Assembly (NCBI RefSeq): GCF_002006755.1
Contig: NZ_MVDO01000224.1
Span: 1 to 35,740, forward strand
From: Wohlfahrtiimonas larvae
Lineage (GTDB): Bacteria; Pseudomonadota; Gammaproteobacteria; Cardiobacteriales; Wohlfahrtiimonadaceae
Direction of reading: 5' to 3'
DNA: 35,740 bases
Part shown: positions 1 through 35,740 of the stretch, one piece after another
How the letters are laid out: every line of letters starts with the position of its first letter
Numbering within the stretch: position 1 is the first letter of the stretch
Notes under the pieces: model-generated
Database searches by the model: none
What the model was told of the DNA's origin: nothing
Seen by the model: the letters and a program-made list of their open reading frames with translations, nothing else
Translations under genes and position numbers: made by a program

Positions 1-585
1 TAAACGTAAACGGTATGCAATCCCCTCTTCTGGTGAAAATCCTTCAATGATTCCTTCAAAAGGTTTCCAAGGTTCATTTTTATCTGTACGAATCTGTAAA
101 CATTTAGCCTCAGGATTAGAAGGACAAGCTATCTTTTCATTAGATACATAAATAAAAATACGCTCATAAATTTCAGCTTTAATATCTTTATATTGTCCTT
201 GATCTAATACAACTGGCATATAAACACTTGTAGGCTCTTCAGCAATTGTGCCCACTAGAAATAAATTATTATCTTGGCGAACAACTTTAGGGTGATTTTC
301 TAAAAAACTATTAATTCGTGTGCTCATACTTTCTAATGGCTCACTGCATGCCATTAATGTCGTTGCTAAATTTCGAGCAGCCACAAAATTATCTAAGTGA
401 TCGATTTCAAATCCTCCCATGATCGTATTACAACCACCAGTGATTCCAAATCGTTTTTCATCCATATTTAATGTTAATGATACTGAGTTATCTTCAGCAA
501 TATTAGCGATATCCAATCCTGCATATGTCGTAGTCATAGATGATGCAACCAACAAACTGCCGATCACAATAGATCTAATTTTCAT
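1..585 (-). CDS. Secreted META-domain / DUF4377 protein, partial (C-terminus beyond window)
   Basis: The reading frame is open from an ATG at 585 to the left edge (195 codons) with no stop, so the C-terminus is missing. A good ribosome-binding site (AAGGGGAG) precedes the ATG. The product begins with a signal peptide (MKIRSIVIGSLLVASS..., probable cleavage after TYA). A META/HslJ-type core follows, with GGCNTIMGGF near residue 50 and ATTLMAC near residue 77, the paired glycine/cysteine signatures of that domain. Around residues 138-195 the text RIFIYVSNEKIACPS, KCLQIR, W..F and IEGFSPEEGIAYRLRL resembles DUF4377. META proteins such as HslJ are exported or lipid-anchored and linked to stress or antibiotic tolerance; the role here is unknown. 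Domain names are recalled from patterns, not searched. Confidence 0.75.
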   Translation of the reverse strand, partial: MKIRSIVIGSLLVASSMTTTYAGLDIANIAEDNSVSLTLNMDEKRFGITGGCNTIMGGFEIDHLDNFVAARNLATTLMACSEPLESMSTRINSFLENHPKVVRQDNNLFLVGTIAEEPTSVYMPVVLDQGQYKDIKAEIYERIFIYVSNEKIACPSNPEAKCLQIRTDKNEPWKPFEGIIEGFSPEEGIAYRLRL

Positions 586-644
586 AATGACTCCCCTTTA
601 GTTTTTGTATCAATCGTAGTTGCTGATTTTATCAGAAAACTAAG

Positions 645-1541
645 CTAGTTTGACAAATTTACAACATAGTCATCTGAAGGTTGCCATTTCAATCGTTTTT
701 GAGCATATTGAGATGACACCTGATAATTCCCCCATAGAGCCTCAAAAAACATTGTTTTCCCTGTTAATTTCATTGTGGTTTTTGCCAAAAATTTTGGCGC
801 ATAAAATAATTTAATCGTTGTCACAGCTGCAACAGCAATCCCTTTTATCATCTGTGTTGTAGACATACTAAAATGGTCTGCGATGATCATCGTTTCATTA
901 CAAATTTCAGGTTGGCGCAAAATAGCATTTAAAGCCGACTCGAAATTACACAACGCTAATAACGTACGTTGATTATTGATACGATCTAATGGTAATGGCT
1001 TATTTTCTTTGACGATATGAACATATCGCCCAAATTCATTGACTGCATCAATATGATATATCAATGGTAAACGCAAAATGATTAGATTCATCGTATTACC
1101 ATCACATAATCCTTTTAAAGCATCTTCAGCAGCTAATTTCGATTTAGCATAAGTGCTTCTAGGTTTCAATGGACTATCTTCTGAAATTGTAGAATGATTA
1201 TCTATATCATAAACATCTGTTGTACTGATAAAAATAAAACGCTTAACACCACTTGCTAGCGCAGCTTTTGCCACCTGAATAGTATTATTAACATTAACCT
1301 TATAAAACTCCTCATCACAAGCGTTTTTATGGGCACTTAATCCTGCAAAATGAATCACTGTATCAACCTTTTCTGTTAACTCAGGCGTTACTTCTGATAA
1401 ATCGCGGACTAAATGATTGGGATAACTCTCTTGTTGACGACTAGTCGTCAATAAATAAACATCACTGGTTCGTTGCAAAAAACGCACAATACGTTTACCC
1501 AAAAAACCCGATGCACCTGTGATTAAAATTGTTTCTGTCAT
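645..1541 (-). CDS. NAD(P)-dependent epimerase/dehydratase (extended SDR)
   Basis: 298-residue extended short-chain dehydrogenase/reductase of the nucleotide-sugar epimerase type, presumably cytosolic. The N-terminal Rossmann fold has the cofactor motif GASGFLG at residues 9-15. The active-site serine region is STTDVY (106-111) and the catalytic pair is YAKSK (Tyr131, Lys135). The usual HFAG turn lies near residue 64. The C-terminal substrate domain is short, so the substrate cannot be read from the sequence. I chose the ATG at 1541; a TTG seven codons upstream at 1562 is possible but less likely. It stands alone between the META protein and the tRNA-Asp pair. Related proteins act on UDP-sugars, steroids or ubiquinone-linked substrates, so only the family is secure. 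Confidence 0.8.
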   Translation of the reverse strand: MTETILITGASGFLGKRIVRFLQRTSDVYLLTTSRQQESYPNHLVRDLSEVTPELTEKVDTVIHFAGLSAHKNACDEEFYKVNVNNTIQVAKAALASGVKRFIFISTTDVYDIDNHSTISEDSPLKPRSTYAKSKLAAEDALKGLCDGNTMNLIILRLPLIYHIDAVNEFGRYVHIVKENKPLPLDRINNQRTLLALCNFESALNAILRQPEICNETMIIADHFSMSTTQMIKGIAVAAVTTIKLFYAPKFLAKTTMKLTGKTMFFEALWGNYQVSSQYAQKRLKWQPSDDYVVNLSN

Positions 1542-1685
1542 ATCGCAATGCCTGAAATACAAATTCTTTAAATAAATAAAATAGTTAGCAATCTACCATT
1601 AGGCAAATATTATTTATTCCATAATAAACGCTTAATGATAAAAGCTTATATTTTGTATGATTATTGATCTATTCATAAAAAAGAT

Positions 1686-1713
1686 GTGACAAGCCGTTTT
1701 TATTATGTATAAT
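1686..1713 (+). promoter_or_regulatory. Promoter of the tRNA-Asp pair
   Basis: GTGACA at 1686-1691 (5 of 6 matches to the -35 consensus) and a perfect TATAAT at 1708-1713 are separated by 16 nt. The predicted transcript starts near 1720, about 20 nt before the first tRNA. This is a sigma-70 pattern read by eye. Confidence 0.6.
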
Positions 1714-1741
1714 GCAACTCCTCTGAAGTTGAAGACACAAC

Positions 1742-1818
1742 GGAGCGGTAGTTCAGCTGGTTAGAATACCTGCCTGTCACGCAGGGGGTCGCGGGTTCGA
1801 GTCCCGTCCGCTCCGCCA
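1742..1818 (+). tRNA. tRNA-Asp (GTC), copy 1
   Basis: 77-nt tRNA including an encoded CCA. Acceptor arms GGAGCGG and CCGCTCC pair perfectly. The anticodon stem CCTGC/GCAGG encloses CTGTCAC, giving anticodon GTC at 1776-1778, and the T arm is GCGGGTTCGAGTCCCGT. It decodes GAC/GAU. GTC tRNA-Asp is also a normal target of queuosine modification, which is relevant to the queuosine-precursor operon at 18.6 kb. Confidence 0.97.
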
Positions 1819-1843
1819 CTTCTTCAAAACTTATAGATCTCTT

Positions 1844-1920
1844 GGAGCGGTAGTTCAGCTGGTTAGAATACCTGCCTGTCACGCAGGGGGTCGCGGGTTC
1901 GAGTCCCGTCCGCTCCGCCA
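1844..1920 (+). tRNA. tRNA-Asp (GTC), copy 2
   Basis: Identical over 77 nt to the copy at 1742-1818 and separated from it by 25 nt, so both are probably cut from one precursor. CCA is encoded. A strong hairpin terminator follows directly. Confidence 0.97.
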
Positions 1921-1968
1921 GTTAATAAAAAAGCTTGTTATTGAAAAATGACAAGCTTTTTTATTAAC
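1921..1968 (+). terminator. Rho-independent terminator of the tRNA-Asp operon
   Basis: Perfect 18-bp inverted repeat: GTTAATAAAAAAGCTTGT (1921-1938) pairs with 1951-1968 around a 12-nt loop. The central AAGCTTGT/ACAAGCTT is followed by TTTTATT. It starts right after the CCA of the second tRNA. Confidence 0.85.
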
Positions 1969-1990
1969 TATAATATTTATCAGAATCAAT

Positions 1991-2021
1991 CAAAACAAAA
2001 AGCTAGGTGAGTTACCTAGCT
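1991..2021 (-). terminator. Rho-independent terminator of the LysR-HAD operon
   Basis: Inverted repeat AGCTAGGT (2001-2008) / ACCTAGCT (2014-2021) with a 5-nt loop. On the minus strand it is followed by TTTTTGTTTTG. It lies about 50 nt past the stop codon of the HAD gene. Confidence 0.8.
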
Positions 2022-2069
2022 TCATCACAGTGACATTATTTAATATCCACCTATTGCACGATATTTGCC

Positions 2070-3002
2070 TTATTTCAAATCTCGCAGACTCACAACAAAA
2101 TCAGGCTGAATACCAGATTCTTCGATAAAATCATATGGATTGTGACCTCGTAAGAAGCCATAGTCAGCCATCAAAGCTGTTTTCATACCAAATGTGTTAC
2201 CACCTAAAATATCTGTATGCAATGTATCACCCACCATCAATACGCGATCAGGCCTGATATTACCCACAACTTCTAAAATCTTATTAAAGCTCAATGCATA
2301 GCATAATTGGAATGGTTTACCAAAGAAATGCACATCTACACCATCAATTGCTTTAATATCCAATGCATAAGTACCAGGCTCAACCGTAAACGCCCCCGCT
2401 AATGGCGCACAAACATCGGGATTGCCAAATAAAACAGGACGCGGTCTTTTAGATAAAGATTCCAGCAACCAAACTTGCTTCCCAGCATTCCACTCCATTG
2501 TACCTAAGAAAATAACACCATCCACAGCATCCACATTTTCTTCTGTTAAATACACAGATTTGGCTTTCAATGTCGAAGCATCATAATCAGGCGAACCAAT
2601 CACCCCCCAAGTTTTACCACGCGTACTTAAAGGATGGGACGGCAGAGCATGCTCAACAGCACTGCGTGATGAAATTACATTCTCAGGTGAAATGCTATAA
2701 CCCCATTTTGGATATCGCTCCGCATTCTTTACCACAGGGAACGTCGCACCATTTGTTAAGACAAATGCATGCTTTCCTTGATCCACCAAACTATTGATAA
2801 TATCAGGCATACCGTCAATCGTTTCAGCGCCAACATTCAGTACACCGAAACCGTCTAGCAACAATACATCAAACTCATCTGCAATATCTAATAATGAGGA
2901 AACAAGCTGACTCGCTTTTTGTGGCTGTTTAACTTCTGGGAACAGAACATTAGGATGATAATGATTTAAATAAATATCCCAATTACGTTCAAAATCTGAC
3001 AT
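2070..3002 (-). CDS. HAD superfamily IIA hydrolase (TIGR01459-like)
   Basis: 310-residue cytosolic HAD phosphatase-like protein. Motif I is LLLDGFGVL with nucleophile Asp50. Motif II is VLTNG (Thr83). The motif III lysine is in FFGKP (Lys229). Motif IV is MVGDTLHTD (Asp259, Asp264). The segment between motifs II and III has the size of a class IIA cap domain. The residue two after the nucleophile is Phe, not the usual acid/base Asp; I recall the TIGR01459 group also having a bulky residue there, but this bears on catalysis. The gene starts 9 nt after the LysR stop, with AAGGAAAA before the ATG, so the two share a transcript. Substrate unknown. Confidence 0.82.
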   Translation of the reverse strand: MSDFERNWDIYLNHYHPNVLFPEVKQPQKASQLVSSLLDIADEFDVLLLDGFGVLNVGAETIDGMPDIINSLVDQGKHAFVLTNGATFPVVKNAERYPKWGYSISPENVISSRSAVEHALPSHPLSTRGKTWGVIGSPDYDASTLKAKSVYLTEENVDAVDGVIFLGTMEWNAGKQVWLLESLSKRPRPVLFGNPDVCAPLAGAFTVEPGTYALDIKAIDGVDVHFFGKPFQLCYALSFNKILEVVGNIRPDRVLMVGDTLHTDILGGNTFGMKTALMADYGFLRGHNPYDFIEESGIQPDFVVSLRDLK

Positions 3003-3011
3003 TATTTTTCC

Positions 3012-3947
3012 TTAACTTATGTGATCAACTGGCAAATCAATATTTTTTAGCAAACCTTGTGCAATCGGATGATTCTCTTCAAATAACTCAATAATCGCCT
3101 GCACTGTTTTACCACTAATTTCTGTATTCCAAGCCAACATCATTTTAGAAGGCACTCGGTGTGTTGTAATTTGTAATTCTATTAAATCACCACTTTCTAA
3201 ATGCGGCAAACAAATGGTGCGTGGTAAAAAACCAATCCCCAAACCATTTAAATGACATTTTAATTTAGTGGACATATTAGGGACTTTAATTTCCTTTTGC
3301 CCTTTTAATAACCATGCTGTTCTTTTTTGTAAATTACGTGCAGTATCCTCAACATTAATAGCAGGATATTTACGTAACATAGCATCTGTAATCTGCCCTT
3401 TATACTGTGTTAAAGGGTGATTTTTAGAAACAATGAATGCCCAAGAGATTGACCCTAAATCTTTAGATTCAATAATATTCGTCAATGATTCAGAACCAGG
3501 TGCTCCAATAGCAATGTGATGATTGTCATACATTAAACGATCCCACACACCCATAAAGATTTGGCGCGAAATTGTAATTTGAGTTTGTGGAAACATTCCA
3601 TTTAAATAAACCAAAAGCTCTGTTACGGCATCCACATCGTATAACAGATTATTGATCGTAATGTTCACACTAGGCTCAATACCATCATTGATTTGCTGAA
3701 GCTCTTTAGGCATATTTTCAAGCCACATAATCCATTCGCGGCATTGCTCTAGCAAATGTTCACCCGCAGCAGTTAATTCAACCGTACGAGTGGTTCTATT
3801 AAATAGCTGCGCACCTACACTTTCTTCGAGCATTTTGATTCTATAGCTGATCGTTGCTGATGTTTTGTGCAAATTGCTGGCAGCTTTGGAGAAACTCTTC
3901 ATCTCCGCCACTTGAATGAATGAACGCATCATTTCTAAATCAAGCAT
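3012..3947 (-). CDS. LysR-family transcriptional regulator
   Basis: 311-residue LTTR. The N-terminal winged HTH (residues 1-60) contains FIQVAEMKSFSKAASNL, TSATISYRIKMLEE and LFNRTTRTVELTAAG, all characteristic. The rest is a periplasmic-binding-like effector domain (about 90-300). I placed the start at ATG 3947 because GAAGGAAG lies six nt upstream; earlier codons (ATG 3968, TTG 3971) would add an unusual extension. It is the first gene of a two-gene unit with the HAD hydrolase. LTTRs usually regulate a nearby catabolic operon, so the fdrA-ylbE/MFS cluster is a plausible but unproven target. A 22-bp dyad lies just upstream (3987-4008). Confidence 0.88.
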   Translation of the reverse strand: MLDLEMMRSFIQVAEMKSFSKAASNLHKTSATISYRIKMLEESVGAQLFNRTTRTVELTAAGEHLLEQCREWIMWLENMPKELQQINDGIEPSVNITINNLLYDVDAVTELLVYLNGMFPQTQITISRQIFMGVWDRLMYDNHHIAIGAPGSESLTNIIESKDLGSISWAFIVSKNHPLTQYKGQITDAMLRKYPAINVEDTARNLQKRTAWLLKGQKEIKVPNMSTKLKCHLNGLGIGFLPRTICLPHLESGDLIELQITTHRVPSKMMLAWNTEISGKTVQAIIELFEENHPIAQGLLKNIDLPVDHIS

Positions 3948-3986
3948 GGATCTTCCTTCATAATTCATCAATAATAACTAGCTAAA

Positions 3987-4008
3987 ATACAAGCTGCTAC
4001 GCTTGTAT
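3987..4008. promoter_or_regulatory. 22-bp inverted repeat upstream of lysR, candidate operator
   Basis: ATACAAGC (3987-3994) and GCTTGTAT (4001-4008) form a perfect 8-bp dyad with a 6-nt spacer, 40 nt upstream of the LysR start. Dyads of this kind in an LTTR gene's own leader are typical autoregulatory sites. No second copy was seen in the fdrA/MFS intergenic region. Confidence 0.45.
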
Positions 4009-4045
4009 GCAAGCCTCTCCATCAAACTTCATGCAAATAAAATTT

Positions 4046-4079
4046 AAAAAAGCCAACTAGCAATTGCTAGCTGGCTTTA
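4046..4079 (-). terminator. Rho-independent terminator of the fdrA-ylbE operon
   Basis: Stem AGCCAACTAGC (4051-4061) pairs with GCTAGCTGGCT (4066-4076) with one mismatch and an AATT loop. On the minus strand it ends in TTTTTT. It lies about 30 nt past the stop codon of the DUF1116 gene. Confidence 0.82.
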
Positions 4080-4110
4080 TCAATGACCATTCAAAAAGTA
4101 ATCATAACAA

Positions 4111-5376
4111 TTATTGAATGTTATTTTTCTCACCAAATGCTACCAATGCTTTTTCAAAACAAGCCAATGGCGCACGAACAGTACCCGCGCCCACTTGACC
4201 AACACCTGGATCTTTATGCGCAATACCTGTATTGATTAATGGTGTAATACCAGTTTCCACCACTAAGCGAAGATCTAAACCAACCAATGCACCTTGGAAA
4301 TCCCATGTTGGAATTTGTAATGCCATGTTGTGCTCTAAATAGATTTCACTCATTTCTTCTGATGTTTCAACAGCTGATTCAAAACCACCCGCACCCACGA
4401 AACGTGTTACACCTGGTGCTGCGATCATTGCACAACCGCCCACACCATAAGTTTCAGTGATTGCGCTATCACCAATATCTGGGTTAGCATCATCTTGTGT
4501 ATAACCAGTAAAGAACAGACCTTGTGGTGTATTTACAGGTGCTTCAAACCATTGATCACCTAAACCACTCACTTTGATACCAAAATTGCGGCCATTACGA
4601 CTCATCACAGTAACAATTGTACCTGCTTTGATTTGTGCACCAGCATCCATCGCAGCTTTACAATAAGCCATTGCTACGTTCAAGAAAAACTGATCTGTGA
4701 TACTCATGAAGTTAATCACTTCAGTGATTTGCTCTTTTGGGTAATCCAAAGTAGAGATGATCGGTGATAATGTACGTGCTAATAATGCTGATGTTGCAAT
4801 ATTACGCTGATGGAATTCATCGCCCATTGTCACACCTTGCGCCATGTGAGCTGTGATATCTAAACCATCTTCCATTTGTGCCAAAGCATCACGCAAGATT
4901 GGGCGCAAAGTATCACGCATCCAACGATGGCGTGCCTGAACTTCTTCACCAAATGCACCAAAGCGCATTACTTTACCGATACCTTCGTTGATATTACAGT
5001 AAGCATAGTTATCATGCACTGCGTTATAAACTTTGATCATTGGCATATTAGCTGATGTAATACCGCCCATTGGGCCAACTGCATTCACTGAATGACATGG
5101 AATAAATTCTACTTCACCTGCATCCAATAATTTACGTGCACTTGCTTCATCTGTTGCCCAGCCTTCAAAGATTGCAGCACCTACACAAGCGCCTTGAGCA
5201 GGGCCAGTCATTTCTTCCCATTTAATAGGAGGACCTGCGTGCAATAATTTCTTGCCTTCCGCCAATGTTGGCACAGCTTCTTGAGCTGGAATAACACTCA
5301 CCCAACGTGGACGCGCCTCTTTGATGCGCTCAACGACTGCTTGGTTCGCTTCATCAATTGTTGCAAAAGTTGTCAT
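4111..5376 (-). CDS. ylbE: YlbE/AllG-like DUF1116 protein (oxamate carbamoyltransferase component)
   Basis: 421 residues, the same size as E. coli YlbE (AllG, about 419) and of the DUF1116 family throughout. Conserved stretches include PPIKWEEMTGPAQGAC, MGGITSANMPM, YGVGGCAMIAAPGV and GIAHKDPGVGQVGAG. From memory of the literature, E. coli AllF (FdrA), AllG (YlbE) and AllH (YlbF) together form the oxamate carbamoyltransferase that ends anaerobic allantoin breakdown, giving carbamoyl phosphate and oxamate. Here the gene follows fdrA by 12 nt with an AGAGGA site, so the two are co-transcribed. No AllH-like DUF2877 gene and no carbamate kinase is in the window. The YahG paralogue family has similar architecture, so the substrate may differ. 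Confidence 0.85.
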   Translation of the reverse strand: MTTFATIDEANQAVVERIKEARPRWVSVIPAQEAVPTLAEGKKLLHAGPPIKWEEMTGPAQGACVGAAIFEGWATDEASARKLLDAGEVEFIPCHSVNAVGPMGGITSANMPMIKVYNAVHDNYAYCNINEGIGKVMRFGAFGEEVQARHRWMRDTLRPILRDALAQMEDGLDITAHMAQGVTMGDEFHQRNIATSALLARTLSPIISTLDYPKEQITEVINFMSITDQFFLNVAMAYCKAAMDAGAQIKAGTIVTVMSRNGRNFGIKVSGLGDQWFEAPVNTPQGLFFTGYTQDDANPDIGDSAITETYGVGGCAMIAAPGVTRFVGAGGFESAVETSEEMSEIYLEHNMALQIPTWDFQGALVGLDLRLVVETGITPLINTGIAHKDPGVGQVGAGTVRAPLACFEKALVAFGEKNNIQ

Positions 5377-5388
5377 AATTAGGTCCTC

Positions 5389-7053
5389 TTATTTCAAATG
5401 TTTAAGAATATTTGCTAATTTCTTATTACCGCCCGCAACAGGCGCCCATTGATACTGTACAACTGCTGTTTGTGCTGCTTGAAGATCTTCAGCAAAACCA
5501 CGTAAACCAGCATTAATAACTTTTACACCATCCAATAATGGATAAGGCTTCAACTCACCAGCTTCTGCTCTTGGTGTGATCAATGCAAATGCTAAAGCAG
5601 CAGCCTCTGGTAAATTATTTACAACTGTAATGCCTGCTTCTTTCAAAATCGCAATCTCGTTATCACGACCTTGTGGGTCTTGATTAGTACCTGTGACTGT
5701 TGCAATGAAGTTGATTGGCTCTTGGCGCTTTTCTTTCAATTTTGTTACTGCTGTTGCCACTGATTCTGCTGGATTTTTCATAGAACCATAACCCAATACA
5801 ACATCCAACAACACTACGCCAATTTCAGGGCGCTTCGCTAACTTCATGATTTCTTCTTGACGAGATGATGGATCAATCATTGGATGAGGGCGACCGACTG
5901 TATAGAAGTCATCTCCTAAATCCACAACTTTGTGACCATCTACATCTAACATTGTACCTTTTTCATGCTTAGAATCGATCTCTGCATTCATGCCTTCAGC
6001 TAAAATCAATGCTGTTTCAGCGGCCAATGTACCACCTGTATATAAACCTAAAATTTTGCTATTAGGTACAGGATTCATTGTTTCATAATCTTTTTCAACT
6101 TCTGATAATTCAGCTGCTAAACGCGCTGCTTTATCAATTGTATTGATTAAGTAAACATTGCCGTCTTTTGGCTGATCAATTTTGCTACCTAAGAACAATG
6201 CCACAACTGGCTTGTTAATAGATTTCATGCGCTGAATAATTTTTTGACGAACTTCTTCAGCAGGTGGCTTAGAAACAAATGCAATTACTTTAGTATTTGC
6301 ATCATTTGCGAGCATATCCAACGCTGTCATTGCGCTGATACCACCAACATCAACAGATAAATCACGACCGCCCAAACCAATCGCATGTGTAATGCCTTGA
6401 CCTTCTAATGCGATTTGTGAACATAACTCTTGAATACCTGTACCTGATGCACCAACAACGCCGATATTACCTTCAGGAATAATGTTAGCAAAAGCCAATG
6501 GCGAACCTGCGATCATTGTTGTACCGCAATCTGGGCCCATTACAATTAAGCCTTTATCAGCTGCTTTTTGCTTTAAACGAATCTCATCTTCTAATGTTAC
6601 GTTGTCAGAGAAGATCATCACATTCAAATCACGATCTAATGCTGAATCTGTTAATTCTGCGGCATATTCACCTGCAATTGAGATTAACACTGTATTGGCA
6701 TCTGGCATTCTTTGTACGGCTGAAGCTAAACGTCTTGCCTTTGGAATTCGCTTACCACTACCGCCTTGGTTCTTAGCTAGATTTGCTAACTCTTCTTCCA
6801 ATGCTGCAACAATTACTTCCACAATACTTGAATCTGTTGTTTCTGCCTTGATTGCTATACAAATGTCATTCGGGGTTGCTTCATCAAAATCTGGGCTCCA
6901 AAAACCTGTTGCTTGCAACAAATCTTTATTTGCGGGCGTTCCCATCATGACGGAAATTTCTTCGACATCAGGATGTTCACTTAGCTTACGTGAAATTAAC
7001 ATCAAGCTAACTGAGTCCTGAAAACTGCCTTTCTTCACAAAAGAATGGATCAT
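5389..7053 (-). CDS. fdrA: FdrA/AllF-like acyl-CoA synthetase-related protein
   Basis: 554 residues, matching E. coli FdrA (555). The opening MIHSFVKKGSFQDSVSLM is nearly the E. coli start, so I place the start at ATG 7053 (GAGGT upstream), not at the first in-frame ATG at 7140. The protein is built like the alpha and beta parts of succinyl-CoA synthetase: an N-terminal partner region (MMGTPANKDLL), a CoA-binding Rossmann core with GVVGASGTGIQEL near residue 200, and a C-terminal ligase-like domain (VVLLDVVLGYG, FIATVTGTNQDPQ). In E. coli it is one of three polypeptides of oxamate carbamoyltransferase. It is the first gene of a two-gene operon, divergent from the MFS carrier. Confidence 0.88.
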   Translation of the reverse strand: MIHSFVKKGSFQDSVSLMLISRKLSEHPDVEEISVMMGTPANKDLLQATGFWSPDFDEATPNDICIAIKAETTDSSIVEVIVAALEEELANLAKNQGGSGKRIPKARRLASAVQRMPDANTVLISIAGEYAAELTDSALDRDLNVMIFSDNVTLEDEIRLKQKAADKGLIVMGPDCGTTMIAGSPLAFANIIPEGNIGVVGASGTGIQELCSQIALEGQGITHAIGLGGRDLSVDVGGISAMTALDMLANDANTKVIAFVSKPPAEEVRQKIIQRMKSINKPVVALFLGSKIDQPKDGNVYLINTIDKAARLAAELSEVEKDYETMNPVPNSKILGLYTGGTLAAETALILAEGMNAEIDSKHEKGTMLDVDGHKVVDLGDDFYTVGRPHPMIDPSSRQEEIMKLAKRPEIGVVLLDVVLGYGSMKNPAESVATAVTKLKEKRQEPINFIATVTGTNQDPQGRDNEIAILKEAGITVVNNLPEAAALAFALITPRAEAGELKPYPLLDGVKVINAGLRGFAEDLQAAQTAVVQYQWAPVAGGNKKLANILKHLK

Positions 7054-7391
7054 AGTTTGAGTACCTCGTTTAAATGTACCTAAATTTAAGTGTGCCATAT
7101 CACAATTAGGATGTGGCATTGCACAATCAAAAAGTAACATGCTTCTTGAATATAATAGTGATAAATGTCATGAAATTCAGGCTGTTTTAAAATTTCTGTC
7201 AATGGTAAAAGATTGGTTTAATTTTTCTAACGAGAATCTTTGAGAGAAGAGATTTCTTCTACTAATCGAGGACGATTAACAACATTTTTAGTGCAATCCT
7301 AAAAAGACAACATTTATCAATTTTTCAGATCGCGGATGTACTAAATTATAAGGTAGTTATTCCAATAACTTTCTTTTAAGGAGAGCTTTCT
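7054..7391. promoter_or_regulatory. Divergent promoter region between fdrA and the MFS carrier
   Basis: 338 nt with no convincing gene. The frame upstream of fdrA is open to 7140 but does not look like protein of this family. Two perfect dyads are visible: TAATCG-AGGA-CGATTA at 7263-7278, and AGTTATT-CC-AATAACT at 7355-7370, which ends 21 nt before the MFS start codon. Both are candidate operators for shared control of the two transcription units. Confidence 0.45.
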
Positions 7392-8690
7392 ATGAGTTCA
7401 ACAACACAATCCCCAAATGTCAGCAGTAAATATTGGATGGTGGCAGTTGCCGTCTTTTTCCTTGGTTGGGTTTTCATCTATGCTGGGCGCTCTCTATTAA
7501 GCCCTGTCATGGCAGAAATTGGTGCAACATATGATATTACGCTAACAGCAGTTGGCGGTGTTGTCAGTTTATTTTTCCTTGCCTATACAGGCTTACAAGT
7601 TCCCTCTGGTATTATTGGCGATAAAATTGGCCGTAAACGCGTATTAGTCATTGGTTTTATGATTTATGCATTATTTGTTGGTTTAGTTTATTTTGCCAAT
7701 ACTTATGCATTATTCGTCATCATTTGGATGATAGCGGGCGCGGCTCAAGGTAGCTATTATGGCCCACAATATGCATTATCATCAGAAGCAATTCCACCTA
7801 AACATTTAGCTGTTGGCAGTGCAATCATTGGTAGCGGAATGTCTTTTGGTATTGCGTTAGGCTATGAAATGTCTAGTAGTTCATTCAAAGCTGGCAATGA
7901 TTGGCGCGTAGCATTCGTTTATATGGCTATCCCTATTTTCATCACAGCTTTATTGATTCTATTCTTCATTAAAGAAAAAGTGAATAATGGCAATACAGCA
8001 CAAGTTGCAACTGAGAAAAAGAAAAGCGTCACCATGGCAGATTTCTTGTCTCTTTTCAAACGCCGCAACCTTTTAATGGCTTATATCGCAATCTTCTGTT
8101 CAATTTATGGTTTCTTCGTCATCATCACATGGTTACCAACTTATCTTGAAACAGAACGAGGTATGGATAAAGCAGTTGCAAGCCGTGTAGCATCTATCGT
8201 TCCTTGGTTATCCATCATTGGTACAATCTTCTTTAGCTGGGTTTCTGACCGCCTAGGCAAACGTAAAGCTGTCGCATTATTCATGTTACCTTTATCATTG
8301 TTATCCATCTTTGGTATCGTTTACTCAGGTAACTTAGATAACAGCACAACAGGTTCAACAATCTTAGGATTAGCAACTAACCCACAAAATATCTTATTGT
8401 TATGTGTATTAGTACTTTATGGCTTCATTGGTAAAATCAGCTTGAACCCAGTTTTATTAGCATTAACAGCTGAAAACGTTCCTAAATCATTATTGAGTAC
8501 AGCTTTCGGTTTATATAACTTCTTAGGCATGTGTGGTTCGATCTTAGCGCCTTGGATGACTGGTTTCATTGCAACTAAAACAGGTAACTTAAACGCGAGT
8601 TTCTATGTTGCAGCAGCAGTTACAGTGATTGGTATTTTAGCATTGCTCTTTGTGGATGAATCCAAAAACTTAAATAAACGCGAAGCATAA
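7392..8690 (+). CDS. MFS transporter (anion:cation symporter-like)
   Basis: 432-residue inner-membrane carrier with about 12 hydrophobic segments. The loop 2-3 signature GDKIGRKR is at residues 76-83 and its repeat SDRLGKRKA is in the second half, the hallmark of the major facilitator superfamily. The start YAGRSLLSPVMAEIG and segment FFLAYTGLQVPSGIIGDK look like the ACS family, which imports organic anions. AAGGAGAG stands directly before the ATG. It is divergent from fdrA-ylbE and followed by its own terminator and a porin, so it may import the compound degraded by that operon. The substrate is inference only. Confidence 0.88.
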   Translation: MSSTTQSPNVSSKYWMVAVAVFFLGWVFIYAGRSLLSPVMAEIGATYDITLTAVGGVVSLFFLAYTGLQVPSGIIGDKIGRKRVLVIGFMIYALFVGLVYFANTYALFVIIWMIAGAAQGSYYGPQYALSSEAIPPKHLAVGSAIIGSGMSFGIALGYEMSSSSFKAGNDWRVAFVYMAIPIFITALLILFFIKEKVNNGNTAQVATEKKKSVTMADFLSLFKRRNLLMAYIAIFCSIYGFFVIITWLPTYLETERGMDKAVASRVASIVPWLSIIGTIFFSWVSDRLGKRKAVALFMLPLSLLSIFGIVYSGNLDNSTTGSTILGLATNPQNILLLCVLVLYGFIGKISLNPVLLALTAENVPKSLLSTAFGLYNFLGMCGSILAPWMTGFIATKTGNLNASFYVAAAVTVIGILALLFVDESKNLNKREA

Positions 8691-8716
8691 TCCCACAAGC
8701 AATTAGCTTAATCATG

Positions 8717-8754
8717 AGCCATTCTTAATTAATTTAGAATGGCTTTTTATTTTC
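8717..8754 (+). terminator. Rho-independent terminator after the MFS gene
   Basis: AGCCATTCT (8717-8725) pairs with AGAATGGCT (8736-8744) around a 10-nt AT-rich loop, followed by TTTTATTTT. It lies 27 nt past the stop codon. Confidence 0.85.
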
Positions 8755-8805
8755 ATCACGCCACTTTATTGTAAATTTTTATTAAGAAACATTAATTCTT
8801 TTAAA

Positions 8806-8871
8806 GAGAAATATTCTCATTTATAATCCAATGACTTTTTCGTACTGAAATTAGCCATTGATTAATATCAT
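8806..8871 (+). promoter_or_regulatory. Porin promoter with candidate operator and FNR-like box
   Basis: TATAAT at 8822-8827 is a good -10. Just upstream, GAGAA-ATA-TTCTC (8806-8818) is a perfect inverted repeat between the -10 and a poor -35. Downstream, TTGAT-TAAT-ATCAT (8858-8871) matches the FNR/CRP-family box TTGATN4ATCAA at 9 of 10 positions and would lie in the 5' untranslated region, a repressing position. In AT-rich DNA such matches can be chance. Confidence 0.4.
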
Positions 8872-8887
8872 TTAAATGAGAACTATT

Positions 8888-10162
8888 ATGCACAAAAAAA
8901 TAATTGCTTTAATTGTTTCAGCAACTGCCTTAACTTCTGCTCATGCAGCAACAGAACTATATGGTTCAATCGAATTGGGTATGACTCGCTCATATAGCCA
9001 TAATCCTGCTGAAGGCAATATGTTATTTAATCAAATAGGCGAATCAAGTAGTGGCCTACCCATTTACCAAACTCAGCGTGCTGGTACACAAGCTTTATCT
9101 ATTGATGATTATGGCTCATACATCGGTTTACGTGGCAGTGAATCCTTAGGTGAAAATGTACAGTTGATTTACAACTTACGTTGGGCTTTTAATGCTGCTG
9201 ATGGCGGTGAAAATGGCGAAGGTTTTGAAAAAGAAATTGCCATGATTGGCTTAGAAACATCATTGGGTACATTTGCTCTTGGCCAAATGGATAATCCTTT
9301 TTATGAAGTCATTAAAGCTGATAGCGTTTCAGATGAGTTCTATGCATTGGGCTTATCTGCAAGTGCTGCTGCAGCTGGTGATATTCTTTTAGGTGATGCA
9401 GGCTCAATTAATACTTTTGATGCAGAAATGTGGGAGTATTTAGGCAACTCTGTCATTTATACTTCACCAAGCATTGCTGGATTCATATTCACAGCAGGCG
9501 TTGTTGCCACAAGTGATAATGAAAGATACAGTAATAATCGTGACATTGATTTATACACTGTCAGCTTAGCTTACGAACATGATTCAGGGTTTTATTCACG
9601 CATTGGCTATCTATCTGCTGATATTGCGGAAGATGCAAAACGTGCTTTCAGTTATGGTGCTCAAATTGGCTTCCGTACAGACGATTGGGGTATTACGGGC
9701 AATTATGCTTATGCACAGAATAAAAGTGCTGAAAGCTTTGGGATTGGTAATGCTCACTCAGAGTTTTTCTGGGATGAAGTCAATGATCAAGAACTTGATC
9801 GTAATAATTACAAACATACAGCTAAAGGCTGGGATATTGGTGCATATTGGTCATTCGGTGCAGATCATGACACAACATTGCGTGCAACGTATGGTCAAGC
9901 AACCTCTAAAAGACGTCATTCTGGCTTAACTGATGAAAACTATATTGCTCGTAATCAAGAAGATAATCACTTAAAAACATTATCTGTCGGTGTCGAACAA
10001 GCATTATCAGAACGCACTGCTCTGTGGTTAGAATATCAACACAGTATGATTAAACAGAAATTTTCAACATCTGGTATGGAGTTTAGCTATGTGGATCAGA
10101 GCTTATCATCTAAAAAATTCAAAGATAACCAATTAAGCATTGGTATCCGCCACGATTTCTAA
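8888..10162 (+). CDS. Outer-membrane porin (general bacterial porin family)
   Basis: 424 residues. The signal peptide MHKKIIALIVSATALTSAHA is followed by ATELYGSIELGMTRS, the usual first beta-strand of Neisseria/OmpC-type 16-strand trimeric porins. Alternating strands continue to the end, which is LSIGIRHDF, a terminal Phe that marks outer-membrane barrel insertion. I used ATG 8888, where the signal peptide begins; ATG 8876 is four codons upstream. The porin sits downstream of the MFS carrier but has its own promoter. It would let small hydrophilic solutes reach the periplasm. Selectivity cannot be read. Confidence 0.87.
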   Translation: MHKKIIALIVSATALTSAHAATELYGSIELGMTRSYSHNPAEGNMLFNQIGESSSGLPIYQTQRAGTQALSIDDYGSYIGLRGSESLGENVQLIYNLRWAFNAADGGENGEGFEKEIAMIGLETSLGTFALGQMDNPFYEVIKADSVSDEFYALGLSASAAAAGDILLGDAGSINTFDAEMWEYLGNSVIYTSPSIAGFIFTAGVVATSDNERYSNNRDIDLYTVSLAYEHDSGFYSRIGYLSADIAEDAKRAFSYGAQIGFRTDDWGITGNYAYAQNKSAESFGIGNAHSEFFWDEVNDQELDRNNYKHTAKGWDIGAYWSFGADHDTTLRATYGQATSKRRHSGLTDENYIARNQEDNHLKTLSVGVEQALSERTALWLEYQHSMIKQKFSTSGMEFSYVDQSLSSKKFKDNQLSIGIRHDF

Positions 10163-10179
10163 CTATTGATTTTATATAA

Positions 10180-10210
10180 CACCTTACTCAATATTCAATT
10201 GAGCAAGGTG
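10180..10210. terminator. Hairpin between convergent porin and YbaK genes
   Basis: CACCTTACTCAAT (10180-10192) pairs with ATTGAGCAAGGTG (10198-10210) with one mismatch and a 5-nt loop. There is no clean T-run on either side, only AT-rich flanks, so termination is likely but may be inefficient. Confidence 0.55.
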
Positions 10211-10220
10211 CTATCAATCA

Positions 10221-10685
10221 CTAACAAACATCCACCCAACTCAAAGCATTAGAATATTTTTCTAGTTCATCCAAAGATAATTCAATCGCGCTATTGGCAC
10301 TGCCACATGCAGGAAATACCGTTTCATAAGCTTTTAAACTCACATCTAAATAGATTTCTACATCAGGATTCACTGCAAATGGACAAACGCCACCCGCAGC
10401 ATGACCAATAATTTCTTCAACTTGGTCAAAGGCAATCATCTTGGCTCTGTCATCAAATTGTGCTTTGAACTTTTTATTATCGACTCGCGCATTGCCTGCT
10501 GCTACAACAATAATATTTTTACCCATATTTTTCAGCATAAATGACAATGATTTTGCGATTCTATTCGGCTCACAATTTAGCGCTTGTGCTGCTAATTCAA
10601 CTGTTGCACTCGAAACCTCAAACTCTTGAACACGACTCTCAATTCCCTCTTTTGCAAAAAATGCTTTAACTTCTGCAATGCCCAT
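10221..10685 (-). CDS. YbaK/EbsC-family aminoacyl-tRNA deacylase
   Basis: 154-residue single-domain protein of the YbaK/ProRS-INS editing fold. The conserved lysine is in NRIAKSLSF (Lys45) and the signature loop GGVCPFAV is at residues 98-105. These cytosolic proteins hydrolyse misacylated tRNAs (Cys-tRNAPro, Ala-tRNAPro or others by subfamily). I placed the start at ATG 10685 because AGGAGA lies seven nt upstream; the open frame begins seven codons earlier. The protein is unlike E. coli YbaK in detail and closer to the freestanding 150-160 residue group, so its specificity is open. It is divergent from prfC. Confidence 0.82.
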   Translation of the reverse strand: MGIAEVKAFFAKEGIESRVQEFEVSSATVELAAQALNCEPNRIAKSLSFMLKNMGKNIIVVAAGNARVDNKKFKAQFDDRAKMIAFDQVEEIIGHAAGGVCPFAVNPDVEIYLDVSLKAYETVFPACGSANSAIELSLDELEKYSNALSWVDVC

Positions 10686-10804
10686 AAAAACTTCTCCTGA
10701 CTTCAATATTTACCAACAATTTTTTATTTATTAATTTGTAACACTAAATCATGTAAAATGGTTAGTTTATCGAATTTTTATTTAATCAATAGGCAACATA
10801 TTTT

Positions 10805-12394
10805 ATGGCAGGAATGATTCAAGAGATGGAACGCAGACGCACGTTTGCGATTATCGCTCACCCTGATGCTGGTAAAACCACAATGACCGAAAAGCTTTTG
10901 CTATTTGGAGGTGCAATCAGCTTAGCAGGTACAGTTAAAGGTCGTAAGGCAGCACGTCACGCAACATCTGACTGGATGGAAATGGAAAAACAACGTGGTA
11001 TTTCCATCACATCTTCTGTCATGCAGTTCCCTTATAAAGAGAAAATGATCAATCTCTTGGATACACCGGGCCATGAAGACTTCTCAGAAGATACTTATCG
11101 CACATTAACAGCTGTTGACTCAGCATTGATGCTGATTGACTGCGCAAAAGGTGTTGAAGAGCGAACCATTAAATTGATGGAAGTTTGTCGATTGCGTGAT
11201 ACACCCATCATGACATTCATCAACAAGCTTGATCGTGAAGGTAAAGACCCGATTGATCTATTGGATGAAGTTGAAGATGTATTGAAAATCCAATGCGCGC
11301 CTGTTACTTGGCCAATCGGCATGGGTAAAGAGCTTAAAGGTGTTTACCATTTGATCGACGATTATGTTGCTTTGTATGAAGTGCATAAAGATGGTAAAAA
11401 GCATGACAGCCGAATCATTCAAGGCCTAGATAATCCTGAGTTGGATGAAGTTTTAGGTGCAAAAGCTGCGGAATTCCGTGAAGAATTAGAATTAGTACGT
11501 GGTGCAAGTAACGAATTTAATCTAGAAGATTACTTAGCAGGTAAATTAACACCTGTTTACTTCGGTTCTGCGGTTACAAACTTTGGTGTGCAAGAAATGC
11601 TGGATGGCTTTGTTAAAATCGCCCCACCACCCAAAGCACACGAAACTACAAGCCGTGAAGTTTCTCCTGCGGAAGAAAAATTCTCAGGTTTTGTGTTTAA
11701 AATCCAAGCCAATATGGATCCTAAACATCGTGATAGAATCGCATTCATGCGCGTTTGTTCTGGTAAATATTCTCCTGGCATGTCGGCTCGTCATGTTCGC
11801 ATTAATAAAAACATCAAAATCCCTGATGCTTTGACATTCATGGCATCTGAACGTGAGCATTTAACGGAAGCTTATGCTGGTGACATCATTGGTATCCACA
11901 ATCATGGCACAATCCGCATTGGTGATACATTCACAGAAGGTGAAAACTTAGTTTTCACAGGGATTCCTGACTTCGCACCTGAGCTGTTCCGCCGTGCGCG
12001 TTTGCGTGACCCTTTGAAGATGAAGCAGTTGCAAAAAGGTTTAGAAGAGCTATGTGAAGAAGGTGCAACACAGTTATTCAAGCCACTCAACAGCAATGAT
12101 TTAATCATCGGTGCGATCGGTGTGCTTCAATTTGATGTTGTATTGAATCGCTTACAAACTGACTATAACGTTGATTGTATTTTTGAAGCTGTAAACGTGA
12201 CAACTGCGCGCTGGGTTACTTGCTCTGATTCGAAGAAATTCGAAACATTCATCAATAAATGCTACGACAATATGGCAGTGGATCACTCAGGTGAATATGT
12301 TTATATCGCACCAACACGTGTGAATTTAACATTAGCACAAGAACGTTATCCTGAAATCAAGTTCACAGCAACTCGTGAACATGGCGTTGGTTAA
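10805..12394 (+). CDS. prfC: Peptide chain release factor 3 (RF3)
   Basis: 529 residues, identical in length to E. coli RF3. It is a translational GTPase that recycles RF1/RF2 from the ribosome after peptide release. G-domain motifs are complete: G1 AHPDAGKTT (18-26), G2 RGISITSS (64-71), G3 DTPGH (86-90) and G4 NKLD (140-143). Domains II and III follow, with the RF3-typical [18 protein letters not shown]. It is monocistronic, with a strong terminator downstream, and divergent from the YbaK-like gene. A TAAAAT about 45 nt upstream of the ATG is a possible -10. Confidence 0.97.
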
Positions 12395-12416
12395 TTAGCT
12401 CCACTCATAAAACTAG

Positions 12417-12452
12417 AGCGCTTCCATCAAATAGATTGAAGCGCTTTTTTAT
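12417..12452 (+). terminator. Rho-independent terminator of prfC
   Basis: AGCGCTTC (12417-12424) pairs with GAAGCGCT (12438-12445) around a 13-nt loop and is followed by TTTTTATT. It lies 22 nt past the prfC stop. Confidence 0.9.
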
Positions 12453-12540
12453 TAACATGAAAATGCTATTGATATTTAATTCTATTCATTTAATGTAGAT
12501 AACATTAAGTTTACATACAACATTCAAGAAGGATAATTAA

Positions 12541-13317
12541 ATGACAACTCCAATAGAAAATTTCAAAAAAATAGCAGCATCTTTCTATGGATGTGATGGT
12601 GGCAATTTAGATTCAGACTTCTGGTTCTGTGGGCTAGAATGGGGAAATGATCTTAACGAGCTGAAAACTATTATTGAAGTTGATGACCCTTTAAGAGAAC
12701 ATGGCTACCTACCTGATGATGGAAAAACACAAGATTTCTGCCAAAATATTTCTTGGGCAAGAAGCTTTAGTGACGCTCATCATAACCAATATAATTATAC
12801 AATTTGCGATTTCCTCAATGAATTCAATATTCCCAAAATAGAGAAAAATTTAACAGACTATGAAAAATTCATAATCAAAAATAAAATCCTCTTTAATATG
12901 AAAGACGGTATTGGATTTAAAATGAATATGTTTTTACTCAATTCCCCTAAAAACAACTCTCCATGGGAAGAAAAACATAAAAAACTCACTGGATTTGAAA
13001 GTAGACAAGATTATCATCATTGGTGCATTAATGGTGAACGAGCACAGTTTTTTCAAGAACTCATCAAACAGCATCAACCTAAATATCTCATATGCACAGG
13101 CATCAGTAGTGATTATGAGTTTTTCTCATTTTTTGGATGCGATCATTCAACTGCGCAATATGCGTCAGATGAAGGTATTAGAATCGTTTTTTCTGAAATC
13201 CCAAATACACAAACAAATATTATTGTTGTTCCTTTCTTTGGTTATTATCAACACTGCATTAATTCTTCTGAAAAACTTACAAACTTAATTAAGCTAATCA
13301 AAGCTAACATCAAATAA
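12541..13317 (+). CDS. Uncharacterised 258-residue protein, possible UDG-like fold
   Basis: I do not recognise this gene. It has AAGGA before the ATG, its own spacer after prfC, and codon use that looks more AT-rich than prfC. The product is soluble, with no signal peptide or membrane segment. Noticeable stretches are SDFWFCGLEWGND near residue 25, FFQELIKQHQPKYLICTGIS near residue 180, and NIIVVPFFGYYQHCIN near residue 230. This order (strand ending in a glycine-acidic loop; helix then Pro-Lys and strand ending in Gly; late strand with a His turn) loosely recalls the uracil-DNA glycosylase superfamily. That is a shape-of-sequence guess, not a homology call. Confidence 0.6.
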   Translation: MTTPIENFKKIAASFYGCDGGNLDSDFWFCGLEWGNDLNELKTIIEVDDPLREHGYLPDDGKTQDFCQNISWARSFSDAHHNQYNYTICDFLNEFNIPKIEKNLTDYEKFIIKNKILFNMKDGIGFKMNMFLLNSPKNNSPWEEKHKKLTGFESRQDYHHWCINGERAQFFQELIKQHQPKYLICTGISSDYEFFSFFGCDHSTAQYASDEGIRIVFSEIPNTQTNIIVVPFFGYYQHCINSSEKLTNLIKLIKANIK

Positions 13318-13339
13318 AAAATTTATACATGATAAATAA

Positions 13340-13361
13340 GTCTAATATATCGTTATTAGGC
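13340..13361 (-). terminator. Weak hairpin terminator of the lemA-DUF2207 operon
   Basis: GTCTAATA (13340-13347) pairs with TATTAGGC (13354-13361), including one G-U pair. On the minus strand it is followed by TTATTTATC. It lies eight nt past the last DUF2207 stop, between convergent genes. Confidence 0.5.
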
Positions 13362-13368
13362 TTTCACT

Positions 13369-15270
13369 TCATCGGCCACGTCCACCGCCGCCACCTGAAC
13401 CACCACCCGATGATCCTCCTCCGCCTGAGCCTGAGCCTCGCCCACTATTCCCCCCAGAACTTGGTTTTGCGCTCGCCGTTTTAAATGAAGAAGAACTACT
13501 AATAGAACGAGCAGACAAAACACCTATCTTTTGACGATTCTCATACTGAATAGAATATAATTTTTTATACAAGGCTAACCATTTTTTATCAACATCAAAA
13601 ATAATTGCATAAGGAAGATATTCCTCAAATAAATCTGGTGTAATCAGATGGTATTCATCAGCTTTTGTATATTCCAAGAAATGCTTAAACTCTAAAACTT
13701 TCTGCTGATCATCACAATATTCGGGTCTAATCATCACCATTATTTTTCCGTACCATGCAATAACAGTATTGAAAAGTAAAATGATAACAATTACTAATAC
13801 AGATGCTTTAAAATTTGCAGACCAACTAAATCCACCCCATAAATCTGTAAACATCAAAGGCATTATGCTGAAAATAGAGCCGAAAAATAATAATACGATA
13901 CACCAAAAGATTCTCTCAGAGACACTTGTAAACGATCGCCCATCTAATAGAGAGCTTAATCCTATCCATAATATTAAACACCCAAAAAATGCAAATAAGA
14001 TTATTAGATAGTTTAAGCCTGAAATAATTGTAAAGCTCAAAGTGAAACAAATGCCCCATAAAATGAAAGCTGATAATGCAAAAAATGGAAACAGTGGGCG
14101 ATAATATTTAGAGCCATCATAGATCATTCTTTCTGTCATAAGCTTTAATGCGCTTTCTAAGATAGGGTTATATTTAGCATAGGAAACTTTGCTTCGACCA
14201 TTGATCTCCATCACTGATAAAAATTCACGCTGCCCCTGCGTTAAGCTTTTATCTTGATTAGGTATGATTGGCTTTATTTCTATTGTTTTCTCTGACTGAT
14301 TAAATGATATCAATCCCTTATGTGCTAGATCCACTAGAAAAGCCACCCTAAATCTTTCCACATTCCCCATATAATTTTTGCCTGCTAAAAACATTAAGGT
14401 GTATAAAGAAAATTCTGGTGGAGAAAATCTCACTACAAATGCACGTAAACTCTTCGGTTTTCTATATACATAAATTAATGCACCTAATAGCCAATAACAA
14501 AACATCACAATTAGTATTCCCATCAATGCTATATGAATGGGCTGCACAAATGACGGGAAGTAACTCAGGATTTTTTCGACTACCCCACCAATATATCCTG
14601 AATCATTACTGGGGATGATTCCTTTGGTAAAACCAGTCGCGATGGTTAAACCTTGACCATTACCGATCATTTCTGGTGCTATAAACTCAATTTTTTGCGG
14701 TGATACTTCCGTCACAATTGCTCTAGAATTATCTCCTGCTTGCCCATAATATCCTGCAGATTGTATTGCCTTAACTGAGTTTGGCAAAACTAACGTAACT
14801 TTTGCCTTTTCAATGGGAAACTGCCAACCATTACCAATGGCATTGAAATACAATTCATCATAGCTAAGAAAGCCCCGAATGTGATTAGAACTTTGCCAAT
14901 GGAATTGGTAAATATTTTGACCTTTAGGAATATAATTTTTGGGGTGGTCATATTTAGCACCCGTATAAATTTCAAACAGATCACCATTGTCTTCCACCCA
15001 ATAGTTTTCAGACTCACCATTACGAGTGACACTCAACACTTCAATGGGTGTTTCAATCTCTTGTTTATACATAGAATAACGACTAGGAATATCCCGAATA
15101 ATGCCTAAACGCACATCCTTATGATCAATGTTCATTTCTATCGTTTCAACCACATCAATTTTGCCATCTTCTAGCACTGTGATATTCACATCATAATTTT
15201 TGATGACATCAGCTAATGAGATATTTAATAGACACCAACATAAAAAGAATATTATTATTTTTCTTATCAT
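13369..15270 (-). CDS. DUF2207 membrane protein, downstream copy
   Basis: 633 residues. The signal peptide (1-20, cleavage after ISLA) leads a periplasmic DUF2207 domain (DVIKNYDVNITVLEDGKIDVVETIE, GLTIATGFTKGI). A membrane segment lies near residue 245-270, then a cytosolic region and further hydrophobic segments around 395-510. The C-terminus is a Gly/Ser-rich tail of about 30 residues ending GGGGGRGR. DUF2207 proteins are commonly encoded beside LemA, as here; their function is unknown. The ATG overlaps the stop of the upstream paralogue (ATGA), so translation is coupled. The two copies share order, domain plan and tail, which indicates an old tandem duplication. Confidence 0.85.
   Translation of the reverse strand: MIRKIIIFFLCWCLLNISLADVIKNYDVNITVLEDGKIDVVETIEMNIDHKDVRLGIIRDIPSRYSMYKQEIETPIEVLSVTRNGESENYWVEDNGDLFEIYTGAKYDHPKNYIPKGQNIYQFHWQSSNHIRGFLSYDELYFNAIGNGWQFPIEKAKVTLVLPNSVKAIQSAGYYGQAGDNSRAIVTEVSPQKIEFIAPEMIGNGQGLTIATGFTKGIIPSNDSGYIGGVVEKILSYFPSFVQPIHIALMGILIVMFCYWLLGALIYVYRKPKSLRAFVVRFSPPEFSLYTLMFLAGKNYMGNVERFRVAFLVDLAHKGLISFNQSEKTIEIKPIIPNQDKSLTQGQREFLSVMEINGRSKVSYAKYNPILESALKLMTERMIYDGSKYYRPLFPFFALSAFILWGICFTLSFTIISGLNYLIILFAFFGCLILWIGLSSLLDGRSFTSVSERIFWCIVLLFFGSIFSIMPLMFTDLWGGFSWSANFKASVLVIVIILLFNTVIAWYGKIMVMIRPEYCDDQQKVLEFKHFLEYTKADEYHLITPDLFEEYLPYAIIFDVDKKWLALYKKLYSIQYENRQKIGVLSARSISSSSSFKTASAKPSSGGNSGRGSGSGGGGSSGGGSGGGGGRGR
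13371..13437. repeat. 67-bp GC-rich repeat, copy A (3' end of downstream DUF2207 gene)
   Basis: Matches 15269-15335 at 62 of 67 positions by eye. It encodes the Gly/Ser tail and runs through the stop codon region (GGCCGATGA on the coding strand). It is strikingly GC-rich in an AT-rich region. Confidence 0.85.
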
Positions 15271-17219
15271 CGGCCACCTCCACCGCCGCCACCTGATCCA
15301 CCACCCGATGATCCACCACCGCCTGAGCCTGAACCGCCGCCACTAGAACCGCCTCCGCCTGATGATGAAAAACCTGAAGATGATCGTCCCATACTTGGGC
15401 TAGACATTGCACGGCTAAAAGTTGAAGAACTGGATCGAGCCATATGTAATGCACCTTGCTGTTGGCTTATTTGGTAATTTTTTGGATATAGCGATTGATA
15501 GAGTTTTATCCACTTTTTCTCAACGCCAAACAAAATAGAATATGGTAAATACTCTTCAAATAAATTAGGCGTAATTAATTCATACTCCGCTTTTTTTGTA
15601 TAGACTAAAAAATGTTTAAATTCTAACAGTGCTTGCTTGTGGTCCACATAATGGGCTTTCACATAATAACGATACTTTGATAATTGGATAAATATCACCA
15701 TCAGTACCAATAATGATAACCATACCAATCCATAACTACATAAATAAGTCATCATAGATAAAGGAGTATTAGCTATTTCCGTCATCATGAAATATAGCGG
15801 CACACCACCAAATGCAAAGAAAAACATAAAAACTGGCAACCCTTTCAACAATAATGATGCTTTGCCAAACAACTGATCTTTTTCATTAATCTTAGGAATT
15901 TGATTCATAATTATAGAGTTCAAAATCAGCATAGGAATGACTATAAATACTAATGAAAAATAGATTTCTGCAGATAAATAAATTGAAAATGATAACAGCA
16001 TCACTGCCATTACAATAATGCCAATAATCAAAAAGATGGGGGCTATTTTTTTGTAACACTCATCCGCTAAATCTTGAATATGTGTTTTCAATAACTGAAT
16101 ACCATGAGAAAATGCACCATTATATTTTTCTAATGAAATGACAGGAATGCCTCTTCTTTGTAAGCTCACAATAAATTGTAATTCTTCTGGGCTTAATAGT
16201 GCCCTGTGTTGATCTGTTAGTTTCTTTCTAACCTTAATACTTTTAGTTGTTTCATTAAAAGATAAAAGCCCCAATGCCTGAAACCTAACCAGCATTGCTA
16301 GCATAAATTTACTATGATTCTCAGGCGAATAAAGTGCACACGCGAGGTCAAATGGTATATTCGGTGGTGCGTATCTCACCATAAAAGCACGCTGGCTTTT
16401 AGGCAATATTTTGGTGTAAATCATAGCTGCTAAACGCTTATACAGCAACATCACAGCCATCATAATCCCCAATATAATATTTAAAGGCTGAACAAAACTT
16501 GGAAAATAATCCAAAGCTTTTGCCATCCAAACATCATACCAATTGGGTTCTATGCTCGGAATAATTCCTTTCGTAAATCCTGTCGCAACCGTAAAACCTT
16601 TACCATTGCCTAATATTTTTGGTGATGTAAATTGAATTTCTTGTGGGGATTTCTGTGTTGTCTGAGCCTGATCAATCGCTCCTCTCACACCATAATAAGC
16701 CGCTGATTGAATTGCACTGACAGACTTTGGCAACTTCAATGTAACTGTCGCAACTATAATGGGTAAACGCCAATTATGGCCAATTGCATTGATGTATAAC
16801 TCATCATAATTTTCAAAACTACGAATGTGATTTTGACTCTGCCAATGGATCACAAAAGTGTGTTTACCTTTATCCAAATAGTTATCCACAACGTTATCAA
16901 CGGAACCTGTGAATATCTCCACATTTCCATATTGATTCTCTGTCCAAAAATTTTCTGGCTGCCCATTACGAGTTACAGTTAGAACATTGACTGGCGTCTC
17001 TACTCGCTTATTCATAAAGTAATAACTTTTTGGAATTTCTCGAGTTATACCCAGTTTAATTTGTTCATGATTGGTTGTGATTTCAATTGTTTCTACAACA
17101 TCAATCGTTCCATCTTCCAATATATTAATCCTAGAATCATAATGATCTATTTGATCTGCCCATGTAATATTGAATAAGAACATCACTGATAGAAATATAT
17201 ATTGGGCAACTATTTTCAT
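15267..17219 (-). CDS. DUF2207 membrane protein, upstream copy
   Basis: 650 residues, paralogous to the next gene. Signal peptide 1-21 (cleavage after ITWA) precedes a periplasmic DUF2207 domain starting DQIDHYDSRINILEDGTID and ending near GFTVATGFTKGI. Then come a membrane segment, a cytosolic stretch, three or four more hydrophobic segments (about 390-530), the conserved HALLEFKHFL-like region (here QALLEFKHFLVYTKKAEYELI), and a long Gly/Ser tail ending GGGGGGR. It follows lemA by 12 nt and overlaps the next gene by four nt. The LemA/DUF2207 association suggests a membrane complex at the cell envelope, but no biochemical role is established. Confidence 0.85.
   Translation of the reverse strand: MKIVAQYIFLSVMFLFNITWADQIDHYDSRINILEDGTIDVVETIEITTNHEQIKLGITREIPKSYYFMNKRVETPVNVLTVTRNGQPENFWTENQYGNVEIFTGSVDNVVDNYLDKGKHTFVIHWQSQNHIRSFENYDELYINAIGHNWRLPIIVATVTLKLPKSVSAIQSAAYYGVRGAIDQAQTTQKSPQEIQFTSPKILGNGKGFTVATGFTKGIIPSIEPNWYDVWMAKALDYFPSFVQPLNIILGIMMAVMLLYKRLAAMIYTKILPKSQRAFMVRYAPPNIPFDLACALYSPENHSKFMLAMLVRFQALGLLSFNETTKSIKVRKKLTDQHRALLSPEELQFIVSLQRRGIPVISLEKYNGAFSHGIQLLKTHIQDLADECYKKIAPIFLIIGIIVMAVMLLSFSIYLSAEIYFSLVFIVIPMLILNSIIMNQIPKINEKDQLFGKASLLLKGLPVFMFFFAFGGVPLYFMMTEIANTPLSMMTYLCSYGLVWLSLLVLMVIFIQLSKYRYYVKAHYVDHKQALLEFKHFLVYTKKAEYELITPNLFEEYLPYSILFGVEKKWIKLYQSLYPKNYQISQQQGALHMARSSSSTFSRAMSSPSMGRSSSGFSSSGGGGSSGGGSGSGGGGSSGGGSGGGGGGGR
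15269..15335. repeat. 67-bp GC-rich repeat, copy B (3' end of upstream DUF2207 gene)
   Basis: Partner of 13371-13437, with five mismatches. It covers the Gly/Ser tail codons and the ATGA stop/start junction between the two DUF2207 genes. The direct orientation, 1.9 kb apart, could support recombination deleting or duplicating one gene. Confidence 0.85.
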
Positions 17220-17231
17220 TATCCTTCCAAT

Positions 17232-17798
17232 TTACAAAGAAACAGTTGGTGCATTACGCTCAGTAGAATCATCCACTGCAAAATATTCAATCATTGGAAA
17301 ATGAAACATTGAAGCAATAATCACATTTGGGAATTGTTGTTTATATGTTAAATAATGGCGAACTGTTGCATTGTAATAACGCCTTGCTTTACTAATATCA
17401 TCTTCAACTTTGACCAAAGATTCATGTAATTGCTTAAAGCTTTGGTTTGCCTTAATCTCAGGATAATTTTCAACTAAAACTAGTAGCTGACTGATTCGAT
17501 CACTCAACTTTAATTCATTTTTCCCTAAATCACCTACAGACAAATTACCATTCAAACCTTGTGAACGAAGCTCTACAATTTCTTTTAAAACATTGGCTTC
17601 ATAGTCGCGAGCACCTTTTGTGACAGAAACCAACATTGGAATTAAGTCGTAGCGCTTTTTTAAGAAAACATCCATACCTGCAAATGCTTCTTTAGACATT
17701 TGTTGGTGTTTGATAAGTTGATTATAAATAGAAACCATCCCCATAAGCACCAACATTGAGCAGGCTGAAATCATGATGAAAATTGCTGTAATTGTCAT
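17232..17798 (-). CDS. lemA: LemA family protein
   Basis: 188 residues. An N-terminal membrane segment (about residues 4-25) is followed by the LemA helical domain: AFAGMDVFLKKRYDLIPMLVSVTKG, an EVVELR-like segment (here EIVELRSQ), LLVLVENYPEIKANQSF and ISKARRYYNATVRHYLTYKQQFP. Most of it would be a long antiparallel helical bundle outside the membrane. LemA proteins are widespread and of uncertain function. It is the first gene of a three-gene operon with two DUF2207 proteins. The ATG is preceded by ATGGATTAACT, a weak ribosome-binding site, and TATAATTA about 30 nt upstream is a likely -10. Confidence 0.92.
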   Translation of the reverse strand: MTITAIFIMISACSMLVLMGMVSIYNQLIKHQQMSKEAFAGMDVFLKKRYDLIPMLVSVTKGARDYEANVLKEIVELRSQGLNGNLSVGDLGKNELKLSDRISQLLVLVENYPEIKANQSFKQLHESLVKVEDDISKARRYYNATVRHYLTYKQQFPNVIIASMFHFPMIEYFAVDDSTERNAPTVSL

Positions 17799-17865
17799 AG
17801 TTAATCCATAATTTTATTTTTAGTAATTATACCTGATTAATTTTCATCACAATCTCATAGATTAA

Positions 17866-18411
17866 TTACACGATTTTTGCACCTAAAACATTTTTAAAAT
17901 GCTTCAAAGCCCATTCATGCCCAATGGGATCAAAGCTTGCAACCCCCTTTTCATGAATCACAATTTCATAGCCTAAATTATAAGCATCAATCGCCGTATG
18001 TAATACACAAATATCAGTGCAAACACCTACTAAATGAATCTCTTTGATATTACGTTCACGTAAACGAATATCTAAATCTGTGCCGCTAAATGCGGAATAA
18101 TGGCGCTTATCAATCCAATAAATTATTGGATCATGCTGATGTTCTGAATAATACTTTGCTAAATCACCATATAAATTACGCCCTTTTGTTCCCATCACAT
18201 TATGAGCAGGAAAAAGTTTATTTTCAGGATGATATCGATCATTAGGATCATGACCATCAATAGCAAAAACGACATAATCACCCGCATCCACAAAATGGCG
18301 CGTGAGTGCTAAAATATCATCATGTAATTTCTGCCCTGCTTCCGCAGTTGTTAAAAGCCCCTCTGTTGCAACAAAATCAAATGTATAATCAATATTAATC
18401 AGTGCTTTCAT
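17866..18411 (-). CDS. pncA: Nicotinamidase (isochorismatase-fold cysteine hydrolase)
   Basis: 181 residues. The catalytic triad is visible as Asp8 (NIDYTFDF), Lys102 (WIDKRHYSAF) and Cys135 (CTDICVLHTA). The metal-binding group is Asp52, His54 and His70 (IDGHDPND, LFPAHN). The sequence plan and residue numbers match the Streptococcus pneumoniae nicotinamidase offset by one (Asp9, Lys103, Cys136, from memory). It converts nicotinamide to nicotinate for NAD salvage in the cytosol. AGGAGGGAGA stands directly before the ATG. It is transcribed away from the queuosine-transporter operon and is alone in its unit. Confidence 0.88.
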   Translation of the reverse strand: MKALINIDYTFDFVATEGLLTTAEAGQKLHDDILALTRHFVDAGDYVVFAIDGHDPNDRYHPENKLFPAHNVMGTKGRNLYGDLAKYYSEHQHDPIIYWIDKRHYSAFSGTDLDIRLRERNIKEIHLVGVCTDICVLHTAIDAYNLGYEIVIHEKGVASFDPIGHEWALKHFKNVLGAKIV

Positions 18412-18484
18412 TCTCCCTCCTAATTATTTTAATCATAGATCACTCAAACATTCTTTTATGTGTTATGCGACCTTTTTATAAAGT

Positions 18485-18496
18485 CTACTATAGTAG
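18485..18496. promoter_or_regulatory. 12-bp palindrome in the pncA/yhhQ divergent region
   Basis: CTACTATAGTAG is a perfect palindrome in the 217-nt divergent intergenic region, about 75 nt upstream of pncA. It is a possible operator; the regulator is unknown. Confidence 0.3.
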
Positions 18497-18545
18497 CTGA
18501 AATTATAAAGTTTAATAGCGTAAACCTAGCCCTTTCACCTAAAAC

Positions 18546-18573
18546 TTTCAATCTTATAAAATTCCTGTAAAAT
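18546..18573 (+). promoter_or_regulatory. Candidate promoter of the preQ1 riboswitch operon
   Basis: TAAAAT at 18568-18573 preceded by TG, with a poor -35 (TTTCAA, 18546-18551) 16 nt upstream. The predicted start near 18580 would place the riboswitch aptamer at the very 5' end of the transcript, as expected. Confidence 0.4.
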
Positions 18574-18589
18574 TTATGCCTTGAGTTAC

Positions 18590-18622
18590 TTGGGTTCCCT
18601 CACCCCAATTGAAATAAAAAGG
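18590..18622 (+). promoter_or_regulatory. preQ1-I riboswitch (translational control of yhhQ)
   Basis: Stem P1 is TTGGG (18590-18594) with CCCAA (18604-18608). The 9-nt loop TTCCCTCAC ends in the A-C expected to contact the ligand (C18603). An A-rich strand (TTGAAATAAAA) leads to AAGG at 18619-18622, which can pair with CCT of the loop (18598-18600) to close the H-type pseudoknot. From CCCC to AAGG the length (20 nt) and spacing equal the Thermoanaerobacter tengcongensis preQ1-I aptamer as I recall it; the loop is one nt shorter. AAGG is also the ribosome-binding site of the gene starting at 18629, so preQ1 binding should shut off translation. The downstream product is a queuosine-precursor transporter, the classic target. 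Confidence 0.85.
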
Positions 18623-18628
18623 TTAGTT

Positions 18629-19168
18629 ATGAAATATATCTATCTCGTTGCCTATGTGGCAAGTGTGCTTGTTGCCAATTTATTGTTGGATCATTTTATT
18701 GAGTTGCCTTTCTTTGGCTTGCTCAGTTACGGCACAATCTTCTTTGCCTTTGTTTTCACATTGCGCGATCATCTTCATCGTTATAGTTTGAATTTTGCAT
18801 TACTTGGTATTGCACTAGCTTTGCTTGTGAACACTATTTGTGCTTTTTATTTTGAGATTCCATGGCGATTTTTATTGGCATCATTTTTAGCCATTTTATT
18901 TAGTGAATTAATGAACACAGGTGTGTTTGAAAAGCTCAAACAACATTCTTGGCATGTTCGCGTATTAGCAAGTAATGCTGCAAGCGTTCCCATTGATAGC
19001 ACACTGTTCACTTTCATCGCTTTCTATGGAATTTTTGAATTGCCAATGATGGCTGAAATTATCTTTGCAGATATCATTGCGAAGTTTTTAATCGCTTCCA
19101 CCATCATCAGTAAAGTCTTCATCATCAAGCCTAAAAATAACGAATCAACAACTTTAACAACACATTAA
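18629..19168 (+). CDS. yhhQ: Queuosine precursor transporter (YhhQ/VUT family)
   Basis: 179-residue inner-membrane protein with about six hydrophobic segments, of the DUF165/COG1738 family. Typical marks are LVANLLLDHF, FTLRDHLHRYS and the helix RVLASNAASVPIDSTLFTFIAFYG. E. coli YhhQ (221 residues) takes up preQ0 and preQ1 for queuosine in tRNA. I set the start at ATG 18629, just after AAAAAGGTTAGTT; an in-frame TTG at 18581 would run through the riboswitch. The gene is headed by a preQ1-I riboswitch and followed after 17 nt by a QueF-like gene. The preQ1 link through the RNA supports the functional call independently of the protein. Confidence 0.9.
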   Translation: MKYIYLVAYVASVLVANLLLDHFIELPFFGLLSYGTIFFAFVFTLRDHLHRYSLNFALLGIALALLVNTICAFYFEIPWRFLLASFLAILFSELMNTGVFEKLKQHSWHVRVLASNAASVPIDSTLFTFIAFYGIFELPMMAEIIFADIIAKFLIASTIISKVFIIKPKNNESTTLTTH

Positions 19169-19185
19169 ATAACATTGAAATCATT

Positions 19186-19587
19186 ATGAAAAAACCTCTG
19201 ATTGATACTGTAATTTTACAGTATGCTTCCGCACACCATGAGTTCCCAATTGATTTAATTCGCAATCAACATCCTGAATTAAAAACAGCAGTGAAACATG
19301 TGGTGCAATTACCTATTTTATGCCAAGCAAGCCAAAACCCTAAAGCAGGCTCAAGCATCAGCATTAGTTATATTGCAGATCAAGTATTACTTGAGCTATT
19401 TTCTTTAGAGAAATACATCAAAGCATTCATTGGTCATAAAACTGTGCGAGATTTAGAATACTTCACACAAGCTATTGCTATTGAATGCCAAAATGCTTTA
19501 AAAGTTGAAGTAACCGTACAAGCAGATATTATTTTAGAAGGATTGAATCAATCCCAAGTGATTACTGTCACCGTTCCACAACTATAG
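19186..19587 (+). CDS. Small QueF-like (T-fold) protein with altered catalytic residues
   Basis: 133 residues, soluble, co-directional with yhhQ 17 nt away, so under the same riboswitch-headed transcript. Residues 42-84 (LPILCQASQNPKAG, ISYIADQVLLELFSLEKYI, FIGH) align with the unimodular QueF of Bacillus subtilis (SLCPKTGQPD, ISYIPD..MVESKSLKLYL, FRNH) as recalled. The cysteine that forms the thioimide is kept (Cys46), as is the glutamate that holds the 7-deazaguanine (Glu70). The catalytic Asp appears as Lys53, and the His-Glu pair as Arg88-Asp89. The family call rests on pattern and context. If right, it probably is not a normal preQ0 reductase. Start: only ATG in range, with a weak ribosome-binding site. 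Confidence 0.65.
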   Translation: MKKPLIDTVILQYASAHHEFPIDLIRNQHPELKTAVKHVVQLPILCQASQNPKAGSSISISYIADQVLLELFSLEKYIKAFIGHKTVRDLEYFTQAIAIECQNALKVEVTVQADIILEGLNQSQVITVTVPQL

Positions 19588-19621
19588 TGTTTCACATGAA
19601 TCCAAAATACCGCATTCGTTA

Positions 19622-20575
19622 TTATTGCTCTGTTTGTAATGAATAATTTACTGTAGAAATTGCATCTGACAACTGTGGCGCAAACATAGATGATGAGCTA
19701 CATGTCATCACTAAATTTGTTGTCGCCCTTGTCATTGCTACATATAAAAGTTGTGCTTCATTTTCCACGCTTTCATAACACACATTTTTATTACCAACCT
19801 CAAAAATACAGACCAAAGCAAATTCTAATCCTTTACTTTTATGCATGGTCATTACATGAACACCAATGCCTTCTACTTCTTCTCCATGTGTAGGGATTCC
19901 ATTATTACGCAGAGCATCTTTAATTATATTGATAGATTTATTATTACGACACAATACAGCCATATGATGCCAATCAAGGCCATTTTTCTGATGTTCATAT
20001 AACGTTTCTATAATTTTTCTAACTTCATGATGCATACTTGGCAAGTTAATTAAAACAGGAACATCACCATTCAGTCCAGCACCTACTGGTTCCAATAAAG
20101 GAATTGCATCTTCATCACTCTCTTTACGCTCAACCAATAACTGTTCAGCAAATAATTTAGCAACAGTTAAAATTTCTTTTGTATTACGATAATTCAATTT
20201 AAGAATAACGGTTCTTCCTCGAGCATTAATACCAACTTTTGAGAATACTAATTTACGTTTATCCTTACTATAAATAGATTGTGCATCATCATATAAAACT
20301 AATAAACAAGGATTATCCGGGTTCACCATCTGTACAATAAGTTTATACCAAGCATCTTCAAAATCATGTCCTTCATCAATCAAAATTGCATCATATTGAC
20401 CTTTAGGGATAATACCAGTTTCTGCATGATCTATAACTTTTTGGACATTCTCTTCAAACATACTGCTTAAGTTAGCATTACGTGATTTTGGAATATTATA
20501 AGTTGATAACTGTTGGCTACACCATTGATGAAATGTTCTAACATGAACTTTATGATCTAAACTCTTCTGAGCCAT
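19622..20575 (-). CDS. Frameshifted C-terminal half of a NERD/UvrD-like helicase
   Basis: 317 residues of superfamily I helicase lacking the P-loop. Visible motifs are II (AILIDEGHDF, residues 63-72), III (LYDDAQSIY), IV (KLNYRNTKEI), V (VMTMHKSKGLEF) and VI (LLYVAMTRAT). The Walker A motif is in the preceding frame (20550-21470), and removing one A from the AAAAA run just before this ATG fuses both into one protein of about 620 residues. On its own this half cannot bind ATP normally. The ATG may simply be an internal Met codon of the original gene. It is a broken gene, a sequencing error, or two subunits re-associating; I favour a disrupted single gene. Convergent with the QueF-like gene. 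Confidence 0.7.
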   Translation of the reverse strand: MAQKSLDHKVHVRTFHQWCSQQLSTYNIPKSRNANLSSMFEENVQKVIDHAETGIIPKGQYDAILIDEGHDFEDAWYKLIVQMVNPDNPCLLVLYDDAQSIYSKDKRKLVFSKVGINARGRTVILKLNYRNTKEILTVAKLFAEQLLVERKESDEDAIPLLEPVGAGLNGDVPVLINLPSMHHEVRKIIETLYEHQKNGLDWHHMAVLCRNNKSINIIKDALRNNGIPTHGEEVEGIGVHVMTMHKSKGLEFALVCIFEVGNKNVCYESVENEAQLLYVAMTRATTNLVMTCSSSSMFAPQLSDAISTVNYSLQTEQ

Positions 20576-21470
20576 TTTTATAATGTAACATATCTGCCAA
20601 AGGGCGATTAAAACATAAAACCAAAATTGGCTTTTGCATAAACTGAGCTAAATGCTCGGCACGATAACCTAAAATCATCGTTTTCCCTGAACCTGCAACA
20701 CCATGAATAATTCGATGCCCATCACCTAAACTTCTCGCCAACTGCTCTTGTTGAATATCCATAATTTTTAAAATATCTGGCAATTCTACTTTAACTTCAG
20801 GATCATCAAACATATCTCTCTGCTCGCCTATACGCAATTCAGGAAAAATATGCCAACGCACTCGATCTATTTGAGGTAAGGTTAAAGGCTGAGCTGGCAC
20901 ATAAGGAAACATTCCCCATAATCGCTCTTGAAACATTTCTAAAGATGAATGACCAGACAACTCATCTTTACAAATCACACAGTGCTCAGGAATGACATTA
21001 CCTAATTCACCTTTATCAAATTCATCTCTCGTAATATTACTCAATACAACACCATAACCATAACTCAATAAAGGTTTGGTCTTAGAGTCTTTCAAATGTA
21101 AGTTTAATTGCGAATCTTTACTCAATAAATTAATCAATGTTAAAACGTAATTACGTGCTTGATTAATTGGGTTAATAACTTCTTTGGGCAGACCTGAATG
21201 ATGATCTAAAATGGTGGCTGTATCTTTATTAATAGATAAAAGCGTTGAAGCTTTCCAGTCTTTGACTTCTAGAACCAATAATCCGCGATAGGGGTGTAAA
21301 ATAACAAAATCCGGATGTAATGATTTTCCGCCAATTGGAACGTCATACCAACAATAGTAATCATCTTCTAATTGTGATTCTAAAATCTTCGCAACATTTT
21401 TTTCACCGGAGGTCATCCGTGGCAAACATTTACTTAATGATGGGATTAATATAGCCATAAAATTAACCAT
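20550..21470 (-). CDS. Frameshifted N-terminal half of a NERD/UvrD-like helicase
   Basis: 306 residues. The N-terminal nuclease-related domain (NERD, about residues 20-125) has DYYCWYDVPIGG, HPDFVILHPYRGLLVLEVKDW and INQARNY, with the Asp and Glu-x-Lys of a restriction-nuclease-like active site. Then comes the start of a superfamily I helicase: Walker A GVAGSGKT (257-264) and CFNRPLADMLHYK. Ten residues later the frame ends at 20550 after an out-of-frame tail. The missing motifs II-VI are in the overlapping +1 frame at 19622-20575. Start at ATG 21470; ATG 21458 is equally possible, and neither has a clear ribosome-binding site. NERD-helicases are thought to act on nucleic acids; some relatives occur near defence genes. 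Confidence 0.72.
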   Translation of the reverse strand: MVNFMAILIPSLSKCLPRMTSGEKNVAKILESQLEDDYYCWYDVPIGGKSLHPDFVILHPYRGLLVLEVKDWKASTLLSINKDTATILDHHSGLPKEVINPINQARNYVLTLINLLSKDSQLNLHLKDSKTKPLLSYGYGVVLSNITRDEFDKGELGNVIPEHCVICKDELSGHSSLEMFQERLWGMFPYVPAQPLTLPQIDRVRWHIFPELRIGEQRDMFDDPEVKVELPDILKIMDIQQEQLARSLGDGHRIIHGVAGSGKTMILGYRAEHLAQFMQKPILVLCFNRPLADMLHYKNGSEEFRS

Positions 21471-21526
21471 TTATATTATAGAATATAAATATTATACGAT
21501 TAATTAGGCATTTATTCATTACAATC

Positions 21527-21551
21527 AAAAAAGCCCCATCAATGATGGGGC
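21527..21551 (-). terminator. Rho-independent terminator of the sdaC-sdaA operon
   Basis: GCCCCATCA and TGATGGGGC (21533-21551) form a compact stem followed on the minus strand by TTTTTT. It lies about 36 nt past the sdaA stop. Confidence 0.88.
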
Positions 21552-21587
21552 ATACGCTTAACACCTAATATTATCGGGGGAATAATA

Positions 21588-22955
21588 TTAACTGCATCTT
21601 GTGATCACAGCAGCTAAGCCGCCTTGTGATGTTTCCCTATACTTACAATGCATATCCTTACCAGTTTCATACATTGTTTGAATCACCTTATCTAAAGAGA
21701 CGGTTGGTGTTGAATGGCGATGTAATGCCATACGTGCAGAATTAATTGCTTTTACTGCGCCAATTGCATTTCTCTCTATACAAGGCACCTGAACTTGCCC
21801 ACCAATTGGATCACAGGTTAAACCTAAGTTATGCTCCATACCAATTTCTGCAGCCATACATACTTGAGATGCGCATCCACCCATTAACTCAGCTAGACCC
21901 GCAGCAGCCATAGAACAAGCAACCCCAACTTCACCTTGACAGCCAACTTCAGCACCTGAAATAGAAGCATTTAACTTATATAACATTGCAATAGCGGAGC
22001 TTGCCAAATAGAATTTCAAATATGCTTCAAATGTTAACGGTTCAACAAATTTATCATAATATGCCAATACTGCTGGAATAATGCCACATGCACCGTTCGT
22101 TGGTGCTGTTACAACTCTACCACCTGCTGCATTTTCTTCATTCACGGCAAAAGCATACATATTCACCCAATCCATTGTCGCCATTGGATCACTTGATAAG
22201 CGATCATGAGACGAGATTGCTCGATATAGATCAGGCGCTCTACGTGGTACTTTAAAACGTCCTGGTAATAAACCTTCTGTTTTAATCCCGCGCTCAATGC
22301 CTTCTTTCATAACTTTAATGACTTGTTCAAAATGCGTATGTATTTCTTCCATTGAATGCAAGCACAATTCATTTTTTAACATCAAACAAGAGATTGATAA
22401 TGCATTATCCCTACTTTGTTTAATGAGTTCTTCAGCTGTTGAAAATGGATATGGTACTTCAACTGGTGATCCTGATTTTTGTCCAAAATTTTCTTCATCA
22501 ACAATTGTACCGCCACCAATCGAATAATATGTTTTGCTTAATAATAACTCTTCACCACGATACGCTCTGATTCTCATGCCATTTTCGTGCAAAGGTAAAA
22601 ATTCAGTATGGAAATTCATGCTAGTTTCTAATGGAAAATCCACACAATATTTATTATCCATCATTGGTAATCTATTCGTTCTTTCCAATCTCGCCATAAA
22701 CTCAGGAATTTTTTCAATATCAACGGTTGCAGGATCATTACCTGCCAAACCTAAAATAATGGCTGTATCTGTTAAATGCCCTTTTCCTGTTAAAGACAAA
22801 GCACCATATAAATCGACAATAATACAAGTTGTACTTTCAATTAACTCCAAACGCACTAATTCAGTTGTAAAGGATTTCGCTGCTTTCATTGGGCCAACAG
22901 TATGCGAGCTCGATGGACCAATACCAATTTTGTATATTTCAAATGTGCTAATCAT
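21588..22955 (-). CDS. sdaA: L-serine ammonia-lyase (iron-sulfur dependent)
   Basis: 455 residues, the length of E. coli SdaA/SdaB (454-455). It deaminates L-serine to pyruvate and ammonia with an oxygen-sensitive [4Fe-4S] cluster. It starts with [20 protein letters not shown], the serine-binding beta-domain signature. The catalytic half has [28 protein letters not shown] and [17 protein letters not shown], which supply the cluster cysteines. CCGGAGATTT precedes the ATG. It is the last gene of the regulator-sdaC-sdaA group, 88 nt after sdaC, with an intercistronic hairpin between. With the adjacent carrier it forms a complete serine uptake and deamination route. Confidence 0.96.
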
Positions 22956-22982
22956 AGGGGAAATCTCCGGTTCTTATTTTAG

Positions 22983-23008
22983 GAGGCTGGCATATTAATT
23001 CCAGCCTC
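22983..23008. other. Intercistronic hairpin between sdaC and sdaA
   Basis: GAGGCTGG (22983-22990) pairs perfectly with CCAGCCTC (23001-23008) with a 10-nt loop. On the transcribed minus strand the sequence after it is AAAATAAG, without a T-run, so it is more likely an mRNA stability or processing element than a terminator. Confidence 0.5.
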
Positions 23009-23043
23009 TATTTTGTTGTATATCATTTAGGATTGAGAGATCA

Positions 23044-24369
23044 TTAACCTGCAATTGCCATATTCACTAAGCTGAATACAATTGCTGAAATTGCGATTAA
23101 ACCTAACACTGTTACAAAAACATTGCTCACTTGACCTTTATATTTTGCTAATGCTGGTACTCTGCTGATTGCGTACATTGGTAATAAGAATAAGATTGAT
23201 GCAATGATTGGACCAACTAATGTTTCAATTAAATCTAATACATTTGGCGATAAAATTGCGATAACCCAACAAGTGATGAAGATGAATACAAATGTAATTT
23301 TGTTAACAGTTTTTACAGAAGGTGCTTTACCCATTGCTTTTGCACCTCTTGTCACTAAACCATCAAAGCCTTCTTTTGCACCTAAATAATGGCCAAAGAA
23401 TGATTTAGACATTGCAACAAATGCTACGATTGGCGCTAAGATTGAGAAAAATGGAGTACCGAAATGGTTTGCAACATAAGATAAAATTGGTAAATTTTCT
23501 TCCGCTGCTTGTGATAATTGTTCTGGAGATAATGCTAATGCACAACTCACAACAAAGAACATAACTGTAACAACCATTAAAATATTTGCATATTTGATGA
23601 TACGAGAGCATTTTTGTTCAGCAACACCCGCATCTTCTTTTTTCTTCGCAACTGCTAAAGATGAAATGATTGGTGAATGGTTGAAAGCAAATACCATCAC
23701 AGGAATGATCAACCAAATATTACCCAAAGTACCCATAACTGTTGCTTCTGTTGACCATGTTGAGAAAATTGCTGTTGACCAATATTGAGACATCCAAACG
23801 GCAATGAACATCAACACACAAATGAATGGATACACTAAGTAAGACATCACTTTTAATGTCATTTCTTGGCCGAAGTTGATGATCAACATTAAACAGCTAA
23901 CAATTGCAAGAGATACAATTGATTTAAGTGCTAAAGAATCTGCAGCCGTGGCACTGATCAAATGTAATTGATTTTCCATAAAGCTTAATGTTGTGTTTGT
24001 TAAACCTACGCTATAAATTAACAAAATTGGGAAAATGATTAAAAAGTATAAAAATGTGATCACATTGCCTGCTGTTGGGCCAAAAAATTCTTCAGTGGTT
24101 ACTGTGATATCACCATCGTTACTACTTCCCGCCAATATAAAACGACATAAACCACGATGTGCTAAATATGCCATTGGGAAAGAGAAAAATAAGACAAATA
24201 AGAGTGGAATTAAACCACCTGAACCTGCTTTAATTGGCAGAAACAAAACGCCTGCACCAATAGCTGTACCATAAAGGCTCAGCATCCAAGTAGTATCAGA
24301 ACTTGTCCATTTAGACCGAGTGGTTTCGGAGGATTCTATGGTTGCGGTTGGATTTAATGTGTTACTCAT
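23044..24369 (-). CDS. sdaC: Serine/threonine transporter of the HAAAP family (SdaC-like)
   Basis: 441-residue inner-membrane permease with about 11 hydrophobic segments. It has LYGTAIGAGVLFLPIKAG near residue 33, AHRGLCRFILAGS, FGQEMTLKVMSYLVYPF, FAFNHSPIISSLA and the SKSFFGHYLGAKEGFDGLV region, all typical of the hydroxy/aromatic amino acid permease family and of SdaC in particular. SdaC is an H+/serine symporter. A strong AAGGAG stands before the ATG. It is followed by sdaA and preceded, 45 nt upstream, by a YheO-like regulator in the same direction, so the three probably act together in serine catabolism. Confidence 0.92.
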   Translation of the reverse strand: MSNTLNPTATIESSETTRSKWTSSDTTWMLSLYGTAIGAGVLFLPIKAGSGGLIPLLFVLFFSFPMAYLAHRGLCRFILAGSSNDGDITVTTEEFFGPTAGNVITFLYFLIIFPILLIYSVGLTNTTLSFMENQLHLISATAADSLALKSIVSLAIVSCLMLIINFGQEMTLKVMSYLVYPFICVLMFIAVWMSQYWSTAIFSTWSTEATVMGTLGNIWLIIPVMVFAFNHSPIISSLAVAKKKEDAGVAEQKCSRIIKYANILMVVTVMFFVVSCALALSPEQLSQAAEENLPILSYVANHFGTPFFSILAPIVAFVAMSKSFFGHYLGAKEGFDGLVTRGAKAMGKAPSVKTVNKITFVFIFITCWVIAILSPNVLDLIETLVGPIIASILFLLPMYAISRVPALAKYKGQVSNVFVTVLGLIAISAIVFSLVNMAIAG

Positions 24370-24414
24370 GTTAGCTCCTTAGTATTTAAGGTATGTTTGA
24401 CATCTGATGATTAT

Positions 24415-25164
24415 TTATTTTGTGACTGATTTGGTTTCACTTTGGAATTGTCGAATATTTTTATAAACGGCATGACGCGTAATTTGGAGTGCCTCTGCAA
24501 CAATAATTGTTGCTTCTTTTAACTCAAAAATTCCATTCTCATGAAGTACGCGAATAATATTCTTATTCCTATTTTTTAAGCTACTTTGCATGGCATCTAC
24601 TTCTTGCTCTGCATGTGCGATTGCTTTTTCAATGACTTCTTTAGCATTGGTGCTAAAATTTTCTGGTTGCTGCATGCCGATAACAGTGGGATTATCCATT
24701 GGCATCAATGTTTGAATAACCTCTGGGAATGGCACAGATAAATTAATATTGATACAAAACATGCCAATTGCTTCATCTGAGTGATTCTTTAAAATACAAG
24801 TGGTTGATTTCATCAATCCGCCATTTTTAGCATTTGTAAAATAACTCTTAGAAACACACTCTCCAGTTTGTTCATATTGGCGCAACATCTTAAGCCCCAA
24901 ATTAGTAACAGGAGAATTCAAGGTCCGACCTGTATGATGACCATTGATAATTTTGACAACTGAGCGATCAATATTTTCAAAAGAATGAATCACTACTTCG
25001 CAATGTGCGCCAATTAAATCAGCAATTGTTTCTGCTAAATTAAAATATGATTGCAAACATTCATGATCCTTTTTAGAGAATTTTTTCTTAAAGATTTGCA
25101 ATTTATCTTTCTGAGCTTTCATAGTAAATTCATCTCGGTGTAAAAAATTTAACTTACGAAGCAT
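24415..25164 (-). CDS. YheO-like PAS/HTH transcriptional regulator
   Basis: 249 residues. The YheO-type PAS domain (about 40-150) has DLIGAHCEVVIHSFENID, INGHHTGRTLNSPVTNLGL, GLMKSTTCILKN and IGMFCININLSVPF. The C-terminal HTH_22-type DNA-binding region (about 190-245) has IIRVLHENGIFELKEATIIVAEALQITRHAVYKNIRQ. E. coli YheO and the related DauR respond to small ligands; DauR controls D-arginine use. The adjacency to sdaC-sdaA suggests control of serine catabolism. The start is uncertain: ATG 25164 has no ribosome-binding site, ATG 25122 has only GAGATG. A TTTACATGTAAA palindrome lies just upstream. Confidence 0.85.
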   Translation of the reverse strand: MLRKLNFLHRDEFTMKAQKDKLQIFKKKFSKKDHECLQSYFNLAETIADLIGAHCEVVIHSFENIDRSVVKIINGHHTGRTLNSPVTNLGLKMLRQYEQTGECVSKSYFTNAKNGGLMKSTTCILKNHSDEAIGMFCININLSVPFPEVIQTLMPMDNPTVIGMQQPENFSTNAKEVIEKAIAHAEQEVDAMQSSLKNRNKNIIRVLHENGIFELKEATIIVAEALQITRHAVYKNIRQFQSETKSVTK

Positions 25165-25181
25165 ATTTTATTTAACAAATC

Positions 25182-25193
25182 TTTACATGTAAA
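25182..25193. promoter_or_regulatory. Palindrome TTTACATGTAAA upstream of the YheO-like regulator
   Basis: Perfect 12-bp palindrome 18 nt upstream of the regulator start, with a partial second copy (TTACATATAT) 8 nt further. It may be the regulator's own operator. Confidence 0.35.
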
Positions 25194-25315
25194 TATAAAA
25201 TTACATATATATAACCTTGCGGCCATTTTTTATGAGTTATGTCATATTTGGTTTATTTTAGTTAACCAATATACCCTTATTTAAATCAAAAAACTGTAAC
25301 TTTTATCTAAGTAAT

Positions 25316-25350
25316 AAAAAAGCTCCTAAGATTTAAACTTAGGAGCTTTT
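25316..25350 (-). terminator. Rho-independent terminator of the nap operon
   Basis: Perfect 13-bp stem (25318-25330 with 25338-25350) centred on GCTCCTAAG/CTTAGGAGC, loop ATTTAAA. On the minus strand it ends in TTTTTTATTAC. It lies 23 nt past the napC stop. Confidence 0.9.
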
Positions 25351-25373
25351 CATGGTTCAACAATGGTTGTTGA

Positions 25374-25982
25374 TTACTTTTTAGAGAAATTTAAATTCAA
25401 TTGTTTTTCTAACTCAACCCAATTTGCAGGCAATTCATGAGCAATACCTTTATGGCAATCAATACATGTTTTATTTTCATTTTTAGCCAAAGTGTGCCCT
25501 GTTCTTGCCCGTAAATTTTGATTAGAAAGGTCCATATTCATTTCTGTGTGGCAACTGCGACACCCCGCGGAATCACTCTTTTTCATCCGGGTCCATTCAC
25601 GCATAGCAAGCAATCCTCTACGTTCTTCTAATTTCTCTTTTGTATCAATCGTTTTACCGATAAAATGTTGATAAACATCATTAGCAGCTTGGGCTTTGCG
25701 GATCATTAAATTCAACCCTTGCTCCGGCACATGGCATTGTGAACATGTTGCTCTCACACCCGTTTTACTAACATCATGCACAGTTCCTGTATATTCTGTT
25801 TGATTAAATTGCATGGTGTGACAACTTGTACAAAATCCTTCACTATTTGTCCATTCTAAGGTTTTATGTGATGCAAAAACAGTGATACCACCAACCACAA
25901 AACCAGCTAGCAATAATGCTCCTAAGGCCCATTTTTTAGATGGAGACCAAAACCATCGCCAAATTTTTTTAATCAATGTCAT
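25374..25982 (-). CDS. napC: Tetraheme cytochrome c NapC
   Basis: 202 residues from ATG 25982, chosen because GGTGAG lies four nt before it; ATG 25994, which overlaps the napB stop as TAATG, is an alternative. One N-terminal membrane anchor (WALGALLLAGFVVGGITVF) holds a periplasmic domain with four heme motifs: CTSCH, CSQCH, CRSCH and CIDCH. This is the NapC/NirT family. It oxidises quinol in the inner membrane and passes electrons to NapB. Last gene of the nap cluster, followed by a strong terminator. Confidence 0.93.
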   Translation of the reverse strand: MTLIKKIWRWFWSPSKKWALGALLLAGFVVGGITVFASHKTLEWTNSEGFCTSCHTMQFNQTEYTGTVHDVSKTGVRATCSQCHVPEQGLNLMIRKAQAANDVYQHFIGKTIDTKEKLEERRGLLAMREWTRMKKSDSAGCRSCHTEMNMDLSNQNLRARTGHTLAKNENKTCIDCHKGIAHELPANWVELEKQLNLNFSKK

Positions 25983-25993
25983 ATCACTCACCA

Positions 25994-26425
25994 TTACTGT
26001 TTATCAGAAGATGAAAAGGTATTATCTATAAGTTCTGGAGCATTTGATTGCGGTACATGGCATTGTGTACAGAACCAGCGACCCGCAGCAATATTATCCG
26101 TTCTATGACCTGATTGAGCATCAATAAAATGGCTTTCTGGTGCAGCAACAGTTTTGAAATCACTATTATAAGGCCACGAATGACAACGCAAACATTGATT
26201 AGCTTTCAAATTAATCTGATATTTTTCAATTTTATGAGGAATTAATGGTGGTTGCTGACGGTAATTTTTATGCAATGTTATACCTTCTTGCATTTGATAA
26301 GGTTCTACAACAATATTTTCCTCATCAACAGGAACATCACCACGCAATCCTTGAAGAACTTCAGACTGGCCGAATCCTAAGAGTGTGCCCACCAATAGAA
26401 TAGAAATCAAAAATTTAGTTTTCAT
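25994..26425 (-). CDS. napB: Diheme cytochrome c NapB, nitrate reductase small subunit
   Basis: 143 residues from ATG 26425 (an in-frame TTG at 26431 overlaps the napH stop). Signal peptide at the N-terminus (KTKFLISILLVGTLLGFG), then NapB features: DENIVVEPYQMQEG, PLIPHKIEKYQI, and heme motifs CLRCH and CTQCH. It delivers electrons from NapC to the catalytic NapA in the periplasm. Confidence 0.93.
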   Translation of the reverse strand: MKTKFLISILLVGTLLGFGQSEVLQGLRGDVPVDEENIVVEPYQMQEGITLHKNYRQQPPLIPHKIEKYQINLKANQCLRCHSWPYNSDFKTVAAPESHFIDAQSGHRTDNIAAGRWFCTQCHVPQSNAPELIDNTFSSSDKQ

Positions 26426-26427
26426 AA

Positions 26428-27465
26428 TCAACTCACTTTTACTTTGGGTTTACTGTGTTTAACGGGAGAATGCTGAGAAGAAATGTCATAACTAAACACT
26501 CTCTCTGGGCAGACATCAATACATCGGCCACATCGTGTGCAATCGCTCATACCAACGCTTGGTGTTATCGATTGCTTGATGTAATTTTCTTTATTTTGAA
26601 TCAAAGGTCTTAAAACATGAGCTTCAGGACAAACCTTATAGCAATCCATACAATCATCACATGCAGAAATTTTAGGGGCGCTAACATACACTTTTGTCTT
26701 TTTACCCAATAAGCTATAGAAAGCACCTACTGGGCATAAGTGGCCACACCACAAATTGGCAGCGCCAATGATATCTGTGATAAAAATTACTAATGTCAAA
26801 GATATTGCAATATTTGTAATGGCTAGACCGCCAAATACTAATACTCGGAAGATACCTGTGATTGGATTAATCAATTCCCATGCGATCACTTGAAAAAGCA
26901 TTGATGTGATAATCGCAATACCTAAAATATAGAATCTAGCTCTCTTTGAAACAGATAGCTGATTATTAATTTTTAATTGTCGTCTAACCCAAGCTGCCGC
27001 ATCTGTCACAATATTGATGGGACAAACCCAAGAACAATATGTTCTACCACCTACAACCATGTACAAGGCAACAACAATGATGACACCTAAAATTCCTGTT
27101 AATGTGTACAAATTGCCTGCAGCTAAAGATTGAACAAATATGAACGGATCCCCCATGGGAATCGTTGATAATATCTCACTATTTGCTAAAGTTCCTTTAA
27201 TGATCCATGTTTGGTCATTACGAACATCAGACTCATTTTGTAAATTTTCTTGTGCTATGGCTGTCAGCACAGGAGATGCTTCCGTTGGATCTGTAGCCAA
27301 AGAATGATTCACGCCATTAATTGGAATTGCGAACAATACAATAATCATAATTTGACATAATCGTCTTAACATTAAGAAACGATGTGATTGCCACCATCCC
27401 TTTTTTTCTACGGCTTCTTCAAAATATAATGTGCCATTATATTTTTTGGGCGTCACCTTATTCAT
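26428..27465 (-). CDS. napH: Quinol dehydrogenase membrane component NapH
   Basis: 345 residues. Four membrane helices (about residues 35-55, 110-130, 175-200, 210-235) carry the CSWVCP and CGHLCPVG motifs of the NapH/NosR family. The cytosolic C-terminus has two [4Fe-4S] motifs, CDDCMDCYKVCP and CTRCGRCIDVCP. With NapG it forms a second route for quinol electrons to the periplasmic reductase. It overlaps napG by four nt, so translation is coupled. The N-terminal extension includes a soluble loop near residue 60-100. Confidence 0.93.
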   Translation of the reverse strand: MNKVTPKKYNGTLYFEEAVEKKGWWQSHRFLMLRRLCQIMIIVLFAIPINGVNHSLATDPTEASPVLTAIAQENLQNESDVRNDQTWIIKGTLANSEILSTIPMGDPFIFVQSLAAGNLYTLTGILGVIIVVALYMVVGGRTYCSWVCPINIVTDAAAWVRRQLKINNQLSVSKRARFYILGIAIITSMLFQVIAWELINPITGIFRVLVFGGLAITNIAISLTLVIFITDIIGAANLWCGHLCPVGAFYSLLGKKTKVYVSAPKISACDDCMDCYKVCPEAHVLRPLIQNKENYIKQSITPSVGMSDCTRCGRCIDVCPERVFSYDISSQHSPVKHSKPKVKVS

Positions 27466-28208
27466 GGCTCAAACCCCTTTAAATTTTTAATATCATGAAA
27501 TGGTAATGTCAAATTATCTTTAATCAATGATTCACCATTATTCTTCTCTTTTTCTTCCCAACCTTTTCGATAATGATCTGGCAATTTAGAGCGAGCAACA
27601 TCTGTTGGCAATACTTTAATAGCAGAAGCGTATTCCAATACACATTTCTTTTCACACAGCCCACACCCTGTACAATATTCAGCATGTACAACAGGAATGA
27701 AATTAGCATGAGCACCGGTCCTTGTATTTTCTTGTAACTCTAAAGTGATCGCTTTATCAATAACAGGACAGACGCGATAACACACTTCACAACGCAAGCC
27801 TAAAAATGCTAGGCAATTTTCCTCATCCACCAAAACAGCTGTACCCATCCGAATATCTTCTGCATTCGTCACTGTTTGATCTAATGCGTTGGTTGGGCAA
27901 GCTGCAATGCAAGGTAGATCCTCACACATTTCACAAGGAATTTCTCTAGGTACAAAATAAGGTGTCCCTAGTGTTGGTTGGCTTAATTCAGATAATTTCA
28001 ACGTATCATAAGGACATGCGCGTACGCATAAGCCACAACGAGTACAAGCGCTCAGAAAATCTTGATCATTAATTGCACCAGGTGGTCTCAATATATTCTG
28101 ATTGCTTGCTTTACTCTGTTTGGCCAACATCGCTAAAGGTAGCAGCCCTAAACATACTGCACCGCTCACTTTAGTCGCTGTTGCCAAAAATTCTCGCCGA
28201 CTTTTCAT
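27462..28208 (-). CDS. napG: Ferredoxin-type protein NapG
   Basis: 248 residues from ATG 28208. A Tat signal (SRREFLATATKVSG) leads a protein with four [4Fe-4S] binding groups: CTRCGLCVRACP, CEMCEDLPCIAACP, the irregular CLAF..CEVCYRVCP and CTGCGLCEKKC. It is periplasmic and membrane-associated, working with NapH in quinol oxidation. The napA stop is five nt upstream, and napH overlaps its end by four. Confidence 0.93.
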   Translation of the reverse strand: MKSRREFLATATKVSGAVCLGLLPLAMLAKQSKASNQNILRPPGAINDQDFLSACTRCGLCVRACPYDTLKLSELSQPTLGTPYFVPREIPCEMCEDLPCIAACPTNALDQTVTNAEDIRMGTAVLVDEENCLAFLGLRCEVCYRVCPVIDKAITLELQENTRTGAHANFIPVVHAEYCTGCGLCEKKCVLEYASAIKVLPTDVARSKLPDHYRKGWEEKEKNNGESLIKDNLTLPFHDIKNLKGFEP

Positions 28209-28213
28209 GACCA

Positions 28214-30703
28214 CTAAGCTCTTTCGATCTTAACTGCACATTTCTTATAATCCGTTTCTTTAGATAAAGGACAAGTTGCATCTAAAGTGATTTTATTCAC
28301 CAATCGCGCTTCATCAAAGAATGGAATGAAAACTAAACCATCCGGTGGCGTATTACGCCCTTTTGTTTCCACAATTGTGACAACAGAACCACGGCGAGAG
28401 CTCACTTTTGCTTTATCACCACGACGAAGCCCTAACTTCTTAGCATCGTTTGCACTGATGAATAATTGAGCCACAGGTACAGCTTTATGCAATTCAGGAA
28501 CACGACGTGTCATACTACCAGTATGCCAATGCTCTAATACACGACCTGTACAGAACCAGAATGGATATTCTTGATCTGGCACTTCTGCTGCAGGTTCATA
28601 AGGTAATGCAAAAATAACTGCTCGATTATCTTTATGACCATAAAAGCTTACTTCTGCTCCTGCTTTAACATAAGGATCATACCCCTCGCGATAGCGCCAT
28701 AATGTTTCTTTTCCTTCCACAACTGGCCAGCGTAAACCACGAGCTTTGTGATACATTTCAAATGGTGCTAAATCATGCCCATGCCCACGGCCAAATGTTG
28801 CATACTCTTCAAATAAACCTTTTTGAATATAGAAACCAAATGTTTCAGCTTCTGTATTATCAAATCCTTCTTGCCTATCTGATAATGGGAATCGATCTAC
28901 ATTACCATTGCGATATAAAACATCATATAAAGTTTTACCACGTACCTCAGGTTGCTTAGCAATTAAATCTTCAGGCCAGAAATCTTCAACTTTTAAGCGT
29001 TGAGATAACTCGACCATTTGACGCATATCTGAACGTGCATTACCTAAAGGTTTAACTTGTTGGCGCCAGAATTGTGTACGTCTTTCAGCATTACCATAAG
29101 CCCCCTCTTTCTCCACCCACATTGCTGTTGGTAAAATCAAATCCGCAGATAATGCTGAAACTGTTGGATAAGGGTCAGAAACAATCACAAATGCCTCAGG
29201 ATTTCTCCAACCAGGATATGTTTCTTCATTTAAGTTTGGCCCTGCCTGCATATTATTGTTACACATTGACCAATATACTTTGAGCTTACCATCTTTCAAT
29301 GCTCGGCTTTGAGCTACCGCATGTAAGCCAACTTTCGGACTAACAGTACCTTCTGGTAATTTCCAAATTGTTTCTGCTGTTTTACGATGATCAGGATTAT
29401 TAACAACTAAATCTGCAGGTAGACGATGAGCAAATGTACCCACTTCTCTTGCGGTGCCACATGCTGAAGGTTGCCCTGTCAATGAGAAAGGCCCACAACC
29501 TGGTTTAGATATTTTACCTGTCAATAAATGGATATTATAGATTAAGTTATTAGCCCATGTACCACGGCTATGTTGATTAAAGCCCATTGTCCAAAATGAC
29601 ACAATTTTCTTATCAGGATCCGCATACATTTGAGCCATTCTTTCTAATTTATGCTTAGGTACGCCAGATAACTCATGTGCTTTATCTAAAGTATATTCAG
29701 AAACAAATTCTGCAAACTCTTCAAAACTCATAGGGGTTGCATCGCCAGAGTCTGGGTTTTTAGCTTTCTGTTGTAACGGATGCTCAGGACGCAAACCATA
29801 CCCAATATCAGTTACACCTTTTTTAAAATTAGTATGTTTATTAATGAAGTCTTCATCATAGGCTTTATTCTGAATAATATAGTTTGCAATATAATTCATG
29901 ATGGCTAAATCAGTTTGCGGCGCAAATACCATGCCATTATCTGCTAACTCAAATGAACGATGCGTGTAAGTTGACAACACATGTACTTCACAATTCGGGT
30001 GTGTCAAACGTTGGTTGGTAATGCGTGACCATAAAATAGGATGCATTTCAGCCATATTTGAGCCCCACAAAACAAAGGCGTCTGCATTTTCAATATCGTT
30101 ATAACATCCCATCGGCTCATCCATACCAAAAGTACGCATAAAACCAACAACAGCAGAAGCCATACAGTGACGAGCATTAGGATCTAAGTTGTTACTTCTT
30201 AAACCTGCTTTATGAAATTTAGAAGCAGTATATCCTTCAAAAATTGTCCACTGTCCTGAACCAAACATTGCAACATTATCAGGACCTTTTTCCTTATCTT
30301 GATAAGCCTCTTTATATTTCTGAGCCATTAAATCATAAGCTTGATCCCAAGTAATTTCAGTGAACTCACCATTTTTATCATATTCACCGTTGGTCATTCT
30401 TAATAATGGATTATTAAGACGATCCTTACCATACATAATTTTAGATAAGAAATATCCTTTGATACAGTTTAAGCCTTTATTCACAGGCGCATCTGGATCA
30501 CCCTGAGTTGCAACCACCCTACCATTCTTAGTGCCGATTAAAACACCACAACCTGTACCACAGAATCGGCAAGCACCTTTATCCCACCGAATACCATCAT
30601 TCCCTGCTTGCTGTGCAACTGCAGGTGAATATATACCATTTAAAGCGCTCACAGCACCAGTAGCGGCTGCTAGCTTCATGAAATGACGACGAGATAAAGT
30701 CAT
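28214..30703 (-). CDS. napA: Periplasmic nitrate reductase catalytic subunit NapA
   Basis: 829 residues (E. coli 828). It reduces nitrate to nitrite using bis-MGD molybdenum. Tat signal [11 protein letters not shown], cleavage after AVA (residue 30). The [4Fe-4S] cluster ligands are Cys45, Cys48, Cys52 and Cys80 ([14 protein letters not shown]). The molybdenum-ligating cysteine is Cys180 in ARHCMAS. The start is ATG 30703, where GGAGAA lies seven nt upstream; the open frame extends eight codons further. Order napD-A-G-H-B-C, but napA is separated from napD by 148 nt, which carries an FNR-like site. Confidence 0.97.
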
Positions 30704-30744
30704 AATTTTCTCCAGATGAATATTCACGATTCATTATTAATAGA

Positions 30745-30793
30745 TGTATATAAAATACATATAATGGAGAAAATTGTCTTTGACCTATGTCAA
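30745..30793 (-). promoter_or_regulatory. FNR/DNR-like box and promoter upstream of napA
   Basis: TTGAC-CTAT-GTCAA (30780-30793) is a perfect inverted repeat of the CRP/FNR superfamily shape (FNR consensus TTGATN4ATCAA, with C/G in the fifth positions). TATTTT at 30757-30752 on the minus strand fits a -10 for a start at 30745, putting the box centre at -41.5, the class II activator distance. It would give napA its own anaerobic or NO-responsive promoter in addition to transcription from napD. Confidence 0.5.
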
Positions 30794-30851
30794 TCACAAA
30801 ACACAAAATTACATTTATTATCAATACGTTATATCTAACTAGATACAGCGT

Positions 30852-31100
30852 TTATTCAAAAAAATGGTTCACTAATGTAATAGATAACACATGTGGATGC
30901 TCTTTAATAGACTCCATAATATCGTAAGCAGTTTTATCTAATTGATCTTCAATCAAAAGTGCAATTTTATTGTTATTATCATGTTCTAATACTTCACAGC
31001 CCTTGATTTCAGAAAGATCTTTTAACAAAGACTGAAAATTTTCAACATTTACACTTACTAACACACCACATACATTATATTTTTTAGAATCAACACTCAT
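30852..31100 (-). CDS. napD: NapD, Tat-signal-binding chaperone for NapA
   Basis: 82 residues. Ferredoxin-like fold: NVCGVLVSVNVENFQSLLKDLSEIKGCEVLEHDNNNKIALLIED, which matches the E. coli NapD pattern (CGVLV.V.P and a terminal SITLVNHFFE-type strand). It binds the NapA twin-arginine signal and delays export until molybdenum cofactor is inserted. AAGGAAATAATACA precedes the ATG. The first nap gene here; no napF or napE is found upstream. It is separated from the tsdBA-like genes by their terminator. Confidence 0.9.
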   Translation of the reverse strand: MSVDSKKYNVCGVLVSVNVENFQSLLKDLSEIKGCEVLEHDNNNKIALLIEDQLDKTAYDIMESIKEHPHVLSITLVNHFFE

Positions 31101-31218
31101 TGTATTATTTCCTTATCACTCAAAATAAATACTAAAAATGTATCATATACTTTTCAATGTTGGCAGAAAGCGAACAAATCTTTGATGAAAGACAGATATC
31201 TATAAAAATTTTCCTCAT

Positions 31219-31249
31219 AAAAAAACTCCAAATAAAAATTTGGAGTTTT
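31219..31249 (-). terminator. Rho-independent terminator of the tsdBA-like operon
   Basis: Perfect 12-bp stem AAAACTCCAAAT (31222-31233) / ATTTGGAGTTTT (31238-31249) with an AAAA loop; on the minus strand it ends in seven Ts. It isolates the nap genes from the cytochrome operon. Confidence 0.9.
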
Positions 31250-31274
31250 CTCGGGTTTAAGATCAGTTTAGCAG

Positions 31275-32201
31275 TTACTGCACACCCTGACCTAAAATCT
31301 TACCATTGACTTCTTGACCATAAAGATTCACACCATCATTAGCATGATATTTTTCATAAGTCTTTTCAACTGAACCATCCACTAAGCGAGGATCTTGAGG
31401 ACGCTCATGACTATTCATAAAGGCAGCAACATCCCAAGCTTCTTGATCTGTTAAGGAATTACCTTTACCCAATGGCATATTTGCCTTGATAAAATCAGCC
31501 GCTGTATTGATGCGGTGCATTCCTGCGCCCCAGTTGAATGAATCCTTACCCCATAATGGTGGGAATACATAGTTCTCTGCAACTTTCTGTCCCATACCAT
31601 CTGCACCATGGCAGAACGCACAATTATCTGCATAAACTTGTGCGCCACGCTCAATACTGTAACCGCCCTCAGGTTGTTTTACAGAAGGATAAGCTCGGCC
31701 CGGCAAAGATACACCTGTTGGTGCATTAGTCGCTAACCAATAAGAATATGTAATCAATGCTGTCATTGCTTCACTATCTGCAGGCGGTGGTGTACCATCC
31801 ATACTGAATTGGAAACAACCTTGAATACGTTCAGCATAAGTATTAACTTTATTATTCTTGCTACGGTAAGCTGGATACATAGGATATGCACCCCATAATG
31901 GTGCAGCATTAGCTAAACGACCTTGATCCATGTGACAGTTCACACAATTCATACCATTACCAACATATTCTGGCACTTGATTTTTCGTATCAACAAAAAT
32001 TGCATGGCCTTTACGAACCATTTCACCGTATGCATTATCTGGCAGATCTTTTTCTAAAGGTGGTTGATGATACTGCGTACTTTCATTCACCGCTTGAATA
32101 TTAGATAACTGCGATTGATCATCCATTTTAATTGGATTCTCAGCAACTGCTACAGAAGAATAAAGAGCAGCTACGAGAGATGTCACTAAAATCTTTTTCA
32201 T
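31275..32201 (-). CDS. tsdA: TsdA-like diheme cytochrome c (thiosulfate dehydrogenase/tetrathionate reductase family)
   Basis: 308 residues. Signal peptide 1-20 (cleavage after AVA). Two heme motifs: CVNCH (86-90) and CAFCH (194-198). Between them GAYPMYPAYRSKNNKVNTYAERI and IQGCFQFSMDG, where Cys129 corresponds to the cysteine that axially ligates heme 1 in Allochromatium TsdA (sequence from memory). TsdA enzymes interconvert thiosulfate and tetrathionate in the periplasm. AAGGAG for this gene lies within the last codons of the upstream cytochrome, which ends two nt before the ATG. The cysteine argues for TsdA over a generic c4; direction in vivo is unknown. Confidence 0.82.
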   Translation of the reverse strand: MKKILVTSLVAALYSSVAVAENPIKMDDQSQLSNIQAVNESTQYHQPPLEKDLPDNAYGEMVRKGHAIFVDTKNQVPEYVGNGMNCVNCHMDQGRLANAAPLWGAYPMYPAYRSKNNKVNTYAERIQGCFQFSMDGTPPPADSEAMTALITYSYWLATNAPTGVSLPGRAYPSVKQPEGGYSIERGAQVYADNCAFCHGADGMGQKVAENYVFPPLWGKDSFNWGAGMHRINTAADFIKANMPLGKGNSLTDQEAWDVAAFMNSHERPQDPRLVDGSVEKTYEKYHANDGVNLYGQEVNGKILGQGVQ

Positions 32202-32203
32202 GA

Positions 32204-32848
32204 TTATTCTCCTTGCTGGCCGATAGATTCAAAATATGCAGCCACTGCTTTTGCCTCTTCATCTGTCAAAGATTTTGCAATGTGCCCCATTAAATCAGCA
32301 TGGTCATTGGTTCGCGTACCATCCTTCCATGCAGTAATTTGATTCACAATATAAATTGAGCTTTGGCCGGCCAATTTTGGAAATGAATCACCCACACCAA
32401 CACCACCAGGGCCATGACATGCAACACATTCTGGAATGTTACGACTCCAATCACCACGCAAAGCTAATTGACTACCAATATCTGTTGGCGTTGCGGCTCT
32501 TGTAATATGAGGCACTTCTTTAGGCTGTAATTCAGACATATAAAAAGTTACAGCTTCAATTTCATCATCACTTAGATTGCCTGCGATGCCATCCATAATT
32601 GCATGGGATCTCAATCCATCTTGGAAATCATGTAATTGTTTTGCTAAATATTCAGGCGACATCCCTGTAATATCAGGATAACCTGCGACAGCTAAACCAT
32701 GGCCCTCTGCACCATGACAAGTTACACAAGCCAACGCTTGTGGCTTCTCCCCACCTTTTAGGTATATTTTTTCACCCTCATCAGCATGACTGACGAATGG
32801 CAACATCCCCAAAAGAGACAAATATCCAATTTTCTTGATATGTCTCAT
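32204..32848 (-). CDS. tsdB: Diheme cytochrome c4-type protein (TsdB-like)
   Basis: 214 residues from ATG 32848, chosen for AGGAGGGGAAC just upstream; the open frame starts 14 codons earlier. Signal peptide 1-22 (cleavage after SHA). Two homologous c-type domains with CVTCHGAEGHG (heme 1, 41-45) and CVACHGPGGVG (heme 2, 141-145) as in cytochrome c4. Located immediately before the TsdA-like gene it fits TsdB, the electron partner of TsdA in Pseudomonas and related bacteria. By sequence alone it could be any c4, so the symbol is by context. Confidence 0.8.
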   Translation of the reverse strand: MRHIKKIGYLSLLGMLPFVSHADEGEKIYLKGGEKPQALACVTCHGAEGHGLAVAGYPDITGMSPEYLAKQLHDFQDGLRSHAIMDGIAGNLSDDEIEAVTFYMSELQPKEVPHITRAATPTDIGSQLALRGDWSRNIPECVACHGPGGVGVGDSFPKLAGQSSIYIVNQITAWKDGTRTNDHADLMGHIAKSLTDEEAKAVAAYFESIGQQGE

Positions 32849-32991
32849 GTTCCCCTCCTCTTTAAAAACACTTTCTCTCGAACCCTTCATGCTATCACAA
32901 ATAAAACAAAAAAAACTCTATCGTAAAAAACGACGATTATTAGTTTATTTTCAACAAGTTAAATTAGTACAAATCTACTACTAATTACCAC

Positions 32992-34581
32992 CTATAATTG
33001 TGATTCTATGGGTAGCCAAGATACTATTTTCACAATTGCACGCTTAATCCAGCCTGTTTCAGGGTCCGTATCCCACTCCTTAGTTTCATCACGGCGATCA
33101 TCCAACCAAATCATCTTATTATCTTTCAAAACAACCTCATAGCTTGTATCTCTAGTAATAATTTTTTGATAACGTTGCATTAATTGCATCGCAATCTCTG
33201 GACTTTCAAAAAACACCCCCATTTCTGTATTTAAACGTGCCGAACGCGGATCTAAGTTAAATGAACCAATAAACCCCTTGGCATTATCTATAATGAAAGC
33301 CTTTGTATGTAAACTTGCACCGCTTGCACCAATTTTCCAATCTTTGGATAATTTATAATTCACATTAAAAGGCATTAACTCATATAATTTCACACCGCTT
33401 TTTAATAAGGCTTCACGATATGGTGCATAACCTGCATGAACCATTGGAACATCATTGGCAGCCAATGAATTAGTCAAGATCATGACATCTCGCCCACTCT
33501 GACTTAATTGAATAATTGTTTTTGTTCCTTCTTCACCTGGTACAAAATAAGGTGAAATTAAATACAGTGACTGCTCTGTCTTTGCCCATGCTTTTGGTAA
33601 AACATCTGTAATCAACCATTGAGCTTCTTGCTGACCAAAAACCTTTTCTGGTGGATCAGATAAAACATGTGCACGATCGCTCCATACAAATCTACTTTGT
33701 TTTCCCACTACGTCATCAATACTTAAATGGGTTGATAAAGATTGTTGATAATCTTTCAATAATTGAGATTCTGTATCACTCATTGTTAACGATGTTTCAC
33801 GTAAAACAGTTAAGGCATCTTTATGTCCAAACTTCACTTGCTTAGCAGGAATAGATGCTTGGCTATCCCAAAAGGATTCAAAAATATCCTCAGCTTCTTT
33901 CACCGCTTTCCCCACTAATAATAAATCCACATCTAAAAAATTAGTTTCTGGGTCAGCATCAAAATATTCATTACCGATATTGCGGCCACCAATAATTGCA
34001 ATTTGGCCATCGGCAATCATAGATTTGTTATGCATTCGTCGATTCAAACTTAAACCACGAAATAACATTTCTACAGTTCTAGTGATAAAATTACGTCTAC
34101 TATGAACAGGATTAAATAAACGAATTTCTACATAAGGATGCTGTGCTAGCCCTGATAATACAACGTCTTTTCTCACTGTATTCATATCATCCAATAAAAT
34201 ACGAATGAATACGCCACGATCTGCAGCAGCCAAAAGTTCTCGCCCAAGCATATTGCCTGTTAAATCGTCGTGCCATATATAGTATTGTAAATCTAAGGTG
34301 CGCTCAGCACCACGTACTAATAAAATTCGATCTGCATAAGCCTCTAAATTATCATCCAATAAATATAAGCCTGTACCATTGGGATGTGCTAATAAATAAG
34401 GTTCAACAACTTCATCTAAATGTGTTTTTACACTGCGATTAATAGGCGGCCGTTTTTTCCCCATATACATTTCATTGGGTTTAAAATCATTGAAAATCAA
34501 TGTAATAATTGTGGTAATTACAGAAATGAGTATAAAAAAAATAAACAACCATTTCAGTACATACAATAATTTGATGAACAT
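32992..34581 (-). CDS. ClsC-like phospholipase D family protein (cardiolipin synthase)
   Basis: 529 residues from ATG 34581, set by AGGAGGATTT; the open frame begins five codons earlier at 34596. An N-terminal membrane segment (about 10-30) anchors two HKD domains: motif 1 HNKSMIADG (His184, Lys186, Asp191), followed by IIGGRNIGNEYFD, and motif 2 LHTKAFIIDN with FIGSFNLDPRSARLNTEMG near residue 420-440. The pre-motif LQYYIWHDDLTGNMLGREL is characteristic of YmdC/ClsC-type enzymes. ClsC makes cardiolipin from phosphatidylglycerol and phosphatidylethanolamine in the inner membrane. Other PLD-family roles are possible. It has no clear operon partner. Confidence 0.83.
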   Translation of the reverse strand: MFIKLLYVLKWLFIFFILISVITTIITLIFNDFKPNEMYMGKKRPPINRSVKTHLDEVVEPYLLAHPNGTGLYLLDDNLEAYADRILLVRGAERTLDLQYYIWHDDLTGNMLGRELLAAADRGVFIRILLDDMNTVRKDVVLSGLAQHPYVEIRLFNPVHSRRNFITRTVEMLFRGLSLNRRMHNKSMIADGQIAIIGGRNIGNEYFDADPETNFLDVDLLLVGKAVKEAEDIFESFWDSQASIPAKQVKFGHKDALTVLRETSLTMSDTESQLLKDYQQSLSTHLSIDDVVGKQSRFVWSDRAHVLSDPPEKVFGQQEAQWLITDVLPKAWAKTEQSLYLISPYFVPGEEGTKTIIQLSQSGRDVMILTNSLAANDVPMVHAGYAPYREALLKSGVKLYELMPFNVNYKLSKDWKIGASGASLHTKAFIIDNAKGFIGSFNLDPRSARLNTEMGVFFESPEIAMQLMQRYQKIITRDTSYEVVLKDNKMIWLDDRRDETKEWDTDPETGWIKRAIVKIVSWLPIESQL

Positions 34582-34672
34582 AAATCCTCCTGCCATGATT
34601 CCTATAGATTAACACAGGCTAAAACAAGTCATCGATATGAAAGACTTATGACAAATAGGCTCTATATTCAAC

Positions 34673-35740
34673 CTATTGACGCAATACTAACAATGGGCTA
34701 ACAGAGATAATTCTACGAGTTCCCAATATTCCCATCATCGCAATCAATAACGCACCAATGATAGGCAATACAATCAACCAAGGGTGCCACTGCCATTCCA
34801 AATTTAACACTGAGCGATACAACAAAAAGCTAATAAACTCACTGCCGATCATCGCGAGTAATCCTGCCAATCCCCCCATTAATGCAAACTCAATAAATTG
34901 GCTTTTGAATAGCATTTTTTTATGCGCACCTAAAACACGCAAAATTGCTCCTTGACGTAAGCGATCACTCAATGTTGCTTGCAACCCTGCAATTAAAACA
35001 ATTAATCCTGCAATTAAAACTAATGCCAAAATGTATTCCACCGCTAGAGTCACTTGCTGTAAAATTTCATTCAATTGATTCACAATCGCCATTAAATCCA
35101 ATAATGTAATCGTTGGGAATTCTCGTGCTAATGTGATCAATGATTTTTGCATATTCTCTGGTACATAGAAACTTGTTAAATAAGTCACAGGCGCATCTTG
35201 AATAGAATTAGGGTTAAAGATCACAAAGAAATTTGGCTGAACCGTATCCCAATTGACGGTGCGAATACTCGTGATCTTTGCTTTATGTGTAACCCCTGCA
35301 ATGACAAAAGTTACCTCATCACCCAATTTCGCATTTAATCCTTTAGCTAAATCATCCTCGATAGATATTCCCATTCCTTGATCATTATCCTGCCACCATT
35401 GCCCTTCAATAATTTTATTATCTTTCGGTAAATCGATACTCCAAGTTAAATTGAGATCGCGATTAATAGAGTTTTTTGCTCGCTCACTATCCATTGTCAT
35501 TGCACGCACAGAAACACCATTCACTTCCGTTAATCGCCCTGCAACCATTGGATAAAATGGCGAAACATTTGGCGATATCTCAGTAACTTTTCGGCTGAAA
35601 TCATCTTTTTCATCCGCCATAATGTTCATAGCAAAATAATTAGGTGAATCATGTGGCAATTGATTTTGCCATGTTTGCAAAAGTTCACCTCGCAACATCA
35701 CAACCAATGCCATCGCCATTAAAATAATGCCAAATGCTAC
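34673..35740 (-). CDS. ABC transporter permease (FtsX/YbbP-like), partial
   Basis: The frame is open to the right edge (VAFGIILMAMALVVM...), so the N-terminus is missing; about 355 C-terminal residues are present. A membrane segment at the edge is followed by a large periplasmic region (about 200 residues) with NYFAMNIMADEKDDFSRKV, and then three helices: ILALVLIAGLIVLIAGLQATLSDRLRQGAILRVLGAHKKMLF, FALMGGLAGLLAMIGSEFISF and WLIVLPIIGALLIAMMGILG. It is the FtsX-like C-terminal module of ABC3-type permeases such as E. coli YbbP, whose ATPase partner YbbA would be off the window. Transport substrate unknown. Confidence 0.8.
   Translation of the reverse strand, partial: VAFGIILMAMALVVMLRGELLQTWQNQLPHDSPNYFAMNIMADEKDDFSRKVTEISPNVSPFYPMVAGRLTEVNGVSVRAMTMDSERAKNSINRDLNLTWSIDLPKDNKIIEGQWWQDNDQGMGISIEDDLAKGLNAKLGDEVTFVIAGVTHKAKITSIRTVNWDTVQPNFFVIFNPNSIQDAPVTYLTSFYVPENMQKSLITLAREFPTITLLDLMAIVNQLNEILQQVTLAVEYILALVLIAGLIVLIAGLQATLSDRLRQGAILRVLGAHKKMLFKSQFIEFALMGGLAGLLAMIGSEFISFLLYRSVLNLEWQWHPWLIVLPIIGALLIAMMGILGTRRIISVSPLLVLRQ

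Follow-up and report, generated by a model that had tools for sequence, protein, structure and literature searches.

The forward strand of the Wohlfahrtiimonas larvae window, i.e., the whole stretch of 35,740 nucleotides analysed here (contig NZ_MVDO01000224.1), contains a predicted riboswitch leader, followed by a short transporter gene and then by a QueF-derived gene (Table 1). For the transporter, an ATG 6 bases 3' of the riboswitch AAGG was favoured as start codon over the TTG located upstream at 18581. The QueF-derived open reading frame begins 17 bases past the transporter stop codon.

Table 1. Features of the transporter and QueF-derived gene module in the window.
Feature	Position	Strand	Basis or remark
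Predicted preQ1 class I type III riboswitch	18590..18622	+	core match; UU, AC and AAGG hallmarks
Riboswitch P1	18590-18594 with 18604-18608	+	type III layout
Riboswitch UU	18595-18596	+	after the 5' P1 strand
Riboswitch AC	18602-18603 (specificity C, 18603)	+	before the 3' P1 strand
Riboswitch A-rich tail and Shine-Dalgarno AAGG	AAGG 18619-18622	+	type III hallmark
Short QPTR/YhhQ-family (Vut_1, COG1738) transporter, 179 aa	18629..19168	+	PF02592, TIGR00697
QueF-derived T-fold protein, 133 aa	19186..19587	+	profiles, hhalign, predicted fold

The 19-nt core of the leader, TTGGGTTCCCTCACCCCAA (18590-18608), is identical to the core of the E. coli yhhQ leader, and 0 chance matches to it would be expected in the window. 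The class I type III preQ1 riboswitch of known structure derives from the E. coli yhhQ leader, and this type prefers preQ1 over preQ0 approximately 138-fold (PMC10622847); the sequence of the solved E. coli element is not printed in the text of that paper, and its identity rests on position, hallmarks and the match. The hallmarks of type III, UU, AC and AAGG (PMC11625349), are all present in the window leader, together with the A-rich tail and a yhhQ-family gene downstream. Based on sequence analysis, the leader is predicted to be a preQ1 class I type III riboswitch; the earlier note had placed the operon under a preQ1 riboswitch. Rfam made no riboswitch call on the window or on the loci of the gene pair, and RF00522 was silent on the window leader. 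This silence is no counter-evidence, because the E. coli yhhQ leader likewise goes undetected by RF00522; the model does not cover type III preQ1 riboswitches, which annotation based on Rfam would overlook.

The product of the first gene matches PF02592 with 51.5 bits (cutoff 27.2), which places it in the QPTR/COG1738 (Vut_1) family and bears out the prediction of a co-directional precursor transporter; its score against TIGR00697 (queuosine precursor transporter) is 47.5 bits, slightly below the cutoff of 50.95. The E. coli yhhQ gene shares the riboswitch core and encodes a transporter of the same Pfam family, but its product is longer (221 aa against about 180 aa), and in the window the transporter gene is followed by the QueF-derived gene. 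The short transporter is present in all nine of the pairs described below. Elsewhere, a short QPTR gene without a QueF-derived neighbour is followed by a kinase-like open reading frame (G225, L144:1319-1858; genome 58% complete).

The product of the second gene had been called QueF-like in the earlier note, and profile, alignment and fold analyses agree with this. It matches TIGR03139 (QueF-II; E value 6e-6; 26 bits, cutoff 86.9) and PF14489 (19.1 bits, cutoff 27.3), in both cases below the curated cutoff; PF14489 also matches all nine family members, each below cutoff. Comparison by hhalign with 11 canonical QueFs of the same order gave an E value of 2.2e-5 and a probability of 76.5%. The AlphaFold2 model, computed from the nine-sequence alignment, is a T-fold (pLDDT 89.5) that superimposes on B. 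subtilis QueF (PDB: 4FGC) with Z 12.6 and 2.1 Å over 111 residues, and the matches to archaeal QueF-L (Z 12.5) and FolE (Z 12.1) are effectively tied with it. Because of these ties, the fold alone assigns the protein to the T-fold superfamily, and it is the sequence that places it near QueF; the relationship to QueF is judged weak but real. Among the Pfam and NCBIfam profiles, QueF was the only match of note and FolE gave none, and a sequence search of solved structures returned no significant match. GTP cyclohydrolase was considered on account of a weak PHROGs match in four members and was set aside as general T-fold likeness; nor does the Cys loop (C-x-x-S) suggest a FolE-type zinc site.

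Fifteen residues are invariant in all nine members: Cys46, Ser49, Asn51, Pro52, Gly55, Ser56, Glu70, Leu71, Phe72, His84, Val87, Arg88, Asp89, Glu91 and Gln95. In the equivalences to QueF, which are taken from sequence alignment, Cys46 corresponds to the catalytic Cys55 of B. subtilis QueF. The nine-member alignment upholds the earlier reading that this Cys is kept and that Arg88-Asp89 occupy the place of His-Glu; in a gap-free segment, they align with His96-Glu97 in every member. Two further assignments stood in part. Position 53 had been read as a Lys substituted for the catalytic Asp: there is indeed no acid at the position of Asp62, nor anywhere in loop 46–56 of any member, but the Lys itself varies among members (K, G or A). 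Glu70 had been taken for the substrate-binding Glu; a Glu is retained there, but it is equivalent to Glu78 of the QueF motif, and the base-anchoring Glu97 is the residue replaced by Asp89. The nearby Glu91 could take over the role of Glu97. Where the NADPH motif of QueF has Lys80 and Lys83, the family has Phe72 and Asp/Glu75, so that both Lys are absent from all nine members, and the C-terminal PRGG segment is absent from the family. To our knowledge, no T-fold enzyme has this residue set.

The QueF motif is E(S/L)K(S/A)hK(L/Y)(Y/F/W), and a published survey counted proteins lacking any of Cys55, Asp62, Glu97 or this motif as non-QueF (PMC5372742). The family has E-L-F-(S/A)-L-(D/E)-x-Y instead, retaining Glu70 and part of the motif, and the window protein is excluded from QueF by these published criteria, since it lacks Asp62, Glu97 and the full motif. 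With unimodular QueF (preQ0 reductase, TIGR03139/PF14489; B. subtilis PDB: 4F8B) it has in common the T-fold, the Cys position, the QueF-motif Glu and the queuosine context (Z 12.5-12.6); it differs in the residues above, in the missing C-terminal RGG segment and in a Cys loop longer by one residue. The archaeosine synthase QueF-L (PDB: 5JYX) is likewise a small single T-fold that retains the Cys and has neither NADPH chemistry nor the NADPH motif. QueF-L is, however, said to retain the Asp general acid/base (PMC5485725) and acts on preQ0-tRNA in Crenarchaeota, whereas the window protein lacks this Asp, is bacterial and is encoded beside a transporter. Judged by the residue requirements of QueF and QueF-L, it would belong to neither. 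Its length, which had been thought unusually small, is not very unusual: unimodular QueF has mostly 152–161 aa in the compared genomes and QueF-L has 109 aa. Another comparison is the indirect salvage by queuine lyase QueL (PMC11130926), in which a transporter and an enzyme also yield preQ1 for a canonical TGT, but QueL is of a different protein family.

The pair of transporter and T-fold genes was found in nine genomes, mostly relatives of Wohlfahrtiimonas, in a search that covered several hundred genomes from the class and the phylum, and the recurrence that the earlier note had asked about is thereby established. Six carriers belong to one family (G000, the genome of the window, with G004, G007, G013, G015 and G016), G020 and G022 to the same order, and G091 to another family of the class. 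In a sample of 369 genomes from across the class, two had the pair, the window's own included; in an overlapping sample of 398 from across the phylum, the window's own was the only one. At the thresholds used, plasmids, phages and viral contigs yielded no relatives. The riboswitch element, slightly altered, also precedes the pair in five more genomes, making six in total, all of the window's family; none was seen upstream of the pair in G020, G022 and G091. The genes flanking the pair vary among lineages, with several unrelated neighbourhoods. In the window, a LemA and DUF2207 gene pair (15267-17798, minus strand) lies on one side and adjoins the module also in Wohlfahrtiimonas populi, the closest named relative (92% identical). 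A NERD-UvrD helicase gene (19622-21470, minus strand) is split into two overlapping frames, by frameshift or assembly error; in W. populi it is a single intact open reading frame of 611 aa (L003:5470-7305).

Most members are 43–54% identical to the window protein. For the T-fold gene, comparison of the window with W. populi gave a dN/dS of 0.11, and comparison of two members from another genus gave 0.04; the corresponding values for canonical queF in the same genome comparisons are 0.03 and 0.06. The QueF-derived family is under purifying selection. The earlier claim that the catalytic residues were lost holds for the QueF set, which is absent; there has been no decay but a different invariant set, and random decay of the gene is ruled out by dN/dS together with the invariant residues.

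A search for other queuosine genes, which had been recommended, revealed canonical QueF, QueC, a full-length QPTR, TGT, QueA and QueG in the genome of the window. Both queF and the queC-QPTR operon are located behind an RF00522 preQ1 riboswitch (L002:1762-1806, minus strand, and L100:666-710, plus strand), and with the type III element at the pair this genome has three preQ1 switches. Given its own QueF and QueC with separate riboswitches, the pair in the window is an extra, third preQ1-regulated unit. A normal QueF accompanies the pair in six of the nine carriers. G020, G022 and G091 have the pair without QueF and QueC while TGT and QueA are kept (completeness 91% and 96% for the drafts G020 and G091; 100% in about 10 contigs for G022), so that these bacteria must salvage preQ1, whether or not the QueF-derived protein performs a conversion. 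The TGTs of these three genomes share the motifs GGLAVGE and DEC, which we take to mark the preQ1-type enzyme, with those of two QueF-bearing genomes, and there is no sign of a queuine-type TGT. In G022, dapD is directly followed by the full-length transporter, whereas relatives have queF in between, and no queF remnant is left. QueF is absent from three of nine carriers and from none of 16 compared pair-less genomes (one-sided Fisher 0.037), and QueC from seven of nine carriers and six of 16 pair-less relatives (0.063); neither test corrects for kinship, and both were run after the split had been noticed.

Two observations concern other loci. Tandem queF genes followed by a QPTR gene occur in G023 (L083:240-1338), where the second queF keeps CPLTGRPD and HED while its motif ESKSLK has become KNASLV, possibly a further QueF offshoot. 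In G007, a CRISPR array (RF01317 repeats, 60-base spacing) adjoins the full-length QPTR gene (L102:24-1311).

We propose, at a probability a little under one half (about 0.45), that the two genes form a salvage module in which the T-fold protein processes an imported 7-deazaguanine through Cys46 without the NADPH chemistry of QueF. The short QPTR-family transporter would import the 7-deazaguanine, and the T-fold protein would bind it in the QueF pocket, with Ser49, Asn51, Gly55 and Ser56 together with Arg88, Asp89 and Glu91 standing in for the Asp, the His-Glu and the NADPH-binding Lys of QueF. The protein would contribute to the preQ1 supply of TGT without the canonical NADPH-dependent nitrile reduction, and sufficient preQ1 would cause the type III riboswitch to fold and hide the Shine-Dalgarno sequence of the operon. 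Here, we infer the substrate class, Cys46 as nucleophile, the status of the protein as an enzyme and the preQ1 outcome. The proposal draws on the riboswitch core match and the preQ1-selective riboswitch type, the conservation of the pair in nine genomes, the low dN/dS, the invariance of Cys46, Glu70, His84, Arg88, Asp89 and Glu91 in spite of the sequence divergence, the acid-free loop, the missing Lys pair and the three QueF-less genomes. Against it, the residue set has no parallel among T-fold enzymes known to us; QueF, QueC and a full-length QPTR are also encoded in the window's genome, where the pair is not required as a source of preQ1; preQ1 itself could be imported by the QueF-less genomes, and no riboswitch was seen upstream of their pairs; and in G225 the short transporter occurs without the T-fold gene. 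The missing NADPH and acid residues argue against QueF's own chemistry, and the outcome may still be preQ1, since QueF is absent from three pair-carrying lineages.

A rather unlikely alternative is a divergent QueF, still reducing preQ0 by means of Arg88, Asp89 and other residues, so that the pair would import and reduce preQ0 and could replace QueF. Such a reductase would account for the restriction of QueF-less genomes to pair carriers and for the missing queF of G022, where the full-length transporter is retained, and phage proteins put with QueF-L by HHpred did prove to be linked to preQ1 in phage DNA (PMC6884629). It would have to function, however, without the Asp, the His-Glu, the two Lys and the C-terminal segment; Glu97Gln alone leaves B. 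subtilis QueF at 2% (PMC5372742), and in most carriers it would work beside a normal QueF. The earlier suggestion that the protein does not reduce preQ0 survives in a weaker form: with the QueF catalytic set gone, reduction is less likely, but the three pair carriers that lack QueF leave it some probability.

The protein might instead be a non-catalytic binder, i.e., a cytosolic trap, chaperone or transporter partner that retains preQ0 or preQ1, possibly through a covalent bond to Cys46, and so drives uptake, which we consider improbable. A QueF-type pocket that retains the Cys but has lost the general acid and the hydride-donor site would suit this role, as would the invariable association with a transporter whose family may have further, unknown partners (PMC5372724), and the thioimide of QueF-L with preQ0 is stable to every ammonia source tried (PMC5485725). 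On the other hand, the many invariant polar residues (Ser49, Asn51, His84, Arg88, Asp89, Glu91 and Gln95) resemble an active site more, and canonical QPTR genes in the relatives examined have no such downstream gene. Drift toward a pterin or purine outside queuosine metabolism, or a fading pseudo-enzyme kept by linkage only, is very improbable; the FolE structural tie and the three members without riboswitch might be read in its favour, but the profiles point to QueF and give no FolE, selection is purifying, and the QPTR-family pairing is constant, six of the genomes having a preQ1 riboswitch before the pair.

In its widest form, which we regard as possible but doubtful, the salvage proposal would define a T-fold enzyme class descended from QueF, with a Cys/Arg/Asp site and no NADPH, that turns an imported 7-deazaguanine into preQ1, or into a precursor that can be used, and that has taken the place of QueF in three or more bacterial lineages. 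No account of the QueF-derived protein or of the pair was found in the open-licence papers searched, in line with the earlier view of this locus as a candidate for an undescribed system. Queuosine is a tRNA modification for whose supply animals depend on microbes, and the exchange and salvage of its precursors among bacteria is an active question in which missing salvage genes are expected. Automatic annotation would miss the QueF-derived protein or label it as QueF, leading to wrong pathway predictions. Encoded together with a transporter and a preQ1 switch, this protein is a concrete candidate for an unknown step of queuosine salvage.
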